Below are positions 1 through 64,000 of a DNA stretch of 64,000 nucleotides, in pieces. The notes beneath the pieces were generated by a model. It did not search any database and was not told the DNA's origin. It saw only the letters and a list, made by a program, of their open reading frames with translations. A program made the position numbers and the translations under genes. The DNA comes from Oligoflexia bacterium (lineage in GTDB: Bacteria > Bdellovibrionota_G > JANQFH01). The stretch spans positions 62,001 to 126,000 of the forward strand of contig JANQFH010000056.1 in the NCBI GenBank assembly GCA_028277945.1, in the 5' to 3' direction. The first letter of the stretch is position 1. The number at the start of each line of letters is the position of its first letter.

Positions 1-919
1 GGATCTCTTTGATGTCCTCGTAAATAGTACTGTCTTTAGGAATTTCATCCAAAACAAACTGACTGTAGTTAGCAATCACCAATAGTAGATTGTTAAAGTC
101 GTGGGCAATGCCGCCGGCTAATCTGCCAATCGCCTCCATTCTCTGAGCACCGCGAACCTGTCTTTCAAGTTGCCGGCGTTCGGTATTATCCAACGCAACA
201 CCCACGGTACCGATGATTTCCTCACTGGGTGCACGCAGCGGTTGTACATGAACTGCATAGTCTCGACCATCCAAATCCAAATCGTATCTGGCTGAGAAGC
301 CTTCCAGTGCCCGTCGATGTGCCGTGATCGAAGAGTCATCCAACTGGTTTTTCCGTAGATATTCCGCAAGCGTCATGCCAACAAGTTCGTTCTGCGTTAG
401 ATGCAGACGTTTGAGCTCCTCTCCTAGGAACGACGTAAATCGCAGCTCTTTGTCCGTCGTCCATACCATGGCAGGAAGCTGCTCAAGAAGCGCACGCAGA
501 CGCGCTTCACTCTGATCGAGAGCCTCTGCCGCTGTCTGGTCCTTATGCCAACCGCGCAGCACTCGCTCAACCGCGGTAGCGACTGCATCGACATCGTCTT
601 TCTTGAGATAGTCACTGACTCCAGCTCGCATGGCTTCCACGGCCTGATCGACGCTGGCCCTCTCTGCAATAATAATAAAAGGAAGCTTGGCCCCTTTACT
701 CTTCACCAGAGCCAAGGCGCTCAAACTGTCCAATTGCGCTACACCATCAGAGCAGAACACCAGATCCCAACGCCGCTGTTCCAATGCGGCAACCAATGTC
801 TCGGCACGGTCAACCTGTTGATATTCAAACTGATAACCTTTGGATTGCAGCGCCTGGCACAACAACTCGGTATCTGCCGTAGCACTGTCGATGAACAGCA
901 GGTGGAGTGGTTTTTTCAT
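1..919 (-). CDS. Hybrid sensor histidine kinase, N-terminal part (partial at window edge)
   Basis: The frame runs from an ATG at 919 off the left edge, so about 306 N-terminal residues are visible. Residues 5-120 look like a receiver fold and about 135-255 like a PAS region. GGIAHDFNNLL follows, an H box with the phosphorylatable His near residue 273. The ATP-binding domain must lie outside the window. In the receiver the strand-3 acceptor position reads FCSDG, so the usual Asp seems to be Ser with an Asp one place later; phosphorylation there is doubtful. No membrane segment is visible, which suggests a cytoplasmic kinase. It is divergent from the receiver/Hpt genes that start at 1226 and may feed the same relay; that pairing is inference. 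Confidence 0.85.
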   Translation of the reverse strand, partial: MKKPLHLLFIDSATADTELLCQALQSKGYQFEYQQVDRAETLVAALEQRRWDLVFCSDGVAQLDSLSALALVKSKGAKLPFIIIAERASVDQAVEAMRAGVSDYLKKDDVDAVATAVERVLRGWHKDQTAAEALDQSEARLRALLEQLPAMVWTTDKELRFTSFLGEELKRLHLTQNELVGMTLAEYLRKNQLDDSSITAHRRALEGFSARYDLDLDGRDYAVHVQPLRAPSEEIIGTVGVALDNTERRQLERQVRGAQRMEAIGRLAGGIAHDFNNLLLVIANYSQFVLDEIPKDSTIYEDIKEI

Positions 920-971
920 CGGCCTAAAGGCTCCAAAAAACCACGAAGGAAGTAGGGGAACGGTCGAAACT

Positions 972-1000
972 ATAATATATCAGGTAAGATAACTGCACAA
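972..1000 (-). promoter_or_regulatory. Possible sigma-70 promoter for the hybrid kinase
   Basis: On the minus strand TTGTGC (995-1000) and TATTAT (972-977) are separated by exactly 17 bases, with the kinase start about 50 bases downstream. The -10 matches 5 of 6 bases; the -35 is weak at 3 of 6. Confidence 0.35.
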
Positions 1001-1040
1001 GCGAAGATCCATAAGAACCGCGAGCCAGGCTGGGTTGTCT

Positions 1041-1061
1041 GGGTTTAAAAGTACTCCTTTT
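1041..1061 (+). promoter_or_regulatory. Shared 21-base element, copy 1 (candidate enhancer)
   Basis: Reads GGG, then TTTAAAAG, then TACTCCTTTT. The same layout (GGG, eight A/T-rich bases starting with T, TACTCCTTTT) occurs at 5619-5639 on the minus strand and at 13252-13272. Each copy reads in the direction of the downstream gene and lies upstream of a sigma-54-type promoter. Here the gap to the -24 GG is 134 bases, a usual distance for an activator site. Confidence 0.6.
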
Positions 1062-1194
1062 AGTAAGAAACTACCTCCCTTTCTAATTTCAACTTATTAA
1101 TATAATTGAATTTTTTACGAAACCGCGTTTCTCACGAAGATCCGCAATCCACCACTAAACCACAACCTATTGATTTTATATGCTAAAAATCGCT

Positions 1195-1210
1195 GGGCAC
1201 GGTTGTTGCG
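1195..1210 (+). promoter_or_regulatory. Sigma-54 (-24/-12) promoter for the 1226 operon
   Basis: GGGCACG-GTTG-TTGCG fits the consensus TGGCACG-N4-TTGCW with GG (1196-1197) and GC (1208-1209) exactly 10 bases apart. The expected transcription start is about 1221, only 5 bases before the ATG at 1226, so the mRNA would have almost no leader. No Shine-Dalgarno sequence is visible before that ATG, which agrees with this. Confidence 0.7.
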
Positions 1211-1225
1211 TTATTTGGTGTTGAT

Positions 1226-1906
1226 ATGGCAACAGCAAACAAACCATTGGTCATCGTTTTAGACAACAACGCCTCAGATCGTGCCTTTGTCAAATTCTAC
1301 CTCGACCGGAACGGCTACCGTACCTTACTCGCACATGACTGGTCTGAGGCTAGGTTACTTCTCGAATACCTCAATCCAGATCTGTTTATTGTAAACGCAC
1401 TCTTACCTGATCAAAACGCCTTGCAAATCTGTCAGAACATCCGCGACCACCACAGGGACGATGAGTTGCAAATCTTACTACTCATGGAGGTTGATCGAGA
1501 TCCCTCAGCTGCAAAACAGGCGCAACAAGTTGCACGAGCAAACGCCGTGCTACAAAAACCACTCGATCAGTGGGCGCTTATCCATGTTGTTAAAGAGCTA
1601 ATCGGTGGTTCGCTGCAGCCAATCTCCGAAGAAAAGACTACGGAACCCGTGAACTATGAGATGTCCAGGAAGGCCTATGTGCACCTATTAAGCTGTTTTG
1701 ATGTTTCTGCAAAACAGTGTCTTAAACTTCTTGCCTATCATAACACCATGCTGCCATGGCAATGGTCATCGCTGTTTGGCAATTTTCTAGCGCACTCGCG
1801 CAACAGCCTAAAGTCCGTTGATCTTGACCAAGATTACTGTAGCCAAGCAGTATCTAAAATTACCTCAGATATCTTGCGGGCCCACAAGGTTGCTCTTACT
1901 TATTAA
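1226..1906 (+). CDS. Pseudo-receiver protein with unknown C-terminal domain
   Basis: 226 residues. Residues 7-128 keep a receiver fold: strand 1 LVIVLDNN, strand 3 PDLFIVNALLPD and the strand-5 Lys in LQKPL. The phosphoacceptor Asp is replaced by Asn at about residue 57, and the acidic pair near residue 13 reads DN, so normal phosphorylation is not expected. Residues 140-226 form an alpha-helical domain I do not recognise. The start is fixed because strand 1 begins within ten residues of the ATG and no other start lies nearby. It is the first gene of a three-gene run with the Hpt protein (1938) and a canonical receiver (2332). It may act as a phosphorylation-independent docking or regulatory partner; this is inference. 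Confidence 0.8.
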   Translation: MATANKPLVIVLDNNASDRAFVKFYLDRNGYRTLLAHDWSEARLLLEYLNPDLFIVNALLPDQNALQICQNIRDHHRDDELQILLLMEVDRDPSAAKQAQQVARANAVLQKPLDQWALIHVVKELIGGSLQPISEEKTTEPVNYEMSRKAYVHLLSCFDVSAKQCLKLLAYHNTMLPWQWSSLFGNFLAHSRNSLKSVDLDQDYCSQAVSKITSDILRAHKVALTY

Positions 1907-1937
1907 ATAGTAAAACCAATAAGGAAGGGAGGACAGC

Positions 1938-2321
1938 ATGTTTAAGACAGCGGATCGAATGGAATCAACACCCGTGCAACAGCCTACAAGATTGCCTGTC
2001 ATAGACTGGGACGATGTCATGAATCGCATTGGCGGTGACATGGACTTCTTGAAGGAGCTCGCCGGTATTTTTTTAGAAGACTATCCGATGCTAATTACCA
2101 ATATTCGTCAAGCCGCCACAGAATCCGATACCGTCAAGCTGAGCAAAGCAACACACACGCTCAAGGGAGCCATTGGCAACTTTGGCGCTCCTTTAGCTCA
2201 TGCTGCGGCCGTCAGCTTGGAGACAGCTGCTGATGAGGGCGCTCTTGGCAATATCGATAATGCCCTTTCAGGACTTGAGAGCGAAGTTGAGAAGGTCATC
2301 GAAGTTCTTAAAGAGCTGTAA
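1938..2321 (+). CDS. Histidine phosphotransfer (Hpt) protein
   Basis: 127 residues, with a strong Shine-Dalgarno (GGGAGG) 6 bases before the ATG. After a short variable N-terminus, residues 25-127 form a helical Hpt domain. The signature ATHTLKGAIGNFGA puts the phosphorylated His at residue 73, followed by the usual Lys-Gly. Hpt proteins carry phosphate between receivers in multi-step relays. The gene lies between the pseudo-receiver and a canonical receiver and opposite a hybrid kinase, a layout that fits a cytoplasmic phosphorelay. Which kinase loads it cannot be read from the sequence. Confidence 0.9.
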   Translation: MFKTADRMESTPVQQPTRLPVIDWDDVMNRIGGDMDFLKELAGIFLEDYPMLITNIRQAATESDTVKLSKATHTLKGAIGNFGAPLAHAAAVSLETAADEGALGNIDNALSGLESEVEKVIEVLKEL

Positions 2322-2331
2322 TCATTGAGAG

Positions 2332-2730
2332 ATGGATAACATGACTGAAGCAGCAAAGACCATACTGGTTATCGACGACGAGAAGCTTGTATGCAAAATG
2401 ATGACGCGCGTTGCTAACACGCTTGGTTACGATGTCATTACTTGTACCAGTAGTGCTGCAGCTCTTAGAGCATTCACTACCATGCACAAGTCCATAGGTC
2501 TGATCATCATCGATCTTGTTATGCCAGATATGTACGGTACCGATTTGTTGTCTGAACTACGGGCTATCAATCCAAATGTGAAAGCACTGATCTCCTCGGG
2601 CCTTTCCAATCAAGAAAGTCAGAAAATGGAATACTCAGAAACGACAGGGTTTATCCAAAAACCCTTTACCATTTCTGAGATTTCAGCGAAGATTCATCGC
2701 GCGCTTAACGTGGCAGAGGTTTCACACTAA
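2332..2730 (+). CDS. Single-domain response regulator (CheY-like)
   Basis: 132 residues, a lone receiver. It has the acidic pair DD at 15-16, the acceptor Asp at about 61 in IIIDLVMPD, the Ser-Ser-Gly of strand 4 and the conserved Lys in IQKPF. No output domain follows, so it works as a phosphate shuttle or by protein contact. An alternative ATG lies three codons downstream (2341). It follows the Hpt gene by 10 bases, so the two are probably cotranscribed from the sigma-54 promoter at 1195. Its stop overlaps the stop of the convergent NtrC-type gene by 4 bases. Confidence 0.88.
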   Translation: MDNMTEAAKTILVIDDEKLVCKMMTRVANTLGYDVITCTSSAAALRAFTTMHKSIGLIIIDLVMPDMYGTDLLSELRAINPNVKALISSGLSNQESQKMEYSETTGFIQKPFTISEISAKIHRALNVAEVSH

Positions 2731-4211
2731 ACAACACCGCGTTGGTTTTCCGACACTTCTCTTGCCTTTACCTTTTTATTGGCTGCGCTGTACTCTTCTT
2801 CGTTCGCTAAACTTCTATATGGCGACGCGTCAATCGCGCTCTGATTCATCAACTTCTTAAAGTTACTTCGCTCCATACCTGCTATGGCGGCAGCTTTGGT
2901 AATGTTGCCTTTGGTTGTGGTTAACAGCGTATCGATGTAGCCCCGGGTCAATTTGAGTACGGCTTCACGTTTTGCCTCTTTATAAGTTAGGTAATCGCCA
3001 CTGCCGGCCTTTTTTGGGTCGAACATCTGCCCGGTCGATTTGAGTAGGTTCGTCGGTAGAACCGCCGTACTTAAGGTAATACCCTTCTCTAAGATCACCG
3101 CACGTTCGATGGCATTTTCAAGCTCGCGCACATTACCAGGCCAACTGTAGTTGTATAGAAGTTGCATCGTTGCACGGTCGATGCCTTCTATCTGCTTACT
3201 ATTTCTCTCATTGTACTTCTTAATAAAGTGCATCACTAAGAGGTCGATATCTCCCTTGCGTTCCCGCAAAGGCGGCATGCTAATATTGATGACGTTTATA
3301 CGATAGTATAAGTCCTCACGGAACTTACCCTGTTCAACCAATTTATCGAGCTCCTTATTCGTGGCAGCAATGATACGCACATCCACACGACGCACCTCCG
3401 AGCTGCCCACAGGAATGATCTCTCCTTCTTGCAACGCACGTAGCAACCTTACCTGGGTGGTCTGCGGAATCTCACCAATTTCATCCAAAAACAGGGTGCC
3501 GTGGTTGGCAGCCTCGAACAATCCGCGTTTATCACTAAACGCACTCGTAAAAGCACCCTTAACATGACCAAAAAGCTCACTCTCAATCAAGGACTCTGAC
3601 AGCGATGAACAGTTGCAGGCCAAAAACGCACGCTCGCTACGGGCACTGTTAAAATGTACGGCACGGGCAACCAGCTCCTTACCCGTACCGCTGGCGCCTT
3701 CAATGAGAATCGTAGCATCACTATTTGCCACATCCCTTACGGTTCTAAAGACCCGCTGCATTTCTGGGCTTGTACCAATAATATTTTCAAACCCATACTT
3801 GTCTTTGAGGTCCTTTTCGGCGTTACTGAGCCGTTTGACCATCTCTCGGTGTTCAACTGCTTTTTTGATGGCAATAGGTACAACGTCAATATTTTCAAAG
3901 GGTTTTGTAATAAAATCAAAGGCTCCCAGTTTTACAGCTTCAATCGCATCTTCAATGGTTGCATAGGCTGTCATCATAATAACCTCAGCCTGTGGCGCCC
4001 TAAGCTTAAAGTCTTTCAGCAAGTCCATACCTGAAGCGTCATCAAGACGGATATCTAGGAGCACGACATCGAAGCTCTCTGTTTGTAACTTTTCTATAGC
4101 CTCTTGGCCTGAATGCGCTAACTCCACCTGGCACTCAAGAGTCTTGGTAACAACCTTCTTTATCGACTGAGCGACAATCTGATCGTCATCAACGACTAAA
4201 ATACTGTTCAT
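2727..4211 (-). CDS. NtrC-family sigma-54-dependent response regulator
   Basis: 494 residues. Receiver at 1-120 with acceptor Asp53. AAA+ domain from about 143 to 380 with Walker A GASGTGKE (172-179), Walker B GTLFLDE (238-244) and an Arg-rich sensor region. C-terminal helix-turn-helix around 430-465 (ITKAAAIAGMERSNFKKLM). The sigma-54 contact loop reads GAFTSA (219-224), not GAFTGA; such variants exist in the family, but the change is worth noting. A poorly conserved 30-residue tail follows the HTH. It overlaps the upstream H-box gene by 23 bases, so both are made together. It is a plausible activator of the local sigma-54 promoters that carry the 21-base element (inference). Confidence 0.92.
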   Translation of the reverse strand: MNSILVVDDDQIVAQSIKKVVTKTLECQVELAHSGQEAIEKLQTESFDVVLLDIRLDDASGMDLLKDFKLRAPQAEVIMMTAYATIEDAIEAVKLGAFDFITKPFENIDVVPIAIKKAVEHREMVKRLSNAEKDLKDKYGFENIIGTSPEMQRVFRTVRDVANSDATILIEGASGTGKELVARAVHFNSARSERAFLACNCSSLSESLIESELFGHVKGAFTSAFSDKRGLFEAANHGTLFLDEIGEIPQTTQVRLLRALQEGEIIPVGSSEVRRVDVRIIAATNKELDKLVEQGKFREDLYYRINVINISMPPLRERKGDIDLLVMHFIKKYNERNSKQIEGIDRATMQLLYNYSWPGNVRELENAIERAVILEKGITLSTAVLPTNLLKSTGQMFDPKKAGSGDYLTYKEAKREAVLKLTRGYIDTLLTTTKGNITKAAAIAGMERSNFKKLMNQSAIDASPYRSLANEEEYSAANKKVKAREVSENQRGVV

Positions 4212-4893
4212 GACTTTTGCTCCCTTCCTCTCTTGTATCCTGGACTGGCAAGATACAAGTACACTCTATAAAAGCACTGTCGGTTTTCTGCCACTTTACG
4301 GCACCGCCCATGGTGTGGGCGATCTCTTTACACAACTGTTGATGCTCGGGATCAACCATACGATCTGCGCTCGTCTCTACCTTGATGTAGGCTTCAACTG
4401 CCTCATGCTTTGGCTTGAAGACAAGGCATAGTGAAGAACCCGGCTTGATGAAACCATAAAGGCCAAGAATGACCTGTAAGATCAGATGCGTGGATTCGTA
4501 CATGGGTATAGAAAAGTCACCCATTTCTTCGGGCATCGAAGTCGTTAGAGTAACCCGATTATGCTTAAGCAGATATTCGAGTAATTCTTGGGTGTGATTA
4601 CAAACTAGAGCTGCAGAGGCAAAATGTGGTACTGTTTTACCGCCAACACGAGAAAAATCCAAGACACTTTTCATTCTCTTTATGCAGGTAGAAAGACACT
4701 CATCGGAATCCTCCAGGGTTTCCTTGAGCTCTTTGTCAAGTGACGCATCGACCAGTGCCAACTGTAAGTTGGTACGGGCGCCGCACAGTAAGTTGTTCCA
4801 ATGATGCAGAAATCCCGGCATCATGACGCCGAGAAGCGCTGCTTTGGCGAGTTCTATAGATGAAAGCCCTGATCTCATGGTTGCAGGTCCCAA
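4189..4893 (-). CDS. HisKA-like protein without a recognisable ATPase domain
   Basis: 234 residues. Near residue 30 MPGFLHHWNNLLCGA resembles the H box of NtrB-like kinases (HDFNNLL), followed by a second long helix as in a dimerising HisKA hairpin. The rest should be the HATPase domain, but I see no N box (NAxxA) and no DxGxG or GxGxG loops; only short hydrophobic strands remain. It could be a degenerate kinase, a ChpT-like phosphotransferase or a dedicated phosphatase for the NtrC-type regulator, whose start it overlaps by 23 bases. It has its own extended -10 promoter upstream. Function is uncertain. Confidence 0.65.
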   Translation of the reverse strand: MGPATMRSGLSSIELAKAALLGVMMPGFLHHWNNLLCGARTNLQLALVDASLDKELKETLEDSDECLSTCIKRMKSVLDFSRVGGKTVPHFASAALVCNHTQELLEYLLKHNRVTLTTSMPEEMGDFSIPMYESTHLILQVILGLYGFIKPGSSLCLVFKPKHEAVEAYIKVETSADRMVDPEHQQLCKEIAHTMGGAVKWQKTDSAFIECTCILPVQDTREEGSKSHEQYFSR

Positions 4894-4972
4894 TTAAAGT
4901 TGCTTTGGGGCTTTTAAAAAACCTGTACCTGAATGAGACGGGAAATTAAGGGGGGTGGTTATTATTAAACAT

Positions 4973-4981
4973 ATTATAGCA
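4973..4981 (-). promoter_or_regulatory. Extended -10 promoter for the H-box/NtrC operon
   Basis: On the minus strand TGCTATAAT is a perfect extended -10 (TGN followed by TATAAT), about 80 bases before the ATG at 4893. No good -35 is seen at 17 bases, as is common for extended -10 promoters. Confidence 0.5.
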
Positions 4982-5062
4982 TACTTGGCAATCTTCTTTT
5001 GCGCTCGGAGCTCGGCCGGGAGGCTGAAAGATCCGCCTAGATTATATAACTATTTGAAATAA

Positions 5063-5470
5063 TTATAGTATTTGCATAGCACGGGAGATACGCTGGCTCA
5101 CGTAACCCGGTTTATAAAGATCTTCACAGAGTAGAAAATCGTCCACACCACACTCTACCAGCCGCTGGATGGCGTTGGCATGCTGTTGGGATTCGGTGAC
5201 CGCCACCACGGGAATATGACTCCACTGCGGATTCTCCTGAATCCTCTTATAGAACTCCAGGCCAGGGCTGTAGAGCATGCTGTCGTTGGTCAAAATCAGC
5301 CTTGGCAACTTCTTGTAGTGCTCCATAAAGGCGGCTGCTAACTGGTTGGAGGCGGCTACGACAATATCGTAGCCGAGAGGCAGCAGTGCCTGACGATACA
5401 TGGCGTTGAGCGCTGGAATGTCGTTAATCACCAAAATGAATTCATCGGGTTGCCACTGTCTGGTTGTCAT
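5063..5470 (-). CDS. Pseudo-receiver (degenerate CheY-like) protein
   Basis: 135 residues from the ATG at 5470, which has a strong GGAGG five bases upstream. A GTG at 5563 opens a longer frame, but a near-perfect sigma-54 promoter (5513-5528) lies inside that extension, so 5470 is preferred. Receiver-like strands are visible (FILVINDIPAL, PRLILTNDSML, PVVAVTES). The acceptor position reads Asn at about 62 (ILTND) and the strand-1 acidic pair reads ND, so phosphorylation is doubtful. It lies downstream of the kinase gene 5790-7583 but has its own promoter and 21-base element. It is the second Asp-to-Asn pseudo-receiver in this sigma-54 set. Confidence 0.78.
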   Translation of the reverse strand: MTTRQWQPDEFILVINDIPALNAMYRQALLPLGYDIVVAASNQLAAAFMEHYKKLPRLILTNDSMLYSPGLEFYKRIQENPQWSHIPVVAVTESQQHANAIQRLVECGVDDFLLCEDLYKPGYVSQRISRAMQIL

Positions 5471-5512
5471 AACTCCCTCCAATTCCACTAGGCGAGGCGC
5501 ATAACGAGAATG

Positions 5513-5528
5513 AGCAACATCTGTGCCA
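5513..5528 (-). promoter_or_regulatory. Sigma-54 promoter for the 5470 pseudo-receiver
   Basis: Minus strand TGGCACA-GATG-TTGCT matches the consensus at nearly every position, with GG (5526-5527) and GC (5514-5515) 10 bases apart. The predicted start is about 5502, which gives a 32-base leader that contains the GGAGG before the ATG at 5470. Confidence 0.8.
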
Positions 5529-5618
5529 GCTACTAAGCCAGAGTCGCAGTCTTGGTATTTCACAAAATTCCTTTTATTCCAAATAGTTAAAAAATATGAG
5601 CAAGACGGGTTTAACCAA

Positions 5619-5639
5619 AAAAGGAGTATTTTTTCACCC
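5619..5639 (-). promoter_or_regulatory. Shared 21-base element, copy 2
   Basis: On the minus strand: GGG, TGAAAAAA, TACTCCTTTT. It lies 91 bases upstream of the -24 element of the promoter at 5513-5528 and has the same orientation relative to its gene as the copies at 1041 and 13252. Confidence 0.6.
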
Positions 5640-5789
5640 GAAAACGGTGTTTTTCAACCTAGTGAGGATTTTTTACGATGAACGGCATTCCAAAGCCGAA
5701 GATCGATTTATTTTGCTCGGGATGACTTCTGCAGAGCGAATCATCGTTATTCACGAGACGCACCATGTTGCCGTCATGAATAGTCCGAC

Positions 5790-7583
5790 CTAGTGGCGTA
5801 GGCGGTGCAGCTGTTCTGCCTCCACGGTGTGTGAATCCACAACATCGCCGTAGAGCTCAGCCACAGCCCCCTTAGCAAGCGGTAGGTGCACGACAACTGT
5901 AGTACCCACGCCCTCTTCACTCTGCACCTCTATGGAACCATCATGGCTTTCACAGATCTCTTTGATCACGGACATGCCTAGCCCCATGCCACGAAATCGA
6001 CTGTTGTCTTTGGTGGTGGCAAAGTCATCAAAGATCGACTTCAGCCTCTCTTTGGCAATACCACAACCGTTGTCCTTGATAGCAATCTGCGCCATAGAGG
6101 TTGGCAACTGCTGTTTTACCTGAACCTGCAGATAGCCCCCATGTGGATTTTCGCTCATCGCCTGAATGGCGTTCTCAAAGATGTTGCTAAGCATGCGGCG
6201 AATGGCCAACATATCTCCTAAGACCAAGGTCGGAGATTTCTCGCCGACAAACTCTACCTGAACATGTTGTCTATTCAGACTCTCCTTAAAGCTATCTAAA
6301 ACCTGCCCGATCTCGGCATCGATATTCAACGCAATCTTGACCAAGCGTTTCGGCCTTGCCAAATCACGCAAACGTGTCACCAAATAGTTCAAGCTCTCAA
6401 GCTCGCGCTGCATGACTTCGTGAAAGTGCTCTCTAAAACCCGCATCATCATACTTCTTTGTCAGTAGATCACTGTTGAGCTTTAGATTCTGAATTGGGTG
6501 TTTGAGATCGTGTGCCAGGGCTGCGGCAATACGACCAAAAGCTGCGGCACGCTCACGTGTGGCTAACTCACCTTGCAACTTGTCAAGGTCATCACCCATC
6601 TTGTTGAAGGCATCTGCAAGGCGCGCCAACTCATCCCTACCACTTACCGGAACCTTATAATCGAGCTCACCCTTGGCCAAATGCTGTACCCCTTCCATAA
6701 GCTTCTCCACCGGCTGCACAAGGCTTTTCCCACCCAGGTAGCCGACAAAAACAGCCACAGCCAACACGAGAACAGAAATGAGGCTAAGCGCGAGCACAAT
6801 GTAGCGCGCACCGGCAAAAGCCTCTGAGAGAGGCTGTTGCACCACCAGCCGCCAACCCGTAGCACTAACCGTGGCAAAGGACTTGAGCACCTGCTCCCCC
6901 CAGACGTTGTGCGATGTCGCAAAGATGGGGGTTAGATCCTGCTGTTGCAATACCAACGGTTTGCCACGGCGATCCCCGTGCGCAATGAGCTGCCCGGCCG
7001 TATCGATGAGCAGGCCATTGCCTGCCTTGCCAACTCGTATGGTGTCGACAATCTCCCATAGATAGAGCATATTCATGTTAGCCAGCAGTACGCCGACACT
7101 CTTGCCTCGCTGTAAGACAGGCACACCAATAACCAGTTTGGGCACAAGATCCTCGGCAATCACCATGGGTGAGCGGTAGGCGCGCCGCTCATGCAGAGCA
7201 TACTGAAATGCCTGTTGGTAGGGGTCGAGGTTGACCTCATCCAGCTCTGAGCTGACGACCAAATCTCCCCTACTATCGACGAGCATCACCGACTCTAAAG
7301 AGGGGAAGCGAATGACATGGTTGCGCACGATGGTCTCTTTTTGCCATGGGCTTAAGCCAACGCGCTCAATGTTTTGCGCCAAAGAGTAGAGCAGCGCCAC
7401 CTCTTCTTCGATATAGCTGTTGATCCGCTGGGCAGCAATACGGGCCAGCTGCTGGTTGTGCTCCTCAATGGCTTGACGTGTGGAAATATAGGACCACACC
7501 GTGGCAATACCGCCAATCAGGATGAGTGGCAGCATGGAGGTGAGCAAAAACAGCAGCATGAGTTTGTGGGAGATCTTTTTCAT
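5790..7583 (-). CDS. Membrane sensor histidine kinase with Cache-type periplasmic domain
   Basis: 597 residues. A first membrane helix (about 9-30) is followed by a periplasmic region (31-260) whose pattern fits a double Cache sensor. A second helix (261-284), a HAMP linker (285-338), a HisKA domain with LAHDLKHPIQNL (His near 358) and a HATPase domain with N box NIFENAIQAM, DNGCGI and GMGLGM follow. It is a complete, apparently active kinase. Its ATG overlaps the stop of the solute-binding lipoprotein gene by 4 bases (ATGA), so the two are translationally coupled and likely work together: the lipoprotein captures a ligand and presents it to the sensor. The most likely partner is the NtrC-type regulator at 11296 (inferred from neighbourhood). 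Confidence 0.9.
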   Translation of the reverse strand: MKKISHKLMLLFLLTSMLPLILIGGIATVWSYISTRQAIEEHNQQLARIAAQRINSYIEEEVALLYSLAQNIERVGLSPWQKETIVRNHVIRFPSLESVMLVDSRGDLVVSSELDEVNLDPYQQAFQYALHERRAYRSPMVIAEDLVPKLVIGVPVLQRGKSVGVLLANMNMLYLWEIVDTIRVGKAGNGLLIDTAGQLIAHGDRRGKPLVLQQQDLTPIFATSHNVWGEQVLKSFATVSATGWRLVVQQPLSEAFAGARYIVLALSLISVLVLAVAVFVGYLGGKSLVQPVEKLMEGVQHLAKGELDYKVPVSGRDELARLADAFNKMGDDLDKLQGELATRERAAAFGRIAAALAHDLKHPIQNLKLNSDLLTKKYDDAGFREHFHEVMQRELESLNYLVTRLRDLARPKRLVKIALNIDAEIGQVLDSFKESLNRQHVQVEFVGEKSPTLVLGDMLAIRRMLSNIFENAIQAMSENPHGGYLQVQVKQQLPTSMAQIAIKDNGCGIAKERLKSIFDDFATTKDNSRFRGMGLGMSVIKEICESHDGSIEVQSEEGVGTTVVVHLPLAKGAVAELYGDVVDSHTVEAEQLHRLRH

Positions 7584-9223
7584 GGTTGAGTCGCTATCTT
7601 GGCACTCTGTCCCTGCCAGTCCTCATCAATATACCACTGGGTTATATCACCCCAGAAGTTGCCAGGGTTGATATCAGCCCCTTTTACACGAGCGTGTAAG
7701 GCGACGTGGATCTTCTTCCAATAGAGGAAGATTCCCGGCGGCTCTTCAAACAGCTGCTGGCTAAAGGCCTTGAGAAAATCCTCTCTTTTAGCAAAGCCTC
7801 CTGCAGCATGCTTTTGGAAAAGGCGGGACATCTTCGCGTTTCGATAAGGAAAGAGCGATTCTTCGCCTCCGGAAAAGTACCGGTGAAGGCTAGCAGGTTC
7901 TGAATAGGCTCGTGAGTAGATATGAAACAGGTGATCATTTGTCAATTTTACATTCTCCATCATCTTATCTAATTCCACAGTTCTAACGGCAAGGCGAATT
8001 CCTATCTCCTGAAGATGGGCTTGCACTGCCAACATCAGCTGTTTAGATTCAGCATCACCTTGGAAGGCGACTGCCTGGAGCTTGAAAACTTTATTGTCCT
8101 TTTTAAGCTCGTTTTTGACGCGGTCGTAGTGAAACCCACTCTGTTGCAAAAGTCGTAGTGCTCGCTCAGGATCATAGGGATAGGGCGTAATGCCTCTACC
8201 ATGTGAAACCAGGTCAGGATTCATAATGCCGCTGCTGAGCTCAGCATCACCTCGTAACACTCGCTCAATGATCGCCTCTCTATCCACGGCTAAATTGAGC
8301 GCGCGCCGCACACGCACATCCTGTAAATCCTCGTTGTTCATGTTAAAAACAAGCATGTAGAAAAAGTTGTTTTGAAAGGAGACAACCTGCAGATGTGGTT
8401 GATCCTTAGTAATCCGTTTTTCATCACTGTTAAGATACCAAAACACATCCAAATCAGAACGCATGAGCTGCGTCCACGCCAACTTTTTGCTCTTGAGGGC
8501 TGTAAAGGAGATTTGGTTGATCTTTGGTTTGCCTCCCCAATAATTCTCGTGACGCTTTAGCAAAACATGGTCAGAGGACCACTTTGCAACCCTATAAGGC
8601 CCCGTGCTATTAATGAATTGAGAGGGCTCTGCTTTCTTATTGCATGGATTGTCTGATGTAGGAACGACGGCTATGGCAAGACCAAACCATACAGGCTGCG
8701 CTCCTTTCTCTAAATAGAGAGCGATTTCTCTCTCATTGAGCACTGCAACTCTCTTGATGGATTGCAGACGAGAGTACGCCCAAGAACCTGTGGACTCCTG
8801 CATGGCACACTCGAGCGATGCCCTAACATCCGCTACTGTGAGTGGTTGTCCATTGTGGAACTCAACACCTGATTTTAGCTTAACTCTCCATATATCAAAG
8901 TCGTCAGATGAATCATCTAAGGATATCTCTTGTGCAAGCATTGGTTGGAAGGTTCCATCTTTAGCAAAATCCATTAGGCCTTCGAAAACAAAAGACAGAA
9001 TGTGGGAGCTGTAACCGCTTATTCGAGTAAATGGATCTAAGGGCTCAAAGACTCCAAGGGTGCCAACACGCAGAGTGTTTGAAGGCGGGACTAGAACGTT
9101 CTCTTGCGCCTGCTTCCCTTGAGGCTTCTCCATGGAACAGCTGCACAGAAGCAGTAAGGGAAGTAATACTTTGAAAATTCTAGACCGCCTACACCAAGGC
9201 CTTTTTTTCTGCGATCCTGACAT
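7580..9223 (-). CDS. Family-5 extracellular solute-binding lipoprotein (peptide-binding type)
   Basis: 547 residues. The N-terminus has a basic stretch, a Leu-rich helix and a lipobox LCSC, so Cys29 is probably lipidated. The remainder fits the OppA/DppA class of ABC solute-binding proteins: LRVGTLGVFEPLDPF, WRVKLKSGVEFHNGQPLTVADV, YDPERALRLLQQSGF. No permease or ATPase gene lies nearby, so import is not its obvious job here. The 4-base overlap with a sensor kinase and the position just after a candidate modified-peptide gene suggest a periplasmic peptide receptor for signalling (inference). The start near 9223 is supported by the signal sequence directly after it. Confidence 0.88.
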   Translation of the reverse strand: MSGSQKKRPWCRRSRIFKVLLPLLLLCSCSMEKPQGKQAQENVLVPPSNTLRVGTLGVFEPLDPFTRISGYSSHILSFVFEGLMDFAKDGTFQPMLAQEISLDDSSDDFDIWRVKLKSGVEFHNGQPLTVADVRASLECAMQESTGSWAYSRLQSIKRVAVLNEREIALYLEKGAQPVWFGLAIAVVPTSDNPCNKKAEPSQFINSTGPYRVAKWSSDHVLLKRHENYWGGKPKINQISFTALKSKKLAWTQLMRSDLDVFWYLNSDEKRITKDQPHLQVVSFQNNFFYMLVFNMNNEDLQDVRVRRALNLAVDREAIIERVLRGDAELSSGIMNPDLVSHGRGITPYPYDPERALRLLQQSGFHYDRVKNELKKDNKVFKLQAVAFQGDAESKQLMLAVQAHLQEIGIRLAVRTVELDKMMENVKLTNDHLFHIYSRAYSEPASLHRYFSGGEESLFPYRNAKMSRLFQKHAAGGFAKREDFLKAFSQQLFEEPPGIFLYWKKIHVALHARVKGADINPGNFWGDITQWYIDEDWQGQSAKIATQP

Positions 9224-9344
9224 TTTTAACTACTTGAAACTATGTGCTTTTTATACAGTGGCGCACTGATACAAACATGCGTCAGAGGATTTCTATAAAC
9301 ATGTAGGTTATAAGTAGGGAGAAGTGGGTGGGATGTCAAGCAGA

Positions 9345-9387
9345 CCACCCCACAGCCGCATGGTTTTAGCCGTGGGCTGTGGGGTGG
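9345..9387 (-). repeat. Strong 13-bp hairpin between peptide and binding-protein genes
   Basis: CCACCCCACAGCC (9345-9357) pairs perfectly with GGCTGTGGGGTGG (9375-9387); part of the 17-base loop can pair further. It lies about 40 bases after the peptide stop and about 120 bases before the lipoprotein gene start. No U-tract follows on either strand, so a simple intrinsic terminator is unlikely. A role in holding the 3' end of the peptide mRNA or lowering downstream expression is inference. Confidence 0.7.
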
Positions 9388-9425
9388 ATAAGCAGATCTC
9401 TACACCTTAACGGTGCGTATGCGGA

Positions 9426-9533
9426 TTAAACAGGACCTTCACCACAACGTGGCCCGCCGGTACCACCACCACCTGGCTGGCGCTCCTGGCGACGACGGCT
9501 GTCCTTACGGATTACCTTGCTCTTTGCTTCCAT
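9426..9533 (-). CDS. Candidate RiPP precursor peptide (35 aa, Arg-rich leader, Gly-rich core)
   Basis: An ATG at 9533 is preceded by a strong Shine-Dalgarno (AAGGAGG, 6 bases before the ATG). The frame encodes 35 residues and ends with TAA. The first half is basic (four Lys and six Arg among residues 4-18; MEAKSKVIRK, DSRRRQER). The second half is QPGGGGTGGPRCGEGPV, Gly/Pro-rich with a single Cys at position 30. There is no signal peptide. It lies 115 bases downstream of a radical SAM/SPASM maturase on the same strand, the classical arrangement for a ribosomally made, post-translationally modified peptide. I do not recognise the family. The chemistry of any modification and the export route are unknown; no exporter gene is adjacent. 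Confidence 0.75.
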   Translation of the reverse strand: MEAKSKVIRKDSRRRQERQPGGGGTGGPRCGEGPV

Positions 9534-9604
9534 GACGATCCTCCTTTATCGGTCAATCCTTGAAGGATTAGGGAACTATTCAGCTTTTAAGGAGGCTTGT
9601 TGTG

Positions 9605-9632
9605 GCAGGGCAATTTTGGCAGGGTGCCCTGC
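9605..9632 (-). repeat. Competing stem-loops between maturase and peptide genes
   Basis: GCAGGGCA (9605-9612) can pair with TGCCCTGC (9625-9632). Alternatively GCAGGG (9619-9624) pairs with CCCTGC (9627-9632). The stems exclude each other and lie in the leader of the peptide gene. This could be an attenuation or processing structure; no U-tract is seen. Confidence 0.4.
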
Positions 9633-9648
9633 TTAGACAATAATAATG

Positions 9649-11037
9649 TTAAGCTGTTCGCTTAATAGGACTCTTTTGCGGCTCTTCCTTTGGCTCGAGT
9701 AGCTCAGAGGGCTTCACGCCACCTCCGTGCGTACCGGCCTCGAGTTGCAGCAGCGTGGGTACGGTCTTTTCAAAAAACTCACCCGAGCATTGAAAGGCGC
9801 TGTAGTCGCCCTTTTGTTTGAATACTGCCCAGCGGCAGCCACCAAAGCAGCCGGCTAGGTTCTTGCAGTCCCCACATGTAGGGTGGTCTATGGCGTTATA
9901 GCTCATGACCTTATCGTAGTTCTCATTGTAACCCGTATGCACATTGCCTATGGAGGCGCGTTTGTCCCCAGCAAAGGCACCACAAGGGTAGATGTCACCA
10001 AGCGGATCAATGGAGATAGCGTGCTCGATTAGAGCCTCACAAGGACCAGCAACAACCCGGCGTTGGCTACGCAGGTTGCGCTGTTGCAGCTCCTTTTCAA
10101 TGCGCAGATAACCGCTCATGTCGCCTTCTCCTAAGTAGGCGATCGCATCTGCGGTCTCTTTGGTGCCGGCATTCATGATCGGCTTAAAACCGAACTTACG
10201 CACAGAGTTGTCCAGACCCTCGTCACGCAGGTAGTCGAGCAGTTTAAAGATACTCTCAACCGCTTCAGGATCGTTCTGATCATAATTGCCTCCGAGGGTG
10301 AAAGAGGTAAGCACCCCTATTTCCTTCAGGTTTTTTAAAATAACCTCAAAGCTACCCCTTCCACCTCTCAGAGGCCTTTGCTTGTCATGCCTCTCTTTGT
10401 CACCATCAAGGGTGATCTTAATGCGTTTAAGCCCAAGCTCTTTCAGCTCGGCGTAGAGTTCTTTTTTAAGATGAAAACCATTGGTGATCAGACCAAATTC
10501 AAAACGGCGGTTGTTTGCCATGCAGAAGTTGCGAAACTCATGGATGAGATAAAACAGCGTCTCTTGTTCAATGAGGGGCTCACCCCCAAAGAAGGTAACG
10601 TCCAACTCGGGAAAGTCCTTGGAAAGCATCATCTCGCGTGTCCACGCCACCACCTCTTGTTGTGTCTCTGGCTTCATGCGCACATTGCCTAAGTACTCTG
10701 CTTCAAAGCAGTAAGGGCAGGCAAAGTTGCAGCGATAAGAGAGCAGGATGGTAAGTGGCAAGGTCTGGGTCTGCTTGGTGTGGGCGTCATACCACTTGCG
10801 CAACTCATCTTTTTCATCAAAGAGATGGTTAACGAGGAAGCTCTCCTCTTTCATGATGCGCAACTCTTTGGGATAGTTCTTTAGGATGGTTTCATCGCCA
10901 GCCTTGAGCGCATCAAAGAGCTCGGTGGGAATCTGCATCAGGCTGTCGGCAAAACTGTTGTAGATCAGGCTCATATCGCCTGCGGCAGAGGCGATGCCTC
11001 GTTGGACTTCGTATGTGTAGCGGGATAGAACCTGCAC
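9649..11037 (-). CDS. Radical SAM/SPASM peptide maturase
   Basis: 462 residues, GTG start. Residues 5-40 (RYTYEV, LIYNSF) form the N-terminal region seen in SPASM-type peptide maturases. The radical SAM cluster motif CNFACPYC (Cys103, 107, 110) and GGEP (151-154) are present. The C-terminal SPASM domain has the full seven-Cys pattern: C-X12-GX4C at SIDPLGDIYPC, then CGDCKNLAGCFGGC (CX2CX5CX3C), then the last Cys at 417. Such enzymes bind auxiliary iron-sulfur clusters and crosslink or otherwise modify peptides or proteins. The 35-residue peptide at 9426-9533 is the obvious substrate candidate. A sigma-54 promoter lies just upstream, with a predicted leader of only about 5 bases. anSME-like sulfatase maturation is less likely because no sulfatase is nearby. 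Confidence 0.9.
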   Translation of the reverse strand: MQVLSRYTYEVQRGIASAAGDMSLIYNSFADSLMQIPTELFDALKAGDETILKNYPKELRIMKEESFLVNHLFDEKDELRKWYDAHTKQTQTLPLTILLSYRCNFACPYCFEAEYLGNVRMKPETQQEVVAWTREMMLSKDFPELDVTFFGGEPLIEQETLFYLIHEFRNFCMANNRRFEFGLITNGFHLKKELYAELKELGLKRIKITLDGDKERHDKQRPLRGGRGSFEVILKNLKEIGVLTSFTLGGNYDQNDPEAVESIFKLLDYLRDEGLDNSVRKFGFKPIMNAGTKETADAIAYLGEGDMSGYLRIEKELQQRNLRSQRRVVAGPCEALIEHAISIDPLGDIYPCGAFAGDKRASIGNVHTGYNENYDKVMSYNAIDHPTCGDCKNLAGCFGGCRWAVFKQKGDYSAFQCSGEFFEKTVPTLLQLEAGTHGGGVKPSELLEPKEEPQKSPIKRTA

Positions 11038-11052
11038 AGCGCCCGTGTTATA

Positions 11053-11068
11053 AGCGAAACTCGTGCCA
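11053..11068 (-). promoter_or_regulatory. Sigma-54 promoter for the maturase/peptide operon
   Basis: Minus strand TGGCACG-AGTT-TCGCT: the -24 half is a perfect consensus and GG (11066-11067) is 10 bases from GC (11054-11055). The predicted start is about 11042, five bases before the GTG at 11037. The two palindromes at 11120 and 11201 lie 53-150 bases upstream, a normal enhancer distance. Confidence 0.8.
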
Positions 11069-11119
11069 AAAGTTATAGTGTTGATTTAATTAGATTGTTT
11101 CAGTGATTGTGCTGATCAA

Positions 11120-11141
11120 AGTGGCCAAGAAATTGGCCACT
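11120..11141. promoter_or_regulatory. Palindromic enhancer-like site 1
   Basis: AGTGGCCAA, four bases, TTGGCCACT: a perfect 9-bp inverted repeat. Its core TGGCCAA-N4-TTGGCCA recurs at 11201-11218. The arrangement fits dimer binding by an NtrC-type activator, for which the obvious candidate is the regulator encoded next to it at 11296. Confidence 0.75.
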
Positions 11142-11200
11142 CCCAGTCCATGGAAAGCAAGCTACTTGTTACTACATGTAAAAATTGCCATAGCCGATGA

Positions 11201-11218
11201 TGGCCAAGATCTTGGCCA
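11201..11218. promoter_or_regulatory. Palindromic enhancer-like site 2
   Basis: TGGCCAA-GATC-TTGGCCA, a perfect 7-bp inverted repeat with the same core and spacing as site 1. The centres are 79 bases apart. Paired sites of this kind allow activator oligomers to form upstream of sigma-54 promoters. Confidence 0.75.
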
Positions 11219-11221
11219 ACT

Positions 11222-11256
11222 GGACAACATCTCATCCGCATATCTTTAGGTTGTCC
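11222..11256 (+). repeat. Inverted repeat upstream of the NtrC-type gene
   Basis: GGACAAC (11222-11228) and GTTGTCC (11250-11256) are separated by 21 bases, about 40 bases before the ATG at 11296. It could be an operator with half sites three helical turns apart or a weak leader hairpin; nothing decides between these. Confidence 0.35.
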
Positions 11257-11295
11257 CATTGCCAGTGAGCCTAAAAACCGGTAAGGGAAAAGAAC

Positions 11296-12705
11296 ATGAG
11301 CCGCACCCATTTCAACATCTTAGTGGTCGATGACGACCGCAGTCTGCTTTCCACCATGGAGATCATCCTCAAAGATCATGGCAAGATCTCTGTCGCCAAT
11401 AGCGTGACACAGGCGAGAGAAATCCTGCAAAAGCAACCCATGCAGCTGATTTTTCTTGATATCCTGCTTCCTGACGGCAATGGCCTTGAGCTTTTGAAGG
11501 AGATCAAGGAGAGCCATCCAGCCACAGAGGTCGTCATGTTAACCGCCATCAAGGAGATCGATCGGGCGGTTGATGCGATCAAAAACGGGGCTCACGACTA
11601 CTTGACCAAAGACTTTAGTCCTGAAGAGATCCACATCTTAATCGACAAGATCCACCAAAAGCAGAGACAGCAGCGAGAGCTGACATTTTTGCGCTCGGAG
11701 GTTGCTGAAATGACCAACAAGGAGATGATCCTTGGTGATGGTCCCAAGAGTCGAGAGATTCGCGAGCTTCTTGCCAAGGTGGCCAACCTACCAGCAAGCG
11801 TGCTTATTGAGGGAGAGTCCGGTACGGGCAAGGAGCTGCTCGCACGGGCGATCCATAGTCAATCGCCACTGCGGGAGGCGCCCTTCATTACCATCCATGT
11901 CGCCTCGCTGCCAAGCAACCTTGTCGAATCTGCTCTCTTTGGCCATGAAAAGGGAGCGTTTACCGGAGCTACGCAGCAACGTCTTGGCAAGCTGGAGCTG
12001 GCAGATGGTGGCACGCTATTTCTTGATGAGGTGGGAGAGATCCCTGAGGATACACAGATCAAACTACTACGCTTTTTACAAGAGGGAGAGATCGAACGGA
12101 TTGGTAGTAACCGTACAATCAAACTCAACGTCAGGATCATCGCGGCAACCAATCGCGATCTCCTGCAACTGGTTAAACAGGGAGGTCTACGCCAAGACCT
12201 CTTCTACCGCCTCAACACCATTCCAATAAAACTACCCCCTCTACGGGAGCGCAGAGAGGATATCACCGCACTCGTGAATCTCTTCCTCAAGAGGTATTGC
12301 AACAACTTTGGTAAAAACCCAATGTGCCTTAGCAACACCGCTCTAAAAACACTCATCGCCTACCCTTGGCCAGGCAACATCCGTGAACTCGAGCACCTCG
12401 TCGAAAGGCTTGTGGCTATTCATGATAAAGAGAGTATCGATGAGCTCGACATACCGCTGGAATATACGTTGATGGGAACCGAGGCGTTGGATGAAATAGA
12501 GCAGCAGGCTGGAAAGCAGGCAAACGGTGACTACCTTAAAACCGCTACAGCGATCTTTGAGCGCAACCTCATTGACAAAGTCTTACAGAAAACCGGTGGT
12601 AACCGTACAAAAACGGCAAAGCAACTCGGTATTCCCCTAAGCACCCTGAAATTCAAGCTGCAGAAGCTCGGCATCAAGAAAAAGCATAAAGAGCTAGCAG
12701 AATAG
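11296..12705 (+). CDS. NtrC-family sigma-54-dependent response regulator
   Basis: 469 residues. Receiver 1-125 with acidic DDD at 12-14, acceptor Asp55 (IFLDILLPDG) and Lys105. AAA+ domain about 145-385 with Walker A GESGTGKE (173-180), canonical GAFTGA loop (220-225), Walker B GTLFLDE and the Arg-finger region LRERREDI. A Fis-type HTH lies at the C-terminus (GNRTKTAKQLGIPLSTLKFK). All key residues are intact. The gene is divergent from the maturase/peptide operon, and the space between them holds a sigma-54 promoter plus two palindromes, so it is the likely direct activator of that operon. Its likely kinase is the Cache-type kinase at 5790 (inference). Confidence 0.93.
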   Translation: MSRTHFNILVVDDDRSLLSTMEIILKDHGKISVANSVTQAREILQKQPMQLIFLDILLPDGNGLELLKEIKESHPATEVVMLTAIKEIDRAVDAIKNGAHDYLTKDFSPEEIHILIDKIHQKQRQQRELTFLRSEVAEMTNKEMILGDGPKSREIRELLAKVANLPASVLIEGESGTGKELLARAIHSQSPLREAPFITIHVASLPSNLVESALFGHEKGAFTGATQQRLGKLELADGGTLFLDEVGEIPEDTQIKLLRFLQEGEIERIGSNRTIKLNVRIIAATNRDLLQLVKQGGLRQDLFYRLNTIPIKLPPLRERREDITALVNLFLKRYCNNFGKNPMCLSNTALKTLIAYPWPGNIRELEHLVERLVAIHDKESIDELDIPLEYTLMGTEALDEIEQQAGKQANGDYLKTATAIFERNLIDKVLQKTGGNRTKTAKQLGIPLSTLKFKLQKLGIKKKHKELAE

Positions 12706-12752
12706 CACGGCTCACCTATATAATAGATGAAACCTCAAACTGATTAGACGTT

Positions 12753-13130
12753 ATGGACAAGAGACGCACCATCCTCGTGGTTGATGACGAAACAGCCCTG
12801 GCAAGGACTTACGATCGCATCCTATCAAGAAAGGGTTTCGACGTGGTGTTGGCGGATTCTTATGAGAGTGCGGTGGCAGCACTTGAGGAGAAGCCGATCG
12901 ATTTGGTCATCACCGATCTCGCCCTGCCTGGCAAGAACGGTATTGAATTGATGCGCACCATTCGTGAGGATAAACGCTGGTCAGAGCTGCCGATCATCGC
13001 CCAGTCTGGATTTGGCCAACAGATGCAAAAGGAGGTCTTGGCGCTCATGCCGCTACGCCTCTTCCAAAAACCAGTCCCTATGGATGAGCTGGTAGAGATC
13101 ATTGAAGCGGCCTTCAATCCAAATGATTAG
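12753..13130 (+). CDS. Single-domain response regulator (CheY-like)
   Basis: 125 residues, a lone canonical receiver: DD at 11-12, acceptor Asp55 in VITDLALPG, Ser in strand 4 (AQSGFG) and the Lys in FQKPVP. There is no output domain. It follows the NtrC-type regulator by 47 bases on the same strand. A TATAAT-like hexamer in that gap could give it a separate transcript, but no -35 is convincing. It could act as a phosphate sink or competitor in the peptide-sensing relay; this is inference from position only. Confidence 0.88.
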   Translation: MDKRRTILVVDDETALARTYDRILSRKGFDVVLADSYESAVAALEEKPIDLVITDLALPGKNGIELMRTIREDKRWSELPIIAQSGFGQQMQKEVLALMPLRLFQKPVPMDELVEIIEAAFNPND

Positions 13131-13236
13131 TAAAACAGGTGGGTTAGACGAAATATATATTGTTAGCCCCGTATTTTTTTATACCTACACAAAAAACTTC
13201 TTTATATTAAATAATTAGAAAATTTGGACGGATTTG

Positions 13237-13258
13237 TTTACCCCTTCCTAGGGGTAAA
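13237..13258. promoter_or_regulatory. Perfect palindrome joined to the 21-base element
   Basis: TTTACCCC, six bases, GGGGTAAA. It overlaps the GGG of the 21-base element that follows and sits about 95-115 bases before the sigma-54-like promoter at 13351. It lacks a U-tract, so an activator site is more likely than a terminator. Confidence 0.5.
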
Positions 13259-13272
13259 AACATACTCCTTTT
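13252..13272 (+). promoter_or_regulatory. Shared 21-base element, copy 3
   Basis: GGG, TAAAAACA, TACTCCTTTT. It lies 79 bases upstream of the sigma-54-like promoter of the 13404 lipoprotein gene, in the same orientation as in the other two copies. Confidence 0.6.
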
Positions 13273-13350
13273 CTCTTAACAGCTCTCCTACCGAATGAAA
13301 AAAACCTTTTTATTTCATATTCTTATAAAAATAGTGTAGCTTACAGAAAG

Positions 13351-13366
13351 CGGCACGATTCTTGAT
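13351..13366 (+). promoter_or_regulatory. Sigma-54-like promoter for the 13404 lipoprotein
   Basis: CGGCACG-ATTC-TTGAT: the -24 half is near consensus (GG at 13352-13353). The -12 keeps TTG but has A where C is usual. The predicted start is about 13377, leaving a 27-base leader that contains GAGGAGGAG before the ATG at 13404. Confidence 0.55.
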
Positions 13367-13403
13367 TACTTCTTCTCTGTCAGCAGGCAAGAGGAGGAGA
13401 CCC

Positions 13404-14060
13404 ATGAGGGTAACAGCAACGACAAAACAGCACAGCATGGTCCAACTGCTCAGCCTTTCGCTGATGTCGCTTACCCTGGTTGGCTGTGGCATTCTCCCCG
13501 CTCCTGCAGAAAATGACACCTTTAGTTGGGAAGAGCTGCCCATCACCTATTACATTTCCGAAGAGATGCCAAAAGAGGCTCAAGAGGAGATCCATGCTGC
13601 GTTTGCTGAGTGGGAAGCGGGTCTCAATGAGGATGCCTTTGAATTTGGTGGCTTGGTTGAGCTGGGTGAAAGTGAAATTGGCAACTCCTACCACGCCGGT
13701 AAAAACGTCATCTTTGCTTCCAGCGAGTCTGGACACATCGAGGCACCTTACGGAGATGGCATTGATGCCATCGCGAGAACCTTTGTTCATGGCGCCAGCA
13801 AAATCCGCGATACCGACGTTGTCTTCTATGAATTTGATCGTAATTACAACATCGGCCGTAAGACCACGGGAGATGTTTACTCTGTCAAGACTGTAATGAT
13901 GCATGAGATCGGCCGTATGCTCTTTGGCGACCGTGACGGCGACGATGCAGAAAGCGTTCTCAACAACCCTATCTATCCGCAAGGCCATGAGCTAGAGAAG
14001 ACCAAGCTCAGCCGCGGCGACATCGATCTCTTCTACGAAGTCTACGGGAACTTAATCTAG
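13404..14060 (+). CDS. Lipoprotein resembling a matrixin-type metalloprotease with a degenerate zinc site
   Basis: 218 residues from the ATG at 13404, which has GGAGG upstream. A TTG-initiated longer frame from 13362 is rejected because it would start inside the -12 element. The signal sequence ends in lipobox LVGC (Cys28). The body follows the matrixin pattern: a helix with AAFAEWE, hydrophobic strands (NVIFASS, TDVVFYEFD), then VMMHEIGRMLFGDRD. Metzincins need HExxHxxGxxH/D. Here the second His is Arg171 (codon CGT, one step from CAT) and the third ligand position is also altered. Proteolysis is therefore doubtful; a binding role or a specialised site is possible. It is the terminal gene of the sigma-54 island. 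Confidence 0.8.
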   Translation: MRVTATTKQHSMVQLLSLSLMSLTLVGCGILPAPAENDTFSWEELPITYYISEEMPKEAQEEIHAAFAEWEAGLNEDAFEFGGLVELGESEIGNSYHAGKNVIFASSESGHIEAPYGDGIDAIARTFVHGASKIRDTDVVFYEFDRNYNIGRKTTGDVYSVKTVMMHEIGRMLFGDRDGDDAESVLNNPIYPQGHELEKTKLSRGDIDLFYEVYGNLI

Positions 14061-14498
14061 ACAAGTTCCCCGAAACCCCTCGGATAAAAAACAACGACTT
14101 TGTCTCTGGTCGGAAGTTAAGTAATCAATGACTTGGCCTTTTGCTAACTGCATCTTAACTTCTTGAGCTGTGGCCACATGAATGGCATCTAAAGGTCTTA
14201 GCTGCAGCATTGCCCTGTATCGACGAATCAGAACCGTAGCCTGGGCGATGACCGCCTCGGTAATATGAGCAATCTGAAACCGTTCGAAGACTTCTTTTGC
14301 ATTGTCTTCCAGAGTAACCTGAAGTTGCAAATCTCCCTTCGCTTGGGTAACAATACCTGCCTGAGTCTCCACCTCTGAAAGGACTGACGTAATCAGATAA
14401 TTGTACTTCTTCAGCAATCGTAGTGCTTGTTGTCCGCGGCTATCTGCACACGTAACAGACACCAAAGTTGAGGCATCCGTATACAGAAAATTTGACAT
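14052..14498 (-). CDS. PIN-domain toxin (VapC-like ribonuclease)
   Basis: 148 residues. The PIN acidic residues are in place: Asp8 in LYTDAS, a Glu in LSEVE, Asp near 104 in PLDAIHVATA and a final Asp in YLTSDQ. PIN toxins cut RNA in a metal-dependent way and are held inactive by the partner antitoxin. The gene begins 2 bases after the antitoxin stop, the usual antitoxin-first order. Its stop overlaps the convergent 13404 lipoprotein gene by 9 bases. Confidence 0.87.
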   Translation of the reverse strand: MSNFLYTDASTLVSVTCADSRGQQALRLLKKYNYLITSVLSEVETQAGIVTQAKGDLQLQVTLEDNAKEVFERFQIAHITEAVIAQATVLIRRYRAMLQLRPLDAIHVATAQEVKMQLAKGQVIDYLTSDQRQSRCFLSEGFRGTCLD

Positions 14499-14500
14499 TA

Positions 14501-14785
14501 TTATCTATCAGACAGAACTGCCTTAACACCAGCCCTGGAATCCAAACCTAAATCTTCTAGTTGCAGACTGCTAATCGATTTTTTGGCTCGCTTTCCCACC
14601 AGCCCGGAAGCAAAGAGTCGATTGATAGAGTCTTCGGCAAAAGGAATGATCTGTGCCACGGGTTCAGCCTTATTGGTAATCGTTACCACGTCCTTCGACG
14701 CCTGCACCCTCTTGATGACACTGGAGGTTCTGTTACTCAACTCCCGAATGCCGATACTATAACGCTTCTTCTTGTGGGTACTCAT
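14501..14785 (-). CDS. Phd/YefM-type antitoxin
   Basis: 94 residues. The N-terminus (IGIRELSNRTSSVIKRVQASKDVVTITNKAEPVAQIIP) follows the Phd/YefM DNA-binding fold: ELSN-type start, helix, then VTITNxxxPVA. The C-terminal half is the toxin-binding tail. The ATG lies where transcription should begin from the promoter at 14792-14821, so the message is probably leaderless. The operator palindrome in that promoter is expected to be bound by this protein, the normal autoregulation of such pairs. Confidence 0.87.
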   Translation of the reverse strand: MSTHKKKRYSIGIRELSNRTSSVIKRVQASKDVVTITNKAEPVAQIIPFAEDSINRLFASGLVGKRAKKSISSLQLEDLGLDSRAGVKAVLSDR

Positions 14786-14791
14786 ATATAC

Positions 14792-14821
14792 ATAATAGCA
14801 CTACAGGTAGCTACCTGTCAA
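14792..14821 (-). promoter_or_regulatory. Promoter of the Phd/PIN pair
   Basis: Minus strand TTGACA (14816-14821, perfect), 18-base spacer, TATTAT (14792-14797). The first base of the ATG (14785) falls 7 bases after the -10, the usual start point, so the mRNA is probably leaderless. Confidence 0.7.
14803..14818. promoter_or_regulatory. Perfect 16-bp palindromic operator
   Basis: ACAGGTAGCTACCTGT lies in the spacer and overlaps the -35 of the Phd/PIN promoter. It is the likely binding site of the antitoxin or toxin-antitoxin complex. Confidence 0.7.
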
Positions 14822-14833
14822 TTAAAAAAACTT

Positions 14834-16456
14834 CTATGATCTCGGTGTCATACGCGATCTAGACAGCGACCACTTCAATGCCATGGGTGTGAGCAACGTG
14901 GTCACAATGACCATGATGACTACGGCGGCAAAGGTGGCGCCCGTGACAACGCCAAGACTCTTACCGATGCTAGCAAAGATCAAACCCACCTCCCCACGCG
15001 GTACCATACCAATACCGATGGATAGGCGATCCCTCCCCTTGCCTGCTGGCAGACCACACGCCAGCTTGCCGAGAATTGCTGCCACCGTAAACGCGAAGGC
15101 CAACCAGAGGGTATTCAAATCGGCAAATGTTGATAGGTCGACCTGCATACCCATCAGCACAAAGAATATTGGCGCAAAGATCGTCTCCAACGGCCGCATC
15201 AGCTCATCAACGCGTGGCCCTTCGGTATAGTGTTTGGCAAAGTGCGCCTCGGTTAGAATCAGCCCACCGGCAAAGGCACCAACGATTGTGGCTAGCCCGA
15301 CTGAATTGGCAAGCCACGCCAACAGACAGGCCATGGCGAGTGGAAAGAGCAGCTTACTGTTATGTCGATCTAGACCGACAACAATCGGCATAGTCCACTG
15401 GACGAGACGTTCGCCAAAAAAGATCACGACGCTGAGAAAGATAGCGCATGAGAGAAACACCCAAAACACATCCAGTAGATGAAACTGTCCTGTAGTGACA
15501 ATGCCAGCAACCACTGCCAGAATAATCAAACCCAAGATGTCGTCTATGACCGCCGCACCAAGAATGACTTTGGCTTCCTGGCTCTGCAGGCGCTTAAGGT
15601 CTCTTAACACCCGCGCGGTGATGCCGACACTGGTCGCACATAGGGTTGCGCCGAGAAAGAGATGGACCGACATGGGTCTATGGCTCAGCAAATAGGCACT
15701 AGCAAAAAAGCCAAAGAAGAACGGCACAACGACACCGAGAATAGCCACCATTAAGGCACGAAACCCAACCTGCAGCATTTCACTGACGGTTGTCTCTAGG
15801 CCAACCATGAACAGCATGAGAATGATACCAAGGTTCGAAAACAACCACAGAGCAAAACCCATGGTAACGACAATAGCTGCACCCTCTTGGGTTAGAATCG
15901 CGGTGATACGGGCTCCCAGTTTGCCGGGCGATAATTCCTCGGCAGTAAACAATTGCGCAGCGGCGTCGGCAACGGCAATGCCTTCGGTCCAAACACGGGA
16001 GAAGATAGCCCCAGCACTATCGAGATGCATGATCAAGGCAAAGACCGGCTCCCCCAACCAGTAGCCGACGTTGCCTACAAGGACACCAATGATGAGCTCA
16101 CCAAGTACCGGCGGTTGGTACAGCTGCGCTGCCAACCAACGACCCACCACGGCAGCCATAATAATGAGAAAGAGGACTAACAGTACCGAGGCAAAGGGAT
16201 CGATGTGGCTGCCATTGTGGCCATCACCACCTGCGGCATAGACGACTCCTCCGGCAGCCAGAAGAATGGTTAGCAGCAGTGGCAAGCGCCATGGCGAAGC
16301 ACAAGAGTTGCGCACGAGGTTAGTGTAGTGCCCTACGAACAGCTTGGCAAAGTCTTTTTGAACCCCGCGACGAAATACTACGCAAGTTGCTAAGCAAGTG
16401 GGCACCGACAACATTTTCGACTGGAAGACGTCACGAGTGATCGCCGTCTCAATCAA
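14834..16456 (-). CDS. CPA2-type cation:proton antiporter
   Basis: Up to 540 residues, with 12 or so hydrophobic segments from about residue 55 on. Conserved pieces of the CPA2/KefB-like family are visible: PPVLGELIIGVLVGN, LGIILMLFMVGLETT, the ion-binding region AAVIDDILGLIIL with paired Asp, and MVPRGEVGLIFASIG. There is no C-terminal TrkA-N domain, so it looks like a simple Na+/H+ or K+/H+ exchanger. The start is uncertain: TTG 16456 opens the frame, ATG 16414 and GTG 16315 are alternatives, and none has a clear Shine-Dalgarno. A possible cleaved N-terminus (LLLTILLAAGGVVYAAGG) lies near residues 60-77. It is the last gene of the run from 19491. Confidence 0.85.
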   Translation of the reverse strand: MIETAITRDVFQSKMLSVPTCLATCVVFRRGVQKDFAKLFVGHYTNLVRNSCASPWRLPLLLTILLAAGGVVYAAGGDGHNGSHIDPFASVLLVLFLIIMAAVVGRWLAAQLYQPPVLGELIIGVLVGNVGYWLGEPVFALIMHLDSAGAIFSRVWTEGIAVADAAAQLFTAEELSPGKLGARITAILTQEGAAIVVTMGFALWLFSNLGIILMLFMVGLETTVSEMLQVGFRALMVAILGVVVPFFFGFFASAYLLSHRPMSVHLFLGATLCATSVGITARVLRDLKRLQSQEAKVILGAAVIDDILGLIILAVVAGIVTTGQFHLLDVFWVFLSCAIFLSVVIFFGERLVQWTMPIVVGLDRHNSKLLFPLAMACLLAWLANSVGLATIVGAFAGGLILTEAHFAKHYTEGPRVDELMRPLETIFAPIFFVLMGMQVDLSTFADLNTLWLAFAFTVAAILGKLACGLPAGKGRDRLSIGIGMVPRGEVGLIFASIGKSLGVVTGATFAAVVIMVIVTTLLTPMALKWSLSRSRMTPRS

Positions 16457-16498
16457 AGAGTCGGCAATATAGGAACGCCAGAACTCCTCTTGAGTAAT

Positions 16499-17374
16499 TT
16501 ATTCAATGAGATAGTGGCGGCTGCCAGGTAGATCCTTGGGATCGCGCACTGCCTGCTGGCCATTGGCAAACAGCCAGTCCTGTTTCTGTTTGCGGAATGG
16601 CTGCAACAAAAGCGCCCAAAAGCGATTGTTACTCACACTACTATAAGCGGGAACGCCAATACGTATCTGATTTTGCGGAATGTTGAGACGAATGGTCGCA
16701 TGCAGTCGGTCCCACCAAGAGAAGACCGTAGAAAAATTAGAGTTGGCTTCCGACCTGACTACAGAGTGGTGGATGCCATGCATACGTGGTGTGACCACCA
16801 GCCAACTTAGAAAACGCTCAAAACCAATGGGCAGCCTTACATTGCTATGATGAAACATCGTTGCACACTGCAGTGCCACTTCATAGGCGACATAAACCGA
16901 GAGCGGCACGCCTATAAACACTACTTGCAAGACACGAAACCCGGTCGACAGCAACGTCTCGACGCAGTGGAAACGGAATCCTGTGGTCACATCCAGGTCG
17001 GGATCGGAATGATGAACATTATGGAAACGCCACAAAAACGGAATGTGATGGTTAGCTTGGTGCCAGTAGTAAAAAGTTAGATCCATCAACACAAAGGCAA
17101 GCAGGATCTGTAAAGAGTTTGGCAATGACCACAAATGAATAAGGCCAAAGTTGGCTGTGGTATTCCAACCAATCATCATCGTAGCTAGAGGTCGGACGAC
17201 ATAGACCGCTATTAAAAAAACCAGTGCCGAGATGCTCAGATTGAGTATAACGCGATGGAAGAGATGGGCCTTGCGTGCACGCAGCGGGAAAAGCCGTTCG
17301 GCCGAAAACAGCAGCAGGTATAGGAGCGCCGCTAAGATCAACACAGAGTAGGCAAAGGGGGCACCTAGCTGCAT
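16499..17374 (-). CDS. Sterol desaturase / fatty acid hydroxylase family protein
   Basis: 291 residues with 3-4 membrane helices. The His clusters of this di-iron membrane family are present: HQANHH, FHNVHH, HHSN and HGIHH. Members hydroxylate or desaturate lipids at the membrane; the substrate here is unknown. It is followed 43 bases later by the antiporter gene in the same frame register and preceded directly by the cystathionine-lyase gene (1-base gap). Confidence 0.85.
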   Translation of the reverse strand: MQLGAPFAYSVLILAALLYLLLFSAERLFPLRARKAHLFHRVILNLSISALVFLIAVYVVRPLATMMIGWNTTANFGLIHLWSLPNSLQILLAFVLMDLTFYYWHQANHHIPFLWRFHNVHHSDPDLDVTTGFRFHCVETLLSTGFRVLQVVFIGVPLSVYVAYEVALQCATMFHHSNVRLPIGFERFLSWLVVTPRMHGIHHSVVRSEANSNFSTVFSWWDRLHATIRLNIPQNQIRIGVPAYSSVSNNRFWALLLQPFRKQKQDWLFANGQQAVRDPKDLPGSRHYLIE

Positions 17375-17375
17375 C

Positions 17376-18533
17376 TCAATTCAGAGCCTGGTCAAGATCA
17401 GTAATCAAATCATCGACATCTTCTATGCCTACGGACAGGCGCACCAGGTTATCACCAATGCCAAGCACCTTGCGCCTCTCTGGTGGAATAGAGGCGTGCG
17501 TCATGATCGCTGGATGCTCGATAAGCGATTCAACTCCGCCAAGAGACTCTGCCAGAGCAAAGAGTTGGACACGTTCAAGAAAACGCTTGGTAGCCGCAAG
17601 ATCGCCCTTGATAAGCATAGTCAATATACCACCTGCATCCCGCATCTGTTTTGTAGCCAGTGCATATTGGGGATGCGATGGCAGCCCTGGATAAATCAAC
17701 CTCTCGACCTTTGCATGCTGAGCAAGAAATTCGGCAATTTTACCGGCATTGGCACAATGCCGCTCCAGACGTACGTGCAGAGTCTTGGTAGAACGTAGCA
17801 GCAAAAAGCAGTCCCATGGTGCTGGAACAGCCCCGGTAGTGTTTTGTATAAAATGCAGCTTTTCAGCAAGCCCAGCGTCATTGACAATCAAGACGCCACC
17901 AAGAAGATCCGAGTGGCCGCCGAGGTACTTGGTTGACGAGTGACAGACAACATCCACACCATAGTCCAAGGGGTTTTGCAAGAACGGAGTTGCAAAGGTG
18001 TTGTCCACCGCAAGCAGTGCTTGGTGTTTTTTTGCCAAATCTCTGGCCAACTCTAAGTCGACTATCTTAAGTAGGGGATTGGTTGGCGTCTCGAGCCAAA
18101 CAAGCTTGGTACGCGGCTGAAAAGCAGCGGCAAAAGCGTTGGCATCGGTCATATCCACCATAGTCAGGACGATGCCCAGCTTGGCAAAAACACTATCAAA
18201 GATGCGGAAGGTGCCGCCGTAAACGTCATCGCTCATCACAACGTGATCACCACTAGCAAGCGTGTGTAGCAACGCTGTCGTAGCGGCACAGCCAGAGGCA
18301 AAGCAGATACCATGTTTGCCACCTTCAAGTGCTGCAAGGTTTGCTTCCAAAGCCGTACGGGTCGGATTGGCCGTACGTCCGTAGTCATAGTGCTGCTTAA
18401 AAACTCCCGGACTCTCCTGCGCGTAGGTCGAAGTCTGGTAGACAGGTGGCATAATCGAACCAGTGGTAGGGTCTGGTTCCTGTCCGGCGTGGATAGCACG
18501 CGAGGCAAATTTAAGATTTCTAGAGGAAGCCAT
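17376..18533 (-). CDS. Cystathionine gamma-lyase/synthase family PLP enzyme
   Basis: 385 residues. Typical Cys/Met-metabolism PLP fold: YDYGRTANPTR near the start, SGCAATTALLH, the PLP Lys in CHSSTKYLGGHSD, and the C-terminal RLSVGIEDVDDLI. Its start overlaps the stop of the upstream CBS-like gene by 14 bases. Together the two fit reverse transsulfuration: cystathionine made from homocysteine and serine, then split to cysteine. A gamma-synthase (MetB) or beta-lyase role cannot be excluded from sequence alone. Confidence 0.88.
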   Translation of the reverse strand: MASSRNLKFASRAIHAGQEPDPTTGSIMPPVYQTSTYAQESPGVFKQHYDYGRTANPTRTALEANLAALEGGKHGICFASGCAATTALLHTLASGDHVVMSDDVYGGTFRIFDSVFAKLGIVLTMVDMTDANAFAAAFQPRTKLVWLETPTNPLLKIVDLELARDLAKKHQALLAVDNTFATPFLQNPLDYGVDVVCHSSTKYLGGHSDLLGGVLIVNDAGLAEKLHFIQNTTGAVPAPWDCFLLLRSTKTLHVRLERHCANAGKIAEFLAQHAKVERLIYPGLPSHPQYALATKQMRDAGGILTMLIKGDLAATKRFLERVQLFALAESLGGVESLIEHPAIMTHASIPPERRKVLGIGDNLVRLSVGIEDVDDLITDLDQALN

Positions 18534-19491
18534 GTGCTTGCATCCAACTGTCAGAGAGGAATTTGCTGATGTAGCGAGAACCGGAATCGGTCAACACGGT
18601 TACCACGGTCTTATCAGGTCCGAGCTCACTGGCTACCTGTAAGGCACCGTGAACAATCGCGCCAGAGGAGCCGCCACAGAACAGGCCCTCCTCCCTCAGC
18701 AAGCGTCTGGCCATGGCAAAGGCCTGCGCATCATCAGTTTGAATCATCGCATCAACGACAGAGAAATCCAACGCCTCGCAGAGAATGTCTTCACCAATAC
18801 CCTCGACTTTATATACTTGTGGCTGTATCAGCTCTTTTTTATAGAAGTAATCATAGTGCACGCTGCCAATAGGATCCACCCCGACTACCTTGATCTCTTT
18901 GGTGCGTTCCTTGATAAAGCGGCCAACCCCCGACAGCGTACCACCCGTGCCAGTACCAGCAACAAAAGCGTGGAATTGTCCGCCAGTCTGTTCCCAGATC
19001 TCTGCAGCTGTACTCTTGTAGTGCGCATCGATGTTGGATGGATTGTGATATTGGTTCACGTAAAAAGCGTTCGGTGTTTGCATGGCAATACGCTTTGCCT
19101 GTGCCACGTAATGCTCGGGCGAGTCTCCAGGAACATCAGTAGGCGTTATAACGACTTCAGCACCGAACGCCTTAAGCATGTCCGTCTTTTCCTGGCTCAT
19201 TTTGTCCGGCATGGTAAACACACAGCGATAACCTTTTACAGCCGCCACCATGGCGAGTGACAGCCCGGTATTGCCCGAGGTGTTCTCGACAATGACACCA
19301 CCCGGTTTAAGAGCCCCACTCCTTTCGGCCTCCTCAATAATATGGAGCGCCATACGGTCTTTCACCGAGCCGGTTGGGTTCATGAACTCACACTTTGCTA
19401 AGACGGTTGCAGCCTTTGGATCGACTACCTTGTGCAACCTGAGAAGCGGCGTATTACCGATGGCTTCGAGAATGTTTGTTTTGATACTCAC
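18520..19491 (-). CDS. Cysteine synthase / cystathionine beta-synthase family PLP enzyme
   Basis: 323 residues, GTG start. Residues 8-16 read IGNTPLLRL. The PLP Lys lies in PTGSVKDRMA, and NTSGNTG and GTGTGGTLSG are the phosphate-binding loops. No CBS or haem domain is present. Because it is cotranscribed with a cystathionine gamma-lyase-like gene, a cystathionine beta-synthase role (as in MccA/MccB-type pairs) is favoured over plain O-acetylserine sulfhydrylase; this is inference from context. Confidence 0.88.
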   Translation of the reverse strand: MSIKTNILEAIGNTPLLRLHKVVDPKAATVLAKCEFMNPTGSVKDRMALHIIEEAERSGALKPGGVIVENTSGNTGLSLAMVAAVKGYRCVFTMPDKMSQEKTDMLKAFGAEVVITPTDVPGDSPEHYVAQAKRIAMQTPNAFYVNQYHNPSNIDAHYKSTAAEIWEQTGGQFHAFVAGTGTGGTLSGVGRFIKERTKEIKVVGVDPIGSVHYDYFYKKELIQPQVYKVEGIGEDILCEALDFSVVDAMIQTDDAQAFAMARRLLREEGLFCGGSSGAIVHGALQVASELGPDKTVVTVLTDSGSRYISKFLSDSWMQAHGFL

Positions 19492-19587
19492 AGGTTACCA
19501 ACTGACGCATTCAGTCAATAAGTGGCTTAAATGTATTCGACTCATGACCAAGTTGCAAGAGATTCATAGTTTTGTTTAGCTACAACT

Positions 19588-20241
19588 ATGAAAATCGAAT
19601 TGATCAGCTTTGCCCTTTGTCCCTATGTGCAACGCTCGGTAATTACCTTGCTATACAAAGGAGTGGAATTCAAGACCACCTACATTGATCTTAACGACAA
19701 GCCTGAGTGGTTCTTGAAAATTTCGCCGCTGGGCAAGGTGCCTGTGATGCGCGTAAATGGCAACACGGTTATCTTTGAGTCTGCAGTAATCAACGAGTTC
19801 CTTGATGAAACCCATCCACCATCGCTCCACCCGAAAGATCCCGTACGACGCGCACATAACCGTGCTTGGATCGAATTTGGCTCAACCCTTTTAGTTGACC
19901 TCTTCCATATGTTACGCACAACGAATAGATCTGACTTTTCAGAAAGCGAAGTCAAGCTCTTCGACAAACTCAGACGGCTTGAACAGTCGACAACCGGGCC
20001 GTACTTTAACGGCGATGATTTCTCTCTGGTTGACTCGGCCTACGCCCCGCTGTTTATGCGTTTGGATCTTGTCACCCTTCCCCACATAAGGCAGCAGCTG
20101 GCAAACTTAACAAGGTTACAGCAGTGGTCAGACTCCCTGTTACAGCTGCCGGCAGTGCAACAGTCTGTTCCTGACGATTTTGCCGAAAGAACCCGCAACT
20201 ACTTACGCGACCACAACAGCTTCCTTGCGAGAAATCTATAG
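19588..20241 (+). CDS. Glutathione S-transferase family protein
   Basis: 217 residues. The thioredoxin-like N-terminal half (residues 1-80) has FALCPYVQRSVITLLYKG, with the active-site region at CPYVQ, then GKVPVM with the cis-Pro and FESAVINEFLDE. The C-terminal half is helical. Resembles the stringent-starvation/GST-omega type. The ATG lacks a Shine-Dalgarno; weak promoter hexamers just upstream would again give a very short leader. Convergent with the 20236 gene (6-base overlap). Confidence 0.85.
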   Translation: MKIELISFALCPYVQRSVITLLYKGVEFKTTYIDLNDKPEWFLKISPLGKVPVMRVNGNTVIFESAVINEFLDETHPPSLHPKDPVRRAHNRAWIEFGSTLLVDLFHMLRTTNRSDFSESEVKLFDKLRRLEQSTTGPYFNGDDFSLVDSAYAPLFMRLDLVTLPHIRQQLANLTRLQQWSDSLLQLPAVQQSVPDDFAERTRNYLRDHNSFLARNL

Positions 20242-22143
20242 GCCGAGTTTATCCAAGAGTTTTTTGACATCTTTATTGTCTTTTCCAGGTAATTTAAGCT
20301 TATCTGGCAAAACCTTTTGCTTCAACAGCTCTGTCTGCTGATTCTTCAGCTCCTGAATGCGCTTGTTGGCAAGCGCCTCCAGGTTTTGCACCACATTCAA
20401 ATGCTTGTTGAGCTCGGCAAATAGCTGTTGTCTCTTTTCCTCGATAAGACTCTGGGCGGCAGTGATCTTTTTACCCACCTCCGCCCGCAGATAGGCCTCA
20501 AGTTTCGCCTGCGCTGCTTTGATTTTTGCAAGCAGAACCTTTTCGACTCCCTGCTTGATGGCCTGATCGAAGGTTGATGAAATACGTAGCTTGGGTCGGC
20601 GCAGCTCTCCTTGCAGTGACACGCCAACCTGAAACTTACGGATGGTCTGGATAACATCATAGATGATCTCCACCAGTGGGTGGGAGGCACGTTTAACGTT
20701 ATCATAGCTCAGCTTGTGGAAATCACCGTCGACACGGGCATCGATTTGATCTGTTGCGATACTTACTTTGCCCTGCAGATCAACGCGGCCCTGTTTCAAG
20801 GCAAGCGGCGCAAAGCTCTGCGGACCAAGCGTCGTCTTGCCTAATCGTAATCCGCTCAGCGTCGCTTGAAACTCATCAAGGTTCTGCTGTGTCGTACGGT
20901 CAACCAAGCCGTTCAGCTCAGCACGAGAAAACGGCCCTTCCTGCAACTCGGCTGATAGAGTAAACGTGGTCGGCTTTCCCAGCAGTTGTGGCTGTGTGGT
21001 GATCGCAGCCGCTTTAGCCGCAAATCGCCCCTGTTCAATGCGCGCCGAGAGATCGACCTTCTGCAGGAGAAATTTTGGTGTACGATCTGTAACCGGAAAG
21101 TGGACGAAACGACCGCCATGTCGTTCGGGTTTTTCATCTTCATCTCCTGCTGCCTTCCACTTGTCATACCACAGCTTCATTCGCGAATAGTGTTGTAGAA
21201 ATTGACCGTAGTGTTGAATCACATAACCACCAAAGATTGACTGGGATACCCGCCCGAGCTCTAAGTCGCCAAAACTTATTTTCTTTTTTAGGGTATCAAT
21301 ATCGCTTTCAAAATCTTTTTTTAAGTCAGTCACTTTTTGCACGTTTACCTGAACTGCTTCTTTGGTCTCTTTGACAAGGTTCTCAACGCTGTTTTTCTGC
21401 GCACCGATCTCCTGTTGGAAAGTCTGGATCGTTTGGATGGCCTCAATGGCTGCCTGCGGGGTCTTAATCTTCTTGGGATCTAGTGTTGCAATCTGCTGCT
21501 TGTAGGTATCTATCTTTTTACGTTGAGCCGCGACAAACTCCCGGGTTCGTTGCTGCCACTCTTTGCCGAACTCCTTAAATTCGTTCGGCAGAGCATTAGC
21601 CCGTTGATAGGTCTCGAGTGCCTGTAGATCCACCAGCTTGCGGGGGTCAAAACGATCACCGAGCTGTTCCAAAGCCAACGGCGGTAGCTGTGCAACTACC
21701 TGTTTTTTCAGCTCTTCAATCGCATCCCCGAGCATGCTGGCCGTTTCGCTATCTTGCTGCCACTGGCGCTGCCACCGCGCCGGAATCCTCCCGGGTCGCT
21801 GTCGTTCTGTAAAAGGCCGCACCTCTGCCACCTTCACCTCTTCGATGACTACCTTTTTCTTTAAGAGCGGCAGAAACTGAAAATCCAGACTCGTCTCACC
21901 CACTTCAAAACGATTGCGCATGAGATTCTCAGGATCGGTAACCTGAATGCCACGGATATTCACTCGGCTATTGCGAAACGAGATGTTGAGGTCGGCAATT
22001 TCAACCAGAGCGCCGTTTAGTCGTGAAGCAGATTTGGCGAGTTTTCTCTTAAGAAAAGAGTCGAGCCAATAGATCGAACCCAAGTAGACTAAGAGAAAAA
22101 AGATGATAAAAGGAACGATTCCTTTTAAGCGCAGCATTTTCAT
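20236..22143 (-). CDS. Large membrane-anchored protein (TIGR03545-like), partner of DUF2062-like protein
   Basis: 635 residues. One N-terminal membrane helix (about 8-28), then a periplasmic part with AsmA-like opening (FRNSRVNIRGIQVTDPENLMRN), long Lys/Gln/Glu-rich coiled-coil stretches (about 200-300 and 520-620) and a beta-rich middle. The start overlaps the upstream DUF2062-like gene by 4 bases. From memory this pair matches the TIGR03545/TIGR03546 families, which are found together; their function is not known. A role in envelope lipid or polymer handling is a guess. Confidence 0.7.
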   Translation of the reverse strand: MKMLRLKGIVPFIIFFLLVYLGSIYWLDSFLKRKLAKSASRLNGALVEIADLNISFRNSRVNIRGIQVTDPENLMRNRFEVGETSLDFQFLPLLKKKVVIEEVKVAEVRPFTERQRPGRIPARWQRQWQQDSETASMLGDAIEELKKQVVAQLPPLALEQLGDRFDPRKLVDLQALETYQRANALPNEFKEFGKEWQQRTREFVAAQRKKIDTYKQQIATLDPKKIKTPQAAIEAIQTIQTFQQEIGAQKNSVENLVKETKEAVQVNVQKVTDLKKDFESDIDTLKKKISFGDLELGRVSQSIFGGYVIQHYGQFLQHYSRMKLWYDKWKAAGDEDEKPERHGGRFVHFPVTDRTPKFLLQKVDLSARIEQGRFAAKAAAITTQPQLLGKPTTFTLSAELQEGPFSRAELNGLVDRTTQQNLDEFQATLSGLRLGKTTLGPQSFAPLALKQGRVDLQGKVSIATDQIDARVDGDFHKLSYDNVKRASHPLVEIIYDVIQTIRKFQVGVSLQGELRRPKLRISSTFDQAIKQGVEKVLLAKIKAAQAKLEAYLRAEVGKKITAAQSLIEEKRQQLFAELNKHLNVVQNLEALANKRIQELKNQQTELLKQKVLPDKLKLPGKDNKDVKKLLDKLGL

Positions 22144-22673
22144 GACATCGTTTCCTTGACCCGCTCATACTTTTTATAAAGGCTGTAGACCTTGGTTGTG
22201 CGTAAGTACTTAAAGACTCTGCTGTTACTAAGACGGATGAGCACGGATTGGCGATACCGATCGATCAGCAGCTTAAAGAGCAGCAACATGGGGAAAAATG
22301 CCGCCAAGCCCACTGTTAGACTGCCCATAGTCACGCTATTATTGAAGTTGGTCCATGGCACAACCGGCAGGTTATAGCCACGAATCCAAAAGGGCGTAAG
22401 GGATGGCACTCCGGTAAGGAGCCAGTAACCAAAGCGATCAAATAGAGGATCGAGAAGATAGGCAAAGAGTGCAAAGAGAGCCCACGATAGAAACATCGCC
22501 CCACCGTGGATGCGAAACAGGCAGAAAAAGAAAAACAGTGCCACGGTAATCAGAATGTTGCTGGGAACTAGACCAAACACCATACCAAGGGCAAAGCCAC
22601 TGGCAATAGACCACGCGCCCTTCTCTGAATTGAGCAACTGAATCAGTTTGATTATTTGTCCTAGCACAAACAT
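22140..22673 (-). CDS. DUF2062 / TIGR03546-like small membrane protein
   Basis: 177 residues with three to four hydrophobic segments. WSIASGFALGMVFGLVPSN matches the DUF2062 pattern. The C-terminus is basic and cytoplasmic by the positive-inside rule. Translationally coupled to the 635-residue partner downstream. No enzymatic motif is visible. Confidence 0.75.
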   Translation of the reverse strand: MFVLGQIIKLIQLLNSEKGAWSIASGFALGMVFGLVPSNILITVALFFFFCLFRIHGGAMFLSWALFALFAYLLDPLFDRFGYWLLTGVPSLTPFWIRGYNLPVVPWTNFNNSVTMGSLTVGLAAFFPMLLLFKLLIDRYRQSVLIRLSNSRVFKYLRTTKVYSLYKKYERVKETMS

Positions 22674-22716
22674 ATACTTTCCAACCCAGGACTCCCTATT
22701 AGGTACGGCCTTACTT

Positions 22717-23976
22717 TTAGGATTCCCTAGGAGTGATCAACCTCGCACCACGCTGAAAGGTAAAGTAAGCCCACGCCCATTGAAAAAATACGAGAAAACG
22801 GTTACGAAAGCCAATAAGAAAAAAGATATGCACGGCCATCCAAACGACCCAGGCTACAAAACCACTGAGACGCAGCCAACCCAAATCCGCTATAGCAGCA
22901 GAACGACCAATGGTGGCGAGATTGCCGCGATTGAGGTAACGAAAAGGCGTGGTCAACCGCTTGCCATGGATACGGGCATGCAGTTGCCGCGCCACATAAA
23001 CCCCTTGCTGCATAGCCACGGGCGCGACACCGGGAAGAGGCTGACCCGAAGCATCCGCCAGCCTGGCAACATCGCCAATGACAAATACCCGATCATCTCC
23101 GGCAATGGTCAAATCATCACGCACAGGTACACGCCCTTGGGCGTCTGTCTCTACCCCCAGCCACCTACCTACTGGCGAGGCCATAACTCCGGCGGCCCAT
23201 ATGACGGTCTTGGCGGCAATGGGCTGCTCGCCGATACGCACACCGCAATCATCTATATGCGTAACTAGAGAGTTTTTGAAGATTTCAACACCTAAATGGT
23301 TAAGAGAGGCCTCAGCTTTGTCACGGAGCTGTTGTGGAAAAGACGCGAGTATCTCCGCACCCCCTTCGAGCAGGACGACCCGCGCTAGCTGTGGATTGAT
23401 ATGACGAAAGTCTCTTGCCAATACCCGTCGTGCTAGCTCGGCGATGGAGCCGGCAAGCTCGACTCCCGTAGGTCCAGCACCAACGATGACAAAATTCAGC
23501 CACGCACACTGCTTTTCTGGATCACTCTCTTTTTCTGCTGCCTCAAAGGCAAGTAGGATGCGACGACGAATGTTGATGGCATCGGTAATGGATTTGAGGC
23601 CAGGCGCTTGTGCTTCCCATTGGTCTTGGCCAAAGTAACTATGACGGGCACCTGTGGCAAGTACCAGATAGTCGTAGCTGATGCTATCCTCTCCCTTGAG
23701 ATGAACCTGGCGCTGTTGCAAGTCGACACCAATGACCTCTGCAAGCAGCACTGTGGTGTTTTTCTTATCCTGTAGCAGACTGCGAATGGGAGAGGTTATG
23801 TCTGCAGGCGATAGACCGGCTGTAGCCACCTGGTAGAGTAGCGGCTGGAAAAGGTGGTGGTTACAGCGATCCACCACCGTAACAACCAGGCCTGATCGGT
23901 CCAGTCGCTTAGCGACCTGCAAACCAGCAAAACCCGCGCCAACGATCACAACATGTGGCAACGCATTCCGTTTCAT
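22717..23976 (-). CDS. ndh: Type II NADH:quinone oxidoreductase-like flavoprotein
   Basis: 419 residues from the ATG at 23976, one base after the stop of the thioesterase gene; the longer frame from 24054 adds only an unrelated overlap. FAD-binding HVVIVGAGFAGLQVAKRL near the start, the second dinucleotide motif NFVIVGAGPTGVELAGSIAEL for NADH, and VFVIGDVARL, followed by the C-terminal hydrophobic membrane-binding stretch. NDH-2 enzymes pass electrons from NADH to quinone without pumping protons. Confidence 0.9.
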   Translation of the reverse strand: MKRNALPHVVIVGAGFAGLQVAKRLDRSGLVVTVVDRCNHHLFQPLLYQVATAGLSPADITSPIRSLLQDKKNTTVLLAEVIGVDLQQRQVHLKGEDSISYDYLVLATGARHSYFGQDQWEAQAPGLKSITDAINIRRRILLAFEAAEKESDPEKQCAWLNFVIVGAGPTGVELAGSIAELARRVLARDFRHINPQLARVVLLEGGAEILASFPQQLRDKAEASLNHLGVEIFKNSLVTHIDDCGVRIGEQPIAAKTVIWAAGVMASPVGRWLGVETDAQGRVPVRDDLTIAGDDRVFVIGDVARLADASGQPLPGVAPVAMQQGVYVARQLHARIHGKRLTTPFRYLNRGNLATIGRSAAIADLGWLRLSGFVAWVVWMAVHIFFLIGFRNRFLVFFQWAWAYFTFQRGARLITPRES

Positions 23977-23977
23977 A

Positions 23978-24421
23978 TTAGCCTGTTGTTTGTAGCACTT
24001 CGGTGATTGCCTGCGGCATGCGCTGCGGCTTGAGCTTGTCATTGAGATAGGCAATCTTAAACTCCGCCTCGCAGAGTAACCGCTTGTCTTCTTCAGGTCG
24101 TATACCGTAGATCGACTGCTTAAACGTCAGAGAAGCACGGCGACAACTTAATAGGTCGGTTTCGATCTGTAGCTCCTCTCCTAACCTCCCAAGCTGATGA
24201 AAATTGGCGGCAACACGCGTAATAGCAAAGTGATTGCCCTGTCTGGTAAAGTCCCGCAAATCGACACCGCGATCGACAAAAAGCTCCCACCGCGCTCGTT
24301 CACAGAATTCTAAATAACGGGTGTGGAAAATTGCCCCAGCTGCGTCGGTATCAGCATAGTAGGTTCTCATACGGAAATGATGCGGCTCAAGCTTCTTAGT
24401 CATTTGCTTTTCAGGCTTCAT
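23978..24421 (-). CDS. Acyl-CoA thioesterase, YbgC/4HBT family
   Basis: 147 residues, hot-dog fold. The family signature YYADTDAAGAIFHTRYLEFCERAR carries the catalytic Asp in DTDAAG and the Tyr-Leu pair. Members hydrolyse short- or medium-chain acyl-CoA. In many Gram-negative bacteria ybgC heads the tol-pal cluster, but no tol genes are here. It overlaps the upstream TPR-phosphodiesterase gene by 4 bases. Confidence 0.88.
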   Translation of the reverse strand: MKPEKQMTKKLEPHHFRMRTYYADTDAAGAIFHTRYLEFCERARWELFVDRGVDLRDFTRQGNHFAITRVAANFHQLGRLGEELQIETDLLSCRRASLTFKQSIYGIRPEEDKRLLCEAEFKIAYLNDKLKPQRMPQAITEVLQTTG

Positions 24422-26832
24422 TGAAAGATAGTTTGCATGAAGGGATAGTCCTTACCCGCTACTTTTGTTGGAATGTCCAGAATCCGCAGTATCGTTCCAG
24501 GAAACTGCACCATGTTTACATGATTTATCGTTACCTCTCTCTTGATAGAGGGGCCATGTGCCAAAAAGAGCGAATTGACATCATGGTCAAAGACATTCCG
24601 GGCGCCATGATCTGAAATAAGCAAAAAGGTGTCGTTGACAGCAAGTTGCCCCATCCAGGCACCGACAATGGCATCGTAGAGCTGGTAAAACCTCTCCAGA
24701 ACAAAACGGTAGGCACTTGGCTGCAACAAAAATTCTTTTGACTGCGGCTCATATCTCATAACTGCCTGCAAATTCCAAAATTTATGGGATATCAGATCGC
24801 ACTCCGGAAATCGCACTAAGGCAAAATCATACGAGCTCTTCGCCAGCGTCTCTCTGAGCAGACGATACTTCTCAAGCGTGGTAAAGTAGTTCGTCAAAAG
24901 ATTGGTGTCAAACTCATTTGGTTTGTCTATGGCTTGATCCAGGGTCTTATCCACAGTCCCCCCTGGTTTATCGAGCTCCACAAGATAGCGGTAGGCTTCT
25001 CTTCTTTCCTTAGCCGAGATATTGTCTAGCTTTGGCTTAGAAAAGCTGGCATCAACAGCAACGTCAGCTAATGAGTCCTGTGGATCAAAAACGGCATAGT
25101 CTGAAAAAATAAAATTGAGATAGGTTTTCTTGTTCTCGCCCAGTACCTGCCACAGCGAGGTCTGGATTGTAGGGCTGAAGTAGTTAAGCGTTTCCTCATT
25201 GACTGCGGCTAACATACGCTCAAACATTCTCAAGCTTTTAAGCTGCATTAGGGAGTTAGCAAAAATGGTAAACAACGACTCCCTTTGGTTCTCGGGGAAA
25301 TAGGTTAACACCTTGAGGGCAAGCGCGGTATGCGGGTGGGGTGAAAACATATTAGCAGCCACTCCCCCTCTGATGATTTTACGAATATTTGGCAGCAGCC
25401 CCCGCTCAAGCATACGACTGAGAATCGGCCAACTACCGGAGTCCAGCCACATCACAAAGACCCGCTTGCGACCACCTGCGGCAGTCACAAATTCTTTGGT
25501 GTCGCGAAACTCACCTGGTACAGGAGGCTGGTCGATACGAAAGGCTGGGTTTTCGGCATCCATCTGTAGCGTGAATGAATCTCCTTCAGCAAGCAGTGAG
25601 GCTGTTCTATAGGCTAGGACACCGTTGTCAGGGTTGGTGTCATCGTCGATGACAATATCCATCGGAAAATCTCGATGCGGTTTGACCGTGCCAACCCACG
25701 ACCAGACATCGAAATCCTTCGTAGCAGTCTTTTGTTTAGTCATGGCATGGCGCTGCCAGCCTGGTAGAAAGCGATAACCGCCATCTGCCTCCCAGTTACC
25801 AGCAAGGTAAACGGCGTCATATCTGTTCTTTTCACTGCGAAATTCTACAGCTAGCCGCTTACTCAACTGCGCCTTCTCACTCATACGTAGACGCAACTCC
25901 ATAATCATCGACTCTATATAATCCAGGTTGGTTTTGGTGTGCTGTGAGTACTTCTCAAAGTACTGCAACGCTATTTTCGGATGATCTGAATGATAGTACA
26001 TACGCCCCATGACAAAAAGTAAGTCTGGATAAAAGGGTAGCTTTTCATCTAGAAGAGGGCGAAATGTCTTCTCTGCCAAATCAAAGCGGCCAGAATTATA
26101 ATACATCGTCCCAAGTTCATATTTAAACTCAACGGAGTCTGGATCTTCCTGCAAGGCTTTTTCTAACCAGGCTTCCGCTTCGCTCCAGCGTCGCTTCATA
26201 CTATACAGATTGCCAAGCGTGTTATAGACGTGACCAAGCATCGGTGAGCCCTTCATCAAATCGGTATACTCGAGAAGAGTCTTCTCTGCTGCATCCAGCT
26301 GCTGCAAAGCCATCATCGTTGCAACGACATGCAATCGGAGATGATAGTCCGATGGATACAGCTCGCTACCCTGCGTGCCGACTTGCAGGGATTCATTGAG
26401 CGCACCCGTCTCTCTGAGAATGCGTGTAAGCATGGTATAGACCACCGCTGAAGGTTTTAGCTGGTTCAACTGGCGAAAACGCTCGACAGCTCGACTATAC
26501 TCTTTATTTCTATAGAGGGCGCTTCCAAGCAGAAAATTGTACTGAAACTGCTCTTCTTGATTTAAGTGAGGAGACGCGACACATTTCTGGAAATAGTGCA
26601 CAGCCTTACCAAACTTTTCAGCAGCTGCATAGGCGTTAGCAATAGAAAAAAATAGCTGATGGTCAGGCTTTGAAAGCAACAGCAGTTTTTCGTACTCTTT
26701 AGCCGCATCGAGATGACGCTCGGCATTCTCATATCGTATTGCCTGCAAGAGAAAGTAATACTTGTAATTTTTAGCCGCTACCAGAATAAGGATGCCGAAA
26801 AGAACAAGTAATATGGCAATTCTTGTCTTCAT
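24418..26832 (-). CDS. Membrane-anchored TPR protein fused to an alkaline-phosphatase-superfamily domain
   Basis: 804 residues. One N-terminal membrane helix (4-22), then about eight TPR units (35-310), a beta-rich linker with a possible carbohydrate-binding module (about 340-390), and a C-terminal type I phosphodiesterase domain. In that domain FVMWLDSGSW holds the first metal Asp, HPHTALAL the candidate nucleophile Thr, PECDLISHKFW the second metal pair and LISDHGARN the last. The first motif is usually DG, here DS. The domain order is unusual. It is coupled to genes on both sides by 4-base overlaps. A role in envelope glycan or lipid modification is inference. Confidence 0.75.
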   Translation of the reverse strand: MKTRIAILLVLFGILILVAAKNYKYYFLLQAIRYENAERHLDAAKEYEKLLLLSKPDHQLFFSIANAYAAAEKFGKAVHYFQKCVASPHLNQEEQFQYNFLLGSALYRNKEYSRAVERFRQLNQLKPSAVVYTMLTRILRETGALNESLQVGTQGSELYPSDYHLRLHVVATMMALQQLDAAEKTLLEYTDLMKGSPMLGHVYNTLGNLYSMKRRWSEAEAWLEKALQEDPDSVEFKYELGTMYYNSGRFDLAEKTFRPLLDEKLPFYPDLLFVMGRMYYHSDHPKIALQYFEKYSQHTKTNLDYIESMIMELRLRMSEKAQLSKRLAVEFRSEKNRYDAVYLAGNWEADGGYRFLPGWQRHAMTKQKTATKDFDVWSWVGTVKPHRDFPMDIVIDDDTNPDNGVLAYRTASLLAEGDSFTLQMDAENPAFRIDQPPVPGEFRDTKEFVTAAGGRKRVFVMWLDSGSWPILSRMLERGLLPNIRKIIRGGVAANMFSPHPHTALALKVLTYFPENQRESLFTIFANSLMQLKSLRMFERMLAAVNEETLNYFSPTIQTSLWQVLGENKKTYLNFIFSDYAVFDPQDSLADVAVDASFSKPKLDNISAKERREAYRYLVELDKPGGTVDKTLDQAIDKPNEFDTNLLTNYFTTLEKYRLLRETLAKSSYDFALVRFPECDLISHKFWNLQAVMRYEPQSKEFLLQPSAYRFVLERFYQLYDAIVGAWMGQLAVNDTFLLISDHGARNVFDHDVNSLFLAHGPSIKREVTINHVNMVQFPGTILRILDIPTKVAGKDYPFMQTIFQ

Positions 26833-28301
26833 AGGATATTGCCGTACTCGATGACCAGGTCACCGTGAAAAAATTGATCAGCAAAACGTCCCGATGACAC
26901 AATCTTTTTTATACGTTCTTTTTTGTGATATGCTTTCTTCAGGGCTACTGGAGCTAGTTTGCCGTTGATGGCCTCCACCACTTCAGCATCCATGGTAAAC
27001 GCGACATGCGCTGAGCTTTGCTTAATCTTGTCAGACCTGCCTTTGTACGCAGACTCCATAGCCACGAGATAGTCGATCATCTTCTTCACAGAGTAGGGAT
27101 TGTAACCAAGAACCACAAAGTCTCCCACAACCGACCAGGCAGGGAAACACTCTGGTAAGAGCGACAGCTCACTGTGACGGACTGTGCGTTGCTTATAAGA
27201 GGTGGTGCTGAAATGCATATTCCAAGTCGACAACCTCGCCTCCAGATTCTTGAGCGTCTGGGTCGCAGTCGTTGAGCTTTTGGTATTAATCCCTAGAACA
27301 AATGCGGGATACTTGGAAGTTACGTTCTTGTTTTCAAAAACCCCTAAAATTACTTCATCACCAATCCAAGGCATAACATCCCTGGAGAAGTCTAAGGTGA
27401 AGAAAGTGGCAAGCTTACTTCGTTTAGAGCCCTCTTGCATTATTTTCATCATATTGGGAGAGATTTTCATGGAGACCATCACCGCTGGCCTGACCTCAGA
27501 ATTCACTTGACCCGACAACGGTAGGGGTAGAACAAGGTTTCGCTGCAACCCGGAGACCTGAGCAAGATCTACAGTAAAGTCCAGTATCGCGGCACTGGCC
27601 CTACTCCTATGCGAAACTAGCAGAGAACGGAATTGTTTTGCCAATGACACAGATCTCTTTGACCTTGATCCTGGTAACAAATTCGACGAAAAATACAGCA
27701 AGGAGCGTTGCCTGCTGTCTACCGTGGTTCCGCTAAATCCCTGCAGTTTTTTGTTCAGGGCGGTCGAGTAAAATTGATCAAAATCCTCCGCAGTCAGAGG
27801 TGAGTTATTAGGCGCTAGCCAGTACTTGCCAGGTTTTACCCGTGTTAGTAACAACGGCTTAACAGCAGAAGCGATGAGGCTAAAGTTAGTAAGCATTTCC
27901 ACCTGTTTCAATGGCCTGGACACAGCATCTCGACTGAAGTGCGCCATGCCTGTATCGTTACTGGCAATAAGTGCGGCAATCATAGCTCTTTGAGCACCCT
28001 GCTCTCGGAGTGCGACAAGCTGAATGTGCTGCAGGCTTGCCAAGGTGTTTGCATGGCTGCCGACTGTACGTAGTAGACCAATAATGAGGTTTTGCAGATC
28101 CTGTTTCGGCTTGGGAAAGGGAAGGAGTTCGATATAGCTGTCGATTCGGGAGAGTAGTTCCTTCTCCATGACAAGGATGAGTTCAACATCCTGACGCGGC
28201 AAACCTAGCCTGTCTTCGGTAACCCCTGTCTTGAAAACAACAAGGCTCCATAAAAGAACCACACCAAACAAAATTTGTCTAATTTTTTTAGATAGTTGCA
28301 T
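26829..28301 (-). CDS. Membrane-anchored periplasmic protein of unknown function
   Basis: 490 residues from the ATG at 28301; the frame extends to 28412, but the extension overlaps the divergent gene and lacks a membrane signal, while 28301 is directly followed by a membrane helix (IRQILFGVVLLWSLVVF). The body alternates helices and strands with no catalytic motif that I recognise. A weak resemblance to DUF3352-type proteins is possible. It heads the leftward six-gene run down to 20236 and overlaps the TPR-phosphodiesterase gene by 4 bases, so the two may act in one complex. Confidence 0.65.
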   Translation of the reverse strand: MQLSKKIRQILFGVVLLWSLVVFKTGVTEDRLGLPRQDVELILVMEKELLSRIDSYIELLPFPKPKQDLQNLIIGLLRTVGSHANTLASLQHIQLVALREQGAQRAMIAALIASNDTGMAHFSRDAVSRPLKQVEMLTNFSLIASAVKPLLLTRVKPGKYWLAPNNSPLTAEDFDQFYSTALNKKLQGFSGTTVDSRQRSLLYFSSNLLPGSRSKRSVSLAKQFRSLLVSHRSRASAAILDFTVDLAQVSGLQRNLVLPLPLSGQVNSEVRPAVMVSMKISPNMMKIMQEGSKRSKLATFFTLDFSRDVMPWIGDEVILGVFENKNVTSKYPAFVLGINTKSSTTATQTLKNLEARLSTWNMHFSTTSYKQRTVRHSELSLLPECFPAWSVVGDFVVLGYNPYSVKKMIDYLVAMESAYKGRSDKIKQSSAHVAFTMDAEVVEAINGKLAPVALKKAYHKKERIKKIVSSGRFADQFFHGDLVIEYGNIL

Positions 28302-28391
28302 TGCTCCACAGACAACCGGCAAAGACCACCGTCTGCCACGCAAAACTATCGAACTTATGAGCAGCCGACAATGAGTTTTTAATGTTTGACA

Positions 28392-28994
28392 ATGCACAAC
28401 CTCCATGCACACAAAGACTCTGCTGTGGATTTTGAAAAAGAGTTAGAAAAAACTCTGTCACTGCTGCGAAAACGGATGAAGGAAGAGTTTCATCGTCATG
28501 TACCCACAGGCACACTTCTCTATGATCGCTGGCAATTAGCCCGGTTTTACGGATTTGGAGAGGGCAGTTCCGTCTATGATGAGAGTCTCATCTTAGGAGA
28601 TGTCAAAGTAGGTAAGGAGAGTTGGATTGGCCCCTTTACCGTTCTCGATGGCGCACATGCACCTCTGACCATAGGTCATCATACTCACATTAGCTCTGGA
28701 GTGCAAATTTACACCCACAACACTGTAGCCATAGCCCTCACTGGAGGAAAAGGGAGTCTGTTCAAGCGACCAACAAAAATCGGTAACTGCTGTTTCATTG
28801 GTCCACGAACAATCATTGGCCCGGGAACGGTCATAGGCGATCACTGCTTTGTTGCTGCCGCGAGCTACGTTGAGGGTGTTTTCCCCGACTACAGTTACAT
28901 TTCCGGGTCGCCCGCCAAAAAGACAGGCGTTGTTGAGATCCAAGACACACAGGTTCGATTTAAACTATTTAAAAATGAACATACAGGAACTTGA
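28392..28994 (+). CDS. Hexapeptide-repeat acyltransferase
   Basis: 200 residues. After a helical N-terminus (about 1-45) come left-handed beta-helix repeats (ILGDVKVGKESWIGPFTVLDG, KIGNCCFIGPRTIIGPGTVIG) and the acetyl-CoA-binding end DYSYISGSPAKKTG. His residues in HHTHISSGVQIYTHN may be catalytic, as in the maltose/galactoside acetyltransferase group. Likely acetylates a sugar or surface glycan. The start has no Shine-Dalgarno; 28392 is the first ATG in frame. Confidence 0.82.
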   Translation: MHNLHAHKDSAVDFEKELEKTLSLLRKRMKEEFHRHVPTGTLLYDRWQLARFYGFGEGSSVYDESLILGDVKVGKESWIGPFTVLDGAHAPLTIGHHTHISSGVQIYTHNTVAIALTGGKGSLFKRPTKIGNCCFIGPRTIIGPGTVIGDHCFVAAASYVEGVFPDYSYISGSPAKKTGVVEIQDTQVRFKLFKNEHTGT

Positions 28995-30078
28995 CACCCC
29001 TGCCCTCATTGTAGATCTCGATCTCATGGAGGAAAACCTCCGTCGTATGCAACACTATTGTGCAGACAAACCGTTCTCACTGCGGCCTCATACCAAAGCC
29101 CATAAGATTCCTGAGATTGCCAAAATGCAAATTGCTCATGGTGCCAAAGGCATTTGTACGGCCAAACTCGGTGAAGCTGAAGTCATGGTGGCAGCTGGTT
29201 TGGACGATGTGCTCATCACCACTCCCATTGCCAACCCACAAAAGCTAAAACGACTGATAGGACTAAAAAAAACTCATCCTCAAGCGCGCATCCTACAGGT
29301 TGTGGATCATCCTCTTCATGTGGAAGCAATTTCCAAAGAGGCTGAAACAGAGAGAGTCGAAATCGACCTGCTCGTAGAGGTTGAGGTTGGACAGCAGCGC
29401 TGCGGCATTGAAGTGGGTGATGCCCTCCTATCTCTGGCCAAAAAAATAGAGCAAGTCGTGGCGGTACGGTTCGCTGGCCTCCAAGCCTACAGTGGCCACC
29501 TGCAGCACATCGCTGACTACAGCAAACGCTACCATGCCGCCCGAAGCGCCATCGAACCCGTAAGTCGTTTTGTCCAAGAAACCCTTGTGGACCAGGGGCT
29601 AGCCCCAGAGATCGTCAGTGGCGGCGGTACCGGCACCTACGACGCTTATGAAGGGCTTGGGCTCACGGAAATCCAAGCAGGTTCTTACCTCTTTATGGAC
29701 GACTCCTATAGAAGGATCGGTTCTCGTGATGGCGATAGCCAGTATCGGGACTTTGACTGTGCGTTGAAGGTTTGGACAACCGTGATAAGTCGACATCCAA
29801 CCCGAGCGGTTGTTGATGCGGGGATGAAATCGCTATCGACGGACTCGGGCATGCCGATTCTAGAACGCTACCCCAACGTCCACTACCACAGTGGTGGCGA
29901 TGAACACGGCATCCTCAAGGTACGGGAGGATTTTTCTGCTCTCAGAGTCGGTCAAAAACTGGCAATCATTCCCTCTCACTGTGACACCACGCTCAATCAG
30001 TTTGATCGTCTCTATGGCGTGCGCCAAGACCTTGTTGAAGTGGAGTGGGCCATTGCCGCTCGTGGCTGCAGCGATTAG
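28975..30078 (+). CDS. D-threonine aldolase / D-serine dehydratase-like PLP enzyme
   Basis: 367 residues from the ATG at 28975, which overlaps the previous stop by 20 bases. Opening MNIQELDTPALIVDLDLMEEN and the PLP Lys in LRPHTKAHK are typical of the alanine-racemase-fold D-threonine aldolases. The C-terminal metal site is visible as PSHCDTTLNQFD. Such enzymes split D-3-hydroxy amino acids to glycine and an aldehyde or deaminate D-serine. The exact substrate is not readable. Confidence 0.88.
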   Translation: MNIQELDTPALIVDLDLMEENLRRMQHYCADKPFSLRPHTKAHKIPEIAKMQIAHGAKGICTAKLGEAEVMVAAGLDDVLITTPIANPQKLKRLIGLKKTHPQARILQVVDHPLHVEAISKEAETERVEIDLLVEVEVGQQRCGIEVGDALLSLAKKIEQVVAVRFAGLQAYSGHLQHIADYSKRYHAARSAIEPVSRFVQETLVDQGLAPEIVSGGGTGTYDAYEGLGLTEIQAGSYLFMDDSYRRIGSRDGDSQYRDFDCALKVWTTVISRHPTRAVVDAGMKSLSTDSGMPILERYPNVHYHSGGDEHGILKVREDFSALRVGQKLAIIPSHCDTTLNQFDRLYGVRQDLVEVEWAIAARGCSD

Positions 30079-30104
30079 CTCCGTTGCCAGACAACAGGTG
30101 GGTG

Positions 30105-31391
30105 ATGTCTAAATCAGAAACCTACGTGGAATCCATGCCACTGGCAACAACCGTTGACCGCTTACGCCGCGGTGACCTCAAGCTACAGGAGCACATCGAC
30201 TCTGTCTGTGACCGCATAAAGACCGTAGAGCCAGCCATTCATGCACTGATCCCAGAAACAGAGCGGCAACAGCGGCTGCATGCAGAGGCGGAACGTTTGC
30301 TGCAGCAGTATGCCGATGTCGCACAACGCCCACCGCTGTTTGGTCTACTGGTTGGTATCAAAGACATCATTCACGTAGACGGCTTTAAAACCCGATGCGG
30401 TTCCCTGTTACCGCCGCAACTCTTCTGCGCTGCAGAAGCTACAATCGTACAGAAGCTGCGACAAGCAGGCGTGCTCGTTCTTGGCAAAACCGTAACCACA
30501 GAGTTTGCCCTGTTGGATCCTGGACCCACGCGCAACCCCCACAACACACAACACACGCCCGGAGGATCGAGTAGCGGTTCCGCCGCTGCCATTGCAGCTG
30601 GCCTTTGCCCGTTGGCGCTTGGCTCACAGACCGTGGGCTCAACCATCCGGCCAGCCTCCTACTGTGGTGTGGTGGGTTTCAAACCCAGCTATGGCCGTGT
30701 CTCCATGCACGGGGTGGTACCCTTGGCACCCGCGCTCGATCATCCTGGTTTCTTTACGCAGGACCCCGAGGGCATGGAACGCATCTGTGCTGTGGTCATA
30801 AAAGACTGGCAGTTGCCTGCCAAAAGAGGGCAAGTCGTCTTTGGAGTTCCGCATGGACCTTACATGCAACAGGCAGCAGCAAAAACCCTTCACCTCTTTG
30901 AACAACACGTTGCTAAACTAGTACAACAGGGTTGGCCCGTTAAGCAGATCGAAACTCTAACTAACATCGAAACGATCAACCAGCAAAACAACATCCTCTT
31001 CACTGGCGAGAGCGCTGCCACGCATAGAGATTGGTTGCAAAAACACGCCTCTCTCTATCGTCCTGGTACGATCGCTATCATTGAGGAAGGCATGCGCTAT
31101 TCAGAACAAGACATAGAAAAGGCAAAGGCCTTGCAGCAGAAGGTTAGAAGAGACATCGAGCAACAGATGCAGCAGGCTGGCATCGATATTTGGCTTAGTC
31201 CGGCAGCTGTCGGACCTGCTCCTTACGGCATTGAATCGGTTGGCAGAGGCACTATGAACATTCCTTGGACCTTCAGCGGCCTTCCCAGCCTAACCGTGCC
31301 CATGGGGGAGATCAACGGTCTGCCCGTCGGCGTGCAGTACGTTGCTGCCTACATGCGTGATGAGATACTGTTTTACGCGGCTGTGAAATGA
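30105..31391 (+). CDS. Amidase signature family hydrolase
   Basis: 428 residues from the ATG at 30105, with AGGTGG just upstream. The catalytic triad is in place: Lys in GIKDII, the cis-Ser in GGSSSGSAAAIAAG and the nucleophile Ser in GSQTVGSTIRPASYCG. No GatB or GatC gene is nearby, so it is not GatA of the tRNA amidotransferase. It lies 26 bases after the D-threonine-aldolase-like gene, which hints at a joint role in using amide or D-amino-acid compounds (inference). Confidence 0.88.
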   Translation: MSKSETYVESMPLATTVDRLRRGDLKLQEHIDSVCDRIKTVEPAIHALIPETERQQRLHAEAERLLQQYADVAQRPPLFGLLVGIKDIIHVDGFKTRCGSLLPPQLFCAAEATIVQKLRQAGVLVLGKTVTTEFALLDPGPTRNPHNTQHTPGGSSSGSAAAIAAGLCPLALGSQTVGSTIRPASYCGVVGFKPSYGRVSMHGVVPLAPALDHPGFFTQDPEGMERICAVVIKDWQLPAKRGQVVFGVPHGPYMQQAAAKTLHLFEQHVAKLVQQGWPVKQIETLTNIETINQQNNILFTGESAATHRDWLQKHASLYRPGTIAIIEEGMRYSEQDIEKAKALQQKVRRDIEQQMQQAGIDIWLSPAAVGPAPYGIESVGRGTMNIPWTFSGLPSLTVPMGEINGLPVGVQYVAAYMRDEILFYAAVK

Positions 31392-31434
31392 GTCCTAGGA
31401 AGGCAGCAGCTTTTTCGCTAATGTCATTCCCAGC

Positions 31435-33132
31435 ATGCAGTTTCAGCTGGACCCACTACTGAGCCTCGCCATCGTCCTTGCCGCTGGGGTGATGGGCGGT
31501 ATGGCCGCAAGAAAAGTGCACCTGCCAGGAGTCACCGGCCAGATTCTGGTTGGCGTCTTTCTTGGCCACTCAGGCCTTGCTCTATTTGACGAAATCACCG
31601 TTGCCAGCTTCCTGCCCTTAACTTACTTTGCCCTTGGACTCATCGCCGTTAACATCGGTGGTCATCTGCAGATCCGTCGTCTACGTCACGCGGCCAAGAG
31701 GCTAATCATCCTGCTCCTCGCCGAGGCCTTCATCATCCCAACACTGGTCTTTTTCACGCTGTACTTTCTTGGAAATCTACAGTGGACGGTAGCGCTACTT
31801 CTGGCAACCCTCTCTATTGCCACAGCGCCGGCAACGATCGTCGCTGTGGTTAAGGAGACACGCTCTAAAGGCGTCTTTGTCAAAACCCTTATCGGTGCAG
31901 TCGCCCTCTCCAACATGGCGTGCATCTCGCTGTTTGAATTTGCCCACACTGCGGCACGCTTACAGCTAGGCGGTGGGGAGGCCGTCACTCCCTTAGCACT
32001 GGCCATCGCCCCATTAAGACAACTTCTCTCGACTGCGGCGCTTGGCAGCGCCTGTGGCATCACCCTGAGCTTTCTAACCCGATCGATTGTTCACCCAGAC
32101 CGTTTGGCAACAGCCTCCTTTATTGCCATCCTGTTCACCGCTGGACTCTCTCATCTGTTCAACATGTCATCACTTTTGAGTTGTATGTTTCTTGGCATTA
32201 CGTTGACCAATCTCGTTCCAGAGAAGGAAAACGTCATTGACGAAGCCTTTTCAAACTTTGAAGGCGCAATCCTTGCAGTGTTTTTCACCCTCGCCGGCAT
32301 GGACCTCAACTTTAGCTACTTCCTACCAGCGCTCATCCCCGTACTGCTGATGTTCTCCAGCAGGCTGCTTGGCAAACTCATAGCAGCCAAGATCGCCATG
32401 CGCATCTCCGGGGCAACACGACGACTGAAACGCTATCTTGGACCCGCACTCATACCACAAGCCGGGGTTACCATTGGCCTCATCATCTTAGTACAGCAGG
32501 ATCCAGGCCTTGCCAGCATAAAGGATTTGATTCTTGCCATCGGTCTCACTGTTGTAACCATAAACGAGATCGTCGGACCCATTTGGACCCGTATAGCATT
32601 GGTACGTTCTGGAGACTTTCGTAAAGATCGACCACGCCTGATTGATTTTATTCATGAGGAGAACATCATCACCGACTTTGAAGCCTATTCCAAAGAGGGT
32701 GCCATCGAACAACTCACGGACCTGTTGATCCACACCAACCACCTATCCGTCAATCGTGAAGCGTTGTTAAAATCCATCCTTGAACATGAAGCGGAGATGC
32801 CCACCTTTATTGGTGGCGGCCTGGCCGTGCCGCATGGAATCATACCCGAAGGCAAGAAGCTAGTTGGCGTTATGGGCATAAGCAAGAAAGGGCTGCCCTT
32901 TGCAACTCCAGACGGCATACCGGTTCACTGTATGGTTCTGGTCGCCACACCCCCAGCCATGCGAGATCGTTATTTGGAGATCTTTGCCGCCCTGGCACGA
33001 GCTATTGTCTTTGATCGCAACATCCAAATGCAGCTCTTCAATTCCACCAGTCCTGCCCACGCCTATGAGCTGCTACATGCAGAAGAAGCCGAAGGGTTTA
33101 ACTACTTTCTTGAAGAAGAGACCACTGGCTAA
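31435..33132 (+). CDS. CPA2-type antiporter fused to a PTS EIIA-like domain
   Basis: 565 residues. Residues 1-390 carry about 12 membrane segments of a Na+/H+ exchanger type (GVTGQILVGVFLGHSGLALF, ATAPATIVAVVKETRSKG, AGMDLN). Residues 405-555 form a soluble EIIA (fructose/nitrogen PTS type) domain with GGGLAVPHGI, where the His is the usual phosphorylation site. The fusion suggests that transport is tuned by phosphorylation. No EI or HPr gene is in this window. Its stop lies 3 bases before the next ATG. Confidence 0.85.
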   Translation: MQFQLDPLLSLAIVLAAGVMGGMAARKVHLPGVTGQILVGVFLGHSGLALFDEITVASFLPLTYFALGLIAVNIGGHLQIRRLRHAAKRLIILLLAEAFIIPTLVFFTLYFLGNLQWTVALLLATLSIATAPATIVAVVKETRSKGVFVKTLIGAVALSNMACISLFEFAHTAARLQLGGGEAVTPLALAIAPLRQLLSTAALGSACGITLSFLTRSIVHPDRLATASFIAILFTAGLSHLFNMSSLLSCMFLGITLTNLVPEKENVIDEAFSNFEGAILAVFFTLAGMDLNFSYFLPALIPVLLMFSSRLLGKLIAAKIAMRISGATRRLKRYLGPALIPQAGVTIGLIILVQQDPGLASIKDLILAIGLTVVTINEIVGPIWTRIALVRSGDFRKDRPRLIDFIHEENIITDFEAYSKEGAIEQLTDLLIHTNHLSVNREALLKSILEHEAEMPTFIGGGLAVPHGIIPEGKKLVGVMGISKKGLPFATPDGIPVHCMVLVATPPAMRDRYLEIFAALARAIVFDRNIQMQLFNSTSPAHAYELLHAEEAEGFNYFLEEETTG

Positions 33133-33135
33133 GCA

Positions 33136-34776
33136 ATGAAAGCCACGGATTTATTTGTTAGAGGCTTGGAAAGCGAAGGTGTTGAGTTTCTCTTCGGCAT
33201 TCCTGGTGAAGAAAACCTCGACCTGCTGGAATCGCTACGTGCTTCTAAGATCAAGCTAATACTCACCCGTCACGAGCAGGCTGCTGGCTTTATGGCCGCC
33301 ACTTATGGCCGCTTAACCGGTAAAGCCGGAGTCTGTTTGGCAACCCTAGGTCCAGGGGCAACCAACCTGGTCACAGCAGCTGCCTACGCCCAGCTCGGTG
33401 GCATGCCCATGTTGATGATTACCGGGCAAAAACCAATCAAAAAGAGCAAGCAGGGGAAGTTCCAGATTGTCGATGTCATAGAGATGATGCGTCCCTTAAC
33501 CAAATTTACCAAACAGATCGTCAACGGTAGCAACATTCCGGTGTTGGTACGGGAGGCCGTTCGCATTGCCGAAGAGGAACGCCCTGGAGCCGTACACCTG
33601 GAACTGCCTGAAGACGTCGCCAGTGAGCAGGTGGATGCGACTCTCCTTAGGGTCTCACGTGTACGCCGTCCGGCTCCCGATGCAAAAGCCATTACCCAGG
33701 CAGTCGAAATGATCGAAAAGGCGCAGCACCCCTTACTCCTACTAGGAGCGGCTGCCAACCGCAAACGCACCTCGGCGGCACTCAAAGCCCTTCTCGATAA
33801 GACCGAAATCCCATGGTTCAACACACAGATGGGCAAAGGAGTGGTGGATGAACGGCATTCTAACTTTCTCGGTACTGCCTCACTTTCGGCCCATGACTAC
33901 CTTCACTGTGCCATCGATCGCGCTGACCTCATTATCAACGTCGGCCATGATGTTATTGAGAAACCACCCTTCTTTATGCAGCCTGGAGCGGCCAAGGTCA
34001 TTCACATCAACTTCTTTTCAGCGCAAGTAGATGAAGTCTACTTCCCCCAGCTCGAGCTGATTGGCGATATCGCCACGACCGTTCAGCGCATTGGTGAGAC
34101 TGTGACGGTAAAATCGCATTGGGATTTTACCTACACCTTGCGCGTCAAACAGGAGTTTGAACAACACATAGCTGAGCAATCGGCTGCTGCAGACTTTCCT
34201 ATCAAACCACAACGTCTGGTTGCCGATATACGAGCGGTCGTGCCTGCCGATGGCATCGTCGCCCTGGACAACGGCATGTACAAAATATGGTTTGCACGCA
34301 ACTACAAAGCCTACGAAGCCAACACACTGCTACTCGATAATGCGCTCGCCACCATGGGGGCAGGATTGCCCTCAGCCATGGCAGCACGCCTGGTCTGCCC
34401 CAAACGCAAGATCGTCGTGGTCTGCGGTGATGGCGGCTTTATGATGAACTCGCAGGAACTCGAGACTGCCCTGCGTCTGCGTATGGATCTTGTCGTGCTA
34501 ATCCTCAAAGATGACGCCTACGGCATGATCAAGTGGAAACAACAGGGAATGGGCTTTGCTGACTTTGGCCTCGACTACAGCAACCCAGACTTTGTGCACT
34601 ATGCGCAGAGTTACGGTGCTAAGGGACACCGAGTCACCGCTACCGATGAGCTCAAGACGCTGCTGCAGCGTTGCCTCAACACCAAAGGCGTACACCTTAT
34701 TGAAGCCCCCATCGACTACGGCGACCATGAAAAGGGGCTCTATCAACAGCTCGCTGCTAAAACCTGTCAGATCTAA
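33136..34776 (+). CDS. Acetolactate-synthase-like thiamine-diphosphate enzyme
   Basis: 546 residues, full length for the family. The catalytic Glu lies in LTRHEQAAGFMA, and the ThDP/Mg motif GDGGFMMNSQELETALRLRMDLVVLILKDD is recognisable in pieces (GDGGF and the later N/D). No regulatory small subunit follows, and the sequence resembles the catabolic AlsS type more than anabolic IlvB. It would join two pyruvates to acetolactate; other ThDP decarboxylase roles are possible. Confidence 0.85.
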   Translation: MKATDLFVRGLESEGVEFLFGIPGEENLDLLESLRASKIKLILTRHEQAAGFMAATYGRLTGKAGVCLATLGPGATNLVTAAAYAQLGGMPMLMITGQKPIKKSKQGKFQIVDVIEMMRPLTKFTKQIVNGSNIPVLVREAVRIAEEERPGAVHLELPEDVASEQVDATLLRVSRVRRPAPDAKAITQAVEMIEKAQHPLLLLGAAANRKRTSAALKALLDKTEIPWFNTQMGKGVVDERHSNFLGTASLSAHDYLHCAIDRADLIINVGHDVIEKPPFFMQPGAAKVIHINFFSAQVDEVYFPQLELIGDIATTVQRIGETVTVKSHWDFTYTLRVKQEFEQHIAEQSAAADFPIKPQRLVADIRAVVPADGIVALDNGMYKIWFARNYKAYEANTLLLDNALATMGAGLPSAMAARLVCPKRKIVVVCGDGGFMMNSQELETALRLRMDLVVLILKDDAYGMIKWKQQGMGFADFGLDYSNPDFVHYAQSYGAKGHRVTATDELKTLLQRCLNTKGVHLIEAPIDYGDHEKGLYQQLAAKTCQI

Positions 34777-34787
34777 GCAGCTGCCGT

Positions 34788-36953
34788 TTAAGGAGCGATC
34801 CCTAAAGAGGCCAAGAAAGCACGGTTGTTTACTGGTCGGCCGAGAAACTTTTCAACGGCTTGATCGGCATGGACGGCATTTCCAGGCTCTAAAACAGAAC
34901 GCCGGTATTCCATACCAACCTTAGAGTTAAAAATACCCTCGCTGGCAAAACGGCTAAACATATCATCCGCATAGACCTTGGACCAAAGATAACCGTAGTA
35001 AGCGGCGTCATAACCCCTAATGATATGGCTGAAATTCACAAAACGTTCCATACCCAGGAAAAAATCTAGTTTAACGATCTTGCGATAGAGCTGCCGCCAC
35101 ACCTTGGCAGGATCAAAGTCCTTAGCAACAGGTTGAGTGTGGTAGGTCATGTCTGCAAAGGCGTAGAGAAGCTGACCCGTCCACATAGATGCACCTTGAT
35201 CGACGTTCCTTGATCGCACAAGACCCTGCAACAGCTTTTTCGGCAGTGGCTTGCTGGCCACACGCCGTAGACCCTCCTCACGCCAAACCCAGTGCTCCAT
35301 CATCTGCGAAGGCGCCTCAATAAAATCACGTGGCGATCGACCTAGCTCAAAATACCTACCCTGATACAAAACAGTCTGCATCACATGGCCAAACTCATGA
35401 AAGAAGGTATCAACTTCGTTGTGTGTATTGAAATCACGAAAGTTACCAATGATGGCACAAGTCGGGACACGGCGTTTTTCTGTCGCATCAATACCACCTC
35501 GCACCAACCCAAAAACTGCATAGTGGGTAAACTTGTTAGGTCGCGGAAAAGGATCAAGATAGAAGTATCCTAACACTTGATCCCGCTTGCCATCTTGCAC
35601 TTCGTAAAGCGAAACATCTGCGTGCCAGGTCGCATCTGGAAACTGTTTTAGATCAACCTTATTAAAGCGTAATCCCAAGAGCTCTTGATAGATCTGCAAA
35701 GTACCTTGCACAACGCTCTCCATAGGAAAATACTGCTTCACTTGACTAATATCGATCTTTAACTGCCTTTCCTTCCACTTTCTCGAATAGTAGCGCCGAT
35801 CCCAGGGCATGAGTTTGAGCGTGCCATCCTTGTTAAAGACCTCCTGCTCCTCCTTGGTCAAGACGATGGGATCTATCTTAGCCTCCATCCGCTTTAAATC
35901 GAGTAGCCGTCGACGCTCTTGCGCAAGCGCTGGCTCTAACTGTGCCCGCAAATCCTCAAGAAATCTAAAGACGCGCTTGCTACTGCCAGCAAGCCTACCT
36001 TCCAGGACATAGTCTGCATGGCTCACCGGCTCATGGGTCTTCAACGCATGCGGCCGACGATGGCCGGCACGAATCTGTGCCATCTCGTGGCGCAGCTGCA
36101 TGACCTGTGAAAAAATCGTCGTGTTCTTATCTGCCGCCTTCTGCGAGTATAGTAGCATCATAGCCTTCCTGGTCTCGGCGTTATCCGCCCAGGTTAAAAA
36201 CTCAATAAACTGAGGCGTCTTGACTGGGAAACGATAATCACCCGCCGCAGTTTTGTGCTTATCAATAAAGGTCTCGGATAGTCCTTGCAGCTTTTGCATT
36301 TCTCCTTTGGCCACTTCAAAATGACTGTTGTCTTCGGCAATATTGACCTGAAACTGCAAGCCAATTTCGCTCGAACGTTTGAGCAGCGCTACATACCGCT
36401 GCCGTTGTTTGTCTGGCAGGGTGGCGCCACTAGCCTCAAACCCACGAACAAATTTGTCATACAGTCGCTGTTGGTCTAATTCGGTTGCAACTGCAGAGGG
36501 CTTTGCCTGCACCACTGCTGCGGCCAGCCGCGGATCTGAAAAGATATCGATCATCTTCTTCTCTTCGTCTTGCTCACAGATCCTTGCTGCCTCCCTCAGC
36601 TCTTTTTCCGTAGATACATCGGATAACAGCTCTAATGGACCGACATTGCGGAAGAAATCCGCAATGACACGATCTAATCTCACCACCACGCTGGCAAAGT
36701 TTCGCTCTGCTGCTGGAATTGTACGGATCTTATCAACCTCGCTAGCAAACTCATTGATGGCTGTGTTGCATTGCTGCTGCAGTTGTGACGCGCTAACGTT
36801 AAAATTAGGTACTGGCGGCCGGGTCGCCAACCGTTTGGCTTGCTGCTGGCTGCCCCCATAGGAGCTGGTACGATGACAGGCCGTTGGCAAGAGTTGGAAG
36901 ACCAACAGAACAATGACAACGACTAACCCCGTAAGAATGTGGCGTGATTTCAT
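34788..36953 (-). CDS. M3-family oligopeptidase, lipoprotein
   Basis: 721 residues from the ATG at 36953; an upstream start at 36989 is less likely because 36953 directly precedes a signal sequence with lipobox PTAC. The zinc site FFHEFGHVMQ gives HExxH, with the third ligand Glu expected in EAPSQMMEHWVW. Thimet/oligopeptidase-A-like fold of about 700 residues. Most M3 enzymes are cytoplasmic; the lipoprotein signal places this one in the periplasm or on the outer membrane, where it would trim short peptides. Confidence 0.88.
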   Translation of the reverse strand: MKSRHILTGLVVVIVLLVFQLLPTACHRTSSYGGSQQQAKRLATRPPVPNFNVSASQLQQQCNTAINEFASEVDKIRTIPAAERNFASVVVRLDRVIADFFRNVGPLELLSDVSTEKELREAARICEQDEEKKMIDIFSDPRLAAAVVQAKPSAVATELDQQRLYDKFVRGFEASGATLPDKQRQRYVALLKRSSEIGLQFQVNIAEDNSHFEVAKGEMQKLQGLSETFIDKHKTAAGDYRFPVKTPQFIEFLTWADNAETRKAMMLLYSQKAADKNTTIFSQVMQLRHEMAQIRAGHRRPHALKTHEPVSHADYVLEGRLAGSSKRVFRFLEDLRAQLEPALAQERRRLLDLKRMEAKIDPIVLTKEEQEVFNKDGTLKLMPWDRRYYSRKWKERQLKIDISQVKQYFPMESVVQGTLQIYQELLGLRFNKVDLKQFPDATWHADVSLYEVQDGKRDQVLGYFYLDPFPRPNKFTHYAVFGLVRGGIDATEKRRVPTCAIIGNFRDFNTHNEVDTFFHEFGHVMQTVLYQGRYFELGRSPRDFIEAPSQMMEHWVWREEGLRRVASKPLPKKLLQGLVRSRNVDQGASMWTGQLLYAFADMTYHTQPVAKDFDPAKVWRQLYRKIVKLDFFLGMERFVNFSHIIRGYDAAYYGYLWSKVYADDMFSRFASEGIFNSKVGMEYRRSVLEPGNAVHADQAVEKFLGRPVNNRAFLASLGIAP

Positions 36954-37090
36954 AACGAGCCCCCCAACGACTAGCAGGTAAAAAATCAACTTTGTTGATT
37001 AGCGACTAGAACGCAGAGGGTCAACTGTTTTGCAACCAGCTTGGAGTTGAAATAAAACGGAGATACCTAGACAGTGGCGAAGGGGCGGTC

Positions 37091-38200
37091 TCAGGCAGCC
37101 ATAGCTACTTGCCGCCTTGCCTGGCGGCAGAAATGACGCCAGTCTCGATAGGCACTACGGTAACGCTGCTTCGCATCCCGCAGGCGCTGTTTGAGCAGAT
37201 AGAGTTCGCTTCTCGCCTTTTGCTCGGAGGACTCTTTTACAGCTAGTACCCACTCGCGGCGTACCCTAGAGAATTCATCAATTCTCTGCATCAAATCATG
37301 AAAGTGTCGGTCCAGTCGCTGACGAAATTTCTCATCACCGAGCCCCTTCCACTTGCCACGCTGCACCTCGAGCTTGGCGCGCAAGATCGTCTCATAGGGG
37401 GCGAGTTTAAGATTCCAGGTCTGGCCTAGCCAACTCATGGCACGGATAAACCACTTGGCTGGATCCCAGTCGTAAAAACGGATGCCGTTACGGTAATCAC
37501 CAGGATACCAGTGATGGTAGTTGTGAAAACCCTCACCAAAGGTCAGCAGGGCGGTCGTCCAGCTATCGCGGGCGCTGTTACTGGTCGAAAAGGACTGCGA
37601 GCCAATGGTGTGCGCCAGCGAGTTGATAAAAAAGGTAAGCTGGTAGCCGACCACAAGACGGATGACACCACCAAAGAGAAATCCGCCGATGGCATCACCA
37701 AAACACAGTCCAATCCAGGTTGGTATGCCAAAACCGCTAACAATGGCTATGGGAGCCCAATACTTGTGTTGCCACATAATCAGCGGATCGGAAGTCAAAT
37801 CTTTGGGACGTGGCGCACTCGGATCCTTTGCCGACAGCAGCCAGCCAATGTGAGCCCACATAAAGCCGCGCTTGATGTTGTATGGGTCTTTATCTTCATC
37901 CACGTGGCGGTGGTGCATACGGTGCTCCGAGGCCCACTTTAGACAGGACTGTTGAAATGAGCCGGCACCAACCACCAAATAGATTACTTTGAGCCAATTA
38001 GCTGCTTTGTAACTGCGATGAGCATATAAACGATGGTAGCCGGCAGTAATACTCATACCCGTTGCGATCAGCATAAAGAAAAACAAGCCAACTGCAGTAG
38101 CGGTCAAACCATAGAACCAGATGTAAAGCGGCCCACCAATCAGGGCAGCCAAAGCAAGGCAGCCAAAGAAGATGACAATCTTTGCGGAGTAACGTTGCAT
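37091..38200 (-). CDS. Acyl-CoA/acyl-lipid delta-9-type fatty acid desaturase
   Basis: 369 residues with four membrane helices. The three His boxes are HRLYAHRSY, HRMHHRH and HNYHHWYPGDYRNG, as in stearoyl-CoA desaturases. A charged coiled-coil extension of about 95 residues follows the catalytic part. The ATG has no Shine-Dalgarno, and a 9+9 inverted repeat overlaps its promoter, which suggests control by a TetR/GntR-type lipid sensor (inference). Confidence 0.9.
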   Translation of the reverse strand: MQRYSAKIVIFFGCLALAALIGGPLYIWFYGLTATAVGLFFFMLIATGMSITAGYHRLYAHRSYKAANWLKVIYLVVGAGSFQQSCLKWASEHRMHHRHVDEDKDPYNIKRGFMWAHIGWLLSAKDPSAPRPKDLTSDPLIMWQHKYWAPIAIVSGFGIPTWIGLCFGDAIGGFLFGGVIRLVVGYQLTFFINSLAHTIGSQSFSTSNSARDSWTTALLTFGEGFHNYHHWYPGDYRNGIRFYDWDPAKWFIRAMSWLGQTWNLKLAPYETILRAKLEVQRGKWKGLGDEKFRQRLDRHFHDLMQRIDEFSRVRREWVLAVKESSEQKARSELYLLKQRLRDAKQRYRSAYRDWRHFCRQARRQVAMAA

Positions 38201-38211
38201 ATTTCAGTATT

Positions 38212-38238
38212 GTATACAGTTGTACCGCCACTGTATAC
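38212..38238. promoter_or_regulatory. Perfect inverted repeat at the desaturase promoter
   Basis: GTATACAGT, nine bases, ACTGTATAC. On the minus strand TACAAT (38209-38214) could be the -10, with the start at about 38202, two bases before the ATG. The repeat covers the -35/-10 region, so a repressor bound there would block the desaturase gene. Confidence 0.6.
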
Positions 38239-38245
38239 CGAAAAT

Positions 38246-39523
38246 TTATAGGTGACGGAAAAGGGATAAGATAAAGACGACAATAAAGATCACGGCGCCC
38301 AACAAAAAAGTCCAGGCGCCGAACCATCCGTAGATCACACCTCCTAAGATAAGCCCGAAGATACTGGCCAAACTCCCAACACTACTCGCAACCCCTTGAA
38401 TATAGCCCTGCTCCGTCTTATTGCCAACGCTGCCTAACAACGACAGAAAGGAGGGCCACATGACGCCGTTGCCACAGGCAAAGAGCAGAGCCGCTGTGTA
38501 AAGAGTGATGAGATCATTGCGAATGAGCAAGGAAAAGCTCAAGGCCAGTAGCAAACTACCGACCAAAACAAGCGTCCTTTCAGAAACTCTTTTTGTGACT
38601 TTAGCCAGCAGCGGCCCCTGGACAAAGACCATAAACCCACTGAGCAGCGACAAGTAGAGGCCCAGCGCTCCCATTTCCCACTTTAGTTCCTGCACTGCAT
38701 GTACCGGAAAGGCCGTATAAAAAATGTTAAACGCGAGAAAGATCAAAAAGTAGAGTAGGAGCATGAAGGGAACTTTTGGGATGCTGAGTATATTAAAGAG
38801 AGATTTTTTTGTGACTTTCTGATCAAAGCAGTCTTTGACCTCTTTGCCCAGCAAGCGTCGATTGGGGTTTTTACAAGGCGCTTCATTCAGTCGGCATGGC
38901 ATACGCTCCGGAAGTCTGTAGATTAAAAACAACGCAACAGCGGAAATGACCATGGCGGCAAGGACCGGAACCATCTCGCCCCAGAGCGTCGAGCCCAGGA
39001 TACCGGCAAGAAGCGGGCCAATGATGAAACCCAGATTGGATGAGGCCGCCATCTTGCCAAAGTTGCGCTTTTGGTTCTCAGGCGTAGAGATGTCTACAAG
39101 GTAAGCGTTGGCGACAGAGATATTACCACCTGTTAGGCCATCAAGGGCTCGGCCCAAAAATAGAATAAAGAGGGGGAGGGTTAGCACAAACGACCCAGTC
39201 CAGTTTGATTGAACCATGATGAGCTGTGCCGATGGCACCAGAAGCGCGACCAAAATAATTGCCCAAGAGACAAGCGTGCCTACTTGGCTTACAAAGAGAA
39301 TCTTTCTGCGTCCATAGGAATCGGAGAGCTTGCCAAGGATGGGCGCTCCTATCAGTTGGAAAAAGGAGTAGGTGGCACCCAAGATGCCGTAAATGACTTC
39401 GTTGCCACCGTATTGAACGACTAAGTAGACCAAAAAGGGCAGAACGATGCTGTATCCAAGCGTACCGATGAAGTTGACCGATAGCAGTGCCAACAGAGCT
39501 GATTTAGCTGGCCTGGAAGTCAA
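38246..39523 (-). CDS. MFS transporter (TetA-like drug/solute exporter group)
   Basis: 425 residues with 12 membrane helices. Cytoplasmic loop 2-3 carries GKLSDSYGRRKILF, the MFS motif GxLaDrxGrkxxl. A charged loop near residues 205-230 divides the halves. RALDGLTGGNISVANAYLVDI is close to the TetA/YdhP antiporter group. The substrate is unknown. Lies 45 bases before the desaturase promoter region on the opposite side of the kynurenine operon. Confidence 0.85.
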   Translation of the reverse strand: MTSRPAKSALLALLSVNFIGTLGYSIVLPFLVYLVVQYGGNEVIYGILGATYSFFQLIGAPILGKLSDSYGRRKILFVSQVGTLVSWAIILVALLVPSAQLIMVQSNWTGSFVLTLPLFILFLGRALDGLTGGNISVANAYLVDISTPENQKRNFGKMAASSNLGFIIGPLLAGILGSTLWGEMVPVLAAMVISAVALFLIYRLPERMPCRLNEAPCKNPNRRLLGKEVKDCFDQKVTKKSLFNILSIPKVPFMLLLYFLIFLAFNIFYTAFPVHAVQELKWEMGALGLYLSLLSGFMVFVQGPLLAKVTKRVSERTLVLVGSLLLALSFSLLIRNDLITLYTAALLFACGNGVMWPSFLSLLGSVGNKTEQGYIQGVASSVGSLASIFGLILGGVIYGWFGAWTFLLGAVIFIVVFILSLFRHL

Positions 39524-39563
39524 GCAGGTCTCCCTTGCGCTGCCATAGTCAGACCATCATGAT

Positions 39564-39592
39564 TTGACGAATGCCACAGGGCAAGTTATATC
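39564..39592 (+). promoter_or_regulatory. Sigma-70-type promoter of the kynurenine operon
   Basis: TTGACG (39564-39569), 17-base spacer, TATATC (39587-39592). Expected start about 39599, some 20 bases before the tryptophan dioxygenase ATG, which has a G-rich Shine-Dalgarno-like stretch. Confidence 0.6.
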
Positions 39593-39620
39593 AGCCGCAC
39601 ACCACTAGCGGGGGCTGGGT

Positions 39621-40622
39621 ATGGCGGACGCGCCAAGGTTCGATTATTATAAGGATTATTTGCAGCTGGACAAGCTGCTCTCCTGTCAGTCTCGCCTCAG
39701 TGAGGCGGCTGGAGAGCCCGCCCACGATGAGCACTTCTATATAATTGTTCATCAGGTCTATGAGCTCTGGTTCAAGCAGATCCTCTTTGAGCTGGATTCG
39801 GTGCGCCAACTCTTCCACGTTGACGCCATTGATGAGCGCAGCATTGCTCTAGCCGTAGCACGGTTGGAGCGCATCCACGCCATTCAGCAACTCAACATCG
39901 AACAATTACCACTGTTGGAAACCATGACACCGCTCGACTTTCTCGACTTTCGCCACCTGTTGGGATCGATGTCTGGGTTCCAGAGTATCCAGTTCCGTCT
40001 CATTGAAAACAAACTCGGCATACGTCCGGGCGACCGGATTACCCTAGGAGGTAAGCGCTACACCGATTATGTTGACCCGGCAAACCAAGAGAAGATCAAA
40101 GCGAGCGAGCAGCAGCCATCGCTGTTTGAGCTTGTGGAACGCTGGCTAGAACGTACGCCCTTTCTCAACTTTGCCGACTTCAATTTTTTGGAGAGTTATC
40201 GCAGCGCTGTGGAAAAGACCGATGAGCAGTTTGAAGCGCTCTTTGATGAAGAAAAACATCAAGCCTTAAAAGAGCGCGGCGAGCTGCGCCTCTCTTACCG
40301 AGCCATGCTCGCAGCGCTGTTTATCATGCTCTATCGTGACCAGCCCATCTTGCACATGCCTTACCGCCTTATCAACACCTTGATTGAGCTGGATGAGTCC
40401 TTTACAGGGTGGCGGTACCGTCACAGCCTCATGGTACATCGAATGATCGGCCGCAAAATGGGCACTGCGGGTACCAGCGGTTACAACTATCTCAAGACAA
40501 CCATTGAGCGGCAAAAGGTCTTTGCGGACTTCTTTAGCCTCTCCTCCTTTCTCATTCCACGCTCGATGTTGCCTAAGCTGCCGACTAAGGTTGAACGTAA
40601 TCTTGGATTCTACTTCTCCTGA
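39621..40622 (+). CDS. kynA: Tryptophan 2,3-dioxygenase
   Basis: 333 residues. Opens the kynurenine pathway by oxidising L-tryptophan to N-formylkynurenine with haem. Family motifs: DYLQLDKLLSCQ, the distal-His stretch DEHFYIIVHQVYELWFKQ, and the proximal-His region HRMIGRKMGTAGTSGYNYL. It is a tetrameric cytoplasmic enzyme in known cases. First gene of the eight-gene operon. Confidence 0.95.
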   Translation: MADAPRFDYYKDYLQLDKLLSCQSRLSEAAGEPAHDEHFYIIVHQVYELWFKQILFELDSVRQLFHVDAIDERSIALAVARLERIHAIQQLNIEQLPLLETMTPLDFLDFRHLLGSMSGFQSIQFRLIENKLGIRPGDRITLGGKRYTDYVDPANQEKIKASEQQPSLFELVERWLERTPFLNFADFNFLESYRSAVEKTDEQFEALFDEEKHQALKERGELRLSYRAMLAALFIMLYRDQPILHMPYRLINTLIELDESFTGWRYRHSLMVHRMIGRKMGTAGTSGYNYLKTTIERQKVFADFFSLSSFLIPRSMLPKLPTKVERNLGFYFS

Positions 40623-40638
40623 CCCCTGACCCCTGACC

Positions 40639-42087
40639 ATGGAACGGTTGCAAAACTTCATCAACGGAGAGTTTTCCAGCTCACGCAGTAGCAACACTCT
40701 GGATAACTTCAACCCAGCCACGGGTAAAGTCTATGGCCAACTCCCGGCATCGAACGAAGTTGATGTTGATGACGCTGTGGGTGCAGCACAAGCTGTTTTT
40801 TCAAAGTGGTCGACGACACCTACGAGCGAACGTAGCCGCGTTCTTATGAAGATAGCCGAGCTTATCGAAGTACGCTTACAGGAGTTCGCCGAAGCTGAGA
40901 GTATGGACACTGGCAAACCACTGGGGTTGGCACGCAAAGTTGACATCCCAAGAGCTGTGGCCAACTTTCGCTTCTATGCTGGAGCGGCTGAACACTTCTT
41001 TAGCGAGGCGCACATCATGGAGCAGCGGGCGATCAACTATACGCTGCGCCAACCTCTCGGAGTCGTCGGCTGTATCTCGCCGTGGAATCTGCCGCTCTAC
41101 CTGCTAACTTGGAAAATCGCTCCAGCCATAGCCGCTGGCAACTGTGTGGTTGCCAAGCCATCTGAGCTTACCCCGAAAACCGCCGCACTACTGGCAGAGC
41201 TGCTTGCAACCGCAGGAGTTCCTGCAGGTGTGATTAACATTGTCCACGGAGAGGGTGAGAGTGCTGGAGCAGCAATCGTCAAGCACCCTGGAGTTAAAGC
41301 GGTCTCGTTTACTGGCGGCACCGAGACAGGTGCACGGATCTCAGAGGTGGCTGCACCGCAGTTCAAAAAGCTCTCCTTAGAGCTGGGCGGTAAAAACCCA
41401 AACATCATCTTTGCCGACTGTGACTTTGACAAGATGTTGGAAACCACCCTACGCTCCTCTTTCATTAATCAAGGACAAGTATGTCTTTGCGGCTCGAGAA
41501 TTTTTGTTGAGCAGCCGATCTATGAGCGTTTTCGTGATGCCCTGGTTGAACGTACGCGTGAGCTCAAGGTGGGCGATCCCATGGATGCGCAAACCCATCA
41601 GGGTGCGGTGATCAGTCAGCAACATATGGAGAAGATCCTCACCTGTATCAACCAGGCAAAAGAGGAAGGGGCTAGCCTGCTCACCGGTGGTGAGCGGGTG
41701 ATCCTCAAAGGCCGCTGTGAAAAGGGCTGGTTTGTACAACCAACCATCCTCGAGGGATTGGCTGCAGATGCCAAGACCAACCAACGTGAAATCTTTGGAC
41801 CCGTGGTAAGCCTCATGCCTTTTAAAGACGAGCAACAAGTTGTGCGCTGCGCCAATGAGAGCGCCTACGGCTTAGCGGCAACCGTCTGGACGCAGAATTT
41901 AAGTCGTGCCCATCGCATGGCTGCAGAGCTTGAGGCAGGCATCCTGTGGATCAACTGCTGGATGCTGCGTGATCTGCGCACCCCCTTTGGCGGCATGAAG
42001 CACTCTGGGCTTGGCCGGGAAGGTGGCTTTGAGGCGCTACGCTTCTTTACTGAGGCGAAGAATGTCTGTATTGACCTTACAACCTAG
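40639..42087 (+). CDS. 2-aminomuconic semialdehyde dehydrogenase (ALDH family)
   Basis: 482 residues. ALDH catalytic Glu in LELGGKNP and nucleophile Cys in NQGQVCLCGSRIF; NAD-binding region FTGGTETG. The presence of 3-hydroxyanthranilate dioxygenase, ACMS decarboxylase and a Rid-type deaminase around it makes oxidation of 2-aminomuconate 6-semialdehyde to 2-aminomuconate the likely role. A short tandem CTGACCC run (40619-40638) spans the gap to kynA. Confidence 0.9.
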   Translation: MERLQNFINGEFSSSRSSNTLDNFNPATGKVYGQLPASNEVDVDDAVGAAQAVFSKWSTTPTSERSRVLMKIAELIEVRLQEFAEAESMDTGKPLGLARKVDIPRAVANFRFYAGAAEHFFSEAHIMEQRAINYTLRQPLGVVGCISPWNLPLYLLTWKIAPAIAAGNCVVAKPSELTPKTAALLAELLATAGVPAGVINIVHGEGESAGAAIVKHPGVKAVSFTGGTETGARISEVAAPQFKKLSLELGGKNPNIIFADCDFDKMLETTLRSSFINQGQVCLCGSRIFVEQPIYERFRDALVERTRELKVGDPMDAQTHQGAVISQQHMEKILTCINQAKEEGASLLTGGERVILKGRCEKGWFVQPTILEGLAADAKTNQREIFGPVVSLMPFKDEQQVVRCANESAYGLAATVWTQNLSRAHRMAAELEAGILWINCWMLRDLRTPFGGMKHSGLGREGGFEALRFFTEAKNVCIDLTT

Positions 42088-42098
42088 GACGAAGAGCC

Positions 42099-42530
42099 AT
42101 GCCCAAGCCTAACGTTACCCTCTCCCAGCAAGCTCCAGAGCCTGTAGGTCCCTACCCGCACGCCAGGCAGTGCGGTAAGTTCTTGTTTCTCTCAGGCATG
42201 GGTCCGCGTCAGCGCGGTTCCAAAAAAATCCCCGGGGTCGAGCTCGATGCGAGCGGTCATGTGGTTGCTTATGATTTCGAGGTACAGTGCCGTGCGGTCT
42301 TTGCCAACGTGCAAACGGTCTTGCAGGAAGCTGGCGCGAAGTTGGAAGACCTTGTTGACATCACGGTCTTTCTCACCAACATGGCGCAGGATTTTGAAAC
42401 CTTTAACCGGCTCTATAGCGAGTTCTTTGTTGGCTGTGAGCCAACTCGGACTACGGTCGGGGTGACGGCTTTGCCAACGCCCATTGCTATAGAGCTCAAG
42501 TGTATTGCCCATCTTAAGCAAATCCTATGA
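42099..42530 (+). CDS. Rid-family 2-aminomuconate deaminase
   Basis: 143 residues, YjgF/Rid fold. SQQAPEPVGPYPHARQCGKFLFLSGMGP and EPTRTTVGVTALP with the conserved Arg are typical. In this operon it should deaminate 2-aminomuconate to 4-oxalocrotonate. Follows the dehydrogenase by 11 bases. Confidence 0.88.
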   Translation: MPKPNVTLSQQAPEPVGPYPHARQCGKFLFLSGMGPRQRGSKKIPGVELDASGHVVAYDFEVQCRAVFANVQTVLQEAGAKLEDLVDITVFLTNMAQDFETFNRLYSEFFVGCEPTRTTVGVTALPTPIAIELKCIAHLKQIL

Positions 42531-42543
42531 GAAGGAGGCTCCA

Positions 42544-43062
42544 ATGCCACTGCCTAAAACAATTAACTTTATAAACTGGATTAATGAGAACCGCGACACG
42601 CTCAAACCACCTGTTGGTAGTTATAAGATCTATAAGGAAGGACAGAGCACCGTGATGTTGGTGGGAGGACCGAATGCAAGAACGGACTACCATTATAACG
42701 AGAGCGAGGAGTTTTTTCACCAGATCGAGGGTGACATTACCGTCACCGTCATGGACAATGGCAAACCCTTTGATATTAACATCCGCGAGGGAGAATATTA
42801 CCTGCTGCCAGCCAAAGTACCCCACTCACCCAAACGACCCGCTAACACCGTTGGTTTAGTCATTGAGATGCCACGACAGCCAGGACAAAACGACGGCTTG
42901 CTGTGGTTTTGTCCTAAGTGCAATAACAAACTATACGAAGAATATTTTAAAGTTACGGACCCCGGAAAAGACTTCCCTCCGGTTATGGACCGTTTCTATG
43001 CTAAGGAAGAAAACCGTACATGCAAAGAGTGCGGCATGGTAATGCCGCCACTACAAAAGTGA
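42544..43062 (+). CDS. 3-hydroxyanthranilate 3,4-dioxygenase
   Basis: 172 residues from the ATG at 42544, which has AAGGAGG five bases upstream; an in-frame start at 42505 is rejected. Cupin metal ligands lie in DYHYNESEEFFHQIEGD (His, Glu) and the later HSPKRP. The C-terminal rubredoxin-like CPKC and CKEC pair binds a second iron in bacterial members. Opens the ring of 3-hydroxyanthranilate to ACMS. Confidence 0.93.
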   Translation: MPLPKTINFINWINENRDTLKPPVGSYKIYKEGQSTVMLVGGPNARTDYHYNESEEFFHQIEGDITVTVMDNGKPFDINIREGEYYLLPAKVPHSPKRPANTVGLVIEMPRQPGQNDGLLWFCPKCNNKLYEEYFKVTDPGKDFPPVMDRFYAKEENRTCKECGMVMPPLQK

Positions 43063-43069
43063 ACCTGCG

Positions 43070-44098
43070 GTGCCGAAGTCCACAGTGCTGAAAATTGACA
43101 TCCATACGCACATCCTCCCTAAGAGCTGGCCGGATCTGCGTGAACGGTACGGCTATGGCGGCTTTGTCCAACTAGAACACCATCAGCCCTGCAAAGCGCG
43201 TATGCTGATAGACGGCAAGGGTTTTCGGGAGATCGACTCTAACTGTTGGGATCCCGCGGTGCGCCTCAAGGAGTGTGATGCCACCGATGTTAACGTCCAG
43301 GTACTCTCCACGGTGCCGGTGATGTTCAGCTACTGGGCAAAGCCCGAGCACGCTTTGGATCTTGCCAAGCTGCTCAATGAGCATATTGCCGGAGTGGTTG
43401 CCGAACATCCAAAGCGATTTATCGGCCTTGGCACTATTCCCATGCAGGCTCCTGAGTTAGCCGCAAAAGAGTTGGAGCGTTGTTGCAAAGAACTCGGCTT
43501 GGCTGGTGTACAGATCGGCTCGCACGTTAATGAGTGGAACCTCGATGCACCCGAGCTCTTTCCTGTGTTTGCAACTGCTGCAGAGCTCGGTGCAGCGGTT
43601 TTTGTCCATCCCTGGGATATGATGGCTAAGGAGCGCATGCCCAAGTACTGGCTGCCCTGGCTGGTGGGCATGCCCGCAGAGACCTCACTGGCCATCTGCT
43701 CTATGATCTTTGGTGGTGTGTTGCAGCGACTGCCCAACCTACGCATAGCCTTTGCCCATGGCGGCGGTGCTTTTCCAGCCACCATCGGTCGCATCGAACA
43801 TGGCTTCAAAGTACGGCCGGACTTATGTGCGGTAGACAACCAAGTTAACCCGAAGGAGTATCTTGGACGATTTTACCTTGATTCGCTGGTGCACGATGCC
43901 CGCATGTTGCACTACCTCATGGATCTCGTGGGGGCGAAATCTCTGGCTCTGGGTTCTGACTATCCCTTTCCTCTAGGGGAACACCACCCTGGCAAGCTGA
44001 TTGAATCCCTTGAGCTCGAGGACTCCGTGAAAGAGAGGTTGCTCTCAGGAACCGCATTGGAATGGCTTAACCTCGAGGCCAAACGCTTTCTGCCATGA
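43070..44098 (+). CDS. 2-amino-3-carboxymuconate-6-semialdehyde decarboxylase (ACMSD)
   Basis: 342 residues, amidohydrolase fold, GTG start 7 bases after the previous stop. Zinc site DIHTHILP near the N-terminus, further His in FVHPWD and FAHGGG, and Asp in LGSDYPFPLGEH. Removes CO2 from ACMS and so diverts the pathway away from quinolinate and NAD synthesis to the catabolic branch. Overlaps the formamidase gene by 4 bases. Confidence 0.92.
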   Translation: MPKSTVLKIDIHTHILPKSWPDLRERYGYGGFVQLEHHQPCKARMLIDGKGFREIDSNCWDPAVRLKECDATDVNVQVLSTVPVMFSYWAKPEHALDLAKLLNEHIAGVVAEHPKRFIGLGTIPMQAPELAAKELERCCKELGLAGVQIGSHVNEWNLDAPELFPVFATAAELGAAVFVHPWDMMAKERMPKYWLPWLVGMPAETSLAICSMIFGGVLQRLPNLRIAFAHGGGAFPATIGRIEHGFKVRPDLCAVDNQVNPKEYLGRFYLDSLVHDARMLHYLMDLVGAKSLALGSDYPFPLGEHHPGKLIESLELEDSVKERLLSGTALEWLNLEAKRFLP

Positions 44099-44931
44099 AG
44101 TTAACCTTTACTATTGCAGGACGTACCTACGAAGTTGAATCGAACTCTGCAATCGATCTGTCCATACCACTACAATTTGATGGACCACAGCCGAACTTTT
44201 ATGCCCTGCCACGGGCAAGCGCCAAAATCTACGAAACTGAGGGTTTTATTGCCGACACTCGGCGTGGCGGCTCTTGCAATGTGCGTGAACTACGCTTGAC
44301 TCCTCATGGTAATGGCACCCACACCGAATGTGTGGGTCACATCGTCAATCAGGAAGTGGCGATCGCCAACACCCTTAAAGAGAGTTGGCTGCCAGCAGCT
44401 CTGATTAGCGTCGAGCCACTGCTGGCCAAACAGAGTGGCGAGAGCTATCAGCCGAAACTTGCGGATGATGCTCTTTTAGTTACAGCCCAGGCCATCGAGC
44501 ACGCTCTCAGTCGCCACAACCAGCACGACTTTCTTGCTGCCTTGATCATCCGTACATTACCTAATAGTCGAGAGAAACTTAGCCGTGTTTACAACAAAGA
44601 TGAGCTGCCATTGCCCGCCTGTTTTTCGCGCGAGGCCATGCATAAAATCTGTGAGCTGAAGGTACAGCACTTACTTATTGATCTGCCCTCGCTAGACTAC
44701 ATCAACGATGAGGGTCTGATGAGCGCCCATCATCTCTACTGGAACGTACCCGTTGGCGAACATGACGTGGTTGCAGGTGAGCACTCTCTAAAGACCATTA
44801 CTGAGATGATCTTTGTTGCCGATGCAGTTGTAGACGGCTGTTACCTGCTAGATTTACAAATCCCAGCGTTTGTCTCTGATGCTGCGCCAAGCCGGCCACT
44901 GCTCTACCCAATGACAAACAAGGAAGGCTAA
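44095..44931 (+). CDS. Kynurenine formamidase-like cyclase-family hydrolase
   Basis: 278 residues. The cyclase/KynB metal motif HGNGTHTECVGH is present. Longer than typical KynB (about 210) but in the same family. In this operon it should hydrolyse N-formylkynurenine to kynurenine and formate. No other formamidase is present, which supports this. Confidence 0.85.
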   Translation: MKLTFTIAGRTYEVESNSAIDLSIPLQFDGPQPNFYALPRASAKIYETEGFIADTRRGGSCNVRELRLTPHGNGTHTECVGHIVNQEVAIANTLKESWLPAALISVEPLLAKQSGESYQPKLADDALLVTAQAIEHALSRHNQHDFLAALIIRTLPNSREKLSRVYNKDELPLPACFSREAMHKICELKVQHLLIDLPSLDYINDEGLMSAHHLYWNVPVGEHDVVAGEHSLKTITEMIFVADAVVDGCYLLDLQIPAFVSDAAPSRPLLYPMTNKEG

Positions 44932-44934
44932 AAG

Positions 44935-46227
44935 ATGCAGCGGCGCCGCGATCGTGATTTTGCCATGGAGCTAGACCGACAAGATCCCTTAAACAGCTTT
45001 CGCGAGCGTTTTCTCATTCCGCGACATAGCAGCGGCAAGGAGGAGATCTACCTCTGTGGCCATTCGCTTGGCTTGCAACCCAAACGGGTGGAGGCATTCG
45101 TTGTAAGAGAGCTCAAAAAGTGGGGTGAGCTAGGAGTGCGCGGCCACTTTGAAGGAGAAGACCCCTGGCTACCCTACCATGAGCTGGTTACAGAGCCCAT
45201 GGCCAGATTGGCTGGAGCGCTGCCGAGCGAAGTTGTGGTGATGAACTCGACTACTGTCAATTTGCACTTGATGCTGGTCTCCTTTTACCGACCCACGCAG
45301 AAGCGCCACAAAATCCTCATTGAGGCTGGAGCCTTTCCATCGGACCACTATGCCGTTGAGTCGCAAATCCGTTTTCATGGTTTCGACCCAGCCACATCCT
45401 TAGTAACACTGGCACCGCGTGATGGTGAAGATCTCTTGCGTATGGAAGACATTGAAGCGGCCATTCAGCACCATGGCGATACGCTTGCCCTCATTATGTT
45501 TGGTGTGGCACAGTTTCGTACCGGACAGGTGTTCGATATAGCTCGCATTACCAAACTTGGACATGAGGTGGGCAGCATGGTCTGTTTTGATCTGCCGCAC
45601 GCCGTCGGTAACATTATATTAAAGCTGCATGAGTGGCAGGTTGATAGTGCAGCCTGGTGCAGCTACAAATACCTCAACGCCGGCCCTGGAGGTATGGGCG
45701 CGCTGTTTGTGCATCAAAACCACGCAGAGCGCAGTGACATACCACGTTTTGCCGGCTGGTGGGGCCATAACAAAGAGCGCCGTTTTCTCATGGAGCCACA
45801 CTTCTCACCGATTCCCGGTGCCGAGGGCTGGCAGCTGAGCAACCCACCGATTCTCTCACTCGCAGCGCTGCGCGCCTCACTCGAAATTTTCGCGGATACC
45901 AACATGGAGCAGCTGCGTGAAAAGAGCGTGCAGCTCACCGAATATCTCATCTATTTGGTGAAGGAAGAGCTGGCAGATCAAATAAAAATAATTACCCCAG
46001 AAGATCCAGCAGAGCGTGGATCACAAATCTCAATGCGGGTAAAACCACAGCCAGGCAGCCATACCAAAGAGCAGGGTCAAGCGCTGTTTGAGTTCCTATG
46101 CAACCAAGGTGTAGCTTGCGACTGGCGTGAGCCCGATCTCATTCGTGTGGCAGCTATGCCGCTCTACAACCGTTTTGTTGAGCTGTTTGATTTTGTGCAA
46201 CTCATGAAGCAGTTCTGGCAACGCTGA
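44935..46227 (+). CDS. kynU: Kynureninase
   Basis: 430 residues. PLP Lys in CSYKYLNAGPGG; other family motifs YLCGHSLGLQPK, ALPSEVVVMNSTTVNLHLM and CFDLPHAVGN. Splits 3-hydroxykynurenine to 3-hydroxyanthranilate and alanine. It starts 3 bases after the formamidase stop and ends with a TGATG junction to the monooxygenase gene. Confidence 0.94.
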   Translation: MQRRRDRDFAMELDRQDPLNSFRERFLIPRHSSGKEEIYLCGHSLGLQPKRVEAFVVRELKKWGELGVRGHFEGEDPWLPYHELVTEPMARLAGALPSEVVVMNSTTVNLHLMLVSFYRPTQKRHKILIEAGAFPSDHYAVESQIRFHGFDPATSLVTLAPRDGEDLLRMEDIEAAIQHHGDTLALIMFGVAQFRTGQVFDIARITKLGHEVGSMVCFDLPHAVGNIILKLHEWQVDSAAWCSYKYLNAGPGGMGALFVHQNHAERSDIPRFAGWWGHNKERRFLMEPHFSPIPGAEGWQLSNPPILSLAALRASLEIFADTNMEQLREKSVQLTEYLIYLVKEELADQIKIITPEDPAERGSQISMRVKPQPGSHTKEQGQALFEFLCNQGVACDWREPDLIRVAAMPLYNRFVELFDFVQLMKQFWQR

Positions 46228-47588
46228 TGAACAAACCAAGTGAGATTATCCTAATTGGTGCCGGCTTGGTAGGATCTCTGCTCTCTATCTATTTAGCCAG
46301 ACGTGGCTACCAGGTCACCATCTTCGAGCGCCGTCAGGATATGCGGCGCCATAAGATTTCCGCGGGTCGTTCTATCAACCTCTCCCTCTCTGTGCGTGGC
46401 ATCCATGCGCTCAAGGAGGTGGAGCTCTTTGACAAGGTAAAACCGCTGTTGGTGCCTATGCGTAGCCGGATGATTCATGACCTCGAAGGCAATCTGCAGG
46501 AGCAGCCTTACGGCCACACTGAGCGCGAGGTGCACTACTCGGTCTCGCGGGCCGCACTCAACGTGCTGCTCATGGATGCGGCTGAGGCAACTACAAAGGT
46601 AAAGATCCAATTTGAGCAAAAATGCGAACAGATCGATTTTGCCACACGGCAGTTAACCCTGTGTGATGAAACGACCAAGACGAGCACTACCCTATCCTTT
46701 CAAACCATCATTGCCACGGACGGATCCAACTCTGCCATCCGCCAGGAGATGCAACAGCAGCTGCAGCACTTTCAATGCAGTGAGGACTATATAGAACATG
46801 GCTACAAAGAGCTGACTATTCCCGCACGCCCTGATGGCAGCTACGCTATAGAAAAAAACGCCCTGCACATCTGGCCACGCGGTGAGTACATGTTGATTGC
46901 TCTGCCCAATGTCGATGGCAGCTTCACGGTAACGCTGTTTCTTCCGCTTGCAGGCGAGCGGAGCTTTGCCAAACTCACAGACGGCACTGCTCTGCATACT
47001 TTTTTTGCCGAGCAGTTCGGTGATGCTTTAGAGTGGATACCCAACTTAGAGCAGGACTTTTTTAACAATCCAACTGGCAGGATGATCACGGTTCGTTGCC
47101 AACCGTGGCATATAAATGATGCCGCACTTCTACTGGGTGATGCGGCCCATGCCATCGTGCCTTTTCACGGTCAGGGAATGAACTGTGGCTTTGAGGACTG
47201 TAGCACTCTCAACGAGTTGCTGGAGCATCACGCTGGGAATTGGCCAACCCTCTTTGCCGAGCTGGAGAAGGCCCGTAAACCCAACTGCGATGCCATTGCT
47301 GATTTATCGTTAGAAAACTACATTGAGATGCGCAGTAAAGTTCGCGATCCGCACTTTCTCGCCAAAAAGCAGCTTGGCTTACACTTAGAGGAGGCTTTCC
47401 CTGATCTCTTTATTCCGCGCTATTCGATGGTGATGTTTCATCGCATTCCCTACGCAGTGGCAAAAGAGCGTGGCAAAATCCAAGCGGAGATTCTCGACAG
47501 CCTCTGTAAGTCAGACAACCCACAGCAGCCGCTTGATCTACAGGCCGCCAAGAAGCTGCTACAGCAACGGCTGCCAAGCATCTCGTAA
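46227..47588 (+). CDS. kmo: Kynurenine 3-monooxygenase
   Basis: 453 residues, FAD-dependent aromatic hydroxylase. FAD motif IGAGLVGSLLSIYLARRGY at the start, RSINLSLSVRG, and the second FAD contact LLGDAAHAIVPFHGQGMNCGFED. Hydroxylates kynurenine using NADPH and O2. It has a hydrophobic C-terminal part, as in other members. Last gene of the operon; no clear terminator follows. Confidence 0.94.
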   Translation: MNKPSEIILIGAGLVGSLLSIYLARRGYQVTIFERRQDMRRHKISAGRSINLSLSVRGIHALKEVELFDKVKPLLVPMRSRMIHDLEGNLQEQPYGHTEREVHYSVSRAALNVLLMDAAEATTKVKIQFEQKCEQIDFATRQLTLCDETTKTSTTLSFQTIIATDGSNSAIRQEMQQQLQHFQCSEDYIEHGYKELTIPARPDGSYAIEKNALHIWPRGEYMLIALPNVDGSFTVTLFLPLAGERSFAKLTDGTALHTFFAEQFGDALEWIPNLEQDFFNNPTGRMITVRCQPWHINDAALLLGDAAHAIVPFHGQGMNCGFEDCSTLNELLEHHAGNWPTLFAELEKARKPNCDAIADLSLENYIEMRSKVRDPHFLAKKQLGLHLEEAFPDLFIPRYSMVMFHRIPYAVAKERGKIQAEILDSLCKSDNPQQPLDLQAAKKLLQQRLPSIS

Positions 47589-47695
47589 ACCAAAGAGCTA
47601 AGAGCTCCACTGGGGGGGCAAGTTCAGCTGCCATGGCATTTGCGGTTTACGTCCAGGCATGACTTGCCAGGGTAATGAGGCCTAACCTGTGATTC

Positions 47696-47855
47696 CTACT
47701 CTTCGATCTCAACGATCATTTCAATCTCAGTGGCGATGTTAAATGGCAACGAAATCATACCGACTGCTGAGCGCGCATGTTTACCCCGATCCTCTCCAAA
47801 TACATCTACTAACAGATTTGATGCCCCGTTAATGACTTGATGAATTAAGACAGAT
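47696..47855 (-). pseudogene. Remnant of a Rid (YjgF)-family gene
   Basis: The minus strand encodes about 53 codons matching the C-terminal half of Rid proteins: HQVINGASNLLVDVFGED, GKHARSAVGMISLPF and EIEMIVEIEE, then TAG at 47696-47698. No start codon or N-terminal half is found upstream; the frame loses similarity near 47850. An intact paralogue exists at 42099. It lies in an otherwise gene-free gap of about 350 bases (47589-47937). Confidence 0.7.
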
Positions 47856-47941
47856 TCTTGCAAATTTCTGTTCAAGAGCGGCTATTTTAACTGTCTGCTA
47901 TACGCGCTCTCGGTAGGCGGCTGCCAGCAAGGAGAAAGTGC

Positions 47942-47982
47942 TTGACTCATTAGTTGAGTTGAATCATACTCATTATATGAGT
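47942..47982 (+). promoter_or_regulatory. Promoter and double palindromic operator of the RHH/PIN pair
   Basis: TTGACT (47942-47947), 17 bases, CATACT (47965-47970); start expected at about 47977, which is the ATG itself. Two palindromes overlap it: ACTCA-TTAGT-TGAGT (47945-47959) and ACTCAT-TAT-ATGAGT (47968-47982), with centres 23 bases apart, near two helical turns. They share ACTCA/TGAGT half sites and probably bind two RHH dimers. Confidence 0.65.
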
Positions 47983-48222
47983 AAGAGATTGCAGGTGCTC
48001 TTGCCGGAGGATGAGTTTGAACAGCTGCAGCAGGCAAGTAAGAGCGCAAATAAGACAGTGGCAGAATGGGTGCGCGAAAGCATCCGCGTGAAACTCAGGG
48101 AGCAGAGACCGAAGTCTCCGGAAAAGCGCCTAGCGCTTATTTTGAAATTTGCCTCTCATAGTGGGCCTACCGGTAGTATTGAGCAAATCCTTGCTGAAAT
48201 AGAAGCCGGCCGAGATTCCTGA
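47977..48222 (+). CDS. Ribbon-helix-helix antitoxin (VapB-like)
   Basis: 81 residues from the ATG at 47977. MSKRLQVLLPEDEFEQLQQA is the RHH strand and first helix, typical of this antitoxin family from its first residues, followed by VAEWVRESIRVKLREQR. A GTG at 47938 opens 13 more codons and has GGAG close by, but it lies upstream of the -35; the promoter layout favours a leaderless start at 47977. Adjoins the PIN toxin with no gap (TGA-ATG). Confidence 0.83.
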   Translation: MSKRLQVLLPEDEFEQLQQASKSANKTVAEWVRESIRVKLREQRPKSPEKRLALILKFASHSGPTGSIEQILAEIEAGRDS

Positions 48223-48618
48223 ATGGTTTATGTCGATTCCTGCATTCCCATGTATCTGGTCGGATCTGACCATCCTAACAAACAGCGGGTTATTGAGGTG
48301 GTGTCACAGCTGGTTCATGGCCGCGAGGAACTCGTTACCAGTGCGGAGGCATTCCAAGAAATCATCCATCGATATAAAGCAATTAAAGATTCTGAACATC
48401 TAAAAATTGCTTATGATGCGCTCGAGGCAATGGTAACGAAAATTGTCGATGTTACCAAAGAGGATACAGATCGAGCTCGAACTCTTGCTATTGAGTACAA
48501 AGAACTCTCGTCTCGTGATTGTCTACATGTTGCAATCATGAACCGATCTGGCTGTAAGCGAGTTTGGACCTTTGACAAAGCCTTCACTGTGGTTAGCAAC
48601 ATAACCACCATCGGCTAA
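48223..48618 (+). CDS. PIN-domain toxin (VapC-like ribonuclease)
   Basis: 131 residues. PIN acidic residues: Asp5 in VYVDSCIP, Glu near 46 in FQEIIH, Asp in SSRDCLHVAIM and Asp in WTFDKAF. Second member of a standard antitoxin-toxin operon. Its 3' end overlaps the convergent MscS gene by 4 bases. Confidence 0.86.
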   Translation: MVYVDSCIPMYLVGSDHPNKQRVIEVVSQLVHGREELVTSAEAFQEIIHRYKAIKDSEHLKIAYDALEAMVTKIVDVTKEDTDRARTLAIEYKELSSRDCLHVAIMNRSGCKRVWTFDKAFTVVSNITTIG

Positions 48619-49562
48619 GAGAGAGACGCTGTCTGTTTTGTAACAGGTTTCGTACTATCTTTGCCTTCGACAACATTATTATAGAACCGCTGCGTAGGAT
48701 AGGCGAAGTCAATATCACTACACTTACCAAATTCTTGCAAGATCTCTTCCCAAATTTCTTCCTTTACAGACCTTCTGCCACGAGGCGCACTGAGATAGCG
48801 CAGCGTCAACAGCACTCCAGAATCACGGACATCCGTATACACCGCAGGCGTCAGTACATTGTAGAAGATCATATAGCGGCGGCTGGCTTCACGGATTTGC
48901 TGTTCAGCGCCTTTTGTGAGCTTTTCACCATGTCGTTTAACGATTTTTTTCAGGATGGCCTTGGCCTTTTCCCAATTGCTTTCAAAAGTGATCAGCACTG
49001 GCAGCTCATCCCAGATATACTGAAAGCCCGTAGCAAAATTCGCCGTAACCTTGGATAACACATCACGATTCGGTACGTGAATCACCCTGCCGGTGCTCTG
49101 ATCGGCATCAACCCAATTACCGACTTCGAGCAGGGTAAACTGAAAGATGCGAATATCGATGACATCACCGGTGTGTTCACCAACCTGAACACGATCGCCA
49201 ATGGAGAAGGGCCGTCGCCAGAGAATAAAAATCCATCCGGCAAAGTTGGAGACGATATCTTGTAGGGCAATAGCCAGACCAGCAGAGACAATACCAAGGT
49301 AGGTGGCAAGCGACTGAATCCCCTGAAACCAAATGCGGCCAACAAGCAGAAAACCAACAAAGGTAATGGCATAGGTTGAGGTCTTGAGCCAACGATAGCG
49401 TATGCGTACATCCTGACTATGACGCCAGACTACCCGGCGCAAAAGAAACCGGATCAGCACGCATAAGAGCACGATCGCAAACGACTGCAGAACCTTGACT
49501 TGAAAATTAGGGGTCAACCCCGTTACGTCGCTTACTTTCTCGAGAATGGTCGACCAATTCAT
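48615..49562 (-). CDS. MscS-family small-conductance mechanosensitive channel
   Basis: 315 residues from the ATG at 49562, which has GGAG 7 bases upstream; a GTG at 49592 is the alternative. Three to four membrane helices, then the pore helix and beta domain: GLAIALQDIVSNFAGWIFILWRRPFSIGDRV in pieces, IRIFQFTLLEVGNWV, and VHVPNRDVLSK-like IHVPNRDVLSK. Releases solutes on osmotic downshock. Confidence 0.9.
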   Translation of the reverse strand: MNWSTILEKVSDVTGLTPNFQVKVLQSFAIVLLCVLIRFLLRRVVWRHSQDVRIRYRWLKTSTYAITFVGFLLVGRIWFQGIQSLATYLGIVSAGLAIALQDIVSNFAGWIFILWRRPFSIGDRVQVGEHTGDVIDIRIFQFTLLEVGNWVDADQSTGRVIHVPNRDVLSKVTANFATGFQYIWDELPVLITFESNWEKAKAILKKIVKRHGEKLTKGAEQQIREASRRYMIFYNVLTPAVYTDVRDSGVLLTLRYLSAPRGRRSVKEEIWEEILQEFGKCSDIDFAYPTQRFYNNVVEGKDSTKPVTKQTASLS

Positions 49563-49591
49563 AACGTGGCTCCAGCCGCGCTCAACATACA

Positions 49592-50728
49592 CTACCTATT
49601 GAGTAAAGTCAGCATATCTTGAGCACGAACGACCTCCAGTTTTGCTTTTTTCATGGACCGTTTGGCATGTAGCACTACTTGCCGCGCTCTTAAGGGGTCT
49701 AGCTTCTCAGCATAGTAGCGTAAGGCTCGACTCGGCGTGGTTTCAGAAACCTTAGCCTCAATGAGCTCCTGCACTTGCCCTTCTTTAACAATAGCAAAAT
49801 CAACCTCGCGTTTTTCTTTGTCTCGAATGTACTGCAGCTCATAGCGATATCCGTCGCGATCCTCTAAAAAGTGAAGGTGCTTGAGAAGACTTGTAGCAAC
49901 TAGGTTCTCAAATATTGCCCCTTCTTCCCCCTGCACGTCAGCATTGTCAAAGAAGTAGACTTTTGGAGGCTTTTGAATAGCACGTGGCAAGTTACGGGTA
50001 AGCGGACGGACTACGAAAACTAAATACATGCGCTCCAGAATCTCAAGCCATTTTTTTAATGTCACTGGGGAAAGTTGCAGGTCTTCCGCAATATTTGACA
50101 AGACAATCGGACTTGAAACTCGACTTCTTAGTTCGTCAACAAACAGTGAAAGCAGCTGAATATTTTTGATAGATTCTAAATCTCTCACATCATCCTTTAG
50201 TACGCGGTCTAAACGTTCTCGTCGCCAACGCCTGGCTTCACGTTCGTTACCATCGAGAAACGGTTCTGGAAAACCGCCAACGGTCATAAGTCTATGTAGC
50301 GCCTCTTTAGTGTTTATAGGTTTAGGAAATTCCGAAAGTGTAAATGGGTGTAGCCGCCAATAGTGATATCTTCCTAGGAGGGAGTCACCTCCCCGGCGAT
50401 ACACGTCAAGACGTGCACTTCCCGTTACCAGATATCGGTTGAATTCTTTCGTCGTATCATAGATTCCCTTGAGCCAATTCTTCCAGCGCGGGTATTTATG
50501 CAACTCATCAAACACGACCAGTCTGTCGTTTTCTCCCCACTCATGTTTCAAAAGAGCACGGCGATCTCTATCGAGATCCCAGTTGAAATAGACCCCTGAT
50601 TGCTTGTTCTGCTTGTAACTCTTGAGGATGTCCAGGGCGAGGGTGGTCTTACCGCATTGGCGTGGCCCACCAACAAAGACCATTTTCTTCTGGAGGTCCT
50701 GCATCAGGTATTGCTTGATGTAGCGCAT
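49592..50728 (-). CDS. AAA-type ATPase of the DUF4143 family
   Basis: 378 residues. Walker A GGPRQCGKTT (20-29), Walker B LVVFDELHKYP, sensor region LVTGSARLD, then a winged-helix part and the C-terminal DUF4143 nuclease-like domain with KREVDFAIV and LIEAKVS. Such genes are widespread and mobile; their role is unclear. A 15-base palindrome lies just upstream of the start. Confidence 0.88.
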   Translation of the reverse strand: MRYIKQYLMQDLQKKMVFVGGPRQCGKTTLALDILKSYKQNKQSGVYFNWDLDRDRRALLKHEWGENDRLVVFDELHKYPRWKNWLKGIYDTTKEFNRYLVTGSARLDVYRRGGDSLLGRYHYWRLHPFTLSEFPKPINTKEALHRLMTVGGFPEPFLDGNEREARRWRRERLDRVLKDDVRDLESIKNIQLLSLFVDELRSRVSSPIVLSNIAEDLQLSPVTLKKWLEILERMYLVFVVRPLTRNLPRAIQKPPKVYFFDNADVQGEEGAIFENLVATSLLKHLHFLEDRDGYRYELQYIRDKEKREVDFAIVKEGQVQELIEAKVSETTPSRALRYYAEKLDPLRARQVVLHAKRSMKKAKLEVVRAQDMLTLLNR

Positions 50729-50749
50729 GGTTCTGATAGTTTTTCACTA

Positions 50750-50764
50750 GACTAAAAATTAGTC
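50750..50764. repeat. Palindrome upstream of the DUF4143 ATPase gene
   Basis: GACTAA-AAA-TTAGTC, perfect 6-bp arms, 22 bases before the ATPase start and overlapping a possible -35 (TTGACT) on the minus strand. A possible autoregulatory operator. The rest of 50729-50916 holds no gene. Confidence 0.4.
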
Positions 50765-50916
50765 AAGTCTATTTTACAGTGTGATAAAAAATAGTCAGGA
50801 TCGCAAATAGTGCGCATTGAAAATAATACAAATAATATTAGTAGCTTATCTTCCAATTAGGCTCCCAAATCACCATACACATTTACAGCAATATTAAAAC
50901 TGGGTAGAGAGTCGGG

Positions 50917-51675
50917 ATGCGATTCAAGGGAAAAACCTGTGTGGTCACGGGTGGATCAAGTGGCATAGGTGCCGCCACAATCCGTAAATACCTTGCCGAG
51001 GGTGCGAAGGTTTACAATTTTGATCTGAGCCCACCTAGAGACGGCACTTCGGAGTCGGAAAGTATTTTTCACAAATGTGATGTTGCAAATTTTGACGAAG
51101 TGGCTGCAGCTGTAAATCAAGTGGTTTCCCAGGCTGGAGAGATCAACGTGCTATTTGCAAACGCTGGAATCTACTTTGCCGGCACCATTGAAGATACCGA
51201 TAGTGACTCGTTGAAGAAAGTGGTCGACGTTAATCTTCTTGGGGTTTTCTACAGTTTGAAATGTGTATTACCCGTCATGGTGAAGCAGAAGAGCGGATCT
51301 ATTGTAATCACTGGCTCTGATCAGTCACTGGTTGGCAAACCCCATAGCGCCATTTATGGGGCAACCAAAGGTGCTGTGGCGCAGCTGACAAAGAGCACTG
51401 CACTAGCTTATGCTCGCTACAACATTCGAGTAAACTGCGTTTGCCCTGCATCTATCAATACTCCCCTTAATGATAAGGCTATCAAGAGAATTGCGGCCAA
51501 CTATTACAACGGAGAGGTCAGCAAAGTAAGAGAGCTCGATGTTGCAGTACACCCTCTCGGCCGAATTGGCGAGCCAGAAGAGGTTGCAAATTTAGTGGCG
51601 TTTCTAAGCTCTGGCGAAGCTGCTTTTATTACCGGGTCCCTGCACTCCGTCGATGGCGGCTTAACAGCCCGATGA
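50917..51675 (+). CDS. Short-chain dehydrogenase/reductase
   Basis: 252 residues. NAD(P) motif TGGSSGIG (11-18), NAG in LFANAG, catalytic Ser in TGSDQS and YGATK (YxxxK). An Asp after strand 2 (NFDLS) favours NAD over NADP. Substrate unknown. ATG preceded by GAGAGTCGGG. Confidence 0.88.
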   Translation: MRFKGKTCVVTGGSSGIGAATIRKYLAEGAKVYNFDLSPPRDGTSESESIFHKCDVANFDEVAAAVNQVVSQAGEINVLFANAGIYFAGTIEDTDSDSLKKVVDVNLLGVFYSLKCVLPVMVKQKSGSIVITGSDQSLVGKPHSAIYGATKGAVAQLTKSTALAYARYNIRVNCVCPASINTPLNDKAIKRIAANYYNGEVSKVRELDVAVHPLGRIGEPEEVANLVAFLSSGEAAFITGSLHSVDGGLTAR

Positions 51676-51687
51676 GAGTGCAACAAC

Positions 51688-52575
51688 TTAGTAGTAGATG
51701 ACTAGTACAGCACCAACAATCCCCAGCAGCGCTGCTGTAGCTCTTACCAGTGTTAACCGCTCTTTAAGAAATATCACCGAGAGGACAATGATGGTTACCG
51801 TACTGAGCTTGTTGAGAATTCCAGCCACACCCACATGGGCATACTTCATACCGCCGATCCATAAGACTAAGGCGACGTAGTTACCCATTATCGTAGCGGG
51901 AATCAGGAGCTGCCAATCTCTCTTGGGTTTAAAACTGCTCCACAGACACCAATGGCGTCTTGAAACGAGCGCTAACACAACTAAGGGGATTAGACCTGCA
52001 AACAGCCGCACCGTTGTCGCCCAAATGAGTGAGGTCTTTACCAGTACTGGTTTAGCTAGAACAAGACTGAAGGCATTGGTAAACACGGCAAGCACAGCAA
52101 CTATTATGCTGATCACGGCTACCTTGACGGATGAAAAACGTTGCACTTGAGCTCTTGATACCATCAAGGTTGATGATATTACTAAAGCTCCTCCAACTAG
52201 ATCCCAGATGCTGAGTTTTTCCTGAAGCATCAAGTAACCCAGGACGATGAGTAGAGGGCTATAGAGACAGTCTATGATGGCCCAGTTACTCGCGCCAATG
52301 GTGTTCAGGCTCTTGAAGAGCAGAGTGTCACTTATCGCCAGACCAAATATTCCACTGAGAAAAAGAAGCGTGTAATCGAGATAAGTAACATTGGGAAAAA
52401 ATTTAATGTTAAAGACAAGGATCGTGACCACAAACAATAACAGCGCAACACAGTTCTTAAATAGGTTGAGTGCTAGAGGAGAGGTAAAATCGCCACAACG
52501 CCTGAAGAGAATGACAGCGGCTCCCCAGGTTACCGCATTGAGCAGAGCGTATATTTCTCCGATGTGACTTTCCAT
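51688..52575 (-). CDS. EamA-type DMT-superfamily transporter
   Basis: 295 residues, ten membrane helices in two EamA repeats (about 5-140 and 150-290). Family pattern VTWGAAVILFRRCG at the start and LLYSPLLIVLGYLMLQEKLSIWD in the middle. An exporter of small metabolites; the substrate is unknown. Convergent with the SDR gene, 12 bases apart. Confidence 0.87.
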   Translation of the reverse strand: MESHIGEIYALLNAVTWGAAVILFRRCGDFTSPLALNLFKNCVALLLFVVTILVFNIKFFPNVTYLDYTLLFLSGIFGLAISDTLLFKSLNTIGASNWAIIDCLYSPLLIVLGYLMLQEKLSIWDLVGGALVISSTLMVSRAQVQRFSSVKVAVISIIVAVLAVFTNAFSLVLAKPVLVKTSLIWATTVRLFAGLIPLVVLALVSRRHWCLWSSFKPKRDWQLLIPATIMGNYVALVLWIGGMKYAHVGVAGILNKLSTVTIIVLSVIFLKERLTLVRATAALLGIVGAVLVIYY

Positions 52576-52756
52576 CCTGGACTGTAGCCATACTGTGGCG
52601 TGGGCGATTTAGCAACCTGTGCCAGGGTTCGCCCTGTCGGCTCTCTTTTTCAACCTGCTGATAACAAAGAATAAATTTTACTTAAGGATTTGTTGACGCC
52701 AGTCCACGACAGTGGAATAAATCGTTGGGTCAAATCTGTAGTGAAGGAGTCCGTTA

Positions 52757-53365
52757 ATGTACCCATCAAACCACTGGTTGAGAATTTTCTTTTTAAGTGT
52801 CACCTGCCTGATGTTTGCATTTTCCGCCTGCGTTAAGAAGCAAACGCCCAGTAAAGAACATCCGGGCAAAGAGCACCCTGGTGAAGAACATCCAGGTAAG
52901 GAACATCCCGGTAAAGAGCATCCAGGAAAAGAACACCCTGGTGAAGAGCACGAGCACCCAGGTGAAGAGAAGAAGGAGCATCCCGGCAGCACAGCACATA
53001 ACTTTACCGCTGCAGACATCAAAACAGCAATGATGGCCCACATTAAAGCGCACACAAAAGAGACCAACGGCACGTTTGTAATCAGAGACGAGAAGACAAA
53101 CGAGAAACTCAAACTCGAATTTGTGAAGATTCATGATCCGGTGCGAAAGATCGATGGTAAGGGCTACTTTGCCTGTACAGACTTTCATCCGGTTGGCACA
53201 GAGGCGACTAAACTCTATGATCTTGATTTCTGGCTGAACCCAGAAGATGGTCAGCTAAAAGTTACTAAGACATCGATTCATAAACATCCCAAGTTGAAGG
53301 CGTCAAACTGGGTAAAGCAGGCCCGCTATACATTTGTTGACGACGAACCCGTTGAAGTTGAATAG
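52757..53365 (+). CDS. Lipoprotein with tandem EHPG repeats
   Basis: 202 residues. Signal sequence ending in lipobox FSAC (Cys25). Residues 33-77 contain eight EHPG units in a KEHPG/EEHPG register, one of them interrupted by an extra EEH. The His- and Glu-rich array is likely to bind divalent metal or to act as a flexible linker. Residues 80-202 form a compact domain (GTFVIRDEKTNEKLKLEFVKIHDPV, YFACTDFHPVGTEATKLYDLDFWL) that I do not assign to a known enzyme. Its TAG is directly followed by the GTG of the GST gene. Confidence 0.83.
   Translation: MYPSNHWLRIFFLSVTCLMFAFSACVKKQTPSKEHPGKEHPGEEHPGKEHPGKEHPGKEHPGEEHEHPGEEKKEHPGSTAHNFTAADIKTAMMAHIKAHTKETNGTFVIRDEKTNEKLKLEFVKIHDPVRKIDGKGYFACTDFHPVGTEATKLYDLDFWLNPEDGQLKVTKTSIHKHPKLKASNWVKQARYTFVDDEPVEVE
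52853..52987 (+). repeat. 15-base tandem repeat encoding KEHPG/EEHPG
   Basis: In-frame units of the form AARGARCAYCCNGGY, varied at third positions, which implies selection on the peptide rather than recent slippage. A few units differ by insertions of whole codons. Confidence 0.8.
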
Positions 53366-53992
53366 GTGAAGCTCTACGGTTCTGTTACTAGTCCATTTGT
53401 ACGGAGCGTGCGTATAGTTGCTAATGAACTCCGTGTAGAGCATGAGTTTATTGAAATTGGTCCATTTGGTAAAGAGACACCGGAACAGAGAAGTCTCCTA
53501 AAGGAACACAACCCCTTGATTCGTGTTCCTGTTCTCGTTGACAACGACCAGGTTGTCTTTGAATCGCGCATCATTTGCAACTATCTACTAGAAAGAGCTG
53601 GTTCCTGTCCTGCAAGCTTTCGAGCACAGTATCCCTTATCTTTTCCAGAAGAAAACATCATCAGCACGATTCAGGGTGCCATAGAGTCTTGCACCATCCC
53701 CTTCATGATTACGAGGAGTGACGCTGACATCAAGGCTGAGGGCGGCTATTTTGAACGTTTTCGCCAACGTACGCAAGCCTCTTTCGATTGGCTAAACAAG
53801 CAATTAGCCGTTCGACCGAGCTATTTTGGCAACAAGTTTGGCGTATCTGAGGCATTTATGATTGCAGCGCTGGAATGGATGCAAAAACGCCAAGCTTTTG
53901 ACTGGTCGGAATACGAGAAAATCGTCGATTTCCACCACCGCTTCCTCGACCGGGAGTCTGTGGTCAAAACAAGAATACCCGAGACAGTTTAA
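53366..53992 (+). CDS. Glutathione S-transferase family protein
   Basis: 208 residues, GTG start adjoining the previous stop. Thioredoxin-like half: MKLYGSVTSPFVRSVRIVANE, then IRVPVLVDNDQVVFESRIICNYL. Active-site Ser in TSPFVRS, as in beta/zeta-type bacterial GSTs. The C-terminal half is helical. Not close in sequence to the GST at 19588. Confidence 0.85.
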   Translation: MKLYGSVTSPFVRSVRIVANELRVEHEFIEIGPFGKETPEQRSLLKEHNPLIRVPVLVDNDQVVFESRIICNYLLERAGSCPASFRAQYPLSFPEENIISTIQGAIESCTIPFMITRSDADIKAEGGYFERFRQRTQASFDWLNKQLAVRPSYFGNKFGVSEAFMIAALEWMQKRQAFDWSEYEKIVDFHHRFLDRESVVKTRIPETV

Positions 53993-54255
53993 TCCTAACA
54001 AGCTCAGAAAACTGCAAACTCTACAAAGCTGCTGCAGCCACCTGCATCCCGGCTGCGCGCCCACGGATGGAGACTGCAGTGCCTGTCCGAGCGAATGAGG
54101 CTGTTTAAATCCGCGAGAAAGTCAGGAATAGCTGCCCCAGGAGACACACGACCGTCCCCATAGCAATGTTAGTCCCCCGTCTTTTCCTTTTAGTCTCAAA
54201 ATCTGAGGTCTGCAGATTCATGCTCAAATAATTGGTTGACACAGTGCTTGAGTCA
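53993..54255. other. Gap without a supported gene
   Basis: Short frames on both strands lack a Shine-Dalgarno and any recognisable similarity. The stretch becomes A/T-rich toward the Fur-like box that follows it. Confidence 0.5.
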
Positions 54256-54284
54256 TTGTAAACGAGCCTTTTCTTATTGAAAAT
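54256..54284 (+). promoter_or_regulatory. Promoter overlapped by a Fur-like box
   Basis: TTGTAA (54256-54261), 17 bases, GAAAAT (54279-54284). The -10 is the first six bases of the Fur-like box, so an iron-loaded Fur would block RNA polymerase. Confidence 0.5.
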
Positions 54285-54297
54285 GATTTTCATTATC
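54279..54297. promoter_or_regulatory. Fur-like box
   Basis: GAAAATGATTTTCATTATC matches 16 of 19 positions of the classical Fur box GATAATGATAATCATTATC, 23 bases before the 54321 start. Confidence 0.7.
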
Positions 54298-54320
54298 ATT
54301 AATTAAATAAGTTAGAGAAC

Positions 54321-55196
54321 ATGAAAAAATTAATACTTTCAGTACTATATACTATTTTCGGTATGGCGGTCGTATCACCAGCCTGGTCTCAAGAACATTG
54401 CTTGTCAGATCAACCTTCTTTTGAAATGGCCTTAACGTACCTTGAGAGTCATTTCGATGAGGCCGAAATCGTAACCCTATCGAACAACGGAATCTTCAAT
54501 AATGATGAAAAGAGCTCCGCTATTGCTGCTGCAAACGCTCTTTCAGAAATCATGGATTGCCGTGCTACCAAACGTAAACCGTTAAGAAAAAAGACATCTA
54601 AGTCTCGCTTTTATCGCCTCATTATTTTTGGCACCATGCACGCTCACACTTTACAGACGATGTTGGAGTTAGCTCGTCATTTGATTGATCGTCCACTACT
54701 ACGTGCTGTAGTACAGCTTGAAGTAACGCCAAGAATATTTGGTGACAATGCTGAGTCGCATATTAGTGGGCAGGCAAGAAGCAAAAGGTTTGTTGAAGAA
54801 AGGCCGGGCATGTCATTTTGTGAGGGTTTCTGGCCTAGAGCATATTGTCTACCCGAAGGCAACAACGATGCCATGCGGTTGAAACTTGCTGTGGATGGAC
54901 TACTTCAGCTTCGTCGAATCAGCGAGGATCTTACGGACTTTGCTACTCAAGGTTCACAGCATGAAGCGTATGAGTCATCCATTACTGGTGATGTTAGTGA
55001 TCAAACCGTGTCAAACGAAACTTTACTCTGGTCAACAGAATTTACAGTAGAAGGTTATGAAACCGAAGAATTCAATTTGATAAATGTAATCCAGGCCTTG
55101 CAAACTATCGCGCAAACTGAAGTCATTGAAGATAAAAGCATTGGTCTAACCATCGAACCAAATCGCATGTGGCCACCTGCGCTGTTAAGCAAATAA
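54321..55196 (+). CDS. Secreted protein of unknown function, probably iron-regulated
   Basis: 291 residues. Signal peptide of about 23 residues (MKKLILSVLYTIFGMAVV, cleavage near AWS-Q). The mature part has four Cys that could form disulfides and a basic stretch (KRKPLRKKTSKSR). No motif for haem or siderophore transport is visible and no TonB-type gene adjoins. The Fur-like box suggests expression under iron limitation. I do not recognise a family. Confidence 0.75.
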   Translation: MKKLILSVLYTIFGMAVVSPAWSQEHCLSDQPSFEMALTYLESHFDEAEIVTLSNNGIFNNDEKSSAIAAANALSEIMDCRATKRKPLRKKTSKSRFYRLIIFGTMHAHTLQTMLELARHLIDRPLLRAVVQLEVTPRIFGDNAESHISGQARSKRFVEERPGMSFCEGFWPRAYCLPEGNNDAMRLKLAVDGLLQLRRISEDLTDFATQGSQHEAYESSITGDVSDQTVSNETLLWSTEFTVEGYETEEFNLINVIQALQTIAQTEVIEDKSIGLTIEPNRMWPPALLSK

Positions 55197-55535
55197 ACGA
55201 GTTCTGCACCATTTTCTCTTTTAGATACTTCGAAGCTAGCGCTCTATGGGATTTTTCTGCTTCGTGAATTTGAGTTCGATCGAACTGAGGTCATGGCTTT
55301 GGTTGCCTAATCCCAATATTAGCTTGAAGTTGGCCGTCTACTTTCAAACAAAAGATAGGCGTGGTCACTCCCTTCTTCAACTTTTCTTCATGGGAACAGA
55401 AAAACACAGGAGAGCATGTAGTAGGAAGATGGCTTGCATGTGCATCTTAAATCATGGGGCCAACGTCTGAGAACAAGAAGAAGCAAGAAAAGATGTCGCT
55501 CTGGTCCTCTAGTTATGCCACCTGATTAAAAGTGA
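55197..55535. other. Gap without a supported gene
   Basis: No convincing reading frame or terminator. A 14-bp perfect palindrome AGTTCGATCGAACT lies at 55273-55286; its role is unknown. Confidence 0.5.
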
Positions 55536-56744
55536 CTAATTTACTTGCAGGCCAGTCAATTTAACAGCGTTAGTTCCTTCGCCATCTGCTGAGAAATTTA
55601 GATTCAAGCTCGGCCGTCCATTAGGCAGCACTTTCAACACCGATAAATAAAGGCCATCGGAACCGGTAGCATCATATTCTAAATGATACTTCACGCCATC
55701 AAAAGAAAAGGTCACTGTCTTGCCTTTATCATCCTGCTTATCCACGCTCAAAATTGTTGCGGCAATCGTTCCCAGTCTTTTCAGAGTACCTTCTACATCT
55801 TTGCCTGTTTTCTCTTCTCGGATCTTCCCATTAATTGGCCACTCATCCTGATCAATAGTAAGTCGATAGTCGGGATGTCGAATCTCAAGATCGAAATGGT
55901 CGGTTAAAGCAAATGTAAAAACACCCGTTCGTCTAATGGGCATGCCCAATTCAATTTCTTTATCTTTAGTGACCGGAAAGATAATTCGATCCTCACTAGC
56001 AACTCGGACTGGCTGATCGTCAACATAGTGATGGTGCCCAACATAATCCCTAGCTGCCCAATCATGAAAATCTCGACGGTCAAGCTGCTCGGCTACGACG
56101 GTGGGATCAATTCCCGGGTCAGAATCAATTGCAGAGATCTCCCATTCTTCAAAATTAACTTTGAGGCCGGGGAGATACATTTCCTGAATCGTACATCTAT
56201 AATCTGGCGGATCTAAATCGATAGCTTTGCCGGGGCTGTAATTTAGATGGTAAACAACCAGAACAGGTACGTTATTTAATAGAAAAAAAGCGTAACCTTG
56301 TTCATTGGAAATTAGATTGGCGTCAAACGTTCTGAACGAATCCCAGATGTTCCCTAGTGCCTGATGCTTCGATCTACCTAGCCAATTAATACCCGTTCTA
56401 GCAATTTCAACTCTGCTATCACCATTCATTTTCGCTAATCTCGTTGGGAATATGGTCCCATCACCAAAATAGCCGAGACTAAGTTGATAGCCTGCAGTAT
56501 CGAAATAGTAGGTCCCACTATCACCTAACCATGAAGGATTATAGTTAAGTGAGAAACTCACTTCTTTGTCTCCAACCTGGAAGGTTATGACCTTATCTTC
56601 TTCATCAAGTGTTACACTTTCCTGAGCACTAAGCGTTTCCTTTAATTCGGCCTTAACCAGTACTGTTCGCTCTTGGCTCCATCCTGGCTGTTGCGTAAGC
56701 CAGAAAAGTCCAGCAACTATTGGTATGATCTTTAGGATTTTCAT
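55536..56744 (-). CDS. Secreted protein of unknown function
   Basis: 402 residues. Signal peptide with cleavage near GWS-Q (about residue 24), the same ending as in the 54321 protein. The mature protein is rich in beta strands and Asp/Glu and contains a His cluster (DYVGHHHYVDDQP). No catalytic motif known to me. Upstream lies a 19-bp palindrome. May be a surface or periplasmic beta-sandwich protein. Confidence 0.75.
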   Translation of the reverse strand: MKILKIIPIVAGLFWLTQQPGWSQERTVLVKAELKETLSAQESVTLDEEDKVITFQVGDKEVSFSLNYNPSWLGDSGTYYFDTAGYQLSLGYFGDGTIFPTRLAKMNGDSRVEIARTGINWLGRSKHQALGNIWDSFRTFDANLISNEQGYAFFLLNNVPVLVVYHLNYSPGKAIDLDPPDYRCTIQEMYLPGLKVNFEEWEISAIDSDPGIDPTVVAEQLDRRDFHDWAARDYVGHHHYVDDQPVRVASEDRIIFPVTKDKEIELGMPIRRTGVFTFALTDHFDLEIRHPDYRLTIDQDEWPINGKIREEKTGKDVEGTLKRLGTIAATILSVDKQDDKGKTVTFSFDGVKYHLEYDATGSDGLYLSVLKVLPNGRPSLNLNFSADGEGTNAVKLTGLQVN

Positions 56745-56769
56745 CGTCAGAAACTCCAGTCATGCTGTT

Positions 56770-56788
56770 GATTCAATGTAATTGAATC
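56770..56788. promoter_or_regulatory. Palindrome upstream of the 55536-56744 gene
   Basis: GATTCAAT-GTA-ATTGAATC, perfect 8-bp arms, 25 bases before the ATG at 56744. Likely an operator or leader hairpin. Confidence 0.5.
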
Positions 56789-57105
56789 GAGTACCACGCT
56801 ACGCTGCAATTTGTCAATTCAAAGGCTAACATACGGGTTCTTCTACTTTTTCTGCATGTTGTTCTATCTACACATACGTCCCCCGCGTCCTCCGTGGCAT
56901 TTTCCTTAGCCTTGGTACAGTTGGGAGCTACTTCAGTGTTCTGGAAGGATAGAAGGCCTCAAGAAAGGCAAAGGGTGAGGTGGAAGTAGGTTCTCTTCCG
57001 CAGCAAAATACGTCCCCAGCGGGATTTGAACCCATTGGGCAGCTATATAGTGTAATTGACAGCGGTTTGCTATCTGTTCTAGGGTGGCTAGCGCTGGAGG
57101 TGGAG
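56789..57105. other. Gap without a supported gene
   Basis: A frame runs from 56980 into the dehydrogenase, but its first 42 codons show no similarity and the ATG at 57106 has the Shine-Dalgarno. A T-arm-like run near 57015-57035 does not fold into a tRNA. Confidence 0.5.
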
Positions 57106-58137
57106 ATGCTCGCCAACGTTCTGAGCGAGGCTGGTAAGCTCGAATACAAAGAGGTCCCTACGCCTACTGCCGCAGCGGGTGAGGTGGTGGTCGCGGTGCG
57201 CAGTGCGCTGACCTGCGGCACTGATCTTAAGGCCTATTTGCGGGGACATCCTAAGTGGCCGATGCCAACGCTGTTTGGCCATGAGTTTGCCGGCACTATC
57301 CACCAGATCGGCGAGGGAGTCGATGGTCGCTTTGAGATCGGCCAAGAAGTTATGGCCCTACCGAGCGCCCCCTGTCATGACTGCTTTTACTGCCGCAAGG
57401 GACTGGCCAACCTCTGCAGGTTTGCCATGGATCATTTTGTTATGGGCGCCTTTGCCCAGTATGTACGTATTCCCAAGCACATCGTTGATGAGCACCTCTT
57501 TCCTAAACCGGCACAACTACCGTTTGCGGAAGCAGCGCTATGGGAACCTCTATCGTGTGTCGTCTATGGGTTGCAACAGCTGCCAGCAGAGCCAGGTGAA
57601 CAGGTGGTGGTGCTTGGGGCTGGACCCATTGCGCTGATGTTTGTCATGCTGTTGCGCCGCGCGGGTGTTAGCAAGATCATCGTTGTTGGTAGAAGACCGT
57701 TTCGCCTTGAGGTGGCAAAAACGCTTGGGGCAGATGTGGTGATGCGCGCCGAAGACAATTTGAAGGAGCAAATCCCTGTGGCAACGGGTGGCCATGGTGC
57801 AGATAAGGTCTATGAATGCACGGGTGTACCGGAGGTGTGGCAGCAGAGTATTGACTACGCCCGCATGGGGGGAAGCATTTTGCTCTATGGCGGCTGCAGT
57901 AAAGATAGCAGCGTTACCTGGCCGACCTACCCTATCCACTACGGTCAGCTCACCTTGAAAGGCGCCTTCCATTACACCCCCACGGCGGCTAAGCAGGCTT
58001 ACGATTTACTCTGCAGTGGAGAGTTGCCCGTTAGTCAACTCATCACCGATAGCTTTCGACCAACAGAGCTGCAAGCCGCACTTGAACAGTTTAAGCAGGG
58101 TGATTGCGTGAAGCTCGCCATGGAACCCATTTGGTGA
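57106..58137 (+). CDS. Zinc-dependent medium-chain alcohol dehydrogenase
   Basis: 343 residues from the ATG at 57106, preceded by GGAGGTGGAG. Catalytic zinc site: LTCGTDLKAY and GHEF; structural zinc Cys in APCHDCFYCRKGLANLC; Rossmann motif VLGAGPIALMFVMLLR. Resembles threonine/sorbitol dehydrogenase-type enzymes. It is followed 12 bases later by a paralogous dehydrogenase; they may form one dimer or serve two steps on one polyol or amino-alcohol. Confidence 0.88.
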   Translation: MLANVLSEAGKLEYKEVPTPTAAAGEVVVAVRSALTCGTDLKAYLRGHPKWPMPTLFGHEFAGTIHQIGEGVDGRFEIGQEVMALPSAPCHDCFYCRKGLANLCRFAMDHFVMGAFAQYVRIPKHIVDEHLFPKPAQLPFAEAALWEPLSCVVYGLQQLPAEPGEQVVVLGAGPIALMFVMLLRRAGVSKIIVVGRRPFRLEVAKTLGADVVMRAEDNLKEQIPVATGGHGADKVYECTGVPEVWQQSIDYARMGGSILLYGGCSKDSSVTWPTYPIHYGQLTLKGAFHYTPTAAKQAYDLLCSGELPVSQLITDSFRPTELQAALEQFKQGDCVKLAMEPIW

Positions 58138-58149
58138 GAAAACATAGCA

Positions 58150-59184
58150 ATGCAGGCGGCTAAACTCTACAGCTTCAAAGACATCCGTATCGAGGAGGTG
58201 CCGATCCCAACCGTTGGTGAAGGCGAGCTGTTGGTCAAGGTTGAGACCAGTGGTATCTGCTCTGGAGATGTCGTCCCTTGGTACATTGAGAAGAAGGCAC
58301 CGCTGGTGCCTGGTCATGAACCTGCTGGTGTGGTTGTTAAAGTGGGTGGAGGGGTGACGAACTTCAAAGAGGGCGACCGTATTGTTTTACACCACCACGC
58401 TCCCTGCATGGAGTGCCACCTCTGCCGGCGGCATCTGTTTAGCATGTGTCCGACATGGCGGCGTACGAATTTGGATCCAGGGGGTATGGCGCAGTATGTG
58501 CGCTTGCCGAAAACCAACGTTGCGCATGACACCCTCAAACTAGCTGCAGAGACCTCGTTTGAAGCAGGAGCACTGGTGGAGCCGACTGCTTGCTGTGTAA
58601 GTGCCATGCGACGACTGCAAATCAACGCCGATGACACGCTGGTGGTACTTGGCCTTGGCGTTATGGGAATTCTTAACATTGTCGTCGCCAAATTCTACGG
58701 GGTGAAGCAGATCATCGGTGTGGATCGTGTTGGCTTTCGTATGCAAAAGGCGCTCGAGGTCGGAGCCGACGCTGTGGTTGATTTTAGTAAACAAGAGCTT
58801 AAGCAAGAGGTTGCCAAGCTTACTGATGGCCGCATGGCCACTAAGATTATTGTTGGTCCTGGCAGCATAGCTGCGATGGAATCGGCCATGGAGTTAATCG
58901 GTGTGGGTGGGACGATCTGTCTGTTTACGCCGACGCAAGGGGATGAGAGATGGTCGATCTCACCCGCCAAACTCTACTTTGAGGCGGTGAGCGTGGTAGC
59001 AAGCTACTCCTGTGGCCCCACAGATACCCAGGAAGCACTGCGCATTGTCGAGTCTACAGAAAAACCCTTTCCCACTGAGACCCTCATCACCCACCGCTTT
59101 CCCCTGCAAGATTTTGCCAAAGCGTTTGAGCTCATGGCTGCTGCAGGCGATTCATTGAAGGTGATGATCTACTGCAATCCGTAG
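58150..59184 (+). CDS. Zinc-dependent medium-chain alcohol dehydrogenase
   Basis: 344 residues. SGICSGDVVPW and GHEPAG for catalytic zinc, HHAPCMECHLCRRHLFSMC for structural zinc, VVLGLGVMGILNI for NAD(P). The hydrophobic Pro-Trp after the catalytic Cys and the sequence differences from the 57106 protein indicate a different substrate pocket. Cotranscribed with it. Confidence 0.88.
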   Translation: MQAAKLYSFKDIRIEEVPIPTVGEGELLVKVETSGICSGDVVPWYIEKKAPLVPGHEPAGVVVKVGGGVTNFKEGDRIVLHHHAPCMECHLCRRHLFSMCPTWRRTNLDPGGMAQYVRLPKTNVAHDTLKLAAETSFEAGALVEPTACCVSAMRRLQINADDTLVVLGLGVMGILNIVVAKFYGVKQIIGVDRVGFRMQKALEVGADAVVDFSKQELKQEVAKLTDGRMATKIIVGPGSIAAMESAMELIGVGGTICLFTPTQGDERWSISPAKLYFEAVSVVASYSCGPTDTQEALRIVESTEKPFPTETLITHRFPLQDFAKAFELMAAAGDSLKVMIYCNP

Positions 59185-59194
59185 AGACAAAAAA

Positions 59195-59686
59195 TTAGTT
59201 CTGTTCAATCTGTAGTAGGGATCGTTTGTGAGACAGCCCAGAGGCGTAACCCGTTAAGCTGCCGTCGGCACCAACCACCCGATGGCAGGGAATAACAATA
59301 CCGAGTGGATTGCGGTTGCACGCCATACCCACCGCCCTAGCAGCTTTTGGAGAGCCAGCACGCCTGGCAAGCTCGCCATAGCTGACGGTCTTACCATAAC
59401 CAACACGCTTAAGCTTCTGCCAAACTTGCCGCTGAAAGGGTGTACCAACCACATCAAGCGGTAGGGTAAAGTGACGACGCCTGCCGGCAAAGTACTCACG
59501 CAGTTGCCGCACAGCTTTGCGGGTGAGCGGCGTGCTTTTGCGCACAACCCGTAGGCCCTTGCGGTCGATGCGGCGTACGGGCCCAAAACCGCTTAAACGC
59601 AAGCCACGTGCGGTACAGCCAACGCTCACCAGACCCATAGGGGTGTTGACGTTGTCGACAAAGACTTCGGTGGTTGCTGTTGCCAT
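59195..59686 (-). CDS. ogt: Methylated-DNA-[protein]-cysteine S-methyltransferase
   Basis: 163 residues from the ATG at 59686, which has AGGAGG five bases upstream; a frame start at 59734 is rejected. Acceptor Cys in [10 protein letters not shown], Arg finger region [12 protein letters not shown], and the HTH stretch [11 protein letters not shown]. Repairs O6-methylguanine by transfer to its own Cys. No Ada N-terminal domain. Confidence 0.93.
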
Positions 59687-59768
59687 TTTGCCCTCCTGCC
59701 GAGAGAAGCTGTCATATTCACAGGCAACTTGCAAGCCTCATAGAGCCATGGTAGCCCACAGGTACACC

Positions 59769-60572
59769 ATGGCAGGTAGGTTGAAAAACAGAGTAGCCAT
59801 CATCACCGGTGGCTCCATGGGTATTGGCAAGGCCACAGCCCTGCTCTTTGCCAAGGAGGGCGCCAAGGTCGTCGTCGCCTCAAGAACGGCCGAGCTACTT
59901 AAGCAGGTTGTCGCTAGTATCTCCAGTGCAGGCGGGGAAGCACTGGCCGTGCCCACGGATGTTACCAAGCGTGAGGAGGTGGAAGGTCTCGCCAGAGAGA
60001 CCGTAGAACGCTTTGGTCGTATCGACATCCTGGTAAACAACGCTGGCCGTGGTTTGCACGCTGCGGTAATTGATTTGACCCCACAAGCTCTGCAACAGGT
60101 TTTTGAACTGAACGTCTTTGCTCCGCTCACCTGTATCCAAGCGGTCTACCCCTACATGAAAAGGCAAGGTGGCGGCCAGATCATCAATGTCTCCTCGATT
60201 GTTGGGTTACGCAGCATTCCCACCATAACTGGCTATTGTATGAGCAAATACGCCCTCAACGCACTGAGCGACGGCCTCCGCATTGAAGCCAAACAAGACC
60301 ATATCGATGTGCTCACGGTCTATCCGGCAAAAACCCAAACTGAGTTTGCCAGCAATCAACAGGTTATTGGCAAGAGACATGCGCATCCAGACTGGTTTAT
60401 TCAAAATGCCGACATCGTCGCAAGAGCTATTCTCAAGGCAAGCCTGCATCGTCGGCGTGACACCATACTTACTTGGAGTGCACGCATGATGAAGCGAGTC
60501 AATGACTTGGCGCCTAGCCTTATGGACAAGATCCTACACGCGGGTTACCAGCGGGCACGTAAAGAAGAGTAG
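59769..60572 (+). CDS. Short-chain dehydrogenase/reductase
   Basis: 267 residues. TGGSMGIG near the start, VNNAGRG, catalytic Ser in NVSSIVG and YCMSKYA. An Arg after strand 2 (VVASRTAEL) suggests NADP. The ATG at 59748 is an alternative start. C-terminal hydrophobic/basic tail resembles DltE/17-beta-HSD-12-like members. Substrate unknown. Confidence 0.87.
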   Translation: MAGRLKNRVAIITGGSMGIGKATALLFAKEGAKVVVASRTAELLKQVVASISSAGGEALAVPTDVTKREEVEGLARETVERFGRIDILVNNAGRGLHAAVIDLTPQALQQVFELNVFAPLTCIQAVYPYMKRQGGGQIINVSSIVGLRSIPTITGYCMSKYALNALSDGLRIEAKQDHIDVLTVYPAKTQTEFASNQQVIGKRHAHPDWFIQNADIVARAILKASLHRRRDTILTWSARMMKRVNDLAPSLMDKILHAGYQRARKEE

Positions 60573-60631
60573 GCTTGTTCGCCACCCTATGGTACTTTTA
60601 GAATCGTAGGCTGCCTCTCTGTTGCACTCTC

Positions 60632-62053
60632 ATGTTCAGAAAAGTCTTTTCGCATTCACTGCTCTTTATCCTCGCAAACCAAGCATCTGCGATAGCTAGC
60701 ATCTTTGTCCTGCCGATTCTCACACCCTTTCTGACCCGGTTCGACTACGGCGTCTTAGGCGTTACCATGGCCTACGTCGGTGCGCTGGTTGCCTTTAAAG
60801 AGCTGGGACTCATGCTCATTATCGTCAATAGCTACTTTAAGCAGCCCACGCGCTTTAAGTTTATCTGGCGTTGGCTGCATGGAGTTATCTCGATGTGGGC
60901 GGTGCTCTTTGCACTTTTACTCGGCGGTGTTGTCTGGCTGGCGATGAAGAACCAAATACCACAGACGATTTTGATTGTGACCCTACTGGTCGCCCTACCC
61001 TATCTTTTATTTAATACGACAAGCTCTATTGGCTTTCGTTACTTTCAGCTGCGTAAAAAGCCGCTGCCTATTGTCACGGTTGCGCTGTTGTCAACAACGA
61101 CGATCGTTACCATCAATATTTATACCATTGCCCACCTTAAAATGGGATATCTTGGCTGGTTTATCTCCACGGCTGCGGCAAACTGCGTAAGCTTTCTATT
61201 CTACGGCTATCATCTCTACATTAAAGATAACATCCGGCCTATCTTAAAACTCCGCTGGCGTAAGCTCAAGCGGCTGTTGCGCGTATCGCTATTCACGGTG
61301 GCCGGTAGCTACACCACCTATCTCGTCGACACTTCGGACAGAGTGCTGATGACATTCTTCCGCATCGATCTTCAAGAGATCGGTCTCTATAACGTTGGCT
61401 ATACGTTTGGCAACTCCTTTTCTGTGCTACAGAATTCCATTGGCTACGTGCTTGGCCCTATGTTGCTAGAACGGTTTGCCAAAAAGAGTGCTGCTGCTGA
61501 GACTCAGGTGAAGATTCTTATCTACCAGTGGCAACTCTTCTCGTTGACAGTGGCTTTTGTGCTCTCTCTCTGGCTTAAGGAGCTCTACACCCTACTGTTT
61601 AGAAATGCCGAGTTTGATCAAGCCTATCCACTCGGCATCATTATCTTGATGAGCTATTCCACCATACCGATGATGGTCGGTGCGGTACAAAAGCTCTATT
61701 TCTTGGAGAAAACCGGTCGCATTCTCTGGATCACCCTCGGTGCTGGCGGTGTTAATGTACTGCTCAACCTAATCTTTCTGCCTCTGTGGGGAGTACAGGG
61801 CGCAGCTATAACCACCCTTATCGCCCTACTCTACATGGGATTTGCCGGATATTTTATCAAGAGCATCAAAGCAGAGATTGTCGAGAAATACCGCCCACTG
61901 CGGTGGTTGTTGCTCACTGTTGTGCTAACCTTGCTCGCCTACGGCGCCCGTGACTTTGTCGTTGTATCGAAGAGCATCCTGACGTTAATCATCGTAGCCG
62001 TTGCCCTGGCTGCCTTTAGCAAACTCAAGAAGATGTTCTCAGCTGTAGAGTAA
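60632..62053 (+). CDS. Polysaccharide flippase (Wzx-like, MVF superfamily)
   Basis: 473 residues, about 14 membrane helices. Opens FSHSLLFILANQASAIASIF, with later YLVDTSDRVLMTFF and the paired LGPMLLERFAKK; this is the O-antigen/polysaccharide flippase pattern. Moves lipid-linked glycan units across the inner membrane. No glycosyltransferase adjoins in this window. 3' end overlaps the convergent NamZ gene by 15 bases. Confidence 0.87.
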   Translation: MFRKVFSHSLLFILANQASAIASIFVLPILTPFLTRFDYGVLGVTMAYVGALVAFKELGLMLIIVNSYFKQPTRFKFIWRWLHGVISMWAVLFALLLGGVVWLAMKNQIPQTILIVTLLVALPYLLFNTTSSIGFRYFQLRKKPLPIVTVALLSTTTIVTINIYTIAHLKMGYLGWFISTAAANCVSFLFYGYHLYIKDNIRPILKLRWRKLKRLLRVSLFTVAGSYTTYLVDTSDRVLMTFFRIDLQEIGLYNVGYTFGNSFSVLQNSIGYVLGPMLLERFAKKSAAAETQVKILIYQWQLFSLTVAFVLSLWLKELYTLLFRNAEFDQAYPLGIIILMSYSTIPMMVGAVQKLYFLEKTGRILWITLGAGGVNVLLNLIFLPLWGVQGAAITTLIALLYMGFAGYFIKSIKAEIVEKYRPLRWLLLTVVLTLLAYGARDFVVVSKSILTLIIVAVALAAFSKLKKMFSAVE

Positions 62054-63169
62054 AAAATCTCGACAGCGTTTTTTAAACTCTGCGCACTCCGCCTTCCAGC
62101 TCGTAGCTATTGTGTCTGCAACAGTTCCTTCAAGGAGCTGGGCACGCACAGAGCCGTTGCCAACAAGAATGTCAAACGGCTGCTTCTCTTCTTCGTATTC
62201 ATAGGGTGGGTCGAGAAAGCAGAAGTCACTGCCGTGAAGCTTAATAATAGTATGCAAAATAGCGATGGCGCTCCGTACCGGCTGAAATCGACCCGCATCG
62301 GTAATGTGCAGTTGCCCGCCATGGCACAACTCTCCTTGCCATTTATCAAAGGTTGGCGCAAAACTCGCCGGCCGCATGTGTACGCCGGGTAGTTTTTGTG
62401 CGTTTAGCTGCTCACACAGCCTGTTGGCATCGATAAAGGGCGCTCCGAACAGTTCAAAAGGACGTGTGGTACCACGGCCTTCAGAGAGGTTAGTGCCTTC
62501 GAGGAGCTCCATACCCGGAAAGACCAGCGCCGTGGTTGGTGTAGGGATGTTGGGTGAGGGCATCACCCATAGGTAACCGGTCTCTTCAAAGTAGTACTGG
62601 CGTTGCCAATGCGGCATTGATTTTACTTCGAGTTCTAAATCGAGCTGCTTTTCTGCCTTTAGCATGAGTGCCAATTCGCCCAGGGTCATACCATGGCGAA
62701 TGGGTAGCGGGTGCATACCGACAAAACTAAAGTAATCGGCCTGCAGTATCGGCCCCTCTATATCAACACCGTTGATGGGATTGGGGCGATCGATGACCAC
62801 TACCTTGATGCCTTGATCGGCACACGCCTCCATGGTGTGGAGCATGGTCCAAACATAGGTGTAGCCACGCGTGCCGATGTCTTGAAGGTCGACCACCATC
62901 GCGTCAATGCCCGCTAGCATCTTTTTACTGGGGCGCCTTACTTTGCCATAGAGGCTATAGATGGGTATCTGACGCTGACTATCGAAACTATCATCGACTT
63001 CAACCATGTTTGCCTGGGTATGCGCTAAAAATCCATGTTGTGGCGCAAACATCGCCTTGAGTTTAAAACCTAAACTCTCAAGGCGGTCTGCTGTATGGAC
63101 AAAGTGATTGTCGATCGAAGCTTGGTTGGCTAGAAGGCCTGCATTCTTTAGCGCCATAGTTATCTCCAT
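62039..63169 (-). CDS. DUF1343 / NamZ-like exo-beta-N-acetylmuramidase
   Basis: 376 residues. Characteristic DUF1343 blocks: NQASID near the start, MFAPQHGFLAHTQANMVEVDD, PIYSLYGKVRRPS, VVDLQDIGTRGYTYVWTM and DRPNPINGVDIEGPIL. From the known family, it releases MurNAc from peptidoglycan fragments. No signal peptide is evident at the chosen start, so recycling of imported fragments or a longer N-terminus are both possible. Confidence 0.88.
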   Translation of the reverse strand: MEITMALKNAGLLANQASIDNHFVHTADRLESLGFKLKAMFAPQHGFLAHTQANMVEVDDSFDSQRQIPIYSLYGKVRRPSKKMLAGIDAMVVDLQDIGTRGYTYVWTMLHTMEACADQGIKVVVIDRPNPINGVDIEGPILQADYFSFVGMHPLPIRHGMTLGELALMLKAEKQLDLELEVKSMPHWQRQYYFEETGYLWVMPSPNIPTPTTALVFPGMELLEGTNLSEGRGTTRPFELFGAPFIDANRLCEQLNAQKLPGVHMRPASFAPTFDKWQGELCHGGQLHITDAGRFQPVRSAIAILHTIIKLHGSDFCFLDPPYEYEEEKQPFDILVGNGSVRAQLLEGTVADTIATSWKAECAEFKKRCRDFLLYS

Positions 63170-63175
63170 CAGCAG

Positions 63176-64000
63176 CTAGGAAGGGTACAAGTGAGACCAG
63201 TCCCGAGGATTTAGCGGTTGCAATGGCACGGTGACGCTGCCCTGACCGCTCTCGTCTGCGGGATTGATCTGCAGCTCAACCTCCCGATCGCCGTTGCCGG
63301 ACATCTCTTCTTTACCAGTGATGATTAGCCTCGTCTTATTTGGCTGCGGTGTATACCAGGTCATGCCGGCGAGCTCGGCCGGCGACACCGCACTGAACCC
63401 ATGCACAGGATCCTCGATTCCCCTGACCTTAATAAACCACTTTTCACCAGAAATCTCTTCTCGCCAGGACAAATAGCGGTTTATGCGAACAAAGGCGAGC
63501 ATCTTTGCCGTTGTTGTCACCCAGATGCGACCAGCAGCAACACGTCGCTTGAGCTCCTGCAAACAATTGAGTGTGTCAGAAGAAAACAGCTGCGAGCCAC
63601 GTTTTTTACCAAGATGAGAGTATGCCAACATAAAGCCTCGGCCTCTCTCAAGCTTGTCCAAGGTCTCTGTCTGCAACACAAACTTAAGGTCATCACCAAA
63701 GTCACGACCCCACTGCAACTGCGGCAGAAAACGTTTAAAAGCAAACAGCCGCTTGCCGTCACGCAGCTCTTTGACTGTGAGCAGTTGGTTTTCCGGCTGG
63801 TAGATAGCAGCGCTAGGCCGAAATAGCGCCTGTTTGGCCAGCATGCGTAAGATTGTCTTTGCAGTAGAGCCCACACCCTCTCGCTGGATTTTATCGGTAA
63901 CAAACTCGTCAAATTTGTAAGGACGTTCCTGGCCAATGATCGCCGTGGTGTCTTGCGGGCCACTCCAGACAAAGCGAATTCCATAGTCTAAGGTAATGTC
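63176..64000 (-). CDS. C-terminal part of a polysaccharide-deacetylase-like protein (partial)
   Basis: The frame is open through the right edge (ITLDYGIRFVWSGPQD at the visible N-terminal end), so the start is outside. About 274 residues are seen. AYSHLGKKRGSQLFSSDTL followed by AAGRIWVTTTAKML resembles the end of polysaccharide-deacetylase proteins, then a beta-rich tail. The assignment is tentative. Ends 6 bases before the NamZ gene, so both may be one operon. Confidence 0.55.
   Translation of the reverse strand, partial: DITLDYGIRFVWSGPQDTTAIIGQERPYKFDEFVTDKIQREGVGSTAKTILRMLAKQALFRPSAAIYQPENQLLTVKELRDGKRLFAFKRFLPQLQWGRDFGDDLKFVLQTETLDKLERGRGFMLAYSHLGKKRGSQLFSSDTLNCLQELKRRVAAGRIWVTTTAKMLAFVRINRYLSWREEISGEKWFIKVRGIEDPVHGFSAVSPAELAGMTWYTPQPNKTRLIITGKEEMSGNGDREVELQINPADESGQGSVTVPLQPLNPRDWSHLYPS

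Follow-up and report, generated by a model that had tools for sequence, protein, structure and literature searches.

The locus at positions 5790-13130 of the window, the 64,000-nucleotide stretch of DNA from an Oligoflexia bacterium analysed here, is best read as a dedicated, self-inducing circuit in which a RiPP peptide would be captured and sensed, a reading to which we give somewhat better than even chances. Its genes specify a SPASM radical SAM maturase, a precursor of 35 aa, a binding lipoprotein of family 5 and a kinase with a dCache domain; an NtrC-type activator is encoded divergently, and a receiver protein comes after it. These components are of known kinds; their combination, spread and conserved control region are undescribed as far as the literature was searched, and the original prediction, made from the DNA letters alone, likewise knew of no family with this exact set. 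What the sequences show directly is the set of components, the conservation of their association, and that of the promoter and activator sites. The five genes, from maturase to activator, are conserved as a set, and autoregulation can be read from conserved DNA sites, which supports the view that they act as a single functional unit.

For the chemistry, the export, the identity of the ligand, the contact between binding protein and kinase, the phosphorylation partner and the function, we infer the following scheme. The N-terminal domain of the maturase would bind the basic leader of the tiny precursor, and the enzyme, judging from its fold and from the precursor, probably installs a thioether or similar cross-link at the single Cys. 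The product would exit the cytoplasm through an exporter and be captured in the periplasm by the family-5 lipoprotein, which, once loaded, would be sensed by the dCache kinase. The kinase would then phosphorylate the NtrC-type activator, whose binding to paired GGCCAA-N4-TTGGCC sites would switch on the sigma-54 promoter of the operon comprising the maturase, peptide, binding protein and kinase genes.

Components of the locus

The original prediction had claimed a radical SAM/SPASM maturase, a 35-residue peptide, a family-5 lipoprotein without permease genes, a Cache kinase coupled to the latter by an ATGA overlap (present at 7580-7583), a complete divergent NtrC-type regulator and, between the divergent genes, a sigma-54 promoter with paired palindromes, all of which were recovered. 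On the minus strand, the order of transcription is maturase (11037-9649), peptide (9533-9426), solute-binding protein (SBP; 9223-7580) and kinase (7583-5790). The features are as follows.

5790-7583, minus strand: sensor histidine kinase (597 aa) with dCache_1, HAMP, HisKA and HATPase_c domains (Pfam)
7580-9223, minus strand: family-5 solute-binding lipoprotein (547 aa), SBP_bac_5 (PF00496; Pfam, 218 bits), with lipobox LLLLCSC
9345-9387, minus strand: strong RNA hairpin between the peptide and SBP genes (fold of -44 kcal/mol for 101 nt, z = -5.9; no U-tract)
9426-9533, minus strand: 35-aa RiPP precursor MEAKSKVIRKDSRRRQERQPGGGGTGGPRCGEGPV (translation; AGGAGG ribosome site; leave-one-out profile)
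9649-11037, minus strand: radical SAM/SPASM peptide maturase with a Radical_SAM domain, 11 Cys including CxxxCxxC and the SPASM set, and a predicted N-terminal RRE-like leader-binding domain (domain search, alignment, AlphaFold2)
11053-11068, minus strand: sigma-54 (-24/-12) promoter TGGCACGAGTTTCGCT, about 16 nt upstream of the maturase start codon (motif search)
11123-11138, no strand: putative activator site GGCCAAGAAATTGGCC (exact palindrome; pair conserved in other phyla)
11202-11217, no strand: putative activator site GGCCAAGATCTTGGCC, 79 bp from the GGCCAAGAAATTGGCC site (exact palindrome; pair conserved)
11296-12705, plus strand: NtrC-type sigma-54 activator (469 aa) with receiver (Response_reg), AAA+ domain with GAFTGA (Sigma54_activat) and HTH_8, a Fis-type HTH (Pfam)
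12753-13130, plus strand: single-domain CheY-like receiver, 47 nt downstream of the activator (Pfam)

With regard to the maturase, its GTG start is backed by homology (MQ-x-S), and cysteines C103/107/110, together with C333, 352, 388, 391, 397, 401 and 417, are invariant across 17 homologues. In the AlphaFold2 model, the N-terminus forms strands (8-17, 20-27 and 32-37) and then helices (38-46 and 56-64), and this strand-rich domain sits where leader-binding domains lie. The solved structures nearest to the model, compared whole, are CteB (5why/5wgg), then TigE and SuiB, CteB being a thioether-forming SCIFF maturase. The best curated model is TIGR04280 (geopeptide), with a score of 239.1 bits that lies below the cut-off of 400; it matches all 17 core maturases, the best E-value (1.1e-99) being weaker than what 400 bits would yield. 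A viperin or defence reading, raised by PADLOC viperin models, was rejected, as this radical SAM match is weaker than that to peptide maturases.

The window precursor combines a basic leader carrying KVIRK with a lone Cys located five residues from the C-terminus. In a leave-one-out test, the profile derived from the other loci ranked it first among 828 short ORFs in a 20-kb stretch, with a modest score of 5.5 bits.

The SBP, modelled by AlphaFold2 with a pLDDT of 85, has its nearest solved folds in NikZ (4oet) and AppA (1xoc), and MbnE (5icq) is found among its sequence matches. The nearest structures comprise nickel-binding NikZ/NikA as well as peptide-binding AppA; the family also includes the pheromone-binding PrgZ and the methanobactin-binding MbnE. 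No permease genes were detected in the window or in the core loci, and the set does not qualify as an oligopeptide ABC importer. The window genome (2.86 Mb, 95.6% complete) has 14 permease matches elsewhere, none of them on the 345-kb contig that carries the locus. With no permease gene nearby, the SBP is likely to serve in sensing and not in nutrition. In a published study, some binding proteins encoded next to kinases failed to activate them (PMC11113362), so that adjacency alone is no proof of contact between SBP and kinase.

Conservation across phyla

Relatives of the maturase were found by a search of 385 diverse genomes and by an alignment-based scan of genome contigs, whereas a single-protein scan of the contigs returned none. 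Phylum searches around G000, G018, G019, G134 and G192, with one to five genomes per phylum, added little. The relatives share about 25-35% identity, and their hosts belong to Acidobacteriota, Candidatus Omnitrophota, Candidatus Auribacterota, Myxococcota and several small phyla. The window's own small phylum, with five genomes in the sample, is among the hosts.

The neighbourhoods of these relatives were scanned with the window proteins, in line with the maturase-anchored search proposed in the original prediction. A binding protein was found beside the maturase in 17 loci (the window, L033, L035, L096, L036, L080, L082, L100-L107, L110 and L116), and all 17 are of the SBP_bac_5 type. A kinase is visible in 14 of the 17, the contig ending first in L033, L100 and L107. 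An NtrC-type activator is adjacent in 13; L035 and L096 have another type of response regulator, L080 shows a weaker match, and L102 is cut. Close maturase loci devoid of the peptide or of the SBP/kinase pair, which would speak against the original prediction, were largely not encountered, the elements being present wherever contigs allow. The gene order varies among these loci, an ABC exporter gene adjoins the maturase in L104 and L110, and additional receiver proteins, as in the window, occur in L036 and L033. Alignment of 12 related kinases revealed dCache_1 in 10 and HATPase_c in all of them; the pairing of kinase with activator is argued from their co-occurrence across loci.

In a 63-row maturase tree, the deep branches of which are weakly supported, the SBP-linked maturases form one group with the geopeptide clade nested inside. 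This group took in L112, whose contig ends inside the maturase, and L097, a doubtful member on a long branch. The SBP label requires two changes on the tree versus a mean of 16.5 in shuffles, and none of 500 shuffles required as few. As a core member, L097 was dropped on account of its branch length (3.6) and of the lack of a recognisable precursor.

A small precursor ORF is recognisable beside the maturase in 16 of the 17 SBP-linked loci, nearly always with a ribosome site. The precursors are 20-39 aa long, without a signal sequence; they share a basic N-terminus resembling MKxxVIKK and mostly carry one Cys near their C-terminal end, as exemplified by MKITVIKKATTSKKPSSYCPWMLDELADKKN (L103), MKVIVLKKGVKPEKVCAWFKY (L080), MKVLKIKKVVRQKAVCSWYLY (L036) and MKLTVIRVGKPGPLGCVILR (L035). 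The copy in L107 is degraded, two stops interrupting it. The leave-one-out profile ranked 10 of 17 peptides first and two more second or third; in this test, the assignments in L033, L082, L104 and L116 were inseparable from background. Between L035 and L051, the precursor differs by six synonymous codon changes and one non-synonymous change, and this 6:1 excess argues that the ORF is a coding gene.

The control region

A sigma-54 site lies 16-133 nt before the maturase start in eight loci (the window, L033, L101, L103, L105, L106, L107 and L116), at the same position as in the window in L033 and L116, and at a comparable one in five acidobacterial loci; the background frequency of sites of such quality is 0.04-0.09 per kb on each strand. 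Upstream of sigma-54 sites, GGCCAA-N4-TTGGCC palindromes are present, and the window pair, spaced 79 bp, has counterparts spaced 80 bp (L101), 78 bp (L103) and 82 bp (L107) in three acidobacteria, and 102 bp and 100 bp in L105 and L106, respectively, some copies in these pairs carrying one or two mismatches. Clear copies are also seen in L112 and L116. The palindromes are absent from L033, though its sigma-54 site is strong, and the control sites are absent from L035 and L096, where the response regulator is of a different type.

In the 2.86-Mb genome, the exact GGCCAAN4TTGGCC motif occurs in two copies, both at the window locus. Single-mismatch palindromes that were inspected all lie inside ORFs (13/13), 12 of them without a nearby sigma-54 site, and inspection of the sites in this genome revealed no further UAS-linked target beyond the operon itself. 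As exact sites occur only here and the inspected near-matches fall inside ORFs, the activator most probably serves the maturase operon alone, which speaks for autoregulation and against an extensive direct regulon. With regard to the self-driven, quorum-sensing-like loop put forward in the original prediction, its self-driven part is thus strengthened by the conserved five-gene set and by the autoregulation seen in conserved DNA sites. The term "quorum sensing", however, exceeds the evidence, given that no exporter gene (nor leader peptidase) is evident at the window locus and that the inspected sites include no UAS-linked target besides the operon. "Autoinduction" is the safer term, and a control of group behaviour by the peptide is unsupported.

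Related systems and other readings

The sister geopeptide loci, hosted by Nitrospirota, Myxococcota and Thermodesulfobacteriota, resemble the window locus in several respects, namely, the maturase, for which TIGR04280 is the nearest model, a short precursor with an aliphatic leader, an extracytoplasmic binding protein and, in three loci (L111, L113 and L114), a kinase and an NtrC-type protein. They differ from it in that the window maturase reaches 239 bits against the cut-off of 400, the precursors of the geopeptide loci examined contain CC whereas the window peptide has a single Cys, and an ABC_sub_bind protein takes the place of SBP_bac_5; the one geopeptide kinase scanned for domains carries sCache_4. 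That related maturases are accompanied, at the equivalent position, by binding proteins of two unrelated families strongly hints that the role of these proteins is to bind something linked to the peptide. Literature searches (geopeptide, TIGR04280, and radical SAM with solute-binding protein and kinase) returned a description of neither circuit.

The best-described cases of signalling by modified peptides come from Gram-positive bacteria. We tentatively propose, at somewhat less than even chances, that the loci represent a new peptide-signalling class in several mostly uncultured phyla, built from a radical-SAM-modified micro-peptide, a dedicated lipoprotein, a Cache kinase and sigma-54, and for which at least two binding-protein families (SBP_bac_5 and ABC_sub_bind) would have been recruited. 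If true, such a class would endow phyla with periplasmic lipoproteins, mostly uncultured, with a peptide-based language whose synthase, receptor and promoter are defined, and would account for orphan family-5 and ABC_sub_bind binding proteins next to kinases. The finding also places uncharacterised geopeptide maturases in a context, and yields 16 precursor sequences, a promoter and a 16-bp operator.

The main rival to the self-inducing circuit, which we regard as unlikely, is a methanobactin-type metallophore, i.e. an exported peptide that would bind a metal and return, the SBP holding the loaded form and the kinase reporting the metal supply. The methanobactin system (MbnA, MbnE, MbnT and MbnM) likewise joins a RiPP to an OppA/AppA-related binding protein. 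Its maturation is ensured by MbnB/MbnC, not by a radical SAM enzyme, and a kinase/NtrC pair is not known from its operons; MbnB/MbnC were found neither among the operon genes nor among the neighbouring genes scanned. The precedent for this rival is MbnE, a periplasmic relative of OppA/AppA to which Cu-methanobactin binds once the TonB transporter MbnT has taken it up again (PMC7558416). In its favour are also the place of MbnE among the sequence matches of the SBP, the nickel binders among the nearest folds, the Cys of the precursors, and the TonB receptor genes that flank L036, L082, L104 and L110 and are present at several geopeptide loci (L113, L114, L084, L115 and L109). However, the window genome, at 95.6% completeness, contains no TonB plug domain and no TonB receptor, most of the precursors contain just one Cys and lack an evident set of metal ligands, and no metal transporter adjoins the operon. 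Furthermore, direct sigma-54 autoactivation through a kinase is an unusual wiring for metal starvation.

Two other readings fit the co-inheritance less well. It is improbable that the SBP and kinase detect a peptide or nutrient of environmental origin, or a competitor product, with the RiPP as a response, for instance an antimicrobial, and the loop unclosed. Family-5 proteins do bind many di-/oligopeptides and other solutes, and the SBPs show little conservation (17-24% identity with the window SBP, versus 22-33% for the kinases), but a varying peptide ligand would equally produce rapid SBP divergence. Besides, maturase, precursor, SBP and kinase are tightly co-inherited with no fixed nutrient-uptake gene, and the only recognisable exact target sites are those of the circuit's own promoter. 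Cytoplasmic processing of the peptide into a cofactor for redox reactions or catalysis, in the manner of PQQ, with the SBP and kinase genes as mere neighbours, would suit the very short precursors without signal sequence and the lack of a fixed exporter gene, but is highly improbable, as the association with SBP and kinase persists at about 25-35% identity despite rearranged gene order, and the maturase of the sister clade is accompanied by a different SBP family.

The self-inducing circuit has partial parallels elsewhere. In the Vibrio LuxP-LuxQ-LuxU-LuxO pathway, a secreted signal is relayed by a periplasmic binding protein to a kinase, the chain ending at an NtrC-family sigma-54 regulator, and this arrangement from binding protein to kinase to regulator is that proposed here. 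The Vibrio signal is AI-2 and not a peptide, LuxP is not an SBP_bac_5 protein, and the output consists of small RNAs and not of the synthase operon. The GRRM system (GrrA/GrrM/GrrP) shares with the window locus a RiPP, glycine-rich in that case, a SPASM maturase and an orphan periplasmic binding protein; a kinase/NtrC pair is not known to be part of it. TIGR04262, the model of the GRRM orphan binding protein, is absent from the complete NCBIfam list (12 families) of the window SBP. Streptococcal RaS-RiPPs (streptide etc.) and clostridial SCIFF ranthipeptides are likewise short peptides modified by radical SAM/SPASM enzymes and linked to signalling between cells (PMC13361665, PMC8102284), and CteB is the solved maturase nearest to that of the window. 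In the streptococcal case, by contrast, a separate SHP is the signal, sensed intracellularly by Rgg, and there is no SBP-kinase pair or sigma-54 circuit.

The original prediction had omitted two elements of the locus, namely, the CheY-like receiver (12753-13130, plus strand) and the hairpin at 9345-9387. RNA families and tRNAs were searched for in the window, and none was found. As the hairpin is devoid of a U-tract, it is more likely to act as an mRNA stabiliser or attenuator than as a full terminator, according to the predicted fold.

Binding proteins and outer-membrane receptors

The geopeptide loci, whose TIGR04280-type maturases form the sister clade, follow the same logic as the SBP_bac_5 circuit with a different binding-protein family. 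An ABC_sub_bind protein is present in L084, L109, L111, L113, L114 and L115, the assignment being confirmed by Pfam in L084, L111, L113 and L115, and is accompanied by a kinase and an NtrC-type regulator in L111, L113 and L114.

Several of these six loci also contain a TonB receptor, which adjoins the maturase gene there and in four SBP-type relatives, in contrast to the genome holding the window, where no TonB plug domain was found across the whole assembly (95.6% complete).

Maturase transcription and neighbouring genes

The sigma-54 site ends just ~16-18 nt upstream of the maturase start codon in the window (11037) and in two SBP-type relatives (L033:6363 and L116:5103). This spacing, found in two phyla, implies that the mRNA has almost no leader.

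Around the operon, further signalling genes, including receivers and an Hpt protein, are densely clustered (1226-5563), and a secreted lipoprotein gene lies downstream of the receiver gene:

2727-4211, second NtrC-type regulator, overlapping the kinase-like gene
4189-4893, kinase-like gene
5063-5563, another receiver, within the cluster
13362-14060, + strand, Matrixin-like (Peptidase_M10) secreted lipoprotein

The latter is conceivably a leader or peptide protease; its gene did not recur as a neighbour among the other loci.

Variant loci

In the SBP-type relative L107 (3300-3480), the precursor is still recognisable but broken by two stop codons (MKI*VVRRASN*KPAGYCDLWVDGPAMNKK); the remainder of the visible locus appears intact. 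Elsewhere, Methanosaeta PtaU1.Bin112 carries seven consecutive SPASM maturase genes on a single strand (L119:8607-17956).

Follow-up and report, generated by a model that had tools for sequence, protein, structure and literature searches.

A 35-codon open reading frame on the minus strand (positions 9426-9533) of the analysed window, a 64,000-nucleotide stretch of a contig from an Oligoflexia bacterium, is proposed, with a probability of about 0.5, to encode the precursor of a radical-SAM-modified, ranthipeptide-like RiPP that is sensed by the solute-binding lipoprotein, histidine kinase and activator encoded in its own cassette. In the window, a divergently oriented NtrC-type sigma-54 activator gene (a response regulator, 11296-12705, plus strand, orthologous to the activator of related cassettes) is followed on the minus strand by genes for a radical-SAM/SPASM maturase with a predicted N-terminal RRE (9649-11037), the peptide, an SBP_bac_5 solute-binding lipoprotein (SBP, 7580-9223) and a dCache-HAMP histidine kinase (5790-7583). 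Few signalling molecules are known in Acidobacteriota, Omnitrophota and related uncultured lineages, and a cassette that makes and apparently senses a modified peptide would supply, in one place, candidates for the ligand, its receptor and kinase, the regulator and the promoter. Moreover, genes of 35 codons, which escape profile libraries, can be found by the slot they occupy.

The 35-residue gene is very probably real. Translation of the minus strand yields MEAKSKVIRKDSRRRQERQPGGGGTGGPRCGEGPV, arranged as a leader (approximately residues 1-18, with KVIRK at 6-10) and a core, QPGGGGTGGPRCGEGPV, which starts at about residue 19 and contains Cys30 and Glu32; plus-strand translation of 9426-9533 gave nothing relevant. 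The short frame, the basic leader and the Shine-Dalgarno (SD) sequence AAAGGAGG (9540-9547, minus strand, 6 nt upstream of the ATG at 9533), which had been described in a sequence-only reading of this DNA, were all reproduced by translation and from the upstream sequence. The frame is located 115 bases from the maturase gene, on its downstream side, and is the single SD-led, Cys-containing ORF in the 425-nt gap that separates the maturase stop from the SBP start (ORFs being required to have an ATG start, 25-80 codons, a strong SD and a Cys). When this gap was dinucleotide-shuffled 3000 times, such an SD-preceded Cys ORF appeared 16 times (≈0.5%), and only five ORFs of this kind are present on the two strands of the whole window. 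The peptide ORF is single-copy in its 2.86-Mb genome.

A leader matrix was trained on the Acidobacteriota peptides together with those of loci L049 and L005, the window peptide and that of locus L189 (same phylum) being left out; the Omnitrophota leaders do not fit the anchor of the matrix and were therefore not included in the training set. The peptide ORF ranked 1st among 74 SD-preceded starts and, more modestly, 18th among 2432 starts of any kind. The top matrix score belonged to a plus-strand ORF at 11103-11249 with an SPW motif, which was dropped as it has no SD and is probably due to chance. It is very improbable that the peptide ORF itself arose by chance, or encodes a small, basic, Gly-rich protein that is unrelated, with the real substrate being encoded elsewhere: such a reading would draw on the 18 starts that match or beat the matrix score, on a core motif that is not common to the relatives and on the fact that the compared loci include no close relative to show purifying selection, but it is opposed by the position of the frame as sole SD-ORF in a conserved slot, by the rarity of such frames among the shuffles and by a slot peptide of the same build in L189.

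As read from the sequences, this slot is filled with a short Cys-containing peptide in dozens of distantly related bacteria. Such a peptide is encoded directly beside the orthologous maturase gene in 19 of 19 Acidobacteriota cassettes, and likewise in L189, L210, L049, L055 and most Omnitrophota loci, with a length of 20-40 residues in the Acidobacteriota, L189 and the Omnitrophota. The Acidobacteriota peptides (≈30 residues, of the type MKITVIKKAxxxxKPQNFCPWIxDE) follow the maturase gene, while those of the Omnitrophota mostly resemble MEIIRKGSDxVxxxGPLGCCFPxGTxGLR and are located upstream of it. Features shared by the window peptide and its relatives are a basic V/I-I-K/R-K leader and a late Cys; the window peptide and that of L189, MKVKKSEKKKTVVVRKGERHLPPSKMPPPWPSCHDAGMF, furthermore have P-x-C-x-[DE] in common. 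The assignment as a RiPP precursor adjoining its maturase, suggested previously, is thus backed by conservation of the slot around an SD-led short ORF, by the leader motif and by cassette synteny. Conservation of GG-P-C-G, proposed at the same time, was looked for among the related precursors and was absent, the Gly run being private to the window peptide. Of the peptides compared with NCBIfam and Pfam, only that of L056 and, weakly, that of L048 were matched, in both cases by geopeptide. L196 and L198 (as well as L126 and L130) carry additional precursor genes that retain the Asp five positions on but have another residue in place of the Cys (GTLRPWLVDV, KVSPWLVDV).

The maturase carries the complete SPASM Cys pattern (C333-x13-G-x4-C352 and C388-x2-C391-x5-C397-x3-C401...C417), and its radical-SAM and SPASM cysteines do not vary between its relatives, the best of which among the compared loci are 32-34% identical. 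A scan of the genome contigs with the single maturase sequence gave no match, an alignment-based scan gave matches, and a scan of plasmids retrieved distant maturases only. In the predicted structure (mean pLDDT 84), the N-terminus follows the fold order of an RRE (strand-strand-strand-helix-helix-helix), and this region is accordingly predicted to be an RRE-like leader-binding domain. The best PDB match of the model, over its full length, is CteB (TMq 0.68), which is the nearest solved structure by sequence as well as by fold; together with the Cys pattern, this places the enzyme nearest to the known ranthisynthases, as expected for a ranthipeptide maturase.

With respect to named families, the maturase is closest to the geopeptide maturases (TIGR04280, 239 bits, cut-off 400), which fall inside the same clan and similarly adjoin very short precursors. 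However, the maturase score is below the cut-off and the window peptide has no match to TIGR04229, so that by profile neither belongs to the geopeptides; in addition, the geopeptide core has CC rather than a single Cys, and the SBP is lacking from the seven geopeptide loci. SCIFF/CteB resembles the present system in the combination of RRE and SPASM domains, but SCIFF has six Cys in ≈45 residues where the window peptide has one Cys and another leader, which sets the latter apart from SCIFF. The freyrasin system PapA/PapB (Cys-X3-Asp/Glu thioethers) is likewise related, the PapB profile matching the maturase with 145 bits, below its cut-off of 340; its precursor also has Cys with a downstream acidic residue, but the window peptide has a single Cys, and C-x-E or C-x4-D/E is found here instead of C-x3-D.

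The position of the acidic residue bears on the nature of the crosslink. The Acidobacteriota precursors have C-x4-[DE], i.e. an acidic residue five positions after the Cys, in 19 of 21 cases, the Omnitrophota precursors have CC-x-P-x-G-T, with Thr five positions after the second Cys, in 12 of 15, and the window peptide and that of L189 have C-x-E and C-x-D, respectively. CteB joins Cys32 to Thr37, or to Thr34 according to another report, that is to a residue five or two places on (PMC8326336), and PapB tolerates variable spacing, accepting Cys-Xn-Asp and linking Cys to Asp/Glu with n of 0-6 residues between (PMC9413430). The Cys-acidic spacing of the precursors suggests a Cys-to-acidic-side-chain thioether in the window, L189 and Acidobacteriota peptides and, taken together with the CteB and PapB chemistry, makes a Cys30-Glu32 thioether plausible. 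The earlier description of the one Cys as being without a partner is therefore doubtful, since the spacing between the Cys and an acidic residue is constant in related precursors; a Cys-to-side-chain link, mentioned in that reading as one alternative, agrees with this spacing.

The peptide and maturase genes are accompanied by the same sensor and regulator genes across lineages, as expected for a system of the autoinducer type. In the Acidobacteriota the order, on one strand, is sigma-54 activator, maturase, peptide, SBP_bac_5 and dCache kinase; the typical order in Omnitrophota/Auribacterota is activator, a large outer-membrane-type gene (a TonB receptor wherever Pfam was applied), SBP, peptide, maturase, ABC exporter and kinase. 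The TonB receptor and the ABC exporter, which is of the fused type, are additions of the Omnitrophota cassettes (checked with Pfam in L174, L171 and L182). Considering loci of at least 7 kb, SBP and kinase are both present in 16 of 18 Acidobacteriota and 12 of 17 Omnitrophota loci, compared with 0 of 57 maturase loci outside the clan, a control made up mostly of Firmicutes, and 0 of 7 geopeptide loci. The clan with SBP and kinase cassettes corresponds to the starred split of the maturase tree (99/97), in which the window pairs with L189 (94/75); several branches are long, and the inner placements are unsure. In three geopeptide-type loci of Nitrospirota (L050, L052 and L053), a sigma-54 activator is located near the maturase and there is no SBP; these loci are possibly a simpler relative of the cassette.

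The ligand of the SBP may not be the peptide, since both nickel/metallophore binders and peptide binders are found among the relatives of this protein. Its best NCBIfam matches are the nickel-binding NikA and CntA, a binder of staphylopine-metal complexes, and its PDB relatives include several nickel-binding proteins, so that a peptide metallophore is a serious, albeit unlikely, rival: the modified Cys peptide would be exported, bind metal and return, the complex being sensed by the NikA-like lipoprotein and the kinase, and production would consequently track metal need rather than cell number. A single or paired Cys could provide soft metal ligation, and the TonB-dependent receptor and ABC exporter of the Omnitrophota cassettes would suit such a role. 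On the other hand, all the NCBIfam scores are far below cut-off and AppA and peptide binders score alike, the cassette has neither importer permease nor metal enzyme, the Cys thiol would be lost if engaged in a thioether, and regulation is by a dedicated two-component activator rather than by a metalloregulator.

It is also doubtful, though conceivable, that the peptide is a maturase substrate whose product (an antimicrobial or a small cofactor derived from the peptide) is independent of the sensors, with SBP and kinase reading an outside cue that turns production on. Producer and sensor genes are frequently linked even where the product is not the ligand, the low conservation of the core resembles that of peptides under diversifying selection, and no exporter is present in the window or in the Acidobacteriota cassettes; yet no immunity gene was seen, and the cassette retains, from phylum to phylum, an SBP of the peptide/metal-complex type that has no accompanying permeases. 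Self-sensing of the peptide product would most simply account for the constant association of a peptide operon with a binding lipoprotein that lacks permeases, a kinase whose Cache domain is extracytoplasmic, and an activator.

The intergenic region between activator and maturase points to a regulatory connection of this kind. It contains two perfect TGGCCAA-N4-TTGGCCA dyads of activator type, TGGCCAAGATCTTGGCCA (11201-11218) and TGGCCAAGAAATTGGCCA (11122-11139), 79 bp apart, which have no other perfect copy in the 2.86-Mb genome, as well as a sigma-54 -24/-12 element with one mismatch (TGGCACGAGTTTCGCT, 11053-11068, minus strand). Of the 19 Acidobacteriota loci, 12 have dyad-like sites (within two mismatches of GGCCAA-N4-TTGGCC) upstream of the maturase, a 24.5-fold enrichment over the rest of the scanned loci, and in L191, L194 and L197 such sites form pairs with a spacing of 78-80 bp; the dyad is absent from L189, which weighs against a self-sensed product. 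In loci without the dyad, the recognition helix of the activator mostly has KH and not KF/KY (p 0.002, a value that ignores relatedness). The peptide operon promoter thus carries a regulator-type site, as an autoinducer-type system should, and, as far as can be judged from sequence, the maturase-peptide operon is under the control of the divergent activator. Two further genomic sites are one mismatch off the dyad (G000 C59:278826-278843 and C61:43305-43322) and are possible extra targets of the activator. The predicted sigma-54 start (≈11042) lies ≈5 nt ahead of the sole in-frame maturase start, GTG 11037, which would imply a leaderless mRNA, or else a wrongly assigned start or promoter, and is a further point against the self-sensing model. 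A strong stem-loop without a U-run separates the peptide and SBP genes (9345-9387, minus strand), and strong stem-loops also occur 3' of the peptide gene in several relatives. No intrinsic terminator was found after this hairpin, which perhaps sets peptide expression above that of SBP and kinase; an Rfam search of 9150-11400 gave no match.

In the self-sensing model, the basic, strand-forming leader (KVIRK) would dock on the N-terminal RRE of the maturase, which would link Cys30 to the side chain of a neighbouring residue, Glu32 being the most likely partner, and form a non-alpha thioether as in ranthipeptide chemistry. The leader would then be cleaved off and the core would exit the cytoplasm. 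Outside the inner membrane, the lipoprotein would bind the product and hand it to the dCache kinase, which would phosphorylate the activator; bound to the dyads, the latter would turn on the maturase-peptide operon. With such a positive loop, the peptide would be a signal that its producer senses, or else a product of which the cell gauges the return. Against this model stand the core, which has little in common with its relatives except the Cys and its acidic neighbour, the modest leader match without the SD filter, the Firmicutes-rich control, and a cassette with neither exporter nor leader peptidase in the window. The contig does encode two full-length ABC exporter homologues, at a distance of ≈200 kb.

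Lantibiotic autoinduction, e.g. that of nisin with NisK/NisR, similarly couples a modified peptide to a dedicated two-component system acting at its own operon. The present cassette differs in having a separate binding lipoprotein, a dCache kinase, a sigma-54 activator and radical-SAM chemistry, its autoinduction being putative. A search of the open-access literature retrieved nothing on geopeptide or on a radical-SAM peptide with NtrC, SBP and kinase. At slightly less than even odds, the cassettes represent an undescribed type of Gram-negative signalling that spans phyla, in which a crosslinked peptide, derived from precursors below gene-caller length, acts through a lipoprotein and dCache kinase on its own sigma-54 operon.

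Other genes near the cassette were also noted. A response-regulator receiver protein (5063-5563, minus strand), downstream of the kinase, and a second sigma-54 response regulator (2727-4211, minus strand) are of uncertain membership in the system. A 234-aa ORF (4189-4893, minus strand) has no Pfam match and contains LHHWNNLLCGARTNLQLAL, which resembles a degenerate histidine-kinase phosphoacceptor box. Finally, a PIN-domain protein (14052-14785, minus strand) adjoins a weak Phd/YefM antitoxin match, the two being likely to form a toxin-antitoxin pair.
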